Source: an uncultured Pelagibacteraceae bacterium (GTDB lineage Bacteria; Pseudomonadota; Alphaproteobacteria; Pelagibacterales; Pelagibacteraceae). From it: 55,420 bases of DNA. Under the pieces are notes generated by a model. The model had not been told where the DNA came from, made no database searches, and worked only from the letters and a program-made list of their open reading frames with translations. The stretch covers positions 1-55,420 of the forward strand of contig CACAFC010000007.1 of assembly GCA_902531765.1 (NCBI GenBank). Direction: 5' to 3'. Below, in pieces: positions 1-55,420 of this stretch. A program made the translations under genes and the position numbers. Within the stretch, counting starts at the first letter, position 1. Each line of letters opens with the position of its first letter.

Positions 1-1
1 C

Positions 2-616
2 TGTTATGATATTGGTAAAATGATTGCTGAAATGCACCAATCTACAAAAAAAATTAATCTTACTAGAAAAAACTCAATGAGTGTCAAAAGTTTAAATCCA
101 TTACTTAAAAGTATAAGATTTAAGTCAAAAAAATTTACTAATGTAGAAAAATTTTTAAAAAATAATTTTAAAGATATAAAAACAAAATGGCCTAAAAATT
201 TACCAAGTGGAGTAATTCACGGAGATTTATTTATCGATAATATCTTTTTTAAAAATAACAAATTATCAGGAATAATTGATTTTTATTTCGCAGCTAATGA
301 CTATTTTATGTATGAAATTGCGATTTGTATTAATGCACTATGTTTTGATAAAAAAAGATCTAAGTTCGTAATGAATAAAAATAAAGTCAAAAATTTAATA
401 AAGGGTTATGAAGAGATTCGAAAAATATCAGTAAAAGAAAAAAAATCGTTAAATATTTTGTGTCGGGGGGCTGCAATTAGATATTTTATGACTAGACTTT
501 ATGACTATTCGAACACTCCAAAGACAGCATTAATTAAAATAAAAGATCCAAGAGAATATTATCAAAAGCTTGTAATACATAATAATTTAAGAACGTATAA
601 AGATTATTTGAATTGA
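2..616 (+). CDS. thrB: Homoserine kinase, APH-fold type (5' truncated by window edge)
   Basis: ATP-dependent phosphorylation of homoserine, the step before threonine synthase. The frame is open back to base 2, so the N-terminal part lies outside the window and the ATG at 20 is probably internal. Visible are the aminoglycoside-phosphotransferase-like catalytic motif VIHGDLFIDNIFF (His-Gly-Asp...Asn) followed by GIIDFYFAANDYFMYEIA, the metal-binding Asp region. This is the kinase family used for threonine synthesis in alphaproteobacteria, unrelated to the GHMP-type ThrB of enterobacteria. Its TGA overlaps the ATG of rnhA (TGATG), implying translational coupling. thrC lies about 1 kb away on the other strand, which supports the threonine role. 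Another small-molecule kinase of the same fold is possible but less likely. Confidence 0.82.
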   Translation, partial: CYDIGKMIAEMHQSTKKINLTRKNSMSVKSLNPLLKSIRFKSKKFTNVEKFLKNNFKDIKTKWPKNLPSGVIHGDLFIDNIFFKNNKLSGIIDFYFAANDYFMYEIAICINALCFDKKRSKFVMNKNKVKNLIKGYEEIRKISVKEKKSLNILCRGAAIRYFMTRLYDYSNTPKTALIKIKDPREYYQKLVIHNNLRTYKDYLN

Positions 617-1038
617 TGATTAAAATATACACTGATGGTTCATGCATTGGCAATCCTGGTCAAGGTGGCTGGGCAGCAATAATATTAGACGATGGGCAAA
701 AAATTAAAATTAAAGGGAGTAAAAAGGATACTACAAATAATCAGATGGAATTATTAGCGCCTATTAAAGCTCTTAAAGAAATTCCAAAAGGTAGCAAAGT
801 TCAAATTTTTACAGACTCTAAATACGTAAAGTCTGGAATAACAGAATGGATACATAATTGGAAAAAAAATGGATGGAAGACTTCAAACAAAAAAGAAGTG
901 AGTAATAAAGAACTCTGGACAGAATTAGACCATCTAAATAGTGAATTTGAAATAAGTTGGAATTGGGTAAAAGCGCATTCAACTGATAAATTAAATAATG
1001 AGGTAGATTTGCTGGCTAAAAATGCTGCAAAATTATAA
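616..1038 (+). CDS. rnhA: Ribonuclease HI
   Basis: Cleaves the RNA strand of RNA:DNA hybrids (R-loops, primers). The 140-residue protein has the full family layout: IYTDGSCIGNPG at the N-terminus (first catalytic Asp), NNQMEL (Glu), FTDSKYV (second Asp) and the C-terminal VKAHSTDKLNNEVDLLA with the His loop and last Asp. Length is close to the usual 145-155. The frame is open from a TTG at 613, but the ATG at 616 overlapping the thrB stop is the natural start. No terminator is obvious after it; the 52 bp that follow separate it from a convergent minus-strand small gene. Confidence 0.95.
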   Translation: MIKIYTDGSCIGNPGQGGWAAIILDDGQKIKIKGSKKDTTNNQMELLAPIKALKEIPKGSKVQIFTDSKYVKSGITEWIHNWKKNGWKTSNKKEVSNKELWTELDHLNSEFEISWNWVKAHSTDKLNNEVDLLAKNAAKL

Positions 1039-1090
1039 TTTGTACAATTTGCAACCAACATAGAGCCATGGTCCATAAAATTTTTTTCAT

Positions 1091-1216
1091 TTAAAACCCA
1101 CCTCTCCAATTGTCTTTATCTTCAAACCTGTCTTTTTCTTTTTTAGAAGTAGGTCTAAATAAAAAATAAACTGCAAGGATGATAGTTATTAAAATTATAA
1201 TTATCTCAAGTGTCAT
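1091..1216 (-). CDS. Small single-span membrane peptide, 41 aa, unknown function
   Basis: I do not recognise a family. The frame runs from ATG at 1216 to TAA at 1091 and encodes a hydrophobic segment over residues 4-20 (MTLEIIIILITIILAVYFLF) followed by a charged tail with Lys/Glu/Asp and an aromatic end (NWRGGF). This is the layout of a single-TM peptide with a polar C-terminal tail. It starts 14 bp beyond the stop of the peroxiredoxin gene on the same strand, so it would be the last gene of the cytochrome oxidase-thrC run. It could be a chance frame in AT-rich DNA, but the clean TM-plus-charged-tail pattern, the Trp and Gly-rich end and its exact fit in the gap favour a real gene. Confidence 0.55.
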   Translation of the reverse strand: MTLEIIIILITIILAVYFLFRPTSKKEKDRFEDKDNWRGGF

Positions 1217-1230
1217 AAACCCAGACCTAG

Positions 1231-1719
1231 TTATAATAAGTTATCTAATAAATTTTCAGCTGAAGTTAAGCCGCATTCTTTAGTTTCTTTTTCTTCATAA
1301 ATATTAACAACTTTGAAATTTTTAATAACCATTAAATAACGATTAGATCTAATTCCCATTCCTTTTGCATTCCGATCAACCTCTGCACCAATTGATTTTG
1401 TGAATGACAAATAAGGGTCAGATAACATTTTTATTTTATCTCCAGTATTATTAATCTCTCCCCAACCATTCATTACATAAGGATCATTAACCGATAAACA
1501 AAATATATCTTCTATTCCTTTTGTCTTGATTTTTTCTGCATGTGCCACAAAACCTGGTAGGTGAAGTTTGGAGCAAGTTGATGTAAATGCTCCAGGTAAA
1601 CCAAACAAAACAATTTTTCCATTACCTATGATTTCTCTTAAGTTACTTTTTTGCGGCTCTCCATCAACCAGTTGAAAAATCTCCGTATCAGGTATTTGAT
1701 CATTTATTTTAAGTTTCAT
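1231..1719 (-). CDS. Peroxiredoxin, Prx5 (type II) family
   Basis: Thiol peroxidase that reduces hydrogen and alkyl peroxides. The motif LPGAFTSTCSKLHLPGF around residues 41-57 is the Prx5 active site, with peroxidatic Cys49 and Thr46. The 162-residue length matches the family. The only other cysteine is in KECGLTSAENLL near the C-terminus (about residue 149), the region used by atypical 2-Cys Prx5 enzymes for resolution. Its ATG overlaps the thrC stop by 4 nt (ATGA). Position downstream of the aa3 oxidase genes suits peroxide defence linked to respiration, though that link is inference. Confidence 0.9.
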   Translation of the reverse strand: MKLKINDQIPDTEIFQLVDGEPQKSNLREIIGNGKIVLFGLPGAFTSTCSKLHLPGFVAHAEKIKTKGIEDIFCLSVNDPYVMNGWGEINNTGDKIKMLSDPYLSFTKSIGAEVDRNAKGMGIRSNRYLMVIKNFKVVNIYEEKETKECGLTSAENLLDNLL

Positions 1720-3089
1720 ATGGAATTCATTACATATTTTTTAACTTTTTCAATATCATTTGAAATAAGTTTAAATTTTTCTTTTCTATTATTAACATAT
1801 TTGAGACTTTCTGGTAAATTTTCAGTTTTTGATATTGCATCTTCTATTGCTTTTGGAAACTTACATGGATGTGCAGTTGATAATACAACACAATTTTTTT
1901 CCAGCCCTAATTTTCTAACAGCACCAATTCCAACCGCTGTATGTGGATCAACTACAATCTGATGCTCATCATTAATTGTCTTTATCATTTCAACAGTTTC
2001 GTTTTCATCAAGCATCTCAGATACAAAATTCTTTTTGATTTTATCTAAATCGTTTTTATCAATTTTATAAGTATTATTTTTTATCTCAGCCATTACATCT
2101 TTTATAACTTCTGAGTTACAATCTTTGACGTCGTATAAAAGCCTCTCAAAATTACTTGCTATTTGTATATCCATACTTGGAGTATTTGTTTCTTCAACTT
2201 TTTTTTGACTATAATCACCGCCAGATATAGCTCTGTGAAGTATGTCATTTTTATTTGTAGCTACGATTAGCTTATCAATTGGAAGGCCTAATTTTTTTGC
2301 TAAGTAGCCAGCATAAATATCGCCAAAGTTTCCTGTTGGAACAGAAAAAGATAGAGGTTGACCTTTTCCAACTTTAAAAAAAGCATAAAAATAATACACC
2401 GATTGAACAATAATTCTTGCCCAATTAATTGAATTTACCCCCGACATATTTATCGCTTTTGAAAATTTTTCGTCATTGAACATTGCTTTTACTAAATTTT
2501 GACAGTCATCAAAGTTGCCCTCTACTGCAATATTAAATACGTTACTCTCTTCATGTATTGTCATTAACCTTCTTTGTACAGGTGAAATTTTATTATTTGG
2601 GTGTAATACAAAAACATTTAAATTACTTTTTCCTTTTAAAGCATCTATTGCAGCTGCACCAGTATCACCAGAGGTTGCCACTATTATATTAATTTTTTTC
2701 TGATCACGGCCCAAATGATATTGATAAAAATTACCAATTAGTTGCATGGCAATATCTTTAAAAGCAAGTGTAGGACCATGAAATAGTTCTAATAGTTTTA
2801 GGTTTCCAAGATTAGAGATTTTAACAACATCATTAGATCTAAAATCTGAATATGCTTTTGAAATCAAAGAGATTAGATCATCTTTAGACATAAAATCTCC
2901 TATAAATGGATGAATTATTTCAGCAGCTAAATCATTGTAACTAAGATTTTTGAGATTATCTAATTCTTCTTTTTGAAATTGTTTAATTGATTTAGGAACA
3001 AAAAGTCCTCCATCATCCGCTAAACCTTTGAGGAAAACATCTTTAAAAGTAAAATTTTTCTGATTATTTCTTGTGCTAATGTAATTCAT
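1716..3089 (-). CDS. thrC: Threonine synthase
   Basis: PLP enzyme converting O-phosphohomoserine to threonine. The protein (457 aa) begins MNYISTRNN and has the usual N-terminal segment ADDGGLFVP, the PLP lysine in FHGPTLAFKDIAMQ (Lys111) and the phosphate-binding loop VATSGDTGAAA. Length and motifs fit the long bacterial/fungal-type ThrC. It directly abuts the surf1 gene (stop and start adjacent) and overlaps the peroxiredoxin start, so it is probably cotranscribed with the oxidase assembly genes. With thrB at the left edge, both final steps of threonine synthesis are in this neighbourhood but on opposite strands. Confidence 0.96.
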   Translation of the reverse strand: MNYISTRNNQKNFTFKDVFLKGLADDGGLFVPKSIKQFQKEELDNLKNLSYNDLAAEIIHPFIGDFMSKDDLISLISKAYSDFRSNDVVKISNLGNLKLLELFHGPTLAFKDIAMQLIGNFYQYHLGRDQKKINIIVATSGDTGAAAIDALKGKSNLNVFVLHPNNKISPVQRRLMTIHEESNVFNIAVEGNFDDCQNLVKAMFNDEKFSKAINMSGVNSINWARIIVQSVYYFYAFFKVGKGQPLSFSVPTGNFGDIYAGYLAKKLGLPIDKLIVATNKNDILHRAISGGDYSQKKVEETNTPSMDIQIASNFERLLYDVKDCNSEVIKDVMAEIKNNTYKIDKNDLDKIKKNFVSEMLDENETVEMIKTINDEHQIVVDPHTAVGIGAVRKLGLEKNCVVLSTAHPCKFPKAIEDAISKTENLPESLKYVNNRKEKFKLISNDIEKVKKYVMNSI

Positions 3090-3743
3090 TTAATAATTCT
3101 TTTTTCTAAAATATAAATATAGCAAAAGAATTGAAAGCGCTAATGAAAACCAAGTTATAGCGTATTTTTGATGGTTATTAGAAATATTTGCGGTAATTTT
3201 TTTTGGTCTAGGGAACTGATAATTTCCATCTAAATAAATAATATATTTAGAAAAATTTTTACCTGTAAATTTTAAGGTATCTTCTCTATTTAAACTAAAC
3301 CAGTAATTTTCATCTAAATCATTGTCTGGCTTAAAGATATTTTTTCTACCTTGTAATTTTAGGGTTCCGATAATATTTTTTTGATCAAATACGTTTATTT
3401 CTTGAGTGCCCTTCTTCTCAAATGGTATCCAACCTCTATTTATCAAAAAATTTTCATCCCCAATCGTAATTGGATTTATTACTTCAAATCCAGGAGTACC
3501 AGACTCATTTAAATTGTATAAATAAATTTGCTTATCAAAATCTATAGTCCCTGAAGTTTTAATTTTGAGAAAATTTTCTTTGTTTGATTGAGCTAATTCC
3601 ACTGGAGGATTTTTTAATGAATTTTCAATTTCTAAAATTAAGTTATTTTTCCAATTTAGACGAATAATTTGCCACGTACCTAGTCCAATAAAAACAAAAA
3701 TAAAAAAAATTATAAAGACGGAAAATAAAAACTTATGTTTCAA
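3090..3743 (-). CDS. surf1: SURF1-family cytochrome oxidase assembly protein
   Basis: Assembly factor for aa3 oxidase, associated with heme a insertion into subunit I in the inner membrane. The 217-residue protein shows the SURF1 plan: N-terminal TM (about residues 5-22) ending GLGTWQIIRLNWK, a periplasmic domain with the family motif NRGWIPFEKK, and a C-terminal TM (about 195-212) after HQKYAITWFSLA. No ATG is available: the frame begins at a TTG (3743), 8 bp after the ctaE stop, so a TTG start is inferred. Gene order ctaG-ctaE-surf1 is standard for alphaproteobacteria. Confidence 0.9.
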   Translation of the reverse strand: MKHKFLFSVFIIFFIFVFIGLGTWQIIRLNWKNNLILEIENSLKNPPVELAQSNKENFLKIKTSGTIDFDKQIYLYNLNESGTPGFEVINPITIGDENFLINRGWIPFEKKGTQEINVFDQKNIIGTLKLQGRKNIFKPDNDLDENYWFSLNREDTLKFTGKNFSKYIIYLDGNYQFPRPKKITANISNNHQKYAITWFSLALSILLLYLYFRKKNY

Positions 3744-3751
3744 GGATCAAA

Positions 3752-4540
3752 TTAACTTCCCCAAATATATATTGCAGCAAACAAAAATAACCAAACAACG
3801 TCAACAAAATGCCAATACCATGCAGCTGCTTCAAAACCAAAATGATGGTCTTTAGTAAAATGACCTAATTTTCCTCTCCATAAACATACTGCTAAAAAAA
3901 TTGTTCCAACTATAACATGGAAACCATGAAAGCCTGTTGCCATGTAAAAAACAGAGCCATAAATATGATCTGAAAAAGCAAATGTGGCATGATGATATTC
4001 ATATGCTTGAAGTGCTGTAAAAAATGCTCCAAGAATTACTGTTAGTACTAATCCTTGTATAAAACCTTTTCTATCACCCTCTAATAATGAATGGTGAGAC
4101 CAGGTGACTGTTGTTCCTGATAACAGTAAAACTAATGTGTTAATTAAAGGTATATCCCAAGGGTCAAAAGTCACAATATCTTTAGGCGGCCATACGTTTC
4201 CTACAAAATCATTTGGGAAAAGACTAACGTCAAAGTAAGCCCAAAACCAAGCAACAAAAAACATTACCTCAGATGCAATAAATAAAGTCATTCCATAACG
4301 GTGGTGAATTTGGACCACTGGGGTATGATGACCTTGATGTTCTGCTTCAATGACCACATCTCTAAACCACATATATGCGCCATAAATTAAAAGAGCTAAT
4401 CCAAGATACATTCCCCATGAGACATCGTAGTGCATATAATACACAGCACCTATTGCTAATACTAAGCAAGAAAACGAAACATAAATAGGCCAAGGACTTG
4501 GATCTACTAAATGATAATCATGTTTTTTTTCAGCTGACAT
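3752..4540 (-). CDS. ctaE: Cytochrome c oxidase subunit III
   Basis: Integral membrane subunit of the aa3 terminal oxidase that stabilises proton uptake by subunit I. The 262 residues form seven predicted TM segments and contain characteristic stretches such as HHRYGMTLFIASEVMFF, TVTWSHHSLL, GFHGFHVIVGTIFL and the C-terminal WYWHFVDVVWLFLF. Length matches bacterial and mitochondrial COX3 (about 260-275). It lies 8 bp after ctaG and 8 bp before surf1 in the same operon. Confidence 0.97.
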   Translation of the reverse strand: MSAEKKHDYHLVDPSPWPIYVSFSCLVLAIGAVYYMHYDVSWGMYLGLALLIYGAYMWFRDVVIEAEHQGHHTPVVQIHHRYGMTLFIASEVMFFVAWFWAYFDVSLFPNDFVGNVWPPKDIVTFDPWDIPLINTLVLLLSGTTVTWSHHSLLEGDRKGFIQGLVLTVILGAFFTALQAYEYHHATFAFSDHIYGSVFYMATGFHGFHVIVGTIFLAVCLWRGKLGHFTKDHHFGFEAAAWYWHFVDVVWLFLFAAIYIWGS

Positions 4541-4548
4541 TTTTTGAA

Positions 4549-5082
4549 TTATGATTGTTTATAATAATCTGTCGAGAAAAAAGTATACGACATAGTTACA
4601 TCTTCTAAGTTTTTGACACTTGGGTCATTAATCATTTCAGGGTCTAGATAAAAAGTCATTACATAAGTGGCTTTTTCTCCTGCCTTTAATTCTTGTTTTT
4701 CAAAACAAAAACAGCCAAGTTTACTATAATATTTCCCAAAACTTGCTGGTGATACATTAAAACTTGCTACACCGGCAGTTGGTTCACTACTATAATTTTC
4801 AACCTCAAACTCTATTTTATTAACTTGGCCAACTTTCACATCTATTACATTAGATTTTGCTTTAAAATTCCAGGGTAAATTATTCACATTGGTATCAAAT
4901 CTAACACTCACAACTTTATTAAGAACTATTTTAGGAGCATTATTTGAAATTTGAGTAGTGCCTCCAAAACCCGTTACTCTACAAAATAAATCATACAAAG
5001 GTACAGCAGCGTAGGATAAACCCAACATGAATACAAATATTCCTATAAGAACTAATGGTGTAAGATTTTTTTTTTGTATCAT
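4549..5082 (-). CDS. ctaG: Cytochrome c oxidase assembly protein CtaG (Cox11)
   Basis: Periplasmic, membrane-anchored copper chaperone that loads the CuB site of subunit I. It has one N-terminal TM (about residues 9-27) followed by VPLYDLFCRVTGFGGTTQ and the copper-binding CFCF motif (KLGCFCFEKQEL). At 177 aa it is slightly shorter than typical family members (about 190-200). Its ATG overlaps the TGA of the upstream 41-aa CoxF-like ORF (ATGA), so translation is likely coupled. Confidence 0.96.
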   Translation of the reverse strand: MIQKKNLTPLVLIGIFVFMLGLSYAAVPLYDLFCRVTGFGGTTQISNNAPKIVLNKVVSVRFDTNVNNLPWNFKAKSNVIDVKVGQVNKIEFEVENYSSEPTAGVASFNVSPASFGKYYSKLGCFCFEKQELKAGEKATYVMTFYLDPEMINDPSVKNLEDVTMSYTFFSTDYYKQS

Positions 5083-5204
5083 ATTGCTCTATCAAAAACC
5101 CCAGTATTATATAATGTAAATAAGAACAAAAAAATCATGAAAGCGATAATTGCTAATGCAGTCTTGATATTTTTTTTCTTTGTTTTCTTATCTGGTATAA
5201 TCAT
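5079..5204 (-). CDS. CoxF-like small membrane protein of the oxidase operon, 41 aa
   Basis: A very short gene wedged between ctaB and ctaG. ATG at 5204 overlaps the ctaB TGA (ATGA) and its TGA overlaps the ctaG ATG, so it is locked into the operon by 4-nt overlaps on both sides. It has a Lys-rich N-terminus (MIIPDKKTKKKN) and a single TM (about residues 15-33), then a short polar end, consistent with an N-in/C-out peptide. Alphaproteobacterial cta operons commonly carry a small single-TM ORF, often called CoxF, at this exact place; the assignment is by position and topology, not by alignment. The role is unknown, presumably in oxidase assembly or stability. Confidence 0.8.
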   Translation of the reverse strand: MIIPDKKTKKKNIKTALAIIAFMIFLFLFTLYNTGVFDRAI

Positions 5205-6112
5205 AAAATCTTATCTATCAGAAAAAGCACAAAAACCAAAAACAAATATAAAATAGAATAACCAAATATTGTTTTAGCTTTTTTTGCACTAAATTTGTTT
5301 TTTTTAAATCTATAAAGATCAAAACATAAATAATTATAATAAATAGTTAATAATAATGATGGAATTAAAAAAACAAGTCCAACAAAGTTAATTACATATG
5401 GAAAAATTATCACTGGAAGCATTAACAAAGAGTAAACAAAAATATTTGCTTTAGTACTTTCTATCCCGTTTGTTAAAGGGAGCATAGGTATATTTGCTTT
5501 CTTATAGTCCTCTGATTTATATAAACTTAACGCCCAAAAATGTGAGGGTGTCCAAAAGAAAATAATTAAAAAAAATACAAAAGGTTCAAGAGATAATGAT
5601 CCTGTAGCAATGGTCCAACCAATTACTGGAGGAAAAGCTCCTGCTGCTCCACCGATTACAATGTTTTGGGAGGTTCTTTTTTTTAACCAAATTGTATAAA
5701 TCAAAACGTAAAATATAATTGTAAATAGCAATATGCCTGCGGATATTCTATTTGTAAAATAATCTAGTGCAACTACTGAAATAACCGATAGGGTTATTCC
5801 AAATATGAGTGCCTGATTTTTATTCACTTTACCTGTTGGTATTGGTCTTAAGCAAGTTCTACTCATCAAAGCATCAAGATCAGACTCGTACCACATATTC
5901 AAAGCCCCTGCTGCTCCCGCACCCATTGAAACTAATAATATTCCAATTATTGCATCTTGAGTTGAAACTATAGTTGGGGCAGTCAATAACCCTACCGCAC
6001 AAGTAAATATCACAAGCGACATTACTCTTGGTTTCATCAATTTAAATAATTCAGAAAAATTCAGTAAGTCTTCCTGAGACAGATTATCTTTTTTTAATTT
6101 TGAACTACTCAT
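5201..6112 (-). CDS. ctaB: Protoheme IX farnesyltransferase (heme O synthase)
   Basis: Polytopic UbiA-superfamily prenyltransferase that attaches a farnesyl group to heme b, giving heme O, the precursor of heme A for the aa3 oxidase. The Asp-rich prenyl-diphosphate motif NMWYESDLDALMSRT followed by RPIPTGKV is clear, and about eight to nine TM segments are evident. The frame is open from a TTG at 6115, but the adjacent ATG at 6112 (303 aa) is the better start. Heme A synthase (ctaA) is not in the window. The stop overlaps the CoxF-like ORF by 4 nt. Confidence 0.96.
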   Translation of the reverse strand: MSSSKLKKDNLSQEDLLNFSELFKLMKPRVMSLVIFTCAVGLLTAPTIVSTQDAIIGILLVSMGAGAAGALNMWYESDLDALMSRTCLRPIPTGKVNKNQALIFGITLSVISVVALDYFTNRISAGILLFTIIFYVLIYTIWLKKRTSQNIVIGGAAGAFPPVIGWTIATGSLSLEPFVFFLIIFFWTPSHFWALSLYKSEDYKKANIPMLPLTNGIESTKANIFVYSLLMLPVIIFPYVINFVGLVFLIPSLLLTIYYNYLCFDLYRFKKNKFSAKKAKTIFGYSILYLFLVFVLFLIDKIL

Positions 6113-6132
6113 CAATTTTAAAGCTTTTATTC

Positions 6133-8582
<2,450 letters not shown>

Positions 8583-8642
8583 TTTTATTAGGTATATAAA
8601 GCTCTTTTATAAAAATTACACTTTAGTTTTCGCGACAATTTA

Positions 8643-9344
8643 TCAATTAATCACATAATTTACGATCGAAATTGCAGATATGACCGCGGTTTCTGACCTT
8701 AAAATATTCTCATTAATTTTAATAGGTTGAACGCCCTTAAAAGAGAGAATCTTCTCTCTTTCATTCTCTGAAAAATCTCCCTCTGGACCTATGATTATAC
8801 AAACAGGTTTATCTGTAAATTTTGATTTATCAACTTTATTAATATTAGAATTTAAATCTGTAAAAATTAGATCCACGGAATTTTTTTTTAAAAAACTATT
8901 TAAATCTTGAGCCTCTTCAATTGTTGGCACATTGATACGGTTTGATTGCTCACTAGCTTCAATTACGATTTTTTCTAAGCGATCTTTGTTAATTTTTCTA
9001 ACCACTGTTCTATCAAATATAATTGGTAAAAATTTTGTAACTCCAAGCTCTGTTGCTTTTTGCAGCATAAAATTCTGATAGTTTGATTTGATAGGAGAAA
9101 ACGCTAACCATAATTCTTTTGTTATCTCTTTTTGTCTTAGTTGTTTTATTATTTTAAATTCAACGATATTTTTGGATATTCCTAAAATTTTTGCCTCCCA
9201 TTCTCCCTCTTTATTGAATAATGAGAAAACCTCATTTTCTTTTACTCTCATTACTTTGCTTAAATAATGTGATTGATCCTTATCAAGTTTATCAATCATG
9301 TTTGCTGATAAAGTGTCTGAAAAAAATAATCTAATATTACTCAT
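8643..9344 (-). CDS. rsmE: 16S rRNA m3U1498 methyltransferase
   Basis: SPOUT-fold methyltransferase that methylates N3 of U1498 in 16S rRNA late in 30S assembly. The C-terminal SAM-binding trefoil motifs are visible: CIIIGPEGDFSENE and ENILRSETAVISAI. The N-terminal PUA-like domain includes DKDQSHYLSKVMRVKENE. Length 233 aa is typical. It is divergent from the HAD gene with only 17 bp between the two start codons, and lies 60 bp upstream of ctaC on the same strand, so it may share transcription with the oxidase genes. Confidence 0.94.
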   Translation of the reverse strand: MSNIRLFFSDTLSANMIDKLDKDQSHYLSKVMRVKENEVFSLFNKEGEWEAKILGISKNIVEFKIIKQLRQKEITKELWLAFSPIKSNYQNFMLQKATELGVTKFLPIIFDRTVVRKINKDRLEKIVIEASEQSNRINVPTIEEAQDLNSFLKKNSVDLIFTDLNSNINKVDKSKFTDKPVCIIIGPEGDFSENEREKILSFKGVQPIKINENILRSETAVISAISIVNYVIN

Positions 9345-9361
9345 TTGTGTTAAGTTAATTT

Positions 9362-10024
9362 ATGAAAAATATTAAAGCAATAATTTTTGATGCTTATGGA
9401 ACACTGTTTGATGTCAATTCAGCTGCTGAAAAATGTAAAGATAAAATTGGAGATAAATGGGAGAGTTTTGCAAACTTTTGGAGAACTACTCAACTAGAAT
9501 ACACTTGGCTTAGAAGTTTAATGAAAAGACATAAAGACTTTTGGCAAATTACTGAGGACAGCCTAGATAAATCAATGAAGACCTTTAATATAGACGCTTC
9601 AATGAAAAATGAATTATTGAATTTGTATAAAGTTCTTTCACCTTTTAAAGAGGTTCCAGAAACTCTTAAAAAATTAAAAGAAAAGAATTTCAAATTAGCT
9701 ATACTTTCAAATGGAACTCCATCACTTTTAAAAGAGTTAGTCGAAAGTAATAATTTAGATAAACTGTTCGATGATCTATTTTCAATAGAAGAAGTTGGAA
9801 TTTATAAACCAGACTCAAAAGTTTATGACTTGCCTATTAAAAAATACAAAATTAAAAGTAATAAAATTGCTTTCTTAAGTGCAAACACATGGGATGTTTC
9901 GGGGGGAGGAAATTATGGTTATCATTCTATTTGGGTAAACCGTAATAATAATATCTTTGACAATCTTGATTACAAACCCAATAATCAAATTAAAAATTTA
10001 AGTGAACTTGTCGATTTAATTTAA
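9362..10024 (+). CDS. Haloacid dehalogenase type II (HAD superfamily)
   Basis: Likely L-2-haloacid dehalogenase-type hydrolase. The first HAD motif IIFDAYGTLFDVNS (nucleophile Asp10), motif II LSNGTPS, a helical cap domain and the C-terminal SANTWDVSGGGNYGYHSIWVNR with the family-specific SxNxWD element match the type II dehalogenase subgroup at normal length (220 aa). Physiological substrates of such proteins in marine bacteria are often unclear, so dehalogenation is a family-level inference. It heads a plus-strand group with the CDGSH protein, pirin and quinone oxidoreductase. Confidence 0.88.
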   Translation: MKNIKAIIFDAYGTLFDVNSAAEKCKDKIGDKWESFANFWRTTQLEYTWLRSLMKRHKDFWQITEDSLDKSMKTFNIDASMKNELLNLYKVLSPFKEVPETLKKLKEKNFKLAILSNGTPSLLKELVESNNLDKLFDDLFSIEEVGIYKPDSKVYDLPIKKYKIKSNKIAFLSANTWDVSGGGNYGYHSIWVNRNNNIFDNLDYKPNNQIKNLSELVDLI

Positions 10025-10030
10025 ATTAAA

Positions 10031-10038
10031 AGAGGAGA
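10031..10038 (+). promoter_or_regulatory. Strong ribosome binding site of the CDGSH gene
   Basis: AGAGGAGA ends 4 bp before the ATG at 10043. Strong purine-rich Shine-Dalgarno sites are uncommon in this window, so this one points to efficient translation of the small Fe-S protein. Confidence 0.6.
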
Positions 10039-10042
10039 TAAA

Positions 10043-10282
10043 ATGAATAAAGGAAAAAGAGCAGGAGATAGTGCAATCGCAGTTGATGTTGAACAAGGTA
10101 AATCTTATTATTGGTGTAGCTGCGGTAAAAGTTCTAAACAACCTTTCTGTGATGGCTCACATAAAGGCACTGAATTTAATCCATTTGTATATAAAGCTGA
10201 GTCGGCAAAAAAAATGTTTTTTTGTGCTTGTAAACAAACAAACAATCAACCCTTTTGTGACGGTTCGCATAACAAAAAGTAA
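10043..10282 (+). CDS. Double CDGSH-type iron-sulfur protein
   Basis: Small (79 aa) soluble protein with two zinc-finger-like Fe-S motifs: CSCGKSSKQPFCDGSH and CACKQTNNQPFCDGSH. Each has the CxC...CDGSH pattern that binds a redox-active [2Fe-2S] cluster through three Cys and one His. Such tandem CDGSH (mitoNEET-like) proteins are widespread in proteobacteria; their role is thought to be electron or cluster transfer. It is preceded by a strong Shine-Dalgarno site and followed by pirin and a quinone oxidoreductase, a plausible redox-stress group. Confidence 0.93.
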   Translation: MNKGKRAGDSAIAVDVEQGKSYYWCSCGKSSKQPFCDGSHKGTEFNPFVYKAESAKKMFFCACKQTNNQPFCDGSHNKK

Positions 10283-10320
10283 CATTGAAAATTTAAATTT
10301 AATAATTACTCTAGGGACAT

Positions 10321-11154
10321 ATGACAATTGAAGTAGATAAAATTATCGATCCTATTCCAGCATCAGATGGGGCTGGGGTTAAATTAAAAAGAAGTATTGG
10401 TGTTGAACCAAATTATTTTGATCCTTTTTTAATGCTAGATGAATTTGGTTCAGAAAATAGTGAAGACTATATTGCTGGGTTTCCTCCACATCCACATAGA
10501 GGAATTGAAACAGTTACTTATATGCTTGCTGGTGACTTTGAGCATGAAGACAGTACTGGTGGAAAAGGTAGAATGACTGCTGGTGATGTTCAATGGATGA
10601 AAACAGGAAGTGGAATTATTCATTCTGAAATGCCTGCTATGAAAGAGGGAAAACTTCATGGATTTCAATTATGGATAAATATGCCAGCAAAATTAAAAAT
10701 GAGTAAACCAGAATATATCTATATTGATGCAGATAAAATGAGTGTCCACAAAGATGATGATAAGCAAGTAAAAGTTATTGCAGGTAAATTTGAAAAAGCT
10801 GAAGGTCCAGTTAAAGGGCATAATGTTGAGCCCGTTTATTTTGATGTTGAATTAAATAAAAACAAAGATTTTAAATTTGGTCTCCCCTCCACGCACAATA
10901 CATTTATCTACCTCATAAAAGGTGAAATCAAAATTGGTGAAAAAAAACATGAAAAAGTTAAAGATAGTACTTTGATCTTACTATCGAAAGGTGAGGATTT
11001 AAAAGTCAGAGCACAAACTGATACAAAATTCTTGGTTATTTCAGGTAAACCTATCAATGAAGAAATAGCTAGAGGCGGACCATTTGTAATGAATACTAAA
11101 GCAGAAATCTTGCAAGCTGTTCAAGATTATCATAATGGTACATTTGTAAAGTAG
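10321..11154 (+). CDS. Pirin family protein
   Basis: Bicupin-fold metalloprotein. The N-terminal cupin contains the pirin metal motif PPHPHRGIETVTYML and the further ligands in SGIIHSEMP; the C-terminal pirin domain ends near residue 240. Length 277 aa is typical. Members bind Fe and several have quercetin dioxygenase-like or regulatory roles; the function here is not determined by sequence. It lies 38 bp after the CDGSH gene and 3 bp before the quinone oxidoreductase. Confidence 0.93.
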   Translation: MTIEVDKIIDPIPASDGAGVKLKRSIGVEPNYFDPFLMLDEFGSENSEDYIAGFPPHPHRGIETVTYMLAGDFEHEDSTGGKGRMTAGDVQWMKTGSGIIHSEMPAMKEGKLHGFQLWINMPAKLKMSKPEYIYIDADKMSVHKDDDKQVKVIAGKFEKAEGPVKGHNVEPVYFDVELNKNKDFKFGLPSTHNTFIYLIKGEIKIGEKKHEKVKDSTLILLSKGEDLKVRAQTDTKFLVISGKPINEEIARGGPFVMNTKAEILQAVQDYHNGTFVK

Positions 11155-11157
11155 ATA

Positions 11158-12129
11158 ATGAAATCAATTCAAATAGATAAATTTGGTGGACCAGAAGTTT
11201 TGGTTATTAAAGATGTAGAATTAGGAAAGCCTGGACCAAAAGAGGTTTTGATTAGAAATTTATCAATTGGTCTTAATTTTATAGATGTATATCATCGAAC
11301 AGGCCTTTATCCTATCCCTCTACCAAGTGGTATTGGACTTGAAGCTTGTGGAGTAATTGAAGAAATTGGCTCTGAGGTAAAATTATTTAAAGTTGGCGAT
11401 AGAGTTACTCATGCATCAATGCCTATTGGAGCATACTCGGAAAAACAAATAATGCCTGAAGAAAAATTAGTTTCTGTCCCTGATGGAGTTTCTGATGAAG
11501 TAGCATCTTGTATTACATTAAAAGGAATTACTGCAGAGTATCTATTGCATAGAGCGTATCCATTAAAAAAAGGTGATAAAGTTTTATATCACGCAGCTGC
11601 AGGTGGGCTTGGTCAAATTTTATGTTCATGGGCCAATGCTTTGGGTGCTGAAGTAATTGGGACTGTTGGCTCAAAAGCTAAGGAGGAAATAGCTAAAAAG
11701 AATGGTTGTCATCAAGTAATTAATTATTCTGAAAAAAATTTTGTTGAAGAAGTTGAAAAAATTGTAGGTAAAAATGGAATTGATGTAGTCTATGACGGGG
11801 TTGGTATCAAAACATTTAAAGGGTCAATTGAAACATTAAAAATTAGAGGGATGATGGTAGCGTTTGGAAATGCATCGGGTTATGTTGATACTATTGATGT
11901 CAAAAAAGATATAAATGCGAAAGGACTATTTTTTACAAGACCATCTATTGCTCACTATACTGTTAAAAGAGAAGAGCTTGTAGAGTCAGCTAAAAAAGTT
12001 TTTGACGCAATCTTGTCAAAAAAGTTCAATGTTGAAATTTCAAAGAAATACTCACTTAAGGATGCTGCTCAAGCACATAAGGATTTAGAAGCAAGATTAC
12101 TAACAGGTCCTGCAGTAATAATTCCTTAA
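11158..12129 (+). CDS. qor: NADPH:quinone oxidoreductase (zeta-crystallin-like MDR)
   Basis: Medium-chain dehydrogenase/reductase without catalytic zinc, predicted to reduce quinones using NADPH. The N-terminal GroES-like domain includes IGLNFIDVYHRTGLYP and the Rossmann nucleotide loop is HAAAGGLGQILCSWA around residues 143-157. The second half carries VVYDGVG and the closing ARLLTGPAVIIP. Length 323 aa matches Qor. Its TAA shares the 4-bp palindrome TTAA (12126-12129) with the stop of the convergent DUF2721 gene. Confidence 0.93.
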   Translation: MKSIQIDKFGGPEVLVIKDVELGKPGPKEVLIRNLSIGLNFIDVYHRTGLYPIPLPSGIGLEACGVIEEIGSEVKLFKVGDRVTHASMPIGAYSEKQIMPEEKLVSVPDGVSDEVASCITLKGITAEYLLHRAYPLKKGDKVLYHAAAGGLGQILCSWANALGAEVIGTVGSKAKEEIAKKNGCHQVINYSEKNFVEEVEKIVGKNGIDVVYDGVGIKTFKGSIETLKIRGMMVAFGNASGYVDTIDVKKDINAKGLFFTRPSIAHYTVKREELVESAKKVFDAILSKKFNVEISKKYSLKDAAQAHKDLEARLLTGPAVIIP

Positions 12130-12530
12130 TCTAAATTTACATCCATATCAGACATATGAAGTCTTAGAGCATTCGTTGAAATGTGAATTTCTCGAATAAA
12201 AAATAATATTGAAATAATCATAGATAAACAACAAGAACCAAAAATTATCCGAGCCAAAAAAACTTCATCTAGGTAAAGAGCAAAAACAGTCAACATGTTA
12301 AACAAAAAACCAAAAGCAGCGAACAAGATAGTCCATCTTAAAAGGGTTATTCTTCCACTTAAATTTATAAACTGTTTTTTCCATTCAGGAGGGATATGCT
12401 TTTCATAAACATGTTCATCATGAAGCTGTCTTATAAGAATGCTTAATGAATGGAATCTATTACTATAAACTGACATCAACAATGGGATTGCTGGAAACAT
12501 TAAGGCTGTCACAGTATAATCAATATTCAT
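12126..12530 (-). CDS. DUF2721 family membrane protein
   Basis: Function unknown. A 134-residue integral membrane protein with about three TM segments (roughly 7-22, 64-86, 93-112) and the family-like pattern FPAIPLLMSVYSNRF, followed by a cytoplasmic loop with RQLHDE and a second conserved-looking region SGRITLLRWTILF. The frame is open from a TTG at 12551, but the ATG at 12530 gives a start just before the first hydrophobic segment and leaves 52 bp to the divergent ubiA start. The stop overlaps qor by 4 bp. Confidence 0.8.
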   Translation of the reverse strand: MNIDYTVTALMFPAIPLLMSVYSNRFHSLSILIRQLHDEHVYEKHIPPEWKKQFINLSGRITLLRWTILFAAFGFLFNMLTVFALYLDEVFLARIIFGSCCLSMIISILFFIREIHISTNALRLHMSDMDVNLD

Positions 12531-12582
12531 ACGAATCAATTTGATTATCAATCTTGCCTTTGTTATTTACAAGTAAAATCTT

Positions 12583-13449
12583 ATGAACCAATTAAATCTT
12601 TTTGTGGAACTTACCAGATTAAAAAAGCCGATTGGATACATGCTGTTATTTTGGCCATGTGCATGGGGACTTACAATAGCATATGATTTTTCATCTGACT
12701 TTAAGATTTATTTTTTTTACTTATTATTATTTTTTTTAGGCTCTGTTCTAATGAGATCTGCTGGATGTATAGTAAATGATATTCTTGATAGAAAATTTGA
12801 TAAAAAAGTATTTAGAACTAAAGATAGACCAATAGCTTCAGGAAAAATATCAATTAAACTTGCTTTACTATATTCAGGAATTCTATGCTTGCTTGCTTTT
12901 TTAGTTCTAATTAATTTTAATTTTTTTACAATAGCAATTGCTTTAGCATCAATGCCTCTAGCATTTACTTATCCATTGATGAAAAGATTTACTTATTGGC
13001 CTCAATTATTCCTAGGTATAACTTTTAATTATGGATTATTGCTTGGATGGACATCCATTAATGAAGAAATAAGTTTAATTCCAATAATATTCTATATTGG
13101 CGCCATATTTTGGACATTGGGTTACGACACGATATATGGTTTTCAAGATATAGAAGATGATGAAATTATAGGAGTTAAATCAACATCAATTAAATTTAAA
13201 AAAAATCCAAAAATATTTTTATCTATATGTTATCTAATTTTTACCTTACTTTTCATTGTGACTGGCATCAAATTAAATTTTAATCATTATTTTTTTTTAG
13301 TAGCTATGACAGTTTTATTTCATTTATTATTTATTCAAATTATGAGTTTCAATAAAGAAGATAAGAAAAAATGTCTAAAAATTTTTAAAAGTAATAACTT
13401 TTTGGGATTATTAATATTAATTTGTATCTTTATTGGTAGATTAAATTAA
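12583..13449 (+). CDS. ubiA: 4-hydroxybenzoate polyprenyltransferase
   Basis: Membrane prenyltransferase attaching the polyprenyl tail to 4-hydroxybenzoate in ubiquinone synthesis. Both Asp-rich motifs are intact: NDILDRKFDKKVFRTKDRP with SGKIS, and YDTIYGFQDIEDDEIIGVKS. Eight to nine TM segments over 288 aa fit the family. It abuts msbA (stop 13449, next start 13450), so it heads an operon of envelope-lipid genes. Confidence 0.93.
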   Translation: MNQLNLFVELTRLKKPIGYMLLFWPCAWGLTIAYDFSSDFKIYFFYLLLFFLGSVLMRSAGCIVNDILDRKFDKKVFRTKDRPIASGKISIKLALLYSGILCLLAFLVLINFNFFTIAIALASMPLAFTYPLMKRFTYWPQLFLGITFNYGLLLGWTSINEEISLIPIIFYIGAIFWTLGYDTIYGFQDIEDDEIIGVKSTSIKFKKNPKIFLSICYLIFTLLFIVTGIKLNFNHYFFLVAMTVLFHLLFIQIMSFNKEDKKKCLKIFKSNNFLGLLILICIFIGRLN

Positions 13450-15180
13450 ATGACAAATTTAGAAATTTTATTAGATCTTTATAAAAGGTACACAAAAAAA
13501 CACCTAACAAAAATTTTCCTTTCTATTTTCTTTTCAATATTAGTTGCAGGTAGTACTGCAATGATTGCTTACTTACTTGATCCAGCTATAGAAAAAATTT
13601 TTATTGAAAAAAATCAAAAGCTAATGGTAATAATTCCTTTTATTATTTTGATTACGTTTGCAGTTAAAGGAACTTCTCTGTATTTAGCTAAAACATTACT
13701 CATTCAGGTTGGTGGGGAGGTTCAAAAAGTTCTTCAATTACAAATTATGCAATCGATTTTGAAATCAAATGTCGAAAGAATGAACAAAAAACATACAGGG
13801 AAAATTCTTTCACACATCAGTTACGACTCAGGTATGGTTATGAAACTTGTAACTGACACAATTTTATTATTCTCGAAAGATAGTTTGACATTGATTGGTT
13901 TAATAGGTGTGATGTTTTATCAAAACTGGAAGCTAGCAATATTTGCAATAATAATGATACCTCTAGCTTCTATTGCTGCAAAGTCTTTGGGTAAAAGAAT
14001 TGGTAAAGTGACCACAGAGTCCCAAGAAGTCTCTGGTTTTTTAAGTTCATTTTTTATTGAAATTATCAAAAATCATAAAGTTATTAAAATTTTTCAAACA
14101 GAGGAATATGAAAATAAAAGATTAACTAAAATTATAAACACTTTTAAAGATAAAGTAGTTAAAATCCAAACTGTTATGACAAGAGCAACACCAATAATGG
14201 AGTCTCTAACTGGCTTAATGATTGGAGGATTAATTTATTACTCAGGTAGTTTGATAATAAAAGGTGAGTTAGAATTAAATAATTTTTTTTCATTTTTGGC
14301 AGCTATGATGCTGGCTTACCAGCCTGTAAGAACTTTAGCGACTTTAAATATGGGTATTCATCAAGGTTTATCTGCTGCTAAAAGATTATTGCCAATTATT
14401 GATGAGGATAATAGTGACAAAAATTCTGATAAACACCTTAAAATAGATCAAGGGAATGTAAACTTTAAAGACGTGAGTTTTAAGTATTCTGAAAGTTTAC
14501 AAAATGTTTTGAATAAAGTGAATTTAGAATTTAAAAGTGGGCAAATGACCGCTCTAGTTGGTCATAGTGGTGCAGGAAAATCTACTATTTTAAATTTTAT
14601 TCCAAGATTTTATGAACCATTAAGCGGAAAAATTTATATAGATAATCAACCAATCGATGAACACTCAATATCATCTTTGAGGGAAAACATTTCACTAGTA
14701 AGTCAAGATATTTCTTTATTTGATGACACTATTAAAAATAATATAAAGTACTCTAGGCTTACAGCCTCAGATGAAGAAATCACTGAAGCCGCTAAATTAT
14801 CTAATTGTGACGATTTTGTAAAAAGTATGCCGAACGGGTATAATACTGTGATAGGTGAAAATGGTGTGAGGTTATCTGGTGGAGAAAAACAAAGGTTATC
14901 AATTGCAAGAGCGATACTTAAAAAAAGTAAAATAATTCTATTAGATGAAGCTACCTCTTCTTTAGACGCAGAAACAGAGGATAAAATTCAGAAAGCAATC
15001 AATTATCTTACAAAAAATAAAACGACAATTGTCATAGCTCATAGATTATCTACAGTTTTAAATTCAGATAAAATTTATGTAATCGACTCTGGAAGTGTAA
15101 TAGCAGAGGGAAATCATAATGAATTATTAAATACTTCATCAATTTATAAAAACTTTTATGATAAACAATTAAAATCTTAA
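13450..15180 (+). CDS. msbA: Lipid A flippase MsbA-type ABC transporter (TMD-NBD fusion)
   Basis: Half-transporter that as a homodimer flips lipid A-core across the inner membrane. Residues 1-315 form the six-TM exporter domain; the nucleotide-binding domain has Walker A GHSGAGKST (Lys377), Q-loop LVSQDISLFD, signature LSGGEKQR, Walker B IILLDEATSSLD and H-loop IVIAHRLST. The next three genes make and decorate lipid A/Kdo, which strongly favours MsbA over another exporter. Overlaps the kdtA start by one base. Confidence 0.92.
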   Translation: MTNLEILLDLYKRYTKKHLTKIFLSIFFSILVAGSTAMIAYLLDPAIEKIFIEKNQKLMVIIPFIILITFAVKGTSLYLAKTLLIQVGGEVQKVLQLQIMQSILKSNVERMNKKHTGKILSHISYDSGMVMKLVTDTILLFSKDSLTLIGLIGVMFYQNWKLAIFAIIMIPLASIAAKSLGKRIGKVTTESQEVSGFLSSFFIEIIKNHKVIKIFQTEEYENKRLTKIINTFKDKVVKIQTVMTRATPIMESLTGLMIGGLIYYSGSLIIKGELELNNFFSFLAAMMLAYQPVRTLATLNMGIHQGLSAAKRLLPIIDEDNSDKNSDKHLKIDQGNVNFKDVSFKYSESLQNVLNKVNLEFKSGQMTALVGHSGAGKSTILNFIPRFYEPLSGKIYIDNQPIDEHSISSLRENISLVSQDISLFDDTIKNNIKYSRLTASDEEITEAAKLSNCDDFVKSMPNGYNTVIGENGVRLSGGEKQRLSIARAILKKSKIILLDEATSSLDAETEDKIQKAINYLTKNKTTIVIAHRLSTVLNSDKIYVIDSGSVIAEGNHNELLNTSSIYKNFYDKQLKS

Positions 15181-16415
15181 TGTTTTTTATTTATAAAATT
15201 TTAATAAATTTCGTATTTTTTTTTTCTCCAATAATTATTATTTTTCGAATATTTAAAGGTAAAGAAGACATATTAAGATTTAAGGAGAAAATAGGTTTTT
15301 TTTCAAAAAAAAGAAATAAAGGAAATTTAATTTGGTTTCATGGAGCTAGTGTAGGTGAGATCCAAAGTATTGTTCCATTAATAGAAAGATATGAAAAAAA
15401 CAAAGAAATTAAACAAATATTGATTACATCAAATACTGTAAGTTCATCATTCATAATTAAAAATTCTAAATTTAAAAAAACATTACATCAATTTTTCCCA
15501 ATTGATTGTAATTTTATTTCCAAAAAATTTTTAGATTACTGGAAACCTTCAAGGGCTTTTTTTATAGACTCTGAAATTTGGCCAGTTACTATAAACAATT
15601 TATACAAAAGGAATACACCAATATTTCTTCTAAACGGACGTATCACAAATAAATCTTTTAATCGATGGAAATTTTTTTCTTCATTTGCAAAATCAATCTT
15701 TGGTAAATTTGATTTGTGTCTTTCATCAAATATTGAAACAAAAAAATATTTAAAAAAACTAGGTGCTAAAAATATAAAAATAATTGGCAATTTAAAATTC
15801 AGTCAATCAGAAAATGAGAAAACCAACTTAAATAAAAATCTTCTGAATTTAATTAACTCAAGGAAAACATGGTGTGCATCAAGTACTCACTATAATGAGG
15901 AAAGGATTTGTGGAATAACACACATAAAATTAAAAAAAAAATTCAAAAACCTATTAACAATAATTATTCCCAGACATATCAATAGAATTAATTCAATTAA
16001 GACAGAACTCAATAACTTAAATCTTAAAGTTCATTTAGATGAACCTAAAAAGAAAATTGATCCTAATACAGATATTTATCTGGTAAATTCTTATGGAAAA
16101 ACAAGATTATTCTACAAAGCTTGTAAAAATATTTTTTTAGGAGGATCATTAGTTGTGCATGGTGGTCAAAACCCATTAGAAGCAACTCGATATGGTTGTA
16201 AAGTTTTACATGGTCCAAATGTTTCGAATTTTGAAGAAATTTATAGATTTCTTAATAGAAAAAATTTATCAAGAAAAATAACTAATCAAGATCAGCTAAT
16301 TAACTATATCATCAAATATTTTAATTCAAAAAATAACTCTAAAAATATAATGAAGGATTTGCATTTGATAGGAGTAGATATTTTAAATAAAACCTATAAA
16401 GAAATTAATAAATGA
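15180..16415 (+). CDS. kdtA: 3-deoxy-D-manno-octulosonic acid (Kdo) transferase
   Basis: GT30 enzyme adding Kdo to the lipid A precursor at the inner-membrane cytosolic face. It has an N-terminal membrane anchor (about residues 2-24), the acceptor-domain motif WFHGASVGEIQS with the catalytic Glu, and the C-terminal CMP-Kdo region VHGGQNPLEATRYG followed by HGPNVSNFEEIY. Length 411 aa is normal. Overlaps lpxK by 4 nt (ATGA). Confidence 0.94.
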   Translation: MFFIYKILINFVFFFSPIIIIFRIFKGKEDILRFKEKIGFFSKKRNKGNLIWFHGASVGEIQSIVPLIERYEKNKEIKQILITSNTVSSSFIIKNSKFKKTLHQFFPIDCNFISKKFLDYWKPSRAFFIDSEIWPVTINNLYKRNTPIFLLNGRITNKSFNRWKFFSSFAKSIFGKFDLCLSSNIETKKYLKKLGAKNIKIIGNLKFSQSENEKTNLNKNLLNLINSRKTWCASSTHYNEERICGITHIKLKKKFKNLLTIIIPRHINRINSIKTELNNLNLKVHLDEPKKKIDPNTDIYLVNSYGKTRLFYKACKNIFLGGSLVVHGGQNPLEATRYGCKVLHGPNVSNFEEIYRFLNRKNLSRKITNQDQLINYIIKYFNSKNNSKNIMKDLHLIGVDILNKTYKEINK

Positions 16416-17368
16416 TTTTAAAAAAACCAAAATTTTGGGATTTTAAAAAACCAAATTTTTTTGTATATTTGCTTTATCCTTTTACAATATTTGTTGAAAT
16501 TAATAATATATTATTCAGTCTTATACCCAAAAAAAAATTCACTAAAATAAAAACTATATGTGTTGGAAATTTATATATCGGGGGTACTGGAAAAACTCCA
16601 ACTTCATTGTTTCTATATAATCTTTTAAAGAAAATGAATATTAATCCAGTAACTGCAAAAAAATTTTATACTAATCAAATAGACGAACAAAAATTTCTTA
16701 AAGATAATTCAAATTTCATTTCATGTAGTAATAGAAAAGAAATAGTTAAAAAAGCTATAGAGATGAAATATGATTTAATAATTTTTGATGATGGGCTTCA
16801 AGAAAAATGGATCAACTATGATATAAAATTTGCTTGTTTTGATAGTGGGAAATGGATTGGAAACGGCCATTTAATACCCTCTGGTCCATTAAGAGAAAAA
16901 ATAAATACTTTAAAAAACTATCATGGAATATTTTTAAAAACAGTAAATAATGAATCAAATTTAGATTATATTTATAATAAGATCAAAAACATAAATCCAA
17001 ACATTGAAATTTTTGAGTCAAATATTGAGATAAAAAATATCAATAAATTTGATATTAATAAAAATTATATTATTTTTTCAGGAATTGGAAATCCTGATAG
17101 CTTCAAAAAGTTACTACTTAATAATAAATTTAAGATAATTGAAGAGATTACTTTTCCAGATCATTACAATTACCAAGATAAAGATATCTCTGAAATTATA
17201 GATAAAGCAAATTCCAAGAATGCAGAAATCATTACAACTGAAAAGGATTTTAAAAGAATTCCTCAAAATTTTAAAGAAAAAATAAGTTTCTTAGAAATAA
17301 ATATGAAAATTAAAGATGAAAACAAGCTTGTTCAATTTTTAAAAACCAAGATAAATGAAATTAATTAA
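16412..17368 (+). CDS. lpxK: Tetraacyldisaccharide 4'-kinase
   Basis: P-loop membrane-associated kinase that phosphorylates the 4' position of the lipid A disaccharide. The Walker A-type motif VGNLYIGGTGKTPTSLFL lies around residues 48-65, after a short hydrophobic N-terminal segment; FDDGLQEKW and DSGKWIGNGHLIPSGPLRE match the family, as does the C-terminal FPDHYNYQDKD and TTEKDFKRIP. 318 aa is typical. Overlaps the next gene by 14 nt. Confidence 0.95.
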   Translation: MILKKPKFWDFKKPNFFVYLLYPFTIFVEINNILFSLIPKKKFTKIKTICVGNLYIGGTGKTPTSLFLYNLLKKMNINPVTAKKFYTNQIDEQKFLKDNSNFISCSNRKEIVKKAIEMKYDLIIFDDGLQEKWINYDIKFACFDSGKWIGNGHLIPSGPLREKINTLKNYHGIFLKTVNNESNLDYIYNKIKNINPNIEIFESNIEIKNINKFDINKNYIIFSGIGNPDSFKKLLLNNKFKIIEEITFPDHYNYQDKDISEIIDKANSKNAEIITTEKDFKRIPQNFKEKISFLEINMKIKDENKLVQFLKTKINEIN

Positions 17369-18221
17369 ATATTTTATACAATTTATTTTTATTATTTTTT
17401 TATTTTTATTATTTAAGATTTTAGGACTAAAATTATCAAAATCTTTTTCAAGTTTTATTTTCAAAACAATTGGCCCTCATTTTAGATCCAAGAAGATTTT
17501 ACATTCTAATTTAACTATAGCTTTCCCAAAATTAGATGAGAATGAAAAAGATAAGATTATAAACGATATGTGGACAACTTATGGTAAAATCTTTGCTGAA
17601 TATATTTTTATAAAAAATTTTAGACAATCTTTTAAATTTTCAAAAAAAATTATTATAGAAAATCAAAGTGTCTTAGAAAAAATAAAACACAAAAATACAC
17701 CAGTAATCTTCATATCAGGACATTTTGATAATTTTGAATTAATGGCAATGCATATTGAAAAATCTGGTATTGATTTAGCTGCAATTTATCGACCTTTAAA
17801 TAATAAATTTCTAAATCCTCTTATGGAAAATATAAGAAAAAGTTATATTTGTAAAAAACAAATTCAAAAAGGAATTTCTGGTACAAAAGAATTGCTTAAA
17901 GCATTCAAAGACGGAACATCTATCGCTTTAATGATTGATCAGAGAGTTTCAGAAGGAATAAGATGTAATTTTTTTGGTGAAGAGGCTCTCACAACGACAA
18001 TTCCAGCTCAATTCATCAAAAAATTTGATGCTGAAGTAGTTCCTATTTATATAGAAAGATCAATAGATGATAATTTCAAAATTAAAATTTTCAATAATAT
18101 TCAATTCTCTAAGAATGACTCTGTTGAAAAAATTACACTTGAACTAAATAAAATTTTAGAAAAAATGATTATCGCTAACCCAAAACAATGGATTTGGACG
18201 CATAATAGATGGAAAATTTAA
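17355..18221 (+). CDS. lpxL: Lipid A late acyltransferase (LpxL/HtrB family)
   Basis: Transfers a secondary acyl chain to Kdo-lipid A. One N-terminal TM (about 5-25), then the acyltransferase HX4E motif in ISGHFDNFELMA, the RPLNNKFLNP block and MIDQRVSEGIRCNFFG. The C-terminus WIWTHNRWKI is the typical family end. 288 aa. Which late acyl position is filled (LpxL or LpxM) cannot be decided from sequence alone. Last gene of the ubiA-msbA-kdtA-lpxK run; 4 bp from the convergent DUF2093 gene. Confidence 0.92.
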   Translation: MKLIKYFIQFIFIIFLFLLFKILGLKLSKSFSSFIFKTIGPHFRSKKILHSNLTIAFPKLDENEKDKIINDMWTTYGKIFAEYIFIKNFRQSFKFSKKIIIENQSVLEKIKHKNTPVIFISGHFDNFELMAMHIEKSGIDLAAIYRPLNNKFLNPLMENIRKSYICKKQIQKGISGTKELLKAFKDGTSIALMIDQRVSEGIRCNFFGEEALTTTIPAQFIKKFDAEVVPIYIERSIDDNFKIKIFNNIQFSKNDSVEKITLELNKILEKMIIANPKQWIWTHNRWKI

Positions 18222-18225
18222 TGAT

Positions 18226-18414
18226 TTAGGTTTCTGATTCTCTTTTTTGATGAGCTTCCTTATAGGAAAAATAAGCTTCTTGAGTTTCCACATTCCAATA
18301 GTTTAAATTATCCAAAGAAATTTTTTTACCTGAAACTGCACATAGAACATGATCACCATTTTCAATTATTTTGAAATTATTTGGTAAATATTTCAATTTA
18401 GCTAATTTTTTCAT
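18226..18414 (-). CDS. DUF2093 domain protein, 62 aa
   Basis: Small alphaproteobacterial protein of unknown function. The pattern AKLKYLPNNFKIIENGDHVLCAVSGKKISLDNLNYWNVETQEAYFS corresponds to DUF2093: a G-x-hydrophobic-hydrophobic-CAV-(S/T)G core, then an I-x-LxxLxYW segment and YFSY. It is monocistronic between the lipid A operon and purD, its start only 24 bp from the purD ATG. Confidence 0.85.
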   Translation of the reverse strand: MKKLAKLKYLPNNFKIIENGDHVLCAVSGKKISLDNLNYWNVETQEAYFSYKEAHQKRESET

Positions 18415-18438
18415 GATTTATAGTTTATATATAATTAT

Positions 18439-19701
18439 ATGAAAGTTGGAGTAATAGGAAGCGGTGGAAGAGAGCATGCCATATGTATATCTTTAAAAAA
18501 ATCGAAAAATATTGACAAAATTTATTGTTTTCCGGGAAATGCGGGTACTAGCTTTATTGCTGAAAATATTGAGATTGATTTGAATAATTTTGAGGAATTA
18601 AAAAGAGTTATAAAAGAACTAGGTATAGACATAATAATAGTAGGTCCTGAAAAACCTTTGGTAGATGGAATAGTCGACTTCTTGGAACAAAATAAAATTA
18701 AAGTCTTTGGTCCAGATCGTGTTTCTTCACAGCTTGAAGGTTCAAAGATTTTCACAAAAAATTTATGTAAAAAATATAATATCCCCACTGCAAAATTTGG
18801 TGTCTTCAATACCATTCAAAACAGTCTTTCATTCTTGATTGAGTGTAAATTTCCAATAGTTGTAAAGGCTGATGGTTTAGCAGCGGGTAAGGGCGTCTAT
18901 ATTTGTGAAACTCATGATCAGTCAAAAAAAGCAGTTGAAGAAATTTTTAATGGAAAGTTTGGAGAAGCGAAACAAATTTTAATAGAGGAATTTTTAAAAG
19001 GCGAAGAAATGAGTTTCTTTATAATTTCTGATGGTATCAATTATAAAATATTTGGAACAGCACAAGATCACAAGCGAGCTTTGGAAGGAGATAAGGGTAA
19101 AAACACGGGAGGAATGGGAGCCTACTCGCCTTCTCGATTGGAAAGTGAAAAACTGGAAAAAAAGATAATAGAAAAAATAATCGAACCCACATTAAAAGGT
19201 TTAAAAGAGATAAAAAACAAATTTAGAGGTTTTCTATATGCGGGATTAATGATTGTAGATGGAGAGCCTTTTTTAATTGAATATAATGTAAGAATGGGTG
19301 ATCCTGAATGTCAAACAATACTTCCGAGACTCAAAACCGATTTTTTAGACATTGTGGTTGCCACTGTGAATGAGGATTTAAAAAATATAAATTTAGAATG
19401 GTTTGAAGAAAAAAGTATTTGTGTTGTTTTAGCTTCAAAAGGATATCCAGATGAATTTAAAAATAATTCGGAAATAAAAAACCTTAAAGAAATTAAGCTT
19501 CAAGATAATGAATACATTTTTCATGCGGGGACTAAAATAAATAATTCAAAAATATACTCTAATGGTGGGAGAGTGTTAAATTTTGTAATTAAATCTGATA
19601 ATTTGAAAATCGGTAGAGATAAAGCCATAAGTTTAATTAATAAATTAAATTGGCAAAATGGATATTTTAGAAAAGATATTGGTTATAAGATTATATCGTA
19701 A
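18439..19701 (+). CDS. purD: Phosphoribosylamine-glycine ligase
   Basis: ATP-grasp enzyme of de novo purine synthesis making glycinamide ribonucleotide. Visible motifs: N-terminal VIGSGGREHAI, LEGSKIFTKNLCKKYNIPTA, ATP-binding VVKADGLAAGKGVYIC, GTAQDHKRALEGDKGKNTGG, YNVRMGDPECQ with the Mg ligands. 420 aa is standard. The last base of its TAA is the first base of the rsmD ATG. Confidence 0.97.
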   Translation: MKVGVIGSGGREHAICISLKKSKNIDKIYCFPGNAGTSFIAENIEIDLNNFEELKRVIKELGIDIIIVGPEKPLVDGIVDFLEQNKIKVFGPDRVSSQLEGSKIFTKNLCKKYNIPTAKFGVFNTIQNSLSFLIECKFPIVVKADGLAAGKGVYICETHDQSKKAVEEIFNGKFGEAKQILIEEFLKGEEMSFFIISDGINYKIFGTAQDHKRALEGDKGKNTGGMGAYSPSRLESEKLEKKIIEKIIEPTLKGLKEIKNKFRGFLYAGLMIVDGEPFLIEYNVRMGDPECQTILPRLKTDFLDIVVATVNEDLKNINLEWFEEKSICVVLASKGYPDEFKNNSEIKNLKEIKLQDNEYIFHAGTKINNSKIYSNGGRVLNFVIKSDNLKIGRDKAISLINKLNWQNGYFRKDIGYKIIS

Positions 19702-20261
19702 TGAGAATAATTTCTGGGAGATTTAAAGGAAAAAAGTTATTATTACCTAAGGATAAAAACACTAGACCTTTAAAAGATTTAGTAAAAGAGTCAATTTTCA
19801 ATCTTTTAGAACATTCAAAAAAAATAAATGTAAATTTAAAAAATTCTACAGTTTTAGATTTATTTTCTGGTTCTGGGTCTTTTGGAATCGAATGTTTATC
19901 AAGAGAATCTAAATATGTGTGTTTTTTTGAAAATTATTTTGAAGCAATTAAAGTATTAGAAAAAAATCTACTTAATTTCAAAAATGAAAAAAAATTTCAA
20001 ATTTTTAAAGATAATTGTTTTGAATATTTTAACTCAGAAAAAAAAATAGATAAAAAATTTGATATAATTTTTATTGATCCCCCTTACAAAGAAATCAAAA
20101 TTAATATGTTAATTGAAAAAATAATTTATAGAAAACTTCTTAAAAAAGACGGTATTTTAATTATTCACAGACATAAAAAAGATAAAGTAGTAATAACTGA
20201 AAAAATTAATATTCTTGAAACTCGTACTTATGGGGTCTCCAAGGTATATTTTGCTAATTAA
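19701..20261 (+). CDS. rsmD: 16S rRNA m2G966 methyltransferase
   Basis: SAM-dependent methyltransferase of 16S rRNA G966. The N-terminus MRIISGRFKGKKLLLP with TRPLKDLVKESIFNLL is diagnostic; motif I is LDLFSGSGSFGIECLSR and the catalytic motif IV is FIDPPYKE. 186 aa. Slightly divergent in the C-terminus. Convergent with pgi, the two stops sharing TTAA at 20258-20261. Confidence 0.94.
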   Translation: MRIISGRFKGKKLLLPKDKNTRPLKDLVKESIFNLLEHSKKINVNLKNSTVLDLFSGSGSFGIECLSRESKYVCFFENYFEAIKVLEKNLLNFKNEKKFQIFKDNCFEYFNSEKKIDKKFDIIFIDPPYKEIKINMLIEKIIYRKLLKKDGILIIHRHKKDKVVITEKINILETRTYGVSKVYFAN

Positions 20262-21415
20262 GATCTTTTTAAAAGTTTTTTGGTTTCTATTTTAATAAGT
20301 TCAACAGCTGGTTGATCGTAGGGGTTTATTTTTAAAGCCCTGGCTAAAAGAATTGTTTCTAAAATGAAATATGTAAATAATTCACCTAGCACTTCTTCAT
20401 TTTTAGATTTTATAAAGAAACTTCTAAATGGTATTTTTTTTTTCTGAAAAACTCTTTTTGTTGCTAAGATTTTAGAGCATAGAATATCACCTAGATCCTT
20501 CCTTTTTAAAAATTTTAAAGAACCAGGAATCATATCTTGATTCAATTTTGGGTAATTTCGATCCTTTGTATAAAAAAATGTGTAAAAATTGTTTTTATTA
20601 CCATCCAAATATAACTGCATTAAACTATGATTATCTTTAGGCATATTTGATATTATTGGAAAAATTCCGCTTCCTTTTTTTCCTAAACTTTCAGCTACTA
20701 ATTGTTGATACCATTTTAAAAAATTATCTGCAGTTGCATCATAATTAAGGATTACTGAATTAAATTTTTTTCTTTTAATTAACTCTAAAATATTTGAAAC
20801 ATTAATTATGATTGAATTAAAAAATTTCTTATTGGCCACTAAATTATTAAATTTTTTAAATTTCATTGAGTCCAACCCCATTAACTCTGCTGGTAACATG
20901 CCAACCTCTGACAAAACTGAATATCTTCCACCAATAAAGTTATTATGATCAATAATATCTGCTCTTAGCTTCATACTTATTTCTCTTAAAATACTATCTT
21001 TTTTATCTGAAACTAAAATATTCTTATCATTTTTTTTAATATATAAATTAGAGTTTACAATTGTCTCTAACGTATTTCCAGATTTTGAGATTACTAAATT
21101 AAGATATTTTTTTTTTGGAAATATTTTTTTTTGATTTAGATTTTCTAGAAAATAAAAATTTTTATTTATTTTATGTTTTAAAAAATCATAAATTGCCATT
21201 GTTCCTAAAGAGGATCCTCCCATACCAAAAATTCTGATATCTTTATATTTTTTATATTTTTTAATAGATTTTTTTGTATAGCTATATTTGTAGTCTCTTG
21301 ATAAAGAATTTATAACTTCATTTTTAGAGGAAATTAAATCTTTGAAATATTTTTTTAATTTTGAATTTACTTTTTTATTTTTAAAATTTTCAAAAATAAG
21401 ATTTTTGGTCGACAT
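20258..21415 (-). CDS. pgi: Glucose-6-phosphate isomerase, short form
   Basis: Interconverts glucose-6-P and fructose-6-P. At 385 aa it is far shorter than the ~550-aa enterobacterial enzyme. Two SIS-type halves are seen: FGMGGSSLGTMAIYDFL and LVISKSGNTLETI with the signature GGRYSVLSEVGMLPAE. Catalytic His is probably in KDNHSLMQLYLDG and Lys in NPYDQPAVELIKIETKK, so the active site looks complete. Overlaps the lipoprotein gene upstream by one base. N-terminus is Lys-rich. Assignment is firm at family level. Confidence 0.9.
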   Translation of the reverse strand: MSTKNLIFENFKNKKVNSKLKKYFKDLISSKNEVINSLSRDYKYSYTKKSIKKYKKYKDIRIFGMGGSSLGTMAIYDFLKHKINKNFYFLENLNQKKIFPKKKYLNLVISKSGNTLETIVNSNLYIKKNDKNILVSDKKDSILREISMKLRADIIDHNNFIGGRYSVLSEVGMLPAELMGLDSMKFKKFNNLVANKKFFNSIIINVSNILELIKRKKFNSVILNYDATADNFLKWYQQLVAESLGKKGSGIFPIISNMPKDNHSLMQLYLDGNKNNFYTFFYTKDRNYPKLNQDMIPGSLKFLKRKDLGDILCSKILATKRVFQKKKIPFRSFFIKSKNEEVLGELFTYFILETILLARALKINPYDQPAVELIKIETKKLLKRS

Positions 21416-21726
21416 TATTGTTTTTGAATTTTTTCTGAAATACTTTTTTTAATATTAGATTTTGATGAATTCTGATTATTATCCTCCTCTGCAATATTTT
21501 GATTTCCATCAAACACAGATTTTATATTAATATCTTTATCTGTAGTTTCGGGTTGCTCATTAGGTTTTGGTAATTTAGAAAAGTCTGGTGGTAAAACCAA
21601 AGGATCTTTTTTTTCTATTAAAAATTCCTCACCTGAAGTAGCCTTCTTTTTAAGTTTGAAACCTCCGCATGAAAATAAAAATGAGGATAATGCTAAGATT
21701 AGGAAAGTATTATAAATAAATCTCAT
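21415..21726 (-). CDS. DUF3035 / BamF-like lipoprotein
   Basis: Short (103 aa) predicted outer-membrane lipoprotein. The signal sequence MRFIYNTFLILALSSFLFSCGG ends in a lipobox-like LFSC (Cys20). Downstream, EFLIEKKDPLVLPPDFSKLPKP is the pattern of DUF3035, described in alphaproteobacteria as the BamF component of the outer-membrane protein assembly machine. The rest is acidic, Asn/Ser-rich and probably disordered. It sits 0 bp from lspA, the lipoprotein signal peptidase, which would process it. Confidence 0.72.
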   Translation of the reverse strand: MRFIYNTFLILALSSFLFSCGGFKLKKKATSGEEFLIEKKDPLVLPPDFSKLPKPNEQPETTDKDINIKSVFDGNQNIAEEDNNQNSSKSNIKKSISEKIQKQ

Positions 21727-22197
21727 TTAATTTTTTTTACCAAAGAATTCAAAACTTATTAAAAAAATTATGCCGATAGTAATGAATATATCAGCAACAT
21801 TAAATATAAACCAATGAAAATTGTTAATATGTATATCTATAAAGTCTGGCACTGCGGAGTAAAATATTCTGTCAAAAATATTTCCGAGAGAACCTCCTAT
21901 AATCATCATATAACTTAATTTTTCAAATCCACTAGATCTAAACATTAGCCAAATAATGATGACGGTTATTAGGCAAATAAAGATTGTTAGAAAATTATAA
22001 TATAGTTTTTCATCAAAAGAAAATAAACCAAAAGCAATACCTTCGTTCCAAATCAAATTAAAATTTAAAAAAGATGTAACACTAATGCCATATTGTTCAT
22101 AAGTTTCTGGAGAGCCAATGATCAATAATTTACTTATTCGATCGATTAAAAAAATTAAAATGATAATAGAAAAATCTACTAAATGGTTTTTTAACAT
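21727..22197 (-). CDS. lspA: Lipoprotein signal peptidase (signal peptidase II)
   Basis: Inner-membrane aspartyl protease that cleaves prolipoproteins. 156 aa with four TM segments; the conserved motifs are present: FNLIWNEGIAFGLF, GGSLGNIFDRIF (first catalytic Asp) and FNVADIFITIG (second catalytic Asp). It lies 5 bp after ileS, the classic ileS-lspA pairing of proteobacteria. Confidence 0.95.
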   Translation of the reverse strand: MLKNHLVDFSIIILIFLIDRISKLLIIGSPETYEQYGISVTSFLNFNLIWNEGIAFGLFSFDEKLYYNFLTIFICLITVIIIWLMFRSSGFEKLSYMMIIGGSLGNIFDRIFYSAVPDFIDIHINNFHWFIFNVADIFITIGIIFLISFEFFGKKN

Positions 22198-22202
22198 TTT
22201 AT

Positions 22203-24920
22203 TTAAAATTTATGTCTTTCACAGGGTGCGCTACTAATTTTCCAACACACTGGACATTTTTCCCCTATTGCTTTCATTGTCTCTACAATTATTTCATTTG
22301 TGTCACTATTCTCAATTTTGACTGAAGAAGTTATACAAAGCTCTGAAAGGTCAATATTTGTCAAAAATTTTTGGTTATCATTATTTAATTTTACGATTAA
22401 TGCAGCTTCTAAACTGGATCCGATATCTTTGCTTGCTCGTTTTTGCTCAATACTAAGATTACAAATATCTCTTATTTTGATTAATTGTTCCCATTTAGAA
22501 TTTAATTTTGAATTATTAAATTTTTCAGGAAAATTTAAAAAATTTTCCAGATGAATACTTTTTTTGTTTTTTGAAATAAGTTGATAAATCTCCTCAGTTG
22601 TGAAAGATAATATTGGTGCAAACCATCTTAATAAAGAGTTAAGAATAACATTCAACAATATAAGAGTAGATTTTCTTTTTTCAGAATTTATTGGATCACA
22701 GTACAAAGTATCTTTTCTTATATCAAAATAAAAAGCGGATAGATCTACGGTGCAAAAATTCAATAATTCTTTATACAAATTATGGAAATCATAATCTTTG
22801 AAATACTTGTTAAATTTAGAATTCAAATTGTAAATTTTATGAAGCATAAATTGCTCTAATTCAGGTAAATTCTTAATTTCAATTTTTTCTAAATCTATTT
22901 GTTCAAAATTATCATTAAGATTTCCAAGCAAATATCTAAATGTATTTCTTATTTTTCTATAAGATTCAGCATGCTGATCTAATATTGAATAGTCTATTCG
23001 AAGATCCTCAGCATAATTTGAGGAAGCGACCCAAATTCTAAGTATATCAGCTCCATATTTTTTGAGAATGTCTTCGGGCGCAATTACATTTCCTAAAGAT
23101 TTTGACATTTTTAAACCTTTGCCATCAACTACAAAACCATGAGATAGAATAGCCTCAAAAGGTGCACGATCTCTAGTTCCACAAGACTCTAAGAGAGACG
23201 AATGAAACCATCCCCTGTGTTGATCAGAGCCCTCGAGATACATAGATGCAGGCCACTTTAAATCTTTTCTTTTTTCCAATACAAATGTGTGTGTAGATCC
23301 ACTATCAAACCATACCTCTACGATATCACTTAACTTTTCAAAATCCTCAGCTTTATATTTTTTTCCGAGAAATTTTTGTGGGTCATCTGAAAACCAACAA
23401 TCAGATCCTTCTTTTTCATAAATATTCGCAATATTATCAAAGACCTCATCATCAACCAAAATTTCTCCTGTCTTCTTGTTAATAAAAATAGGTAATGGAA
23501 CTCCCCAGACTCTTTGTCTTGAAACACACCAGTCGGGTCTTGTTTCAATCATCGATTTTAATCTTTCTTTTCCTTTACTAGGATAGAAAGTTGTTTCATC
23601 AATTGCTTTTAAAGCTTTATTTCTAAGTTTATGACTATCCATAGAAATAAACCATTGAGGAGTTGCTCTATGAACTAATGGTGCTTTGGATCTCCATGAA
23701 TGAGGATAAGAGTGAACAAGTTCACCGCTCGATAATAATTTTTTTTGGTCTTTTAATTTTTCAATCACAATTAAATTAGATTTAAAAATATGTGTCCCTT
23801 CGAAAAGCGCTACATTTTTTGTATATCTTCCGTCACCATCAACTGTTTCAATTGCTTTAATTCCATTATTCATACACAAATTAAAATCATCAGGACCATG
23901 ACTTGGCGCACAATGAACAATTCCAGTGCCTTGTTCTGTAGTAACAAAACGTGCTTCTAGCATAGGTATGTCATATTCATAACCAAGTTTTAAAAAAGGA
24001 TGATTACAAATTGTTCCTTTAAAATCTTTACCTTTAAAAGTTTTTAATTTTTTGAAACTTTGAATTTTAGCATCTTTTACAACTGTATCAATTAATGCAT
24101 CTGCAATAACAATTTTTTTATTTTTAAAGTCTCCATCATCATTTACCTCAATTAATAAATAATCTAAGCTTTCATTGTAAGCTAAGGCTTTGTTGGCTGG
24201 AATAGTCCATGGAGTAGTTGTCCAAATTACTATTTCACTATCGTTTAATTCTTTTATATTTGATGATTTAACTGAAAAAGATGCATAGATAGTATCTGAC
24301 CTATGATCTTGGTACTCAACTTCTGCATCTGCTAAAGCTGTTTTTTCAACAGTTGACCATAAAACAGGTTTAAAGCCTCTATACAAACTTCCTTCTTTTA
24401 AAAATTTACCTAGTTCTCTTACTATTTGAGCTTCAGCATCAAAACTCATTGTAGAATAATAATTATCCCAATCTCCTACTACTCCCAATCTTTTAAATTG
24501 AACTTTATGAATATCTATCCATTTTTCCGCAAAGGCTCTGCATTCTTTTCTAAACTCAACAATTGGAACTTCATTTTTGTTTTTTTTATTTTTTTTGTAT
24601 TGTTCTTCAATTTTCCATTCTATTGGCAATCCATGACAATCCCATCCTGGAACATAGACAGAGTCTTTTCCGTCCATTTGATGAAATCTCACAATTATAT
24701 CTTTTAAAATTTTATTTAAAGCTGTTCCCATGTGTATATTACCATTCGCATATGGAGGGCCATCATGAAGAACAAATTTTTCTTCTCCTTTTCTTGATTT
24801 TCTTAATTCATCATAAAGATTTATGTTTTGCCAAAGTTTCAAAATCTCAGGTTCTCGTGTTGGCAAATTTGCTTTCATTGAAAAAGCAGTTTTAGGAAGA
24901 TTTATTTGAGATTTGCTCAT
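22203..24920 (-). CDS. ileS: Isoleucyl-tRNA synthetase
   Basis: Class I synthetase charging tRNA-Ile with editing of valine. HIGH-equivalent motif HGPPYANGNIHMG near residue 53, KMSKSLGNV motif, editing domain with TTPWTIPANKALAY. 905 aa. The C-terminal zinc knuckle is compressed: EKCPVCWKISSAPCERHKF, i.e. CxxC followed by CxxH at the extreme C-terminus, with His replacing the last Cys. Flanked by ribF upstream (1 bp) and lspA downstream in one run. Confidence 0.97.
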   Translation of the reverse strand: MSKSQINLPKTAFSMKANLPTREPEILKLWQNINLYDELRKSRKGEEKFVLHDGPPYANGNIHMGTALNKILKDIIVRFHQMDGKDSVYVPGWDCHGLPIEWKIEEQYKKNKKNKNEVPIVEFRKECRAFAEKWIDIHKVQFKRLGVVGDWDNYYSTMSFDAEAQIVRELGKFLKEGSLYRGFKPVLWSTVEKTALADAEVEYQDHRSDTIYASFSVKSSNIKELNDSEIVIWTTTPWTIPANKALAYNESLDYLLIEVNDDGDFKNKKIVIADALIDTVVKDAKIQSFKKLKTFKGKDFKGTICNHPFLKLGYEYDIPMLEARFVTTEQGTGIVHCAPSHGPDDFNLCMNNGIKAIETVDGDGRYTKNVALFEGTHIFKSNLIVIEKLKDQKKLLSSGELVHSYPHSWRSKAPLVHRATPQWFISMDSHKLRNKALKAIDETTFYPSKGKERLKSMIETRPDWCVSRQRVWGVPLPIFINKKTGEILVDDEVFDNIANIYEKEGSDCWFSDDPQKFLGKKYKAEDFEKLSDIVEVWFDSGSTHTFVLEKRKDLKWPASMYLEGSDQHRGWFHSSLLESCGTRDRAPFEAILSHGFVVDGKGLKMSKSLGNVIAPEDILKKYGADILRIWVASSNYAEDLRIDYSILDQHAESYRKIRNTFRYLLGNLNDNFEQIDLEKIEIKNLPELEQFMLHKIYNLNSKFNKYFKDYDFHNLYKELLNFCTVDLSAFYFDIRKDTLYCDPINSEKRKSTLILLNVILNSLLRWFAPILSFTTEEIYQLISKNKKSIHLENFLNFPEKFNNSKLNSKWEQLIKIRDICNLSIEQKRASKDIGSSLEAALIVKLNNDNQKFLTNIDLSELCITSSVKIENSDTNEIIVETMKAIGEKCPVCWKISSAPCERHKF

Positions 24921-24921
24921 T

Positions 24922-25848
24922 TTATTTTTTTGCTATTAATAAATCAGTTTTAATTTGTTTTCTAAGTTGGTCGACATTTTTAAATTTTTTTTCTTTTCTA
25001 ATAAATTTTTTAAATTCTACTGTTAAATACTTATTATAAAGATTTCCAGAAAAATTAAATAAATGAACTTCCAATAATATTTTTTTTCCATTAAATGTTG
25101 GTCGATAGCCTAAATTTGCAATCCCTTTTATGTAATTGTTTTCACCATATCTTTTTGCTTTTACTGCATATACACCTGGGCAGGCTAAAATATAATCTTT
25201 GATATCAATGTTTGCCGTTGGGAAACCGATTTTTTTTCCAAGCTGTCTTCCCTTTTGAACCTTTCCAACAATTGACCAATTTCTATTAAGAATTTTATTT
25301 GCTTTTTCTAATTTTCCTTTTTGTAAAAGTTTTCTAATCAACGATGAAGATGCTATTTTCTTATTGGTTAACAGTGGTTGTGGTTTAATTACTTTGTAAT
25401 CACACATACTTTCAAATTTAATCAACTGTCTAACGTTACCTTCTCTCTTATTCCCAAATCTAAAATTATTGCTTACAAAAATGAATTTTGGTTTTAACTT
25501 TTTACCTAATATTTCTTTAATGAAAGTTATAGATTTTATTTTTGAGAATTTTCGATCAAACTTTTTTATTATTAAAAAATCTACATTAAGATTTTTGAGA
25601 TTATCAATTTTTTGCTGTAAATTAGAGATCCTAAAATTATCTAAATTCTTATTAAAAAACATTTTTGGCATTGGTTCAAAAGTCAACACACCAATTTTTG
25701 AGGAATACTTTTTTTTATATTTCTTAGCTAATGAGAATAATTTTTGATGTCCTTTGTGAACTCCATCAAAGTTACCAATCAATATAATTGAGTTTTTGTA
25801 TCTTGGATTAATATTAAAATTTTTATATATTTTTTTTGTTTTTACCAT
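24922..25848 (-). CDS. ribF: Bifunctional riboflavin kinase / FAD synthetase
   Basis: Makes FMN and FAD from riboflavin. The N-terminal nucleotidyltransferase domain has IGNFDGVHKGHQKLF (HxGH-type) and FSKIKSITFIKEIL; the C-terminal kinase domain begins near residue 183 with GKVQKGRQLGKKIGFPTANID and YRPTFNGKKILLEVHLF. 308 aa is usual. Overlaps the HAD-IIA gene by 7 nt and precedes ileS by 1 bp, the standard ribF-ileS-lspA order. Confidence 0.95.
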   Translation of the reverse strand: MVKTKKIYKNFNINPRYKNSIILIGNFDGVHKGHQKLFSLAKKYKKKYSSKIGVLTFEPMPKMFFNKNLDNFRISNLQQKIDNLKNLNVDFLIIKKFDRKFSKIKSITFIKEILGKKLKPKFIFVSNNFRFGNKREGNVRQLIKFESMCDYKVIKPQPLLTNKKIASSSLIRKLLQKGKLEKANKILNRNWSIVGKVQKGRQLGKKIGFPTANIDIKDYILACPGVYAVKAKRYGENNYIKGIANLGYRPTFNGKKILLEVHLFNFSGNLYNKYLTVEFKKFIRKEKKFKNVDQLRKQIKTDLLIAKK

Positions 25849-26660
25849 TTCAATTCTGATTGAACATAATTACAAATTGCTTCATAAGATTTTGCAACTT
25901 TTTCAATTCCTTTTTCTTTGATCTCATCTTTGTGGATCCCATTTGAAATTATCAAAGAGTCATAATTTAAAAGGTTCGCTCCTTTTATGTCAGTATTTAA
26001 ATTATCACCTATGGAGAGAATTTTCTTATTTTTGTTATCGATAGATTGATTATAAACTTCAGGATAAGGTTTTCCAAAGTAAACAACTTCTCCACCCATT
26101 TTTTCAAAAACCATTGCAACAGAACCAGCACAAAACTCTCTAGTGTTTCCCCTGTCCACAATTAGATCAGGATTTGTGCAAATCATCTTTTTTTTTATAT
26201 TTTTTTCAAACAGATCTTTATAAAAATTTAAGTCTTCATTATGATCATCAAATAATCCAGTGCATAAAATATATTCGCTTTTTTCTATATTATCTAATTT
26301 CATTTTTTTAAATTCTTTAAATAAATCAAAATCTCTTGGAGGACCAACGTGAAAAAAATTTTTATTAATCAAATTTTTCTTTAAATAGATAAGAGCTGCC
26401 TCACCAGAAGTAAAAACATGGTCTCTAATTTCTTTCTCCATGCCTAGTTTTCCTAAAAAAGATTTAACTGCATGGTTGGGTCTGGGTGCATTTGTGAGTA
26501 AAATATAGTCCTTTCTTTTTTTATTGATTTCTTTGAGAGCTTTAATAGCTTCCAAGTGTAGAGTAACTCCATTATGGACCACCCCCCATAAGTCAATATA
26601 AAATAGCTGATAATTGTCTGCTATAGAACTTAGACCTTCATTATCTAAATTTTTAGTCAT
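25842..26660 (-). CDS. HAD-IIA (NagD-like) hydrolase
   Basis: Predicted phosphatase of the HAD subfamily IIA. Motif I is FYIDLWGVVHNGV, with the first Asp followed by Leu-Trp-Gly rather than the usual Gly-Thr stretch; motif II is LLTNAPRP; the C-terminus has KPYPEVYNQS (Lys) and LSIGDNLNTDIKGANLL with the motif IV Asp pair. The DLWGVxH variant and 272-aa length match an alphaproteobacterial HAD-IIA group often seen beside ribF. Substrate unknown. Confidence 0.88.
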   Translation of the reverse strand: MTKNLDNEGLSSIADNYQLFYIDLWGVVHNGVTLHLEAIKALKEINKKRKDYILLTNAPRPNHAVKSFLGKLGMEKEIRDHVFTSGEAALIYLKKNLINKNFFHVGPPRDFDLFKEFKKMKLDNIEKSEYILCTGLFDDHNEDLNFYKDLFEKNIKKKMICTNPDLIVDRGNTREFCAGSVAMVFEKMGGEVVYFGKPYPEVYNQSIDNKNKKILSIGDNLNTDIKGANLLNYDSLIISNGIHKDEIKEKGIEKVAKSYEAICNYVQSELKW

Positions 26661-26729
26661 GTAATTAATCTATAAACCATAAAACCTACAAATTCCCTTA
26701 TTTTTTAACCAACTTATTTTTAACTATAT

Positions 26730-26757
26730 CTTGAAATAGTAAAGCCAGTCTCTATAT
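26730..26757 (+). promoter_or_regulatory. RpoH (sigma-32) type promoter of groESL
   Basis: CTTG (26730-26733, within CTTGAAA) is separated by 17 bp from TCTATAT (26751-26757). This matches the alphaproteobacterial heat-shock consensus CTTG-N17/18-CYTATNT at all but one position. It lies 26 bp upstream of the groES ATG, giving a very short leader. No CIRCE-type inverted repeat is seen. Confidence 0.75.
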
Positions 26758-26772
26758 GAAGACCATATTAAT

Positions 26773-26778
26773 AAGGAG
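26773..26778 (+). promoter_or_regulatory. Strong ribosome binding site of groES
   Basis: AAGGAG, 5 bp before the ATG at 26784. An exposed, near-consensus site in a very short leader, in contrast to the hsp20 leader where the site is paired. Confidence 0.75.
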
Positions 26779-26783
26779 AATTT

Positions 26784-27074
26784 ATGAAATTTAGACCGTT
26801 ACACGATAGAGTTCTAATAGAAGTTTTAGATAGCAGTGAAAAAACTGCTGGTGGAATAATCATACCTGATACAGCGCAGGAAAAACCTCAAGAAGGCAAA
26901 GTAGTTGCAGTTGGTGGTGGTGCAAAAACTGAAGACGGCAAAACGATACCAATGGATGTAAAAGTTGGAGATAAGGTTTTATTTGGCAAATGGTCAGGAA
27001 CTGAAGTTAAAATTGATGGCAAGGAATACAGCATAATGAAGGAGTCAGACATCATGGGAATTTCAAGCAAATAA
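26784..27074 (+). CDS. groES: Co-chaperonin GroES
   Basis: 10-kDa lid of the GroEL chaperonin. 96 aa with [16 protein letters not shown], the mobile loop [19 protein letters not shown], and [17 protein letters not shown]. First gene of the heat-shock operon, 23 bp before groEL, with its own strong Shine-Dalgarno site and the RpoH-type promoter upstream. Confidence 0.98.
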
Positions 27075-27079
27075 TTTAA

Positions 27080-28759
<1,680 letters not shown>

Positions 28760-28788
28760 TAATACCACATTTTACTCCATCAAAATTC

Positions 28789-28819
28789 AAAAGGGCAGTT
28801 TTTACTGCCCTTTTTTTTT
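28789..28819 (+). terminator. Rho-independent terminator after groEL
   Basis: Perfect stem AAAAGGGCAGT / ACTGCCCTTTT (28789-28799 with 28804-28814), 4-nt T loop, followed by a T run to 28819. It is the clearest intrinsic terminator in the window and isolates groESL from the methyltransferase gene downstream. Confidence 0.93.
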
Positions 28820-28871
28820 ACCAGATTAATTAAGTTTTTTTTTATATAAAAATTTAATAAAAATATTGATC

Positions 28872-29600
28872 ATGGCACACAAAGAACAATTGCAATTTTT
28901 GACTGAATTAAGAAATATTGTTTCAAGCAAAAGAAAACTTTCTGATATCAATATTCTTGAAATAGGAAGTTATGAGGTAAATGCCTCAATTAGAGATATT
29001 TTTAAAGGTACAAAATATTTGGGAATTGATCTCTTGGCTGGACCAGGGGTTGACTTAGTAATGAATGGTGAAGATATTAGAAAATTAAATAACAAATTTG
29101 ACATTGTTATTTCATCAGAATGCTTTGAACATGCAATCAATTGGAAAAAAATATTTTTTAGCATGATAGATTGTGTTAAAGATGATGGTTTCATAATAAT
29201 GACTTGTGCATCTACAGGTAGAATAGAGCATGGTACCGAAAGATCAGACTATTACCACACTGCTATTCATAAAACAGAAATTAAATCCTCTCCTGGAAAT
29301 AATGATGACTATTATAAAAATTTAACTAAAAAGGATTTTTTAAAAAATTTCGATATTTCAAAAATTTTTGAAAAATATTTTTTTTTTTACAATATTCATT
29401 CATTTGATCTATATTTTGCGGGTCAAAAAAAAAGTCTTTTAACAGATAATATCATTAAAGAACTAGAAAAAAAAACAATACAAAATAATAAATTTAAACC
29501 GTCGTTTAAATCAATCAAAAGATATATACTGCATACATTATTTCCACAAAAATTTTGCAACGATTTGCACTTCAAAAATTTAGAGAGAAGATTAAAGTAA
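28872..29600 (+). CDS. Class I SAM-dependent methyltransferase, substrate unknown
   Basis: 242-residue protein with a methyltransferase-11-like core: motif I region ILEIGSYEVNASIRD (Gly-poor variant), acidic loop YLGIDLLAGPGVDLV, motif IV FDIVISSECFEHAINW and DDGFIIMTCAST. The C-terminal 70 residues are basic. A TTG frame opens at 28866 but the ATG at 28872 is preferred. It resembles methyltransferases associated with glycan or sugar metabolism, yet no sugar gene is adjacent, so the substrate is open. A 39-aa basic peptide gene follows after 6 bp. Confidence 0.72.
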   Translation: MAHKEQLQFLTELRNIVSSKRKLSDINILEIGSYEVNASIRDIFKGTKYLGIDLLAGPGVDLVMNGEDIRKLNNKFDIVISSECFEHAINWKKIFFSMIDCVKDDGFIIMTCASTGRIEHGTERSDYYHTAIHKTEIKSSPGNNDDYYKNLTKKDFLKNFDISKIFEKYFFFYNIHSFDLYFAGQKKSLLTDNIIKELEKKTIQNNKFKPSFKSIKRYILHTLFPQKFCNDLHFKNLERRLK

Positions 29601-29606
29601 ATAAGA

Positions 29607-29726
29607 ATGTCAAAAAGATATAGTGGCAAATCATTCAAAGACTCCAGCTCAAAAAAAAAAGCAAAACTTAGTTTTAAAGAAAAAAGATTATATAAAAGAG
29701 ATAAAAAACTAAAAAAATATAAATAA
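29607..29726 (+). CDS. Very small, highly basic protein, 39 aa
   Basis: Frame from ATG 29607 to TAA 29724-29726. About half the residues are Lys or Arg (start MSKRYSGKSFKD, end RDKKLKKYK) and there is no hydrophobic segment. It starts 6 bp after the methyltransferase stop, so the two may be cotranscribed. No family recognised; the composition suggests RNA or ribosome binding, but a spurious AT-rich frame remains possible because AAA-rich DNA produces Lys by default. Confidence 0.45.
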   Translation: MSKRYSGKSFKDSSSKKKAKLSFKEKRLYKRDKKLKKYK

Positions 29727-29812
29727 GACCTTATTTTTGCTTAAAAATTAATATTTATTTAACTATTTTTCAGTTTTCAAAAAAAAATTTTAAGGTATAA
29801 GAGCCAGGATTT

Positions 29813-31639
29813 ATGAGTAAAGATATTAGAAACATCACTATAATCGCACACGTTGATCACGGAAAAACTACCTTAATTGATAATCTGATGAAACAAAGTG
29901 GCTCATTTAGGGAAAATGAAGTTGTTGACGAGAGATTAATGGATTCAGGTGAACTCGAGAAAGAAAGAGGGATAACAATTTTAGCAAAACCTGCATCTAT
30001 TAATTGGAAAAATTCAAGAGTAAATATTATTGATACACCAGGTCACCGCGATTTCGCAGCAGAAGTTGAGAGAGTTTTAAGCATGGCGGATGGTGCATTA
30101 CTTTTGATTGACTCTGCCGAAGGTGTTATGCCTCAAACAAAATTTGTATTATCTAAAGCTCTAAAACAAGGTTTAAAACCAATCGTAATAATCAATAAAT
30201 TGGACAAATCAGATCAAAGAGCTAACGAAGTTTTAGATGAAACTTTTGATTTATTTGTAAGTTTAGACGCAAATGAGGAACAATTGGACTTTCCTGTTTT
30301 ATATGCAAGTGGGAGATCTGGTTGGGCTGATAAAGAAATTGATGGTCCTAGGGAGAATTTAAATCCTTTATTAGATCAAATTATTGAACATGTAAAACCG
30401 GCTGAATTCGATAAAACAAAACCCTTTGCAATGTTGTCTACTCTTCTTTATGCAGACAATTTTTTAGGGAGAAGCTTAGTTGGAAGAATTGCTCAAGGAA
30501 CTGCAAAAGCTAATCAATCTATCAAGGCAATAAATCTTAAAGGTGAAAAAGTAGATGAAGGAAGACTTACTAAAATTTTTAGATATGAGGGTACAAAAAA
30601 AGTACCAATCGAAATCGGTGAGGCTGGAGATATTGTGGTTGTTGCTGGTTTAGAAAAAGCAAATGTTGCAGACACAATTTGTGATCTTGAGGTAAATGAT
30701 CCAATTAAAGCTACTCCAATCGATCCACCAACAATGTCCATTACCATTACTGTAAACACGTCTCCTCTTGCAGGAACTGAAGGTAAAAAACTTACAAGCA
30801 CTCAAATAAGGGATAGGTTGCTTCAAGAAGCGCAGAATAATGTTGGAATTACTTTTGCAGAAAATGAGGGTAACGACTCTTTTGTTGTAAGTGGTCGAGG
30901 TGAATTAATGTTAGAAATTTTACTCACTCAAATGAGAAGAGAGGGTTTTGAAATGACTGTTAGTCCCCCAAAAGTTCTCTATAAAAAAGATGAAAATGGT
31001 AAAAAACTTGAGCCAATTGAGGAAATAACTATGGATCTAGACGAGGAACATTCATCAAAGATTATAGACTCAATGAATAGAAGAAAAGGTAAATTAATAG
31101 AGTTAAAAGATACTGGTAAAAATAAAAAAAGATTAATCTTTCATGCGCCAACAAGAGGTTTAATGGGATACACAAGTCGTTTTTTGACACTTACAAAAGG
31201 TAATGGTGTAATTAACAGAATTTTTCAGGAGTACGGACCATTTGAGGGTGAAATGGAAGGTAGAAGAAATGGTGCACTTATTTCAATGGAACAAGGAAAA
31301 GCAGTTGCATTTGCAATATTTAATTTACAGGCTAGAGGCGAGATGTTTGTAACTCATAATGATCCAGTTTATCCAGGTATGATTGTAGGATTATCTCCTA
31401 AACCAGGCGATATGATTATTAATGTTATGAAGAGTAAAAAATTAACTAATATGAGAACACAAGGTACAGATGAAAATGTTGTTCTAACACCCGTAAGAAA
31501 AATGTCCATTGCAGAACAATTGAGCATGCTAAATACTGATGAGGCTTTAGAAATTACTCCGGACTCTTGTAGATTAAGAAAAGCAATTCTTGATCCGCAT
31601 GAAAGAAAGAGAAGTGAAAAATCAGGCGCCGCAGCCTAA
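29813..31639 (+). CDS. typA: Translational GTPase TypA/BipA
   Basis: Ribosome-associated GTPase of the EF-G class linked to 50S assembly and stress growth. G1 AHVDHGKTTL, G2 region ERGITILAKPASI, G3 DTPGHRDF, G4 NKLDKSD, then domain II, and the TypA-specific C-terminal domain with EYGPFEGEMEGRRNGALIS. 608 aa is standard. Its TAA overlaps the convergent YczE-like gene stop within CTAA (31636-31639). Confidence 0.97.
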   Translation: MSKDIRNITIIAHVDHGKTTLIDNLMKQSGSFRENEVVDERLMDSGELEKERGITILAKPASINWKNSRVNIIDTPGHRDFAAEVERVLSMADGALLLIDSAEGVMPQTKFVLSKALKQGLKPIVIINKLDKSDQRANEVLDETFDLFVSLDANEEQLDFPVLYASGRSGWADKEIDGPRENLNPLLDQIIEHVKPAEFDKTKPFAMLSTLLYADNFLGRSLVGRIAQGTAKANQSIKAINLKGEKVDEGRLTKIFRYEGTKKVPIEIGEAGDIVVVAGLEKANVADTICDLEVNDPIKATPIDPPTMSITITVNTSPLAGTEGKKLTSTQIRDRLLQEAQNNVGITFAENEGNDSFVVSGRGELMLEILLTQMRREGFEMTVSPPKVLYKKDENGKKLEPIEEITMDLDEEHSSKIIDSMNRRKGKLIELKDTGKNKKRLIFHAPTRGLMGYTSRFLTLTKGNGVINRIFQEYGPFEGEMEGRRNGALISMEQGKAVAFAIFNLQARGEMFVTHNDPVYPGMIVGLSPKPGDMIINVMKSKKLTNMRTQGTDENVVLTPVRKMSIAEQLSMLNTDEALEITPDSCRLRKAILDPHERKRSEKSGAAA

Positions 31640-32283
31640 TCGAAAATTTTATCAACTAAATACAGGCCTAAAGCAACACAAGGACCAATTCCAAAAGCAA
31701 ATAATAAGGTTCCCGCTCCCACAGTTCCACCTAAGTACCATCCAATACTTACAACCGAGATTTCTAAAAATGCCCTAACGCCTGCAACTGGTAAATTTGT
31801 TTTTTTTTGAAGACCAATCATCAAGCCATCTCTTGGTCCTGCTCCAAGATTAGATACTAAATAAATACCTCCACCAATCCCAACAGTTATTACTGAAATT
31901 ATTGCTAAAATTAATTGATATAAGTAGTTAGATGGAGTTGGAACAAATTTTATACAAAGATCAATCATCAGTGCAATAATGATTGCATTAAGTATTGTAC
32001 CCATCCCTGGTTTTTGACCAAGCGGTATCCACAAAATTAAAACTGCAACACTAATCAAAAATGTTATTGTTCCTATACTCAAATTAACATTTAAAGAGAT
32101 ACCTTGAGCTAAAACACTCCATGGGGAAGCACCAGTAAAAGATACAATTAATAACCCTTCCCCAAGACCAAATAACATCAAACCAAAACATAAAAAAAAA
32201 AATGTGGAAAATTTTGGCTTAAAATTAAAAGGCTTATCGGAACTCCAATTGACCCTTGGTATTTTCTTAATTTTTAAAAACAT
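31636..32283 (-). CDS. YczE/YitT-like integral membrane protein
   Basis: 215 aa, five TM segments, with Gly-rich repeats GLGEGLLIVSFTGASPWSVL and GIGGGIYLVSNLGAGPRDGL, two copies of a G-A-x-P-x-x family pattern seen in YczE-type proteins (COG2364-like). Function unknown, possibly transport. The N-terminal 25 residues are polar and basic. It is monocistronic between typA and the DUF6134 gene. Confidence 0.78.
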   Translation of the reverse strand: MFLKIKKIPRVNWSSDKPFNFKPKFSTFFFLCFGLMLFGLGEGLLIVSFTGASPWSVLAQGISLNVNLSIGTITFLISVAVLILWIPLGQKPGMGTILNAIIIALMIDLCIKFVPTPSNYLYQLILAIISVITVGIGGGIYLVSNLGAGPRDGLMIGLQKKTNLPVAGVRAFLEISVVSIGWYLGGTVGAGTLLFAFGIGPCVALGLYLVDKIFD

Positions 32284-32333
32284 TCTAATAAGTTATTTCT
32301 ATTGTTAATAAAGTCTATTAAACTAGTTGTTAA

Positions 32334-33014
32334 ATGAAAAAAATTATAGTCATTTTATTTCTTTTTATTTATCCAACAAATTCAATCGCTCATATTGGAC
32401 ATTACATTAAATACAATAAAATTGAGATGGAGATTTTTCGAAATGGTGAGCTTATTGGCTATAATTATTATTTTTTCAATAGAAATGGAGCAGAAACCAT
32501 TGTTACTAATCAAATTAAATTTGTAGTTAAACTTTTGGGAGCAACGGTTTTTCAAGTTGAGGGTTATAGTGAGGAAAAATATATCAAAGATCAATTAGTT
32601 TCATATAATTCTAAAACTTTACAAAACGACAAAAAAAAATTTGTAAATTTGAGATTAAATCAAAAAAATAAAAAATTCGATATTAAAGGTTCTTCATATA
32701 ATGGAGAGGCCTCAACTGAAAACGTGATTGGAAATTGGTGGAATCACAAGATTTTACAAGCGAGTTCTCAAATAAGTCCTATTTCTGGGAGTATTAAAGA
32801 ACAAGTAGTAACTTTTTTAGGTAAAGAGAAAATAGATCTTTTTGGAAAAGTTTATGATGTTGATCATTTTACATTGAAATCTAAAGATATGAGTATACCG
32901 AAAGATAAAAGATTAGATTTTGATATTTGGTACGATCGTAAAAATTTAATGATACTTAAAGTATCCTATTCAAGAATGGGTAACTGGGAATATAAATTAA
33001 AATATTTTGATTAA
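32334..33014 (+). CDS. Secreted DUF6134-like protein
   Basis: 226 aa with a clear signal peptide (MKKIIVILFLFIYPTNSIAH, cleavage near residues 19-20). The rest is beta-rich and contains EIFRNGELIGYNYYFFNRNG and FDIWYDRKNLMILKVSYSRMG, the last a typical C-terminal pattern of DUF6134 and related DUF3108-like lipid-binding barrels. Periplasmic; function unknown. One base separates its stop from the convergent flavoprotein gene. Confidence 0.7.
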   Translation: MKKIIVILFLFIYPTNSIAHIGHYIKYNKIEMEIFRNGELIGYNYYFFNRNGAETIVTNQIKFVVKLLGATVFQVEGYSEEKYIKDQLVSYNSKTLQNDKKKFVNLRLNQKNKKFDIKGSSYNGEASTENVIGNWWNHKILQASSQISPISGSIKEQVVTFLGKEKIDLFGKVYDVDHFTLKSKDMSIPKDKRLDFDIWYDRKNLMILKVSYSRMGNWEYKLKYFD

Positions 33015-33015
33015 T

Positions 33016-33987
33016 TTATCTTGAGATTTTTTTAAATAAATCTTGCGCACTTATCCATCCAGATTCTAATCTAGGTCCTACAAACCAATCAGCACAAACA
33101 CCTAATCTTTTCTTAGGATCCCAATAGCTCTTTATTTTAAATGGTCTCGAATTTGAAGAGTATCTCCAACCGTGATTAAGCACATAATAAATTTTTGTTT
33201 TTTTGATGTTTGAAAGTTTAAAAAATTTATCAATCATAATTTTTGAATTTTCTTTTTTGTTATTCTTGTTTTTATCAATTTTTTTATTTGCCCATTTAAA
33301 TGTGCTTTGAAGGGTCCATAAATCATATTTTGATTTAAACCTTTTTTTTGAGTTTTCATTTCCAGCCCAACCAAGTATTGGATCTTCAAAAAGATAGCTG
33401 CTATTTGAATTCTTAATCTTTTTTATAGCAATCATAGTAGTTATATTTGCATCCATTTTTATAGATTTACTTAAAAAAGGATTATTTATGAGTTTTTTAG
33501 ATAGCTTTTTTAATTGTGGAAAAGGGCAAGTCAAAATCAGGTTCTTAAAAGATCTCAATTTTCCATCATCAAATAACAAATACCAGAGTTTATTTTTATA
33601 ATAGATTTTTTTTAATTCGCTGTGGTAGTTACAATTAATTTTCTTTAGCAAATATTTGCTAATATCATTGTTTCCATTTTTACCAATTATTTTAAGATGT
33701 TTTTTATCCTCTTTTTTTTTTGAATTGAGAAAAACATGTTTGCCGCTCCATACCTTTAAGATTCCTTTTTTAATTAAATCTTTAGTAAATTTTTTAAATT
33801 CCCTAGTTTTTGGTGAAATATACTGAGTGCCATGATCAAAACCTGTTTTGCCTTTTATTCTTTTAAAAGATGCACGACCTCCTGGACCTCTCGCCTTGTC
33901 AAACAGGATTACTGAATTTTTTTTATTAAGAAGATTTGCAATTGTAGCTCCAGAAATACCTGAGCCAATTACGCAAAATTCACTCAT
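33016..33987 (-). CDS. Renalase-like FAD-dependent oxidoreductase
   Basis: 323 aa. The N-terminal dinucleotide-binding fold CVIGSGISGATIANLL is followed by LFDKARGPGGRASFKRI and FDHGTQYIS, a hallmark of renalase-like flavoproteins (COG3380). The C-terminus GVCADWFVGPRLESGWISAQDL has the family GDW-like FAD contact. Bacterial relatives oxidise isomeric forms of NAD(P)H; that activity is a family inference. Its start overlaps the tldE stop (ATGA). Confidence 0.86.
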   Translation of the reverse strand: MSEFCVIGSGISGATIANLLNKKNSVILFDKARGPGGRASFKRIKGKTGFDHGTQYISPKTREFKKFTKDLIKKGILKVWSGKHVFLNSKKKEDKKHLKIIGKNGNNDISKYLLKKINCNYHSELKKIYYKNKLWYLLFDDGKLRSFKNLILTCPFPQLKKLSKKLINNPFLSKSIKMDANITTMIAIKKIKNSNSSYLFEDPILGWAGNENSKKRFKSKYDLWTLQSTFKWANKKIDKNKNNKKENSKIMIDKFFKLSNIKKTKIYYVLNHGWRYSSNSRPFKIKSYWDPKKRLGVCADWFVGPRLESGWISAQDLFKKISR

Positions 33988-35300
33988 TTACCAGCAACAA
34001 CCATTCCTTCAATCATCATAGTTGGTGAATTGGTTGCATATTTGAACTCTAAATCATTTGCTAGGGTAATATTCTGAAACATATCTTTAAAATTACCTGC
34101 AATTGTAATTTCATTGATAGGATATTTAAACTCTCCATTTTCCACTAAAAACCCTGTTGCGCCTACAGAATAATCGCCAGTTACAATATTACTTCCGTGA
34201 CCTATAGTTTCTGTAATATAGAGACTTTTCGATTTTGAGTTCAATAAATCTTTTAAACTAATATTTCCATTTTCAAAATAAAGATTGCTTGTCCCTCCAC
34301 ATCTTCCATTTGATTTAAGGTCTAATTTTTTTCCATTGTAAGTATCAATCAAATAATGTTTCAAAACTCCTTGATCGACTAGTTTAAGAGTGTTGGTTTT
34401 TACCCCCTCACTATCAAAATTTCTTGAACCTAATCCTTTAAGTATATCTGGTTTATCTAAAACATTTATTTTATCAGAGAATATTTTTTGATTAACTTTA
34501 TCTTTTAAAAAAGAGGTTCCTCTTGATATCGCTGATGATGAAATAGCGCTAGCGAAAGCACCTAACATTCCCTTAGCTATTCTTTTATCAAAAATTATAG
34601 CAATTTTTTTACTTCCTATTTTTTTAGGACTTAATTTTCGAATTGTTTGATCAGCAGCTTGTTTACCTAATTTTCCCGCATCTTCTAAGTCTTTAATAAA
34701 ACATTTGCTAGAATATTCATAATCTCTTTCCATGCTTTTTTCATCTTTTGCGACTGTTACACTTGATGCTGTAAATGAAGATGTTTTGTAACCATCACAA
34801 AAACCTTCGCTGTTAGCTAAAACAAAATTAGATTTATTTTGAGTAAAACTAGACTCAGTATTAACAATTTTTTTATCGTTGGAGGCTGCAGCTTCTAATT
34901 TTTTTAGATAATCTATTTTTTGATTATTTTCTATATGAGTTTCATCATAAAGATTTAGGTCTTTAACTTCTTTTGCAAATAGATCTCTGTCCGGTAAAGA
35001 ATTAAATTCATCCTCAGGTGTATTTTTTGTAGTCTCAATACATTTTTCAATCAAAATATTTAAATTGTCATTAAGCAAATTAGAGGAAGATATTGATGAT
35101 TTTTTTTTACCAATATATGTAGTGATGCTTAGGCCTAGATCATCTGATCTATTAGACTCATCTAATTTTTTATTTCTAAAATTTACAGTTTCAGAAATCG
35201 AGTTCTTTACAATCACACTTGAGTCTGTTGCACCTAATTTCTTTGCTAAACCTAAACAATATGATGCTTTTTTTTCTAAAAATTCTTGATCTTTAACCAT
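33984..35300 (-). CDS. tldE: TldE (PmbA), TldD partner metallopeptidase subunit
   Basis: Forms a heterodimer with TldD that degrades unfolded peptides and matures some RiPPs. 438 aa, with the family regions TITTYIGKKKSSISSSNL, FDKRIAKGMLGAFASAISSSAI and the C-terminal GYSVGATGFLVENG-like segment (DYSVGATGFLVENGE). No HExxxH zinc motif, as expected of TldE. It abuts tldD, with its ATG immediately after the tldD stop. Confidence 0.94.
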   Translation of the reverse strand: MVKDQEFLEKKASYCLGLAKKLGATDSSVIVKNSISETVNFRNKKLDESNRSDDLGLSITTYIGKKKSSISSSNLLNDNLNILIEKCIETTKNTPEDEFNSLPDRDLFAKEVKDLNLYDETHIENNQKIDYLKKLEAAASNDKKIVNTESSFTQNKSNFVLANSEGFCDGYKTSSFTASSVTVAKDEKSMERDYEYSSKCFIKDLEDAGKLGKQAADQTIRKLSPKKIGSKKIAIIFDKRIAKGMLGAFASAISSSAISRGTSFLKDKVNQKIFSDKINVLDKPDILKGLGSRNFDSEGVKTNTLKLVDQGVLKHYLIDTYNGKKLDLKSNGRCGGTSNLYFENGNISLKDLLNSKSKSLYITETIGHGSNIVTGDYSVGATGFLVENGEFKYPINEITIAGNFKDMFQNITLANDLEFKYATNSPTMMIEGMVVAGK

Positions 35301-36713
35301 TTAAAGCTTCGTACCACCCACAGTCATCTTGTTTATTAATATAGATGGCTGCGCTACACCTACGGGGACACCCTGTCCAGCTTTACCACATGTTCCAATT
35401 CCAGGGTCCATCATCATATCATTGCCTACCATAGAAACTTCTTTTAAAATTGAAGGACCGTCTCCAATTAATGTTGCACCCTTAATTGGTGATCCAATTT
35501 TGCCATTAACAATTTCATAAGCTTCAGTGCAATTAAATACAAATTTTCCAGATGTAATATCAACTTGTCCACCACCAAAACTTACTGCAAAAATACCTTT
35601 GTCGACTGCCTTAATCATTTCTTCTTGGGTTTGCTTACCGCTTAGCATCATCGTATTTCTCATTCTTGGTAGAACTATATGTCTATAGTTTTCTCTTCTT
35701 CCACTACCAGTAGATCTTGTTTTCATCAAACGTGCATTGAGCCTGTCTTGCATAAAATTTTTTAAAATTCCATTTTCAATTAAAACAGTTTTTTCTGTTG
35801 GTGTTCCCTCATCGTCAATTGTAAGACTGCCTCTTCTATTATCAATGGTACCATCATCAATAATTGTAACTCCTTCACTTGCAACTTTTTGGCCCATCAG
35901 ATTATGAAATGCTGAAGTTTTCTTTCTATTGAAATCTCCTTCTAAACCATGACCAACAGCCTCATGAATTAATATTGCTGGCCACCCAGGTCCGAGTACA
36001 ACCTTCATCTCTCCTGCTGGCGCGGGTTTACTCTCTAAATTTACTGATGCTATCCTTAAAGCTTCATCACAAACACTTTTCCAATTTTCATCTTTTAAAT
36101 ATGAGTCGTAAGATTGTCTTCCACCAACACCGTATACACCTGTTTCTTTTCTGCCATCTTTCTCAACCATAACTGACACATTAAATCTTACTAAAGGACG
36201 GACATCTGACAAAGTCTCTCCACCGGATCTAATTATTTCTACAGACTTTTGCTCTCCCAAAAAATTAGCTGTAACTTGTTTAACCTTATCACCTTTAGAT
36301 CGTAAATAATCATTTACATCGTTCAATATTTTAATTTTTTCATTAAGAGATTTTTGCTCAATAGGATTAATATTGTCATAATACTTTTTATTTGATTTAG
36401 GAATTTCATGATTATAAGTACCTTTGACAGATTTTAAAGTTGACTTTAAATTTTCTGAAGATTGTTTTAAAGAGTTCTTAGAAATCTCATTAGAATGAGA
36501 ATAAGCGACCACTTCGTCGGATATAGCTCTAAAACCAAATCCTAAATCTGAATTATAACTGGAATTTTTAATTTTGTTATCGTCTAATAATATCGACTCA
36601 GATTTTGAATTTTCCAAATACAATTCGCCATCATCACATTTTTGCAAGGTGTCTGAAATAATACTTTCAGCCTCTTTTCTAGATAGGTCAGATTTTTCAA
36701 AGAAATTACTCAT
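35301..36713 (-). CDS. tldD: TldD zinc metallopeptidase subunit
   Basis: Catalytic half of TldD/E. 470 aa with the zinc site HEAVGHGLEGDF (HExxxH), followed by GDGPSILKEVSMVGNDMMMDPG and CGKAGQGVPVGVAQPS with the Cys. First gene of a tldD-tldE-flavoprotein run. The ATG at 36713 is inside an 8-bp inverted repeat (36712-36737). No RiPP precursor is obvious nearby, so general peptide turnover is likely. Confidence 0.95.
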   Translation of the reverse strand: MSNFFEKSDLSRKEAESIISDTLQKCDDGELYLENSKSESILLDDNKIKNSSYNSDLGFGFRAISDEVVAYSHSNEISKNSLKQSSENLKSTLKSVKGTYNHEIPKSNKKYYDNINPIEQKSLNEKIKILNDVNDYLRSKGDKVKQVTANFLGEQKSVEIIRSGGETLSDVRPLVRFNVSVMVEKDGRKETGVYGVGGRQSYDSYLKDENWKSVCDEALRIASVNLESKPAPAGEMKVVLGPGWPAILIHEAVGHGLEGDFNRKKTSAFHNLMGQKVASEGVTIIDDGTIDNRRGSLTIDDEGTPTEKTVLIENGILKNFMQDRLNARLMKTRSTGSGRRENYRHIVLPRMRNTMMLSGKQTQEEMIKAVDKGIFAVSFGGGQVDITSGKFVFNCTEAYEIVNGKIGSPIKGATLIGDGPSILKEVSMVGNDMMMDPGIGTCGKAGQGVPVGVAQPSILINKMTVGGTKL

Positions 36714-36737
36714 GAAACATTAAATAGATTGTTTCAT
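36712..36737. repeat. Inverted repeat ATGAAACA-N10-TGTTTCAT at the tldD start
   Basis: Perfect 8-bp arms at 36712-36719 and 36730-36737. In the minus-strand mRNA this would be a hairpin whose 3' arm carries the first bases of the tldD start codon. It could be an operator in the tldD/DCC divergent gap or a translation-control hairpin; chance is possible in AT-rich DNA. Confidence 0.4.
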
Positions 36738-36805
36738 AAAATTTTCAACTAGAGTATTTTACGCATGTACATAACTGAGACAAATTAGTAATAAATTCAC
36801 TTATT

Positions 36806-37162
36806 ATGAAAGTTTATTTTAATAATTCTTGTAAAATTTGTAAGGCAGAAATTGATCTTTATAAAAAAGAAAAAATAGATGAAATCGATTGGGTTGATAT
36901 TACAGATAATGAGTTGGCTGAAAAGGAAACTTCTAAAGACAGTAAACAACTTTTAAGAAGGCTTCATATCAAAGATGGTGAGAAAGTTTTAGGAGGTGCA
37001 GAGGCATTTTTATTATTATGGAAAAAAATGCCCAAATATAAATTTCTCTATAAATTTTTTAAATTACCAATCATCTTTAATATATTTTCAGTTGTATATG
37101 AAATAGTAGCCTTTTTTCTTTACTTAAAAAATAAAAAGCAGCTAAAAAAATCTAACTTGTGA
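36806..37162 (+). CDS. DCC-family (DUF393) thiol-disulfide oxidoreductase-like protein
   Basis: 118 aa. Begins MKVYFNNSCKICKAEIDLYKK, the thioredoxin-like CxxC of DUF393 proteins (the usual D-CC is N-SC here), followed by the WVDITD, LHIKDGEKVLGGAEAFLLLW signatures. The C-terminus is hydrophobic (about 88-110). Probably a redox-active membrane-associated small protein. Its end overlaps the convergent 97-aa membrane protein gene by 11 bp. Confidence 0.85.
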   Translation: MKVYFNNSCKICKAEIDLYKKEKIDEIDWVDITDNELAEKETSKDSKQLLRRLHIKDGEKVLGGAEAFLLLWKKMPKYKFLYKFFKLPIIFNIFSVVYEIVAFFLYLKNKKQLKKSNL

Positions 37163-37445
37163 AAAATATTAAAAATTTACTTAATAAAGACATGGAGGAT
37201 ACAAACATTACTAAGACTATTGAGTACATTAGTAATATAATTTTATTTTTTTTTCTTCTTAATCTAACAAAATCCTTATCATCCAGATCAGAAATGTCTC
37301 TCTCACCAACTACTGGATAATCATAAGTAAATCGCCACGTACTTTCGCCAAGTCTTGGGTCTAAATTATTATAATATGTAATCCACGCAATAATGTATCT
37401 GAAAACTAAATATAAAATTATTAAAAAGGCAGATCCTAAAATCAT
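37152..37445 (-). CDS. Small two-TM membrane protein, 97 aa
   Basis: Not recognised. Hydrophobic segments at about 2-20 and 69-90 flank a polar middle with NNLDPRLGESTWRFTYDYP and RDISDLDDKDFVRLRRKK. The Trp/Tyr-rich centre and balanced composition argue for a real gene rather than a shadow. It is 30 bp downstream of the Lys-rich coiled-coil gene on the same strand. Function unknown. Confidence 0.65.
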   Translation of the reverse strand: MILGSAFLIILYLVFRYIIAWITYYNNLDPRLGESTWRFTYDYPVVGERDISDLDDKDFVRLRRKKNKIILLMYSIVLVMFVSSMSLLSKFLIFFTS

Positions 37446-37475
37446 ATAAGATAATATCTAATTAAATATAAATGT

Positions 37476-38675
37476 TTAATTATTATTTTTGGCTCTTTTC
37501 CTTGCAATGAGCTGTGTTAAAGAGTCTACCATGGTGTCTGAAGCTTTAAAGATGTCTACATTTCTAAACTCATGGGAAAGATTTTTTTCAGGGTTTGTTT
37601 TATCTTCAATGACAATTCCTTCATCTGGAGAGTTATTTTTGATGTAAATTAATAATAACCACTCATCATCTGATGACTCGTCCCATTTAATAAAAACTTC
37701 TCCAGTTTCAAATCGTCTATCTATACATCGAAAAATAGACATATCTCGTGTAATGTGTCTTTTATTGAGTTGAAATACTAAACTACTTGCGCTTCTGTAA
37801 AAACTTTCAAGTGCAAATTCAACTTTTTGTCTTGCTAATGTATATTCTTTTTCTTTTTCTAATAAGGTTTCTCTGTCTTCGTCACCTTGGAGTTTAACAC
37901 CTAGCGCCTCAACTCTTTCTTTGATTTTTTGATCTCTGAGTAATCTATATTTTTCTTTAAGTTTATCAATTCTCTCTTGTAGCCCAGAATAATCTTCTCT
38001 TTTTTCTTTTAGGGAAATTTTCTCAAGTTTTTCTAGTTCTTTAACTTCTCTTATTCTGAATTTTTCAATTTGTTTATCTAATCTTAATTGTTTTAAAAAT
38101 TGTTTTTGCTTTTCTGCTTGTTCAATTCTTAAGAGTGCCTGTTCTTTTCTTAAAAATAATTTTATGTCTTTGGTTCTCTGTTTTTCTAATCTTTCCTCTT
38201 CTTTTAGTGTTTGTTCCTTCAGCTTTAATCTTAAATTTTCTTCTTCTTCTTTTTTTTTTGCTTCCTCGATTTTTTCTTTTCTCTCTCTTTCAATTTTTTC
38301 TATTTTTATTCTTCTTTTTTCATCAGTTTTTAATATCTTGTAGTTAGAAATTGTTTCTGAAATTTTGTCAAAAAAACTCTGAATGCTTTTTTCTAAACCA
38401 AAATTAAATTTAAAATTAAACTGAGGCTTAAGAGATAATTGAAATTTAACTAGTTTTAAGACTAGGCTATCTTTCTGTTTTTTTTTTATTTTTGGTTGGT
38501 AATTGACTTTTTTTGGACTTTTAGGCTTATTTTTTTTCTTTTTTTTAATTAACTTATTCTTCCTTTGTTTTTTAGAGCTTTTTCTAATTCTATTTATTTT
38601 TCTTTTAACTTTTATAGCTTTAATTTTCTTTTTAGTTTTTGTCTTTTTTTTTAATTTTTTTTGTTTTTTTTTCAT
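37476..38675 (-). CDS. Lys-rich coiled-coil protein of unknown function
   Basis: 399 aa. Residues 1-70 are almost continuous Lys/Arg (MKKKQKKLKKKTKTKKK...), residues about 115-275 form a long charged Glu/Lys/Arg coiled coil (repeats such as RIKIEKIERERKEKIEEAKKK), and residues about 280-399 look like a globular domain with Trp and acidic patches (IKWDESSDDEWLLLIYIKN). No TM or signal peptide. The basic tail could bind nucleic acid or LPS/phospholipid head groups; nothing proves either. Located just downstream of cfa (29 bp). Confidence 0.75.
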   Translation of the reverse strand: MKKKQKKLKKKTKTKKKIKAIKVKRKINRIRKSSKKQRKNKLIKKKKKNKPKSPKKVNYQPKIKKKQKDSLVLKLVKFQLSLKPQFNFKFNFGLEKSIQSFFDKISETISNYKILKTDEKRRIKIEKIERERKEKIEEAKKKEEEENLRLKLKEQTLKEEERLEKQRTKDIKLFLRKEQALLRIEQAEKQKQFLKQLRLDKQIEKFRIREVKELEKLEKISLKEKREDYSGLQERIDKLKEKYRLLRDQKIKERVEALGVKLQGDEDRETLLEKEKEYTLARQKVEFALESFYRSASSLVFQLNKRHITRDMSIFRCIDRRFETGEVFIKWDESSDDEWLLLIYIKNNSPDEGIVIEDKTNPEKNLSHEFRNVDIFKASDTMVDSLTQLIARKRAKNNN

Positions 38676-38704
38676 TTCTGAGAGGAAATGACCCTATCAA
38701 TAAT

Positions 38705-39892
38705 TTATTGATAAATATAGTCTCTAGTCACAGGTGTTGAACTATAATTTTTAGTAAGTTGAAATTGATATACAACTTGATCTCCCCACTTGAATGCCAT
38801 TTCACAACCAGCAAGATAAAACTCCCACATTCTAAAAAATTTTTCATCAAACATCTGAATAATTTTATCTTTATTTTTTAAGCAATTTTCTTTCCAATGT
38901 CTCAACGTGTGTGCGTAATGAAGCCTTAAAACCTCAATATCTGTCACTATTAAGCCAGCTTTTTCAATAGGGTTGGTTACTTCGCTTAAACTTGGAGTAT
39001 AACCACCAGGAAAAATATATTTCGTAATCCATGGATGAGGATCTCTTGGAGGATTTACAGATCCAATGGTGTGTATCAGTGAAATCCCGTCCTCTTTCAA
39101 CATTTTTTCGATTTGTTTGAAAAATTTTTTATAAAATTTCCTTCCAACATGTTCAAACATCCCAACACTTACAATTCTATCAAATTTTTCATTTAACTCT
39201 CTATAATCCATTAGTTTAAACTTTACTTGGTTTTCTAAATTCAATTCTTTAGCTTTTTGGGTACAATAATTAAGTTGGTTCTGTGATAAAGTAATACCCA
39301 TTACTTCACATTGAGCACTTTTGGCTATATCGATTGCAAGCGAACCCCAGCCACATCCAATATCTAAAACTTTTTGATTGGGCTTTATATTTAATTTTTT
39401 AATTATGTGTTGAATTTTATTATTTTGAGCTGTTTCTAAACTGTCATTCTCATTTTTAAAATATGCACAAGAATATTGTCTCTTTGGATCTAAAAATAAG
39501 TCATACAAGTCGTCCTTAATATCATAATGGTGAGATACGTTCATTTTGGATTTTTTAATAAAATTAAAGTTAGTTAAATATCTATATGATCCTCTTAATC
39601 TATTAATTAAATAACTGAAAAAGTTTAATTCTCCCCTTCCAAAATTCATTAAGGCAAGATCTAAAAATTCTGTAAGTGTCCCATTTTCAATTACAATTTC
39701 ACCATTAGTGTATGCCTCACCAAAATATAAATCAGGATTCAATAATAATTTATAATGAAGATCTTTATTTAAAATCTTTAATTTAATAGGGTTATTGTTT
39801 GGTTGTCCTATAATGTAATCTTTTGAATTAGCATCAGTTAATACAAAACCACCTTTTTTAAAAACTTTATTAAGAAATCTTGCTAATTGCAT
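38705..39892 (-). CDS. cfa: Cyclopropane-fatty-acyl-phospholipid synthase family methyltransferase
   Basis: SAM-dependent methylation of unsaturated phospholipid acyl chains. 395 aa with the N-terminal lipid-binding region, the Cfa motif VSHHYDIKDDLYDLFLDP, YSCAYFKNENDSLETAQ, SAM motif VLDIGCGWGSLAIDIA and the late motif YIFPGGYTPSL. All main blocks are present. It starts 1 bp after the DapA-like stop. Could also be a relative with a different lipid product. Confidence 0.92.
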   Translation of the reverse strand: MQLARFLNKVFKKGGFVLTDANSKDYIIGQPNNNPIKLKILNKDLHYKLLLNPDLYFGEAYTNGEIVIENGTLTEFLDLALMNFGRGELNFFSYLINRLRGSYRYLTNFNFIKKSKMNVSHHYDIKDDLYDLFLDPKRQYSCAYFKNENDSLETAQNNKIQHIIKKLNIKPNQKVLDIGCGWGSLAIDIAKSAQCEVMGITLSQNQLNYCTQKAKELNLENQVKFKLMDYRELNEKFDRIVSVGMFEHVGRKFYKKFFKQIEKMLKEDGISLIHTIGSVNPPRDPHPWITKYIFPGGYTPSLSEVTNPIEKAGLIVTDIEVLRLHYAHTLRHWKENCLKNKDKIIQMFDEKFFRMWEFYLAGCEMAFKWGDQVVYQFQLTKNYSSTPVTRDYIYQ

Positions 39893-39893
39893 T

Positions 39894-40778
39894 TTATGCT
39901 GCCAAGGTTGATTTATTATAAAATTCCAAATTTTTTAATCTATTCATTAATTCCTCTTCATCATTTTTATTTAAGAGACTTAGCGGTGGTAAAATATTTT
40001 TGTATATATTGTCATTTTGAGCACAAAAAGTATGTAAACCAGAAATTAGATTATATTTATCAAAGGCGCTTCTCACATCACATAGCTTATCATTATATAA
40101 TTGATTTTTTCCTGCAAAAAAATCATCATAAACCCGTCTAGATAATTCTGCTGTAACGTTGCATGTTGCAGTTATTATACCAGCACATCCTAATTCCAAA
40201 CCTTTTAGCAATTTTGTTTCCGAACCAGGTAATATAGAAAAATTTTTAAGCTTTAAATTTTCATACAAATTGTAAGAGCTATCTTTTACTCCAATTATTT
40301 GTTCTGGAAATTTATTAACAAGTGTCTCTACACACTCCAAACTAAATTTATAACCACTTAGTTTTTCAAAATTATAAAGAATAATTTTACAATCTGGCAC
40401 AGAGTCGATTATTCTAGAATAAAAGTCCAAAACCTCTATATCACCATAACTATAATAAGCGGGAGGCATAATTAAAAATTTATTCAGGTTCAATGAAATT
40501 GCTATCTTCATAAAATTTATTGTTTCACCTAAAGAGTTTAGACCTGTGCCAATTATATGTTTATCCCAATATCTACCTTTTGAGAGATTGTTAATTAAAT
40601 CAATTTTCTCTGAAATAGGTATTAATTGAGACTGACCTGTGCTCCCAAATATTACCGTACCATGACAACCTTGATCGATAAGCTTCTCGGCATGCATTAT
40701 TGTTTTTTCTACATTCAGGCTTAAATCATTGTTAAGCACTGACATTGAAGCAGCAAAAATTCCACTTATTTTTGTCAT
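39894..40778 (-). CDS. DapA/NanA-superfamily lyase, substrate unknown
   Basis: 294-aa class I aldolase-like TIM barrel. The phosphate-loop-like motif FGSTGQSQLIP (45-53), Tyr135 in ILYNFEKLSGYKF and the Schiff-base lysine in IGVKDSSYN (Lys165) place it in the DHDPS/N-acetylneuraminate lyase superfamily. The DHDPS Arg of the PSRTG segment is absent (EKLSGY), so it is probably not the lysine-pathway enzyme. It precedes cfa by 1 bp. Substrate cannot be inferred; a 2-keto acid or sugar-acid aldolase is plausible. Confidence 0.85.
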   Translation of the reverse strand: MTKISGIFAASMSVLNNDLSLNVEKTIMHAEKLIDQGCHGTVIFGSTGQSQLIPISEKIDLINNLSKGRYWDKHIIGTGLNSLGETINFMKIAISLNLNKFLIMPPAYYSYGDIEVLDFYSRIIDSVPDCKIILYNFEKLSGYKFSLECVETLVNKFPEQIIGVKDSSYNLYENLKLKNFSILPGSETKLLKGLELGCAGIITATCNVTAELSRRVYDDFFAGKNQLYNDKLCDVRSAFDKYNLISGLHTFCAQNDNIYKNILPPLSLLNKNDEEELMNRLKNLEFYNKSTLAA

Positions 40779-40826
40779 AATAAAAATTTATATAAAAATA
40801 TACTCAGTAAAGTTTATAAATACTAT

Positions 40827-41789
40827 ATGAAAATATTAACAGTTCAGAGCAGAATGGGTATTGGAGATACCGTAATTTTCTTACCATTTATAAAGGCTTT
40901 GTCCAAAAAATTTAATTCACCAATAAGTATATTGGCAAAAGAAAACTCTAAAGCCAATCAATATTTACACCAGACAAAATATATTGATAAAATTCTTACT
41001 CTAGAAAGAGATAATAAAACAAATAATAGACATGGTGGTTTTTTTGGTATTTTTAAATTAGCAACTGATTTAAAAAAATATAGGTTTGATAAAATTTTTA
41101 TTTTTAATTCATCTTTAAGATTTAACTTAATTGCTAAAATATCAGGTATTCCACAAATTTATCAATATCCATTGTTCGCAAAAGACAAACAGCATATAAT
41201 TGAGGCTCCTAAGAAATTTTTAAAAAAAAATTTAGATTTAGACATTAATGAGGATCCTGAAGTACAAATCGATAATGACTCAATTTCTAATGCAGCACAA
41301 AAATTTCAAATAGATAAAAATACTACAAATATTCTATTAGGCATAGGTGGTTCTGGACCTACAAAAAGAATTCCTGCAAAAACTTTTTTAAGCGTAATTG
41401 ATAAAATATCAAATATGAAAGATTGCAGATTTTTTCTTGCTACAGGTAAGGCAAATGAAGAACAGGAAGTATTAAACGAAATTTTGCAGTCTAAATTTAA
41501 GAATTTTTGTACTCCTTTAGATAATTTTACTATCAGTGAAATTTTACCATTAATTAAAAATTGTAATATATCTATTTGTAATGACTCAAGCTTTAGTCAT
41601 TTATCCTCAGCTTTGGGTATTAAAACGATTACTTTAATGGCTGATACTCCCTTAATTTATGGAAATTATAGCTCAAAAATGTTTCCAATAATTCCAGACG
41701 GAGAAAATACAGTCACACATAATACTTTGGGTAAAGATAAAATTGATCCGCAAAAAATTTTTGAGAGATTTTTAGAAATTATTGCTTAA
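40827..41789 (+). CDS. Glycosyltransferase family 9 (LPS heptosyltransferase-like)
   Basis: 320 aa GT-B fold. N-terminal SRMGIGDTVIFLPFIKAL is the GT9 acceptor loop, and the C-terminal ADP-sugar region has NDSSFSHLSSALGIKTITLMADTP. Likely adds heptose or a similar sugar to the LPS core or another glycan. Isolated from the lipid A cluster. Its stop shares TTAA (41786-41789) with the convergent J-domain gene. Confidence 0.85.
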   Translation: MKILTVQSRMGIGDTVIFLPFIKALSKKFNSPISILAKENSKANQYLHQTKYIDKILTLERDNKTNNRHGGFFGIFKLATDLKKYRFDKIFIFNSSLRFNLIAKISGIPQIYQYPLFAKDKQHIIEAPKKFLKKNLDLDINEDPEVQIDNDSISNAAQKFQIDKNTTNILLGIGGSGPTKRIPAKTFLSVIDKISNMKDCRFFLATGKANEEQEVLNEILQSKFKNFCTPLDNFTISEILPLIKNCNISICNDSSFSHLSSALGIKTITLMADTPLIYGNYSSKMFPIIPDGENTVTHNTLGKDKIDPQKIFERFLEIIA

Positions 41790-42289
41790 GAAATATCGTT
41801 TAGCACAATGTCTTTAGCCTCATTAACAATTGAGGATAATCTTGAAGTTTCAGGAGAAATGTCAGGATGAATTTTTTTTTGAATTTTTATATATGCTTTA
41901 TTAACATCTTCTTTAGTAACTTTTTTATTCATATCTAAATTTAAAATTTTGTATGCCTCTGAAACTGATATAGACGAAACGTTATTGGTACCTGCTTGGT
42001 TAAAAGAAAAGCGACCAGATCTTCTTAATGTTTGAATAAGTCTAAAAAGAGAAATTAATTGGAAAATAGATAAACCTTTTAATTTTAATAAAGCTAAACT
42101 TGCCAAAGTAAGAGGTAAGGTTAATAAAAATTTTCCACCAATAGCAAACAAGACTGCTAAAGCAATTAATCCTAATATAATTAAAAATCTTAGGCCTTTT
42201 GAAATTTTCCTAGATGAAATGTTGGTTATTACTCGTAATAAAAAATAAAAGATGGTTAATATAACCACTGTATAAATTATTATATTCAT
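41786..42289 (-). CDS. Membrane-anchored J-domain protein
   Basis: 167 aa. N-terminal TM (about 2-20), a second hydrophobic stretch (about 36-66) and a C-terminal J domain: SVSEAYKILNLD..., IKIQKKIHPDISPETSR with the HPD triad needed to stimulate DnaK. The architecture (TM first, J domain last) is that of the Tim14/Pam18-like alphaproteobacterial family. A GTG frame start at 42316 would overlap ptrB; the ATG at 42289 (14 bp from the divergent ptrB ATG) is preferred. Confidence 0.84.
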   Translation of the reverse strand: MNIIIYTVVILTIFYFLLRVITNISSRKISKGLRFLIILGLIALAVLFAIGGKFLLTLPLTLASLALLKLKGLSIFQLISLFRLIQTLRRSGRFSFNQAGTNNVSSISVSEAYKILNLDMNKKVTKEDVNKAYIKIQKKIHPDISPETSRLSSIVNEAKDIVLNDIS

Positions 42290-42303
42290 ATATTTTTGAT
42301 TCA

Positions 42304-44385
42304 ATGAAAATACCACAACTTAAAAAAAAACCAGAGCTTAAATCTTGTCACAATACCACGTGGGAAGATAATTATAGTTGGATCCATCAGGATAATATTC
42401 TTGAGGTTTTAAAAGATAGTTCCAAGCTACTTCCAGATGTTAGGAAATATCTTGAAGAAGAAAATAATTTTACAGATCATAATTTAAAAGACACAAAAAA
42501 ATATCAGAAAATCTTATTTGATGAAATTAAAGGTAGAATAAAGTTAGATGATGAGTCGTTAAAATTTAAAGACAAAGAATATGAATATTGGACTAAAACA
42601 ACTGCGGTAGGAAATTATTCGATAAAACTAAGAAAGAAAATTGGAAGTGATACAGTTGAAGAATTTTGGAATGGTGATGAGGAAAAAGAGAAATTTAAAA
42701 CTAAATATTTCGGTGTAGGTGATTTAGAGGTAAGTTATAATGACAAACTTTTAGGTTATTCTTTAGACTTAAAAGGATCTGAATATTATACAATTTACGT
42801 AAGAAATATTACCTCAGGAAAATTAGTCACTGAGAAAATAGAAGAAACAAGTGGAAGTATTAATTTTAGTTTGAACGACCAATATTTTTTTTATTCAAAA
42901 CTTGATGAATTTCACAGACCAAGAAAAATATTTAGACACAAAATTGGATCATCAGTCAAAGATGATGAGCTTATTTTTGAAGAGAAGAGTGAAGCATTTA
43001 CTGTGGGCATAAGTTTAAGTTCAGATGAAAAATATTTTTTTATAACAACATCAGATCATAATACTTCCGAACAATATTACTTTGAGGTAACAGAAAAAAA
43101 TCCAAAGCCAAAATTAATTATAAAAAGAAAAAAGGGTGTAATTTACTCAGTCAATTCTTGGGATGGATATTTTTATTGTCATACTAATGATGATGCAGAA
43201 GATTTCAAAATCGAAAGATGTGATGATTTATCAAATCAAAAGTGGGAAATTTATATAGCTTCTAAAGAAGAAGTTTTAATCGGAGGATTAATATTTTTGA
43301 ATGATTGGATTATCAGAGGGGAAAAATCAAATGCATTGGGGAAATTATTTGTGAGAAACAAACAAACAGGAATTGAGGAAGAATTAAAATTTACTGACGA
43401 ATCTGTGATTGTGCCCGGTGTTTCATTGATACAAAGAAATAAAAATACTGACTTAGTCTACTTGTCATATTCATCCCCAAAAACACCGGGTAAAACTTAT
43501 TTATACAATTTAAAAACAAAAGAAAAAAAATTAGTAAAAGAACAAGAAATCCCATCTGGTCATAATCCAGATGACTATATAGTCGAAAGACTAGAATGCC
43601 ATTCTCATGATGGAAGATTAGTTCCACTTACAATTACCAGACACAAAAAAACAAAAATTGATGGATCAGCAAATTTACTTTTATATGGCTATGGGTCATA
43701 TGGAAGTTCTATGACTCCAGATTTTTCTTCAACAAGATTGAGTTTAATTGACAGAGATATTATTTGGGTAACTGCACATATTAGAGGGGGAATGGAAAAA
43801 GGAATGAAATGGTGGAAAGAAGGAAAACTTCTTAATAAAAAAAATACATTCGAAGATTATATTCACGTAGCAAAGTTTTTGATTGAAAAAGGATATTCAT
43901 CGAAAGGTAAAATAATTGGTATGGGTGGATCAGCTGGTGGTTTATTAATGGGGGCAGTAGTTAATCAATCCCCAGAATTATTTCTTGGAATTGTTATGGC
44001 TGTGCCGTTTGTTGACTCATTAACAACTAACTTGGATCATTCTTTGCCACTCACTGTTGGAGAATTTGATGAATTCGGAAATGCAAAAGATAAAAAAGAC
44101 CATTTTGATTACATCTATTCTTATGCTCCATACAATAATATTAAAAAAATGGATTACCCTCACATGTTAATTACTACAAGCTTAAGTGATAATAGAGTGC
44201 TATTCGATGAACCAGCAAAATTTACAGCCAAACTTAGAGATTTAAAAACTGATAATAATTTGCTTTTGTTAAAAACTGAGATGAATGCAGGCCACGGAGG
44301 TAAGTCAGGTAGAGATGGTGCCATTGAAGAAATAGCTTTTGACTACGCATTTATTTTAAAGATCTCCAAAAAAATTAAAATTTGA
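42304..44385 (+). CDS. ptrB: Oligopeptidase B (S9A prolyl oligopeptidase family)
   Basis: Serine peptidase cleaving short peptides after basic residues. 693 aa: seven-bladed propeller (residues about 70-410) and a C-terminal alpha/beta hydrolase domain with GMGGSAGGLLMG (nucleophile Ser543) and NAGHGGKSGR (His664). The N-terminal YSWIHQDN and LEEENNFTD match S9A. Cytoplasmic, no signal peptide. It is followed 95 bp later by hsp20, with the heat-shock promoter beginning 4 bp after its stop. Confidence 0.92.
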   Translation: MKIPQLKKKPELKSCHNTTWEDNYSWIHQDNILEVLKDSSKLLPDVRKYLEEENNFTDHNLKDTKKYQKILFDEIKGRIKLDDESLKFKDKEYEYWTKTTAVGNYSIKLRKKIGSDTVEEFWNGDEEKEKFKTKYFGVGDLEVSYNDKLLGYSLDLKGSEYYTIYVRNITSGKLVTEKIEETSGSINFSLNDQYFFYSKLDEFHRPRKIFRHKIGSSVKDDELIFEEKSEAFTVGISLSSDEKYFFITTSDHNTSEQYYFEVTEKNPKPKLIIKRKKGVIYSVNSWDGYFYCHTNDDAEDFKIERCDDLSNQKWEIYIASKEEVLIGGLIFLNDWIIRGEKSNALGKLFVRNKQTGIEEELKFTDESVIVPGVSLIQRNKNTDLVYLSYSSPKTPGKTYLYNLKTKEKKLVKEQEIPSGHNPDDYIVERLECHSHDGRLVPLTITRHKKTKIDGSANLLLYGYGSYGSSMTPDFSSTRLSLIDRDIIWVTAHIRGGMEKGMKWWKEGKLLNKKNTFEDYIHVAKFLIEKGYSSKGKIIGMGGSAGGLLMGAVVNQSPELFLGIVMAVPFVDSLTTNLDHSLPLTVGEFDEFGNAKDKKDHFDYIYSYAPYNNIKKMDYPHMLITTSLSDNRVLFDEPAKFTAKLRDLKTDNNLLLLKTEMNAGHGGKSGRDGAIEEIAFDYAFILKISKKIKI

Positions 44386-44388
44386 TAT

Positions 44389-44416
44389 CTTGAAAAAAAA
44401 CAAATAACTCCCATAT
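44389..44416 (+). promoter_or_regulatory. RpoH (sigma-32) type promoter of hsp20
   Basis: CTTG (in CTTGAAAA, 44389-44392) and CCCATAT (44410-44416), separated by 17 bp. Matches the enterobacterial CTTGAAA / CCCATNT and, with one mismatch, the alphaproteobacterial CTTG-N17-CYTATNT. It begins 4 bp after the ptrB stop. Expected transcription start near 44423, just at the first leader hairpin. Confidence 0.8.
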
Positions 44417-44423
44417 ATATAAT

Positions 44424-44482
44424 GTTGGTCGCCTAATGGGGCTAACAATAAATAAACTTGCTTAACCAAGGAGGATATTATG
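44424..44482 (+). promoter_or_regulatory. ROSE-like RNA thermometer in the hsp20 leader (candidate)
   Basis: Two hairpins fill the short leader. Hairpin I: GTTGGTCGCC (44424-44433) with GGGGCTAAC (44438-44446), loop TAAT, one bulged G. Hairpin II: CTTGCTT (44457-44463) pairs with the Shine-Dalgarno AAGGAGG (44468-44474) over an AACC loop, with a T-G wobble and a G-G opposition. A TTGCT strand facing the Shine-Dalgarno with an unpaired G is the ROSE thermometer hallmark. The start codon is 44480. Pairing was worked out by hand. Confidence 0.7.
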
Positions 44483-44926
44483 ACAAGTAAGGATTTATCT
44501 ATATTCAACTCACTAAGACCTTTTTCAATTGGTTTTGACGACATGTTTGACCAATTTGAAAATATGCTTGGTAATGGTTCTTTGACTATGCAGTCAAATT
44601 ACCCACCTTATAACATCAGAAAGACTGGTAAGGACAATTATGCAATAGAAGTTGCTTTAGCTGGTTTTAATAAAAACGATGTTGAAGTTGAGTTTGAAGA
44701 TAATTTATTAACTGTAAGAACTAAACAAGTTAATAAATCTGAAAATAATAATGCTGATGGAGAAATAATTCACAAAGGTATTTCTCAAAGACAATTTGCC
44801 AGATCATTTACTATAGCTGACGATGTGAAAATTAATGGTGCTGAGTTAAAAGATGGTCTTTTAACAATATCTTGTGAAAGAATTGTTCCAGAGCATAAAA
44901 AAAGAAAACTTATTGAAATTAAATAA
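44480..44926 (+). CDS. Small heat-shock protein Hsp20 (IbpA-like)
   Basis: ATP-independent holdase that binds unfolded protein. 148 aa with a short N-terminal arm (SLRPFSIGFDDMFDQFE, the IbpA-type start), the alpha-crystallin domain beginning YPPYNIRKTGKDNYAIEVALAGF and ending LKDGLLTISCERIVPEHKKRK, and a short IxI-type tail (IEIK). It has a strong but base-paired Shine-Dalgarno and an RpoH-type promoter. Probably monocistronic. Confidence 0.96.
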   Translation: MTSKDLSIFNSLRPFSIGFDDMFDQFENMLGNGSLTMQSNYPPYNIRKTGKDNYAIEVALAGFNKNDVEVEFEDNLLTVRTKQVNKSENNNADGEIIHKGISQRQFARSFTIADDVKINGAELKDGLLTISCERIVPEHKKRKLIEIK

Positions 44927-44938
44927 GTATACCTTGCT

Positions 44939-44959
44939 TGCGGAGATAAATTCTCCGCA
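44939..44959. terminator. Hairpin between hsp20 and the convergent lipoprotein gene
   Basis: Perfect 8-bp stem TGCGGAGA / TCTCCGCA (44939-44946 with 44952-44959) with a 5-nt TAAAT loop. No clear T run follows on either strand, so it may be a weak bidirectional terminator or a 3' stabiliser for the hsp20 mRNA. Confidence 0.55.
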
Positions 44960-44964
44960 GGTAA

Positions 44965-45270
44965 TCAAAAGCATCCGTTAGATACAAATCCAATAACAAT
45001 CAATTTTGAATTTATTTCAAATCTTCTTTCACAAGGGATTCCATATTTTTTGGTGTTATAAACTAAAACTAAATTTCCTTTTTCATTTTTAAAATCTTCA
45101 TCTGGGCTACCCAAGCTGCTTGTTAAATCCTGAGAAGACTTGCCTATAAATGCACTTAATTTTTCATTTTCCTTCTCAACAATAGCGTCAGTTTTTTGTT
45201 TAATTGTCTGGCAACCCAATAAAGAAAATATTATAAATGCACTTAGAATTGAGATCTTAATTTTTTTCAT
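44965..45270 (-). CDS. Small predicted lipoprotein
   Basis: 101 aa. From ATG 45270 (an in-frame start at 45300 would put ten extra residues before the signal sequence), it begins MKKIKISILSAFIIFSLLGCQ with lipobox LLGC (Cys20). The mature part has SAFIGKSSQDLTSSLGSPDED, a SmpA/BamE-like turn sequence, two conserved-looking cysteines (GIPCERRF, SNGCF) that could form a disulfide, and no further domain I can name. Periplasmic/outer membrane. Function unknown. Confidence 0.75.
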   Translation of the reverse strand: MKKIKISILSAFIIFSLLGCQTIKQKTDAIVEKENEKLSAFIGKSSQDLTSSLGSPDEDFKNEKGNLVLVYNTKKYGIPCERRFEINSKLIVIGFVSNGCF

Positions 45271-45386
45271 AATTTTATAATAACCAACTAAATATAGCAT
45301 AAATATAAACTTGTGGGTTGAAAATTGTTAATAAGAACTAGTTTTGACGAGTAATAGAAGAAAGAATCAAATATTTTACGATTTAT

Positions 45387-45393
45387 AGGAGGA
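45387..45393 (+). promoter_or_regulatory. Strong ribosome binding site of the purine permease
   Basis: AGGAGGA, 3 bp before the ATG at 45397. A near-perfect Shine-Dalgarno at short spacing. The rest of the 126-bp gap (45271-45396) shows no purine riboswitch that I can recognise; a weak TTGACG at 45344-45349 may be a -35 element. Confidence 0.65.
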
Positions 45394-45396
45394 TAA

Positions 45397-46707
45397 ATGC
45401 TTGAAAAATATTTTGAATATAAAAAACATAAAACAGATTTTAAAACAGAAGTAATTGCTGGAACGACTACGTTCTTAACAATGGCTTATATAATGTTTTT
45501 GAATCCATTCATCTTATCAGGGGAATTCGCCGGCCCTGAAAAAGGTTTTTTTGATTTCGGCGCAGTATACACTGCAACAATTTTAGCAACTGCCCTAGCT
45601 TGTTTTATAATGGCCTTTTACGGAAAAACTTGGCCAATTGGACTAGCCCCAGGAATGGGTATTAATGCATTCGTTGCTTTTGGTGTTTGTGCTGGTATGG
45701 GTTATTCCCCACAAGAAGCTCTTGGTGCAGTTTTAGTTGCAGGAGTGTTGTTCCTAATCATATCACTTACACCTATTAGAGCCTGGTTAATTAATTCAAT
45801 TCCAAAAAGTTTAAAACTAGGAATTGGTGCAGGGATTGGATTGTTTCTTGCAATTATTGGATTGCAAATTATGGAAGTTGTAGTTGATAATCCTGTAACA
45901 CTAGTACAACTTGGAAATTTAAGTGACCCATTGGTTCTTCTTGGATGTGCAACATTTATTGCAATTATTGTTCTTGAAAAAATGAATGTTAAAGGAAATA
46001 TCATTATAGGTATTTTATTTTTTAGTGTTATTGCTTGGGCTACTGGTCTAGCTAAATTCAATGGTTTAGCAAGTTCACCACCTCCAATGACATACCTTTT
46101 TGAATTTGACTTATCTGCCGCGATGACTGCTGGAATGTCTACAGTAATATTTACTTTATTATTCATAGATTTTTTTGACACAGCTGGAACCTTAACTTCT
46201 GTTGCAAATGTTGCAGGTAAAGTTGATAAACAAGGAAAAGTTCAGGACATTAACAAAGCAATGTTGTCCGATAGTGTGGGAACTGTTGCAGGTGCTATGA
46301 TGGGAACTACAACTGTTACTAGTTATGTGGAGTCAGGTGCCGGAGTAAAAGCTGGTGGTAAAACTGGGATGACTTCTCTAGTGATAGGTATATTGTTTTT
46401 AGCATGTATATTTTTTGCACCTCTTGCAACTAGTTTACCTAAACAAATCGATGGTGCGGCTTTACTATTTGTTTCTGTTTTATTTATAAGAAATATTACA
46501 GACATAGAATGGAATGATATTTCTGAGTCTGCTCCAGCAATTTTAGCGATGATTGCGATGCCACTTACTTATAGTATCAGTAATGGAATTGCTTTAGCAT
46601 TTGTTTCATATGCTTTAATAAAAATATTCACTGGAAAATTTTCAAGTACTTCTCCAGCAATATGGGTTGTGGCAATACTTAGTGTTGTAAGTTTTGCGGT
46701 AAGTTAA
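45397..46707 (+). CDS. NCS2 guanine/hypoxanthine permease (AzgA/PbuG family)
   Basis: Inner-membrane nucleobase:cation symporter. 436 aa, about 13 TM segments; starts MLEKYFEYKKHKTDFKTEVIAG followed by TTFLTMAYIMFLNP, typical of the AzgA branch. Signature regions include GLAPGMGINAFVAF, FIDFFDTAGTLTSVA and GTTTVTSYVESGAGVKAGGKTG. Substrate choice (guanine, hypoxanthine or adenine) is not determined. Faces a convergent phosphoribosyltransferase gene, suggesting a purine salvage pair. Confidence 0.95.
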   Translation: MLEKYFEYKKHKTDFKTEVIAGTTTFLTMAYIMFLNPFILSGEFAGPEKGFFDFGAVYTATILATALACFIMAFYGKTWPIGLAPGMGINAFVAFGVCAGMGYSPQEALGAVLVAGVLFLIISLTPIRAWLINSIPKSLKLGIGAGIGLFLAIIGLQIMEVVVDNPVTLVQLGNLSDPLVLLGCATFIAIIVLEKMNVKGNIIIGILFFSVIAWATGLAKFNGLASSPPPMTYLFEFDLSAAMTAGMSTVIFTLLFIDFFDTAGTLTSVANVAGKVDKQGKVQDINKAMLSDSVGTVAGAMMGTTTVTSYVESGAGVKAGGKTGMTSLVIGILFLACIFFAPLATSLPKQIDGAALLFVSVLFIRNITDIEWNDISESAPAILAMIAMPLTYSISNGIALAFVSYALIKIFTGKFSSTSPAIWVVAILSVVSFAVS

Positions 46708-46717
46708 GTAATATTTT

Positions 46718-46741
46718 ACGGGGCTAGTTTTTTAGCCCCGT
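46718..46741. terminator. Hairpin terminator between the purine permease and phosphoribosyltransferase genes
   Basis: Perfect 9-bp stem ACGGGGCTA / TAGCCCCGT (46718-46726 with 46733-46741), loop GTTTTT. It sits 10 bp after one stop and 3 bp before the other, so it probably serves both convergent genes. The downstream T content is modest on both strands. Confidence 0.72.
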
Positions 46742-46744
46742 TAA

Positions 46745-47278
46745 TTAGTTTCTTTTTATAATTTCTTCAATAGAAAGTTCTTCATAATGTTCTGTGGGCT
46801 GAACTATCCATGGATCTGAGTCCAATTTTATTGGACAAAAATCTGGTTCAAATGATGAAGATTTTTTTTTCCATAAACAAGCGGTTTTAATTTCTTTAAT
46901 AAATTTTTTTGTTGGTTCATAACTTTTTAACCACTCAATACTTTTATTAAGTGTTAGCCCTGTATCTGATAAATCATCGATTAAAAGTATTTTTTCGAAA
47001 TCTTCTTCTTTCGCTAATGAGCTTATTTCTCTAGCAAACATTAATTGACCTTGTTTGTCTTCTAATCCTTTACCAGTATAACTTTGAATAACAATGTAAG
47101 CTATTGGGAGTTTTAGAATCCTTGAAAGAATGTCAATTATAGGTGCTGCTCCTCTCATTATTCCAACTAAAACTGTAGGTTTGTAATTATTATGAACTTC
47201 AATAGCTAATTTTTCAACTATTTTGATATATTCCTTAAAACTAACTATTAATTTATCTGCCATAGATTTTTTTATCAT
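46745..47278 (-). CDS. Purine phosphoribosyltransferase-like protein
   Basis: Predicted to convert a purine base plus PRPP to the nucleotide. 177 aa. The PRPP-binding motif is ILLIDDLSDTGLTLNKS, with an early hood region VGIMRGAAPIIDILSRIL. This resembles the Gpt/COG2236 group, so xanthine, guanine or hypoxanthine are candidates. Starts at ATG 47278, or the ATG at 47263 (MADKLIVSF), which reads more like the family start; neither has a clear Shine-Dalgarno. Convergent with the NCS2 permease. Confidence 0.85.
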   Translation of the reverse strand: MIKKSMADKLIVSFKEYIKIVEKLAIEVHNNYKPTVLVGIMRGAAPIIDILSRILKLPIAYIVIQSYTGKGLEDKQGQLMFAREISSLAKEEDFEKILLIDDLSDTGLTLNKSIEWLKSYEPTKKFIKEIKTACLWKKKSSSFEPDFCPIKLDSDPWIVQPTEHYEELSIEEIIKRN

Positions 47279-47311
47279 ATAAAAAAAATTAAAAAAGATT
47301 AAAAAGTCATT

Positions 47312-48208
47312 ATGAAAATTTTTGATTGTTTTATGTATTTTGATGAAGAAACAGTTTTAGAATTAAGACTAAACATTTTGAATAAATATGTTGATTATTT
47401 TGTGATTGTAGAGAGTTCTTTTACTCACAAAGGAGAAAAGAGAGATTTAAAGTTTAATCATCAAAAATTTAAAAAATTTAAAGATAAATTAATCTATATT
47501 ACTTATGATGAAGAACCACCAGAAATAGGAAAAAACTTAATTAATGAAAAAGATGATGAAGCTATAAAATCTTTTAAATATATTGAGAATGCTATCTTAA
47601 GAGAAAATGGTCAAAGAAATTATATCTTAAAAGGATTAGATTTAGCAAATAATGATGACATGATTTTAATTTCTGATGTTGATGAAATTCCAAATTTAGA
47701 GAACTTAGATCTATCTAAAATCCATGAAAAAATTACTCTTTTTAAACAAGATATGTTTTATTATAAATTTAATCTTAAGTTACCAGATCTTGATTGGACT
47801 GGTACAAAAGGGTGTAGGAAAAAATTTCTTAAATCTCCTCAATGGTTGAGAAATATTAAAGACAGAAAATATCCTTTTTACAGATTAGACACTTTTTTTT
47901 CTGATTCAAAGTATATTGATATCAAAATCATATCTAATGGTGGATGGCACTTTTCTAACTTAAAAACTGCCTCTGAAATTGAATTTAAACTTAAGTCATA
48001 TCTACATCATAGAGAATTTGATGAAAATCCTTTGTCTGTTGAGGAAATAAATAGTTTAATTAAAAACAAACAAGCTATTTATGATCTAAAAGTTGATAAA
48101 AGAGTGAACAAAATTGGTGATGGAAGCAAACTTGAAAAATATCCAACAGATAAATTACCAAAGTTTTTGCAAGATAACTTTAATAATTATAAAGAGTGGA
48201 TTGATTAG
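47312..48208 (+). CDS. Glycosyltransferase family 17 protein
   Basis: 298 aa. N-terminus MKIFDCFMYFDEETVLELRLN with VDYFVIVESSFTHKGEKR, and the metal-binding ISDVDEIPN. These are characteristic of GT17 (animal beta-1,4-GlcNAc transferase III family), which is also found in bacteria as a glycan-decorating enzyme. Acceptor unknown. A DUF1330 protein gene starts 1 bp after its stop. Confidence 0.87.
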   Translation: MKIFDCFMYFDEETVLELRLNILNKYVDYFVIVESSFTHKGEKRDLKFNHQKFKKFKDKLIYITYDEEPPEIGKNLINEKDDEAIKSFKYIENAILRENGQRNYILKGLDLANNDDMILISDVDEIPNLENLDLSKIHEKITLFKQDMFYYKFNLKLPDLDWTGTKGCRKKFLKSPQWLRNIKDRKYPFYRLDTFFSDSKYIDIKIISNGGWHFSNLKTASEIEFKLKSYLHHREFDENPLSVEEINSLIKNKQAIYDLKVDKRVNKIGDGSKLEKYPTDKLPKFLQDNFNNYKEWID

Positions 48209-48209
48209 T

Positions 48210-48509
48210 ATGAAAAAAGGATATTGGGTTAGTTTATATTTTAAAATAGATAATCAAGAAAACCTAAAAAAATATTCAGAGCTAGCTACACCAGTTATTA
48301 AAAGTTACGGTGGTGTACCCTTGATAAGAGGCGGCAAGCACGACACTTTTGATGGCGATGATTTTAGTAGGACAGTTGTATGGGAATTTCCAAGTTATGC
48401 TAAAGCACTAGAATGCCACTCCTCAAAAGAGTATCAAGATAGCTGGGCAGTAGCAAAAAATACTACAAAAAGACATATGCAAGTGGTTGAAGGATTTAGT
48501 ACTGAATAG
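48210..48509 (+). CDS. DUF1330 family protein
   Basis: 99 aa, dimeric alpha-beta barrel-like. MKKGYWVSLYFKIDNQENLKKYSELATP, then GGVPLIRGGKHDTFDGDDFSRTVVWEFPSYAKALECHSSKEYQ matches DUF1330. Start chosen at ATG 48210 (1 bp after the GT17 stop) because a longer in-frame opening from 48114 lies wholly inside the GT17 gene. Its last 14 bp overlap the convergent alkA gene. Function unknown. Confidence 0.88.
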   Translation: MKKGYWVSLYFKIDNQENLKKYSELATPVIKSYGGVPLIRGGKHDTFDGDDFSRTVVWEFPSYAKALECHSSKEYQDSWAVAKNTTKRHMQVVEGFSTE

Positions 48510-49131
48510 GCTCAGGATCTATGCTTCTCCATAAATACCACGTTGCAACAGAACAATAAGGACTAAATCTTTTTTTTAATAAAGATACAAATTTATCAGG
48601 TGGCAAATATTTTTTTTTATAATTTTTTGAAATAGCTCTTAGAAGGCCAATATCCTGAATTGGCCAAATATTTGATCTATTATATGTAAATAATAAAATC
48701 ATTTCAGCTGACCATCTCCCTATTTGTCTCAATTGTGATAAATAACTTATGGCCTCCTCATCAGACATCTTATCAATCAATTTAGGATTAAAAGTTTTTT
48801 CTATTGTTTGCTTCGCTAAACTCTTTATACCTAATACTTTCTGTCTGCTTAATCCACAGCTTTTCAATTGAGCAAAAGTCAGCTTAGATACTACTTTTGC
48901 ATTAATTTTATTCTTACATTTCTTTTTGAATTTTAAAAAAACAGAATTCGCTGCTGCAACACTTATTTGTTGTCCAATTATACTTTTGCATAACGAAAAA
49001 AAAATATCTCGCCTTGAAGTTAAAATAGTTTCTGAAGGACTTTCGTAACTTTTGATTAACTTAGAAAGAGTTTGATCTTTTTTAGATAGATATTTTTTTG
49101 CCTTGACCCAATATTTAGGTACTTTAGTCAT
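48496..49131 (-). CDS. alkA: DNA-3-methyladenine glycosylase II (AlkA-type HhH-GPD)
   Basis: Base-excision repair of alkylated purines. 211 aa with HhH-GPD features: SIIGQQISVAAANSVFLKF, the hairpin region LRQIGRWSAEMILLF and the catalytic Asp in IWPIQDIGLLRA. Shorter than E. coli AlkA (282 aa), lacking its N-terminal domain, as in many bacterial short AlkA. Overlaps the DMT transporter stop by 8 bp. Confidence 0.9.
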   Translation of the reverse strand: MTKVPKYWVKAKKYLSKKDQTLSKLIKSYESPSETILTSRRDIFFSLCKSIIGQQISVAAANSVFLKFKKKCKNKINAKVVSKLTFAQLKSCGLSRQKVLGIKSLAKQTIEKTFNPKLIDKMSDEEAISYLSQLRQIGRWSAEMILLFTYNRSNIWPIQDIGLLRAISKNYKKKYLPPDKFVSLLKKRFSPYCSVATWYLWRSIDPEPIQY

Positions 49132-50008
49132 TAATTGGCCTGGATGTTATAATTCTTTTCTTATAAATCTCCCTTCTAAAAATTATAAGTGTTGAAACAA
49201 TTACTAATAACGCCCCTATTAATGTTTTTATTGTAGGTATTTCGTCCCAAATAAAATATCCAAAAATAATAGCAAACACTAAGGTCAGATATTTTAAAGG
49301 AGTTACAAGGGATACTTCAGAATATTTATATGATTGACTTAACCACAGATTTGAAGCTCCACCGAAAATTCCTACCAAAGATAGAATTAAAAAGTGATTG
49401 AAACTAGGCATTACCCAACCGAATGGTAAAGTCAAAAAACTTAGAAAAGTAATTGCAATCGAAAAGAAAAGAGAGATAAGCCAAACCGGCTCTGTTGTTG
49501 AAAGTTGTCTTAACGTTATTGCAACATAAGAAAGTCCTAAACAAAAAATTATTGGAAAAATATAATAGATATTTAAATTACTAATCCCTGGTTCTGTAAT
49601 GATCAAAATGCCGATAAATCCAACTAAAACTGCCAACCATCTGTAAATACCAACTTTTTCACTTAATAAAAATATTGAAAAAATAGTTGTAAATATCGGG
49701 GCTGCAAAAGATATGCTTACTACTGTTGCTAAAGGTAATTTTCTCAATGCAATAAAAATTGCAATTATAGCAATCAATCCAGCTATACATCTTAGAGAAT
49801 GCAATCCTGGTCTTTTTGTTTTATAAAAATCGTGAAGTCTTTCTCTTGGAATAATAAAAAAATAAAAAATAATCCCAAAAAAACCTCTAAAAAAAAGGAC
49901 TTGTCCAACTGGATAATCGACTGACCACTTAACTATAACGTCCATTAACGAAAATCCAATAATGGACAGAAACATGTACAAAAAACCTAATTGATTTTTA
50001 CTCAGCAT
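49124..50008 (-). CDS. EamA/DMT-family transporter
   Basis: 294 aa, ten TM segments in two EamA repeats (first ending near residue 139, second beginning YYIFPIIFCLGLSYVAI). N-terminus NQLGFLYMFLSIIGFSLMDVIVKW and LSEKVGIYRWLAVLVGFIGILIITEP are typical. Likely a small-metabolite exporter/importer; substrate not inferable. 35 bp from the divergent msrA. Confidence 0.9.
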   Translation of the reverse strand: MLSKNQLGFLYMFLSIIGFSLMDVIVKWSVDYPVGQVLFFRGFFGIIFYFFIIPRERLHDFYKTKRPGLHSLRCIAGLIAIIAIFIALRKLPLATVVSISFAAPIFTTIFSIFLLSEKVGIYRWLAVLVGFIGILIITEPGISNLNIYYIFPIIFCLGLSYVAITLRQLSTTEPVWLISLFFSIAITFLSFLTLPFGWVMPSFNHFLILSLVGIFGGASNLWLSQSYKYSEVSLVTPLKYLTLVFAIIFGYFIWDEIPTIKTLIGALLVIVSTLIIFRREIYKKRIITSRPIND

Positions 50009-50043
50009 ATGAATAATTTGTAAATTAAACTAAATCTTTATCA

Positions 50044-50487
50044 ATGGAAATAGCAGTTTTAGCACTTGGATGTTTTTGGGGACCTGAAATTAAATTCAGT
50101 AAAATAGACGGCATAATTAAAACAGAGGTTGGCTACTGTGGAGGTAACAGCTCTGTCACGACATATAAAGAGGTTTGCACTGGAAATACAAATCATGCTG
50201 AAGTTGTAAAACTAGATTTTGATGAAAAAATTATCACATACGAGAAAATTTTAAAAACATTTTTTCAAATTCATGATCCTACTACTTTAAATTCTCAAGG
50301 ACCTGATTTTGGAACTCAATATAGAAGTGAGATATTTTATCTAAATGATAATCAAAAAATAATTGCTGAGAAAGTATTAAATGAAGTAAACGAACGTTTA
50401 TCTGGAAAAGTTGTAACGAAAATATCTTTACTAAAAAACTATTGTCCTGCTGAGGAATACCATCAAAAATATTTAGAAAAGCGATAA
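50044..50487 (+). CDS. msrA: Peptide methionine sulfoxide reductase A
   Basis: Reduces methionine-S-sulfoxide in proteins. 147 aa, short but with the full core: LALGCFWGPEIKF (catalytic Cys in GCFW), YCGGNSSVTTYKEVCTGNTNHAEVV, QYRSEIFYL and a late Cys in NYCPAEEYHQKYL that could be the resolving residue. Followed 1 bp later by sseA, so sulfur/redox cotranscription is likely. Confidence 0.95.
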   Translation: MEIAVLALGCFWGPEIKFSKIDGIIKTEVGYCGGNSSVTTYKEVCTGNTNHAEVVKLDFDEKIITYEKILKTFFQIHDPTTLNSQGPDFGTQYRSEIFYLNDNQKIIAEKVLNEVNERLSGKVVTKISLLKNYCPAEEYHQKYLEKR

Positions 50488-50488
50488 C

Positions 50489-51304
50489 ATGTCTTTGGTT
50501 GAAACTGATTGGTTAGAGAAAAACCTTACTAAGGTGAAAATTATTGACTGCTCTTGGCATATGCCTCAAACACAGAGAAGTGGATTTGAGGAATATAAAT
50601 CTCTTCATATACCTGGTGCAATTTTTTTTGATATAGATAAAAATTCAAGAAAAGATACTAATTTACCACATATGTTAGTTGACCAAATGAGTTGGAATAA
50701 AATTGTTTCAAATATGGGAATTAAAAAAAATGATGAAATAGTCATATATGATAATTCAGATGTTATAAGCTCATGTCGTGGATGGTTTAATTTTATCTAT
50801 TACGGACATGATCCAAAATTAATAAATGTTTTAAATGGTGGTTTAAGAAAATGGCTTAAAGAAAAAAAGAAAGTAACTGATGAAATTTCAAATATAGATA
50901 AATCAGATTATAAAAGTAACGAGAGAAAAGATCTTGTTAAGAGTAAACATGCAATTGATCAAAATATAGACGAAAAAATATTCACATTAATTGATGCTCG
51001 AAGTAAAGAAAGATTTGAAGGTAAAATCCCAGAACCCAGAAAAGGTCTTAGAAGCGGATGTATAAAAAACTCTTTATGTATACCGTTTAATGACTGTCTA
51101 AATGATGATAAAACTTTTAAAAATAAAGATGACCTTAAAAAAATTTTTAAGACAGTTATTGAAAATTTAGAACAAAAAAAGATTGTTTTTTCATGTGGTT
51201 CAGGTGTTACAGCGTGCGTTTTGGCACTAGCTTATTCTTTAATTAATGATAAATATCTTCCTTGTATATATGATGGCTCTTGGGCCGAATACGGAATAAT
51301 TTAA
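50489..51304 (+). CDS. sseA: 3-mercaptopyruvate sulfurtransferase (two-domain rhodanese)
   Basis: 271 aa with two rhodanese domains. Domain 1: LVETDWLEKNLTKVKIIDCSW and GFEEYKSLHIPGAIFFDID; domain 2 carries the active-site loop FSCGSGVTACVLAL, where CGSGVT is the mercaptopyruvate-type sequence rather than the thiosulfate-type CRKGVT. So mercaptopyruvate is favoured. Likely cotranscribed with msrA. Confidence 0.93.
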   Translation: MSLVETDWLEKNLTKVKIIDCSWHMPQTQRSGFEEYKSLHIPGAIFFDIDKNSRKDTNLPHMLVDQMSWNKIVSNMGIKKNDEIVIYDNSDVISSCRGWFNFIYYGHDPKLINVLNGGLRKWLKEKKKVTDEISNIDKSDYKSNERKDLVKSKHAIDQNIDEKIFTLIDARSKERFEGKIPEPRKGLRSGCIKNSLCIPFNDCLNDDKTFKNKDDLKKIFKTVIENLEQKKIVFSCGSGVTACVLALAYSLINDKYLPCIYDGSWAEYGII

Positions 51305-51311
51305 ATTTTAT

Positions 51312-52181
51312 ATGAAAAGATCTACGAAAACGATTTCAATAATATTTGTGTTTTTTTTAATAATTACAATTGTAATTGTTGGAAGATCCATGATTGGCAA
51401 TCATTTTAAAAAAAAATTTAGTAAGAGACCACCGCCAGGAATAATTGTAACTGAGGTTATTGAAAAAGAATTCTCTGAACAAATAGAGACTTACGGTACA
51501 GCAATTTCTAAAAAATCAAAAACTTTTAAGATTAAAAAAGATGATCTTTTTGAGGATTTAAAACTAAAGAATTTTGTTAAAAAAGGAGATGTTTTAATTA
51601 AATTAAAAAGTGGGGATATATTAGCTCCATTTAGTGGAGTTCTTGGCTACACAGGTTTAACTGAAGACATTCTTGTTTCAAATAACATATTTATCATTAC
51701 ACTTGATGATAACTCAATAATTTATTCAGATATTAAAATTCCAGAAAGTTACTCTACGTTTATAAAAAAAGGTCTTCCAGTAGAAGTTACCTTATCTAGT
51801 TTTAAAGGTAAAACTTTTTCAGGTGAAATAGACTTTGTTTCAAGCAGAATAAATGCGGACACCAGAAGTTTATTATCAAGAATAAAAGTGAAAAACGAAA
51901 ACTTAGAATTAATTTCAGGTTCACTTTTAGAGGTAAGAGTTAAATTTGATTTGAGAAATTCTTTAAGTGTACCTGATACAAGTGTGATGATAGAGGGCGA
52001 TAAATCATATGTTTACAAAATTAATGCAGAAAATATTGCAAATAAAACTCAGGTAAAAACTGGCCTTAGAGGTGATAGTAACATTGAAATAATTTCAGGC
52101 TTAACTGCGGGTGATATAATTGTAGCTGAGGGTCTAAAAAAGGTAAGGCCTCGTGGAAAAATAAAACCTATTAATAAATAA
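51312..52181 (+). CDS. RND efflux periplasmic adaptor without alpha-hairpin
   Basis: 289 aa. One N-terminal TM (about 9-26), then KFSKRPPPGIIVTEVIEKEF and the lipoyl halves directly joined (FVKKGDVLIKLKSGDILAPFSGVLG), with no long coiled-coil hairpin between, then beta-barrel (LPVEVTLSSFKGKTFSGEI) and membrane-proximal domains. Shorter than AcrA/MexA (~380-400). Its TAA overlaps the RND pump ATG by one base. Confidence 0.88.
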   Translation: MKRSTKTISIIFVFFLIITIVIVGRSMIGNHFKKKFSKRPPPGIIVTEVIEKEFSEQIETYGTAISKKSKTFKIKKDDLFEDLKLKNFVKKGDVLIKLKSGDILAPFSGVLGYTGLTEDILVSNNIFIITLDDNSIIYSDIKIPESYSTFIKKGLPVEVTLSSFKGKTFSGEIDFVSSRINADTRSLLSRIKVKNENLELISGSLLEVRVKFDLRNSLSVPDTSVMIEGDKSYVYKINAENIANKTQVKTGLRGDSNIEIISGLTAGDIIVAEGLKKVRPRGKIKPINK

Positions 52182-55100
52182 TGTTTATTACTGAATTAAG
52201 TATTAAAAGACCGACGGTATCTTGGGTTATGTCCCTAATACTGATCATATTTGGTTTGTTTGTTTTTTGGAAATTGCCCGTTAGAGAATTGCCCGATGGA
52301 ATTCAACCACCTGTTGTTCAAGTTCAAGTAGACTACAAGTCTGCATCAGCCTCGATAGTAGATCAAGAAGTTACACAAGTTGTTGAGGATGTTATTGGTG
52401 GGGCTGAGGGAATAAAAAATATAGACTCGAAATCTGAAAATGGAAGAAGCACAATTAATGTCGAGTTTGATACAAGTATTGATCTAGATAATGCTGCCAA
52501 TGATATAAGAGAAAGAGTTGCAAGAGTTGTAGATAACTTGCCAACCGAATCGGATCCACCACAAATACTTAAACGAGCTGCAGGGTTTACAACAACTATG
52601 TGGTTGTCTTTATCCTCATCCTCATGGAGCGACCTTGAGTTAGGAGATTACGCGGAGAGATATCTTGTAGACCAATTTTCAAGTGTTAAAAATGTTGGAA
52701 GAATAAGGGTTGGTGGATTACGAGAATTAAGCATTAGAGTTTGGATTGATCCTATTAAACTTGCAGCTAATGATTTAACCATTAAAGAAGTTGAATTTGC
52801 AATTCGTGGAGAAAATGTAAGTTTGCCTGCAGGAACGTTAGAAGCAGATAATATCGACTTAACACTAAATCTAGATAAATCATACAACGATATTGATACT
52901 ATAAAACAAATACCCATCAAAAAAACTAGTAATCGTGTAATTCAATTATCAGACGTTGCAAACGTTGAATTCGGTCCAGTATCAGAGAAAACTCTTTTTA
53001 AAGCTCAAACTAAAGATCAAATAAATTTGAAAACCGTAGGAATAGGTATCTATGCAAGAAGTGGTGCTTCAACGGTAGAACTTTCAAATGATATCAAAAA
53101 AAAAATTGTTGAAGTAAAAAAATCATTACCAGAAGAATTGGATTTAAGGGTTTCATTCAATAGAGCTAACTATGTTGAGGCTGCAATTGAAGAGGTATAT
53201 AAAACTTTGGTCATTGCGTTTATCTTAGTTGTATTAATAATTTATTTATTTTTAGGGAATTTAAAGGCAGTCATCGTACCTGCTATTGCACTACCCGTGA
53301 GTTTAATAGCATCCTTTCTAGGCTTATACATATTTGGTCTTTCTATTAATATTTTTGTCCTTTTAAGTTTTATTTTAGCGATTGGTATAATCACAGACGA
53401 CTCAGTAATTATGACAGATGCAATATACAGACGAATAGAGAATGGTGAGACCCCACTCGTTGCAGCTTATAAAGGCTCTAAACAAATTTCTTTTGCTATC
53501 ATTGCTACCACACTAATTTTAGTAGCAGTTTTTTTACCATTAATATTTATTGAGGGAATTTCTGGAACATTATTTAGAGAAACAGCGATTGCATTATCTT
53601 TTTCAATTGTAGTTTCTTCTTTTGTTGCGTTAACTTTGTCACCAATGCTTGCAAGTAAATTTTTATACAAAAAAAAATCAAAAAAAATTTTTATTCAAAA
53701 ATTTGAAAAGATTTTTTCCAACTTCGCAAAATTTTATGAGGAAACTTTAGTTAATGTTATTAATAAAACTAAAAGTGTAAGTTTTTTTATTATTTTTATA
53801 ATAATTGCTTCAGTGCTTTTATTTAGTTTCTCAAAAAAAGAACTTTTGCCTATGGAGGATCGGGGAGCATATCTAATAATTGGCTCAACTGATGAAGGAA
53901 GTTCTTTTGAATATACTCAAGAACAAGCCCAAAAAGTAGAGGCAAGACTTATTCCTTTGCTGCAAGCTGAGGATAGTCCATATTCAAGATTTATAATGCG
54001 TGTTCCAGGATTTGGAAACTCAGCTAATTCATATAATAGTTTTATAATAATCGCACTCCTTGATGATTGGAAAAATCGTAAAAAAGGTCAACAAGTTGTT
54101 CTTAGAGAAGCAATTGGAAAAATAGTGACTTTACCCCAAGCCCTAGCTTTTCCTATATCTCCTCAATCAATTAGAGTATCAAATTACAACAAACCAGTCC
54201 AAATGGTCATTTATGGAAATACATACGAAGAACTTGAAGCGATACAAAAAAAAGTAATACGAAAACTTAGATCTAATAAAAATCTCTCAAGAATTGAGTC
54301 TGATTACAATCGAAACAAACCAGAGGTAAAATTAATAATAAATAAAAATAAAGCCAAAGATCTAGGTGTCTCAACTAAATCAATTGGTGAAACACTTGAA
54401 ACACTTTACGGAGGTAAAAAAATAACAACTTTTAATAAACTAGGTAAAGAATATCCAATAATTGTTCAACAATATTTATCTGATCGACGAAATAAAGAAG
54501 GTATTTCAAAAATATTTGTACGCTCTGAAACAAATGGAAAATTAATATCTTTAGCAAATCTTGTAAGTTTTAAAGAAGAGGGTTCAGCAAAGGAACTTGC
54601 TAGATATAATAGACAACGAGCAGTGACAATTTCTGCTAATATTAGTGAGGGGTATACATTAACAGATGCGATTAAATACTTTGAAAATGTGATGGTTGAT
54701 TTAGCACCAGAAAACCAAATTACTTGGAAAGGAAAATCAGAAGAAATTAAAGAGACAAGTAATGAACTATTTATAATATTTGCTTTAGCTTTGCTAACTG
54801 CTTACTTAGTTATGGCTGCAACATTCAACTCTTTTGTTCATCCATTTATAATAATATTAACTGTGCCTTTAGCTATTTTTGGAGGATTAGTCTTTATTTT
54901 GTTTCTAAATAGCTCAGTAAATATTTTTTCTCAAATTGCATTAATTATACTAATAGGTATCTCAACTAAGAATAGTATTTTGATTGTAGATTACGCAAAC
55001 CAAATAAGATCTACTGGAAAAAATATTGAACTAGCTGTTAAAGAAGCATGTGCTGTTCGGTTTAGACCAATTATAATGACATCACTAAGTACAATGATTG

Positions 55101-55309
55101 CGATGATGCCTTTAGTGATTGGAAATTTTGGCCCTGGTGCAGGAGAGGGTTCAAGATTAGCAGTTGGTTCTACAATATTAGGAGGAATGATTATTTCAAC
55201 TTTCTTTACTTTATATGTCACTCCTTCAATGTATCTCGCATTAGCAAAAAAAACTAAAAGGATTGATATAGTTGACTTAGAACTAAAAAAAGAATTGTCT
55301 AAAAAATAA
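52181..55309 (+). CDS. RND-family (AcrB-like) efflux transporter
   Basis: 1042 aa, twelve TM segments and two large periplasmic loops. N-terminus MFITELSIKRPTVSWVMSLI; the TM4 proton-relay pair Asp406-Asp407 in IITDDSVIMTD and TM10 Lys930 in GISTKNSILIVDYANQ correspond to AcrB D407/D408 and K940, so proton coupling looks intact. Multidrug/hydrophobic export (HAE-1/HAE-2 type) is likely; substrate open. No outer-membrane channel gene follows in the window. Confidence 0.94.
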   Translation: MFITELSIKRPTVSWVMSLILIIFGLFVFWKLPVRELPDGIQPPVVQVQVDYKSASASIVDQEVTQVVEDVIGGAEGIKNIDSKSENGRSTINVEFDTSIDLDNAANDIRERVARVVDNLPTESDPPQILKRAAGFTTTMWLSLSSSSWSDLELGDYAERYLVDQFSSVKNVGRIRVGGLRELSIRVWIDPIKLAANDLTIKEVEFAIRGENVSLPAGTLEADNIDLTLNLDKSYNDIDTIKQIPIKKTSNRVIQLSDVANVEFGPVSEKTLFKAQTKDQINLKTVGIGIYARSGASTVELSNDIKKKIVEVKKSLPEELDLRVSFNRANYVEAAIEEVYKTLVIAFILVVLIIYLFLGNLKAVIVPAIALPVSLIASFLGLYIFGLSINIFVLLSFILAIGIITDDSVIMTDAIYRRIENGETPLVAAYKGSKQISFAIIATTLILVAVFLPLIFIEGISGTLFRETAIALSFSIVVSSFVALTLSPMLASKFLYKKKSKKIFIQKFEKIFSNFAKFYEETLVNVINKTKSVSFFIIFIIIASVLLFSFSKKELLPMEDRGAYLIIGSTDEGSSFEYTQEQAQKVEARLIPLLQAEDSPYSRFIMRVPGFGNSANSYNSFIIIALLDDWKNRKKGQQVVLREAIGKIVTLPQALAFPISPQSIRVSNYNKPVQMVIYGNTYEELEAIQKKVIRKLRSNKNLSRIESDYNRNKPEVKLIINKNKAKDLGVSTKSIGETLETLYGGKKITTFNKLGKEYPIIVQQYLSDRRNKEGISKIFVRSETNGKLISLANLVSFKEEGSAKELARYNRQRAVTISANISEGYTLTDAIKYFENVMVDLAPENQITWKGKSEEIKETSNELFIIFALALLTAYLVMAATFNSFVHPFIIILTVPLAIFGGLVFILFLNSSVNIFSQIALIILIGISTKNSILIVDYANQIRSTGKNIELAVKEACAVRFRPIIMTSLSTMIAMMPLVIGNFGPGAGEGSRLAVGSTILGGMIISTFFTLYVTPSMYLALAKKTKRIDIVDLELKKELSKK

Positions 55310-55420
55310 TATATTTTTTTCTATTTAATTTACTTTTACATTTCAATAATTGATTTTTATATTTATTAGATTGTTTCTCAACTTTTTTGGCTAGTCCAAT
55401 TACTTTTTTATTTTTTTTAT
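55299..55420 (-). CDS. Possible 3' end of a minus-strand gene (partial)
   Basis: A minus-strand frame is open from the right edge to a TAG at 55299, giving about 40 Lys-rich residues (for example VIGLAKKVEKQSNKYKNQLL, then KYIIF). It would overlap the RND gene end by 11 bp. AT-rich DNA easily yields Lys-rich frames, so this is only a candidate. Confidence 0.3.
   Translation of the reverse strand, partial: KKNKKVIGLAKKVEKQSNKYKNQLLKCKSKLNRKKYIIF

Follow-up and report, generated by a model that had tools for sequence, protein, structure and literature searches.

Two-hairpin ROSE elements are known from Pseudomonas, where the short ROSE-like leader of ibpA has been proven experimentally to be an RNA thermometer (PMC3669281). 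It is 61-62 nt long, follows a sigma-32 promoter and carries UYGCU, with the Shine-Dalgarno (SD) sequence in hairpin II; the passages of that paper that describe it report no codon complementarity. Pseudomonas constructs without hairpin I retained thermoregulation, although the reporter lost repression at 25°C when the hairpin I stem was disrupted in place (PMC3669281). The Rfam families ROSE (RF00435) and ROSE_3 (RF02523) consist of a 5' hairpin with a bulged G and a CC/GG apex, followed by a UUGCU hairpin around the SD directly before the hsp20 start. In the longer E. coli ibpA leader, hairpin I reads CGCC-UGAU-GGG, UCGCU faces the SD, and an extra hairpin lies in between. For SAR11, a possible RNA thermometer was mentioned in strain HIMB5, in text that leaves the gene unnamed (Stav 2019, PMC6429828), and it may be the same element in the same clade. 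This was the one possible mention in the open-licence PMC literature, where we found no explicit description of a SAR11 hsp20 thermometer; in the available portion of Meyer 2009 (PMC2704228), 'heat shock' or 'hsp' was not found.

Here we analysed the hsp20 leader in a 55,420-nt stretch of DNA (the window) from an uncultured Pelagibacteraceae bacterium. It has the two hairpins, the promoter type, the UYGCU motif and the SD position of the Pseudomonas element, from which it differs in being known by sequence comparison. With ROSE and ROSE_3 it shares a 5' hairpin that has a bulged G and a CC/GG apex, and the UUGCU hairpin abutting the hsp20 start, but it scores under their gathering thresholds, has no lower stem in the SD hairpin, is very AT-rich and is missing 30 positions that RF00435 has between the hairpins. 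Some SAR11 leaders carry the same CGCC-UGAU-GGG as E. coli ibpA. From this comparison it is very likely that the leader is a two-hairpin ROSE thermometer on hsp20 under an RpoH-dependent promoter, so that heat would act on both transcription and translation. A first-pass annotation of the window had predicted a ROSE-like thermometer here, and the motif, the layout and the Rfam ranking bear it out. It had also called the element minimal, which is apt, although two-hairpin ROSE elements were already on record.

The hsp20 locus and its relatives

The hsp20 gene (44480-44926, plus strand; ATG at 44480-44482) encodes an IbpA-like small heat-shock protein of 148 amino acids, which matched IbpA PRK10743 with an E value of 4.1e-29, under the cut-off of that model. 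The gene upstream (42304-44385, plus strand) is prolyl-oligopeptidase-like and matched oligopeptidase B PRK10115, likewise under its cut-off. Between the two genes lie CTTGAAA, CCCATAT and a leader of ~57 nt, and every coordinate in the first-pass annotation proved correct. The source assembly comprises 1.05 Mb and is 92% complete. All 80 named hsp20 relatives retained were SAR11 (Pelagibacteraceae, Pelagibacterales or Candidatus Pelagibacter ubique), and the genus of the window is probably Pelagibacter. An hsp20 homologue was present in 115 of 150 related genomes and in 30 of 34 good genomes.

The 190 hsp20 loci collected, from two genome collections that overlap in genomes, gave 186 usable leaders; 149 of these had an Hsp20 identity of at least 80%, and 133 were distinct. 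Subsets of the 133 were used for the promoter analysis (132), the gene tree (132 tips), full-length coding sequences (131), the synonymous-codon ranking (130) and the natural-codon folding comparison (a random 40).

Two features of the surroundings were recorded. Beside the oligopeptidase gene, a small protein is encoded on the minus strand (41786-42316); as judged by eye from the translation, its C-terminal part looks like a J-domain (DnaJ-like), with a probable membrane segment ahead of it. On the 3' side of hsp20 (44930-44961) there is a terminator-like inverted repeat, TGCGGAG...CTCCGCA (44939-44959), preceded by ACCTTGCTTG. CTTGCTTG was found 3' of hsp20 in 98 of the 132 distinct loci with enough downstream sequence, and its heptamer CTTGCTT is that of the anti-SD strand.

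An RpoH-type promoter in register with the leader

The -35 box of the heat-shock promoter is CTTGAAA (44389-44395, plus strand) and the -10 box is CCCATAT (44410-44416, plus strand). CTTG and CCCAT are 17 nt apart, exactly the spacing given in the first-pass annotation, with 14 nt between the heptamers. CTTGAAA was present in 104/132 leaders, and the 14-nt gap in 130/132. Promoter boxes scored 10-14 of 14 in all 132 leaders, compared with 6-9 in the upstream coding control and 7-11 in mononucleotide shuffles. The genome encodes RpoH (TIGR02392, 360 bits against a cut-off of 323), and the CTTGAA and CCCATAT-like boxes at a spacing of 13-18 nt agree with the E. coli sigma-32 consensus as quoted in PMC3669281. 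The RpoH control proposed earlier is supported by the gene and by the promoter scores.

The distance from the -10 box to hairpin I was constant in 117/132 leaders, with 7 nt between the -10 box and 44424 in the window. Together with the fixed gap between the boxes, this indicates a promoter held in a constant register with the RNA hairpin, and transcription is therefore expected to begin at hairpin I.

Hairpin I covaries around a conserved apex

Folding of the leader (44423-44482) recovered both of the hairpins annotated before, with a minimum free energy (MFE) of -14.8 kcal/mol (z -2.29; 3/200 shuffles equally stable). Hairpin I (44423-44447, plus strand), at the predicted 5' end of the mRNA, has a bulged G44431, which the first-pass annotation lacked, and the apex CC-UAAU-GG (44432-44439) with the loop UAAU; the structure rests on folding, covariation and the alignment with ROSE and ROSE_3.

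Among the 133 leaders, hairpin I pairing was kept in 901 of 931 cells, whereas shuffles kept 803 on average and 821 at most. On the gene tree we inferred 30 double changes that keep the pair, and sliding the partner by +1, -1 and +2 left 10, 1 and 1; 72 one-sided changes kept a pair and 27 broke one. The lower stem varies freely with compensation, but little variation is seen in the apex C[G]CC-UNAU-GGG, which has the loop UNAU in 120/133 leaders. Thus the SAR11 leader has the stable 5' hairpin that precedes the sensing hairpin in ROSE elements.

By eye and with no chance comparison, the bulged G and the CC/GG apex were also seen in many other alphaproteobacterial leaders, and the CGCC-UGAU-GGG of E. 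coli ibpA resembles the SAR11 apex. The apex is altered in L260 (g12) and L072, and the sister family has no SAR11-type hairpin I. Since Pseudomonas constructs remain thermoregulated without hairpin I, the apex may be conserved for something besides sensing.

Hairpin II and the Shine-Dalgarno sequence

Hairpin II (44457-44474, plus strand), the putative temperature sensor, pairs the anti-SD strand CUUGCUU (44457-44463), which contains the ROSE motif UUGCU (44458-44462), with the SD AAGGAGG (44468-44474). The pairing described in the first-pass annotation, with G44460 opposite G44471 and a 4-nt loop, was exactly that obtained by folding 44423-44482. UUGCU facing the SD, with one G left non-paired or bulged, in the 5' UTR of a small heat-shock gene with the AUG just downstream, is the arrangement that characterizes ROSE. 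UUGCU followed by GGAG was present in 133/133 distinct leaders of close relatives, though the intervening length varies.

The first-pass annotation had looked to an alignment of related leaders for conserved strands and compensatory changes. The strands are conserved, and hairpin II contains no compensatory change: we found no two-sided change at 6 pairs in 16 sequences, and the strands are almost invariant in the 133. Leaders with GGAGT or GGAGA in place of GGAGG lack the outermost pair, and the last pair was broken in 4/16. RNAalifold on 39 leaders recovered hairpin I and did not predict hairpin II. In our judgement compensation in the SD hairpin is not usually required of a ROSE element, the SD being fixed.

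Hairpin II alone had an energy of -2.9 kcal/mol at 37°C (z -1.00; 31/200 shuffles as good). When 18 nt of the gene past the AUG were added to the leader, the MFE structure did not contain it (z -0.65; 55/200 shuffles as stable), and its mean probability at 15°C with coding sequence was 0.41 over the 133 leaders, exceeding 0.5 in 48. Because the single-sequence signals are modest (z -2.29, -1.00 and -0.65), conservation carries the case. The modelled hairpin weakened on warming, with an energy of -7.6 kcal/mol at 5°C and -2.9 at 37°C. As a positive control we used the E. coli ibpA leader, whose response was almost flat (modelled probability of an open SD 0.005 at 10°C, rising to 0.018 at 42°C), and the modelled SAR11 temperature curves are therefore weak evidence either way. 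The median MFE of hairpin II at 37°C was -3.1 kcal/mol in the 133 SAR11 leaders, -4.7 in 28 sister-family leaders and -6.8 in 24 other alphaproteobacterial leaders; the weaker modelled SAR11 hairpin fits a cool-water organism, and base composition alone could explain the difference.

The Vienna fold selects the G44460-G44471 opposition for the window. A Y-G pair with a bulged G has been described for ROSE-like elements (PMC11342760), and the UCGCU variants (sister genus g228; sister family) fit that register as well as the G-G register, so both may occur. Two candidates were rejected. As a genome scan, TYGCT-N2..10-GGAG is unspecific, with 73 occurrences in the 1.05-Mb genome and 20 when read backwards. 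An outer helix between the linker and codons 6-8, part of the MFE structure of the window, was judged unconserved (codon 6 is CTA in 85/133 and the linker varies).

Assignment to the ROSE family

Comparison of 44380-44500 with all 4227 Rfam families gave six matches (E up to 10), the best two being ROSE_3 (21.8 bits, E 0.0078) and ROSE (18.5 bits, E 0.56), aligned in register through both hairpins. The Rfam comparison proposed in the first-pass annotation thus ranked two ROSE families first and in the right register, at scores below gathering: no match reached that threshold in the window or in 101 genomes, the best score being 21.8 against 43 bits here and 35.1 in relatives. The cut-off is strict, as RF00435 passed in only 1/289 genomes of the class (run with stricter filters).

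Whole-genome ROSE_3 scans of the 101 genomes gave 24 matches in 21 genomes at E up to 5. Two of the 24 lie on an hsp20 leader (G056, E 7.7e-6; G029, E 3.5e-4) and are by far the best, the next having an E value of 0.13. The whole genome of the window gave no match at E up to 5, and 8/14 control genomes also gave one. Among 20 further loci, only three leaders matched ROSE_3 (E up to 1).

A covariance model was built from 16 SAR11 leaders; 23 of the 39 first aligned were omitted because MAFFT placed hairpin II one base off in CCTTGCTA leaders relative to CTTGCTT leaders. The CCTTGCTA kind was recovered by the model anyway (e.g., G034). The model found one strong site each in 71/150 genomes (E 1.7e-17 to 4.4e-5), the 16 model-building leaders matching by construction, and all 71 sites abut the hsp20 start by coordinates. 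The genome of the window has one strong copy (E 1.2e-16), the next match having an E value of 3.4. Further ROSE copies were sought there, and none rose above noise in the 92% complete assembly; weak second matches in relatives had E values of 0.003-0.5. We file the leader under ROSE despite its sub-gathering score because of the motif pattern, the Rfam ranking, the model matches and the class-wide occurrence.

The motif across Alphaproteobacteria

Class-wide, 47 RF00435 matches were listed and 30 loci fetched; all 30 had UYGCU ahead of the SD, and 25 preceded an ORF called Hsp20 by a rough test. Since these loci had been selected by the model, 29 others were then chosen by protein alone, as the best-scoring of 141 genomes with a match. 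UYGCU followed by AGGA or GGAG was found upstream of hsp20 at 24/29, a raw count with no shuffle control. Among the misses, L261 contains UUGCU and an SD and was scored so because a script misplaced its start; L266, L271 and L273 are, by eye, near-matches left uncounted, and L275 has none.

The sister family (L075 and 18 other distinct f2 leaders) has an hsp20 leader of another kind, in which a AATCGCTTAAGGAGGATT hairpin is invariant, with its own invariant version of the motif, AAUCGCUUAAGGAGGAUU, in 19/19 distinct leaders; L072 (G057) was set apart from these 19.

Complementarity to codons 2 to 4 of hsp20

The anti-SD strand CUUGCUU is also complementary to AAGUAAG in codons 2-4 of hsp20 (44485-44491, plus strand), with seven pairs, one of them G-U, which makes this stretch a candidate competitor strand. 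It is possible, at odds we judge somewhat under even, that the anti-SD strand pairs with either the SD or codons 2-4, making a balanced two-state switch and not a simple zipper; the competitor would set basal SD opening at sea temperatures or latch one of the states. On the gene tree, the median number of synonymous changes over 118 sites was 12, whereas codons 2, 3 and 4 (ACA AGT AAG) had 1, 0 and 2. Codon 4 is the sole Lys site of 11 with an AAG majority and codon 3 the sole Ser site of 8 with AGT, and both run counter to the codon bias of the gene; in a neighbouring gene, five Lys codons within the first 16 positions are AAA in 96-100%. The pairing of the natural codons was among the strongest 2.8% (median) of usage-weighted synonymous versions, lying below 5% in 128/130 leaders and at 11.5% at most. 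Outside the genus, none of 26 class loci was at or below 0.05 on this scale (lowest 0.078, median 0.72), nor was any of six sister-family starts (0.75-1.0). AGT AAG is retained in two sister genera, in 7/7 g230 loci and in the single g229 locus, L297 (G473), where the Hsp20 N-terminus is different and AGT AAG stands one codon earlier, still opposite CUUGCUU.

In a duplex model at 20°C, pairing of the anti-SD strand with the codons had an energy of -10.2 kcal/mol in 104/130 leaders, and pairing with the SD averaged -6.8. Natural codons raised the modelled probability of an open SD at 20°C from 5.6e-5 to 1.2e-2, about 200-fold (40 leaders), but covered codons 2-4 and made the stretch from the SD to codon 4, taken as a whole, about tenfold less open in the model. 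This makes the sign of the effect ambiguous, and the folding model behind these values showed almost no heat response in the E. coli control. The CUUGCUU/AAGUAAG pairing is absent in G057 (0.635), at the G304 locus (0.957) and, by eye, in L300 (g228), and is weaker in g12 (0.184). With the codon usage of the gene itself, only 96/133 leaders were at or below 0.05 (maximum 0.27), and the g230 loci were at 0.07-0.11. Several codons up to codon 12 are likewise of unusual usage, so part of the codon signal may be a general start effect. The sequence pattern suggests that a competing pairing tunes or switches the thermometer.

Alternative explanations

Rather than melting alone, the leader may sense protein aggregation: free Hsp20 would bind its own leader, perhaps at the hairpin I apex, and repress translation until heat draws it onto unfolded proteins. 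This is possible though we lean against it, and both mechanisms may operate at once. In E. coli, IbpA acts through R93 and the 5' UTR to repress its own mRNA, and R93 and Y34 are well conserved in alphaproteobacteria according to the authors (PMC10474464). In SAR11 Hsp20 the residues aligned with R93 and R97 are Arg and the one aligned with Y34 is Tyr, with Arg104 in 131/131 and Arg108 in 130/131 full-length coding sequences. The hairpin I apex, almost unchanged above a covarying stem, is found again in E. coli ibpA. The K98 position, however, is Ser in SAR11, and E. coli K98A lost activity; moreover, the experiments in PMC10474464 used gammaproteobacterial proteins, and the passages concerned give no binding site within the leader.

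Heat control could instead be purely by RpoH, in which case hairpin I would serve only to stabilise the mRNA at its 5' end and the facing of UUGCU and the SD would be incidental. The weak hairpin II and its lack of covariation fit this account, yet UUGCU persists in every one of the 133 leaders despite varying loop and linker lengths, and the UYGCU pattern recurs at 24 of the 29 other alphaproteobacterial hsp20 loci, which makes the account very improbable. Still harder to credit is control by an upstream ORF. In the window, a short ORF runs from an AUG in the loop of hairpin I (44436) to the loop of hairpin II; the AUG is present in 122/133 leaders, and 11 such ORFs were reported in another SAR11 genome (Stav 2019, PMC6429828). 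But only 13 nt separate this AUG from the predicted 5' end, too few to accommodate a usual SD, and 11/133 leaders have lost it. Among the 122, the ORF has 9 codons in 41, 4 codons in 35, 8 codons in 13, no stop before hsp20 in 24 and other lengths in 9. This candidate was rejected, the AUG being common but the length and frame unconserved.

Proposed mechanism and significance

According to the two-hairpin ROSE reading, an RpoH-dependent promoter would produce an hsp20 mRNA whose first ~57 nt are the ROSE element. Hairpin I, at the very 5' end, would stay folded. In cool conditions CUUGCUU and the SD would be paired in hairpin II, on either side of a non-canonical G, and ribosomes would be kept from starting; warming would melt hairpin II and let translation begin. 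Heat would thus act twice, on transcription through RpoH and on translation.

Beyond this, we tentatively propose, with more doubt than confidence, that in this SAR11 genus and in g230 and g229 the ROSE element extends past the start codon into hsp20 itself. CUUGCUU would pair with either the SD or AAGUAAG, and in this genus the synonymous sites would be fixed for that pairing. The result would be a two-state thermometer adapted to cool water, where other ROSE elements have been described as a one-strand zipper, and the frozen apex would be a separate site, perhaps for Hsp20.

The element is of a known ROSE kind, in a lineage for which we found no explicit earlier description; the codon pairing and the conserved apex go beyond the first-pass annotation and are the parts that deserve specialist attention. 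The codon complementarity, if confirmed, would be a new way of tuning ROSE elements. That the apex recurs in organisms as far apart as SAR11 and E. coli raises a clear question, as Pseudomonas thermoregulation survives deletion of hairpin I. SAR11 bacteria are among the most abundant cell groups in the sea and are poor in regulators. A thermometer on their hsp20, conserved as judged by comparison, would be a concrete molecular readout of warming.
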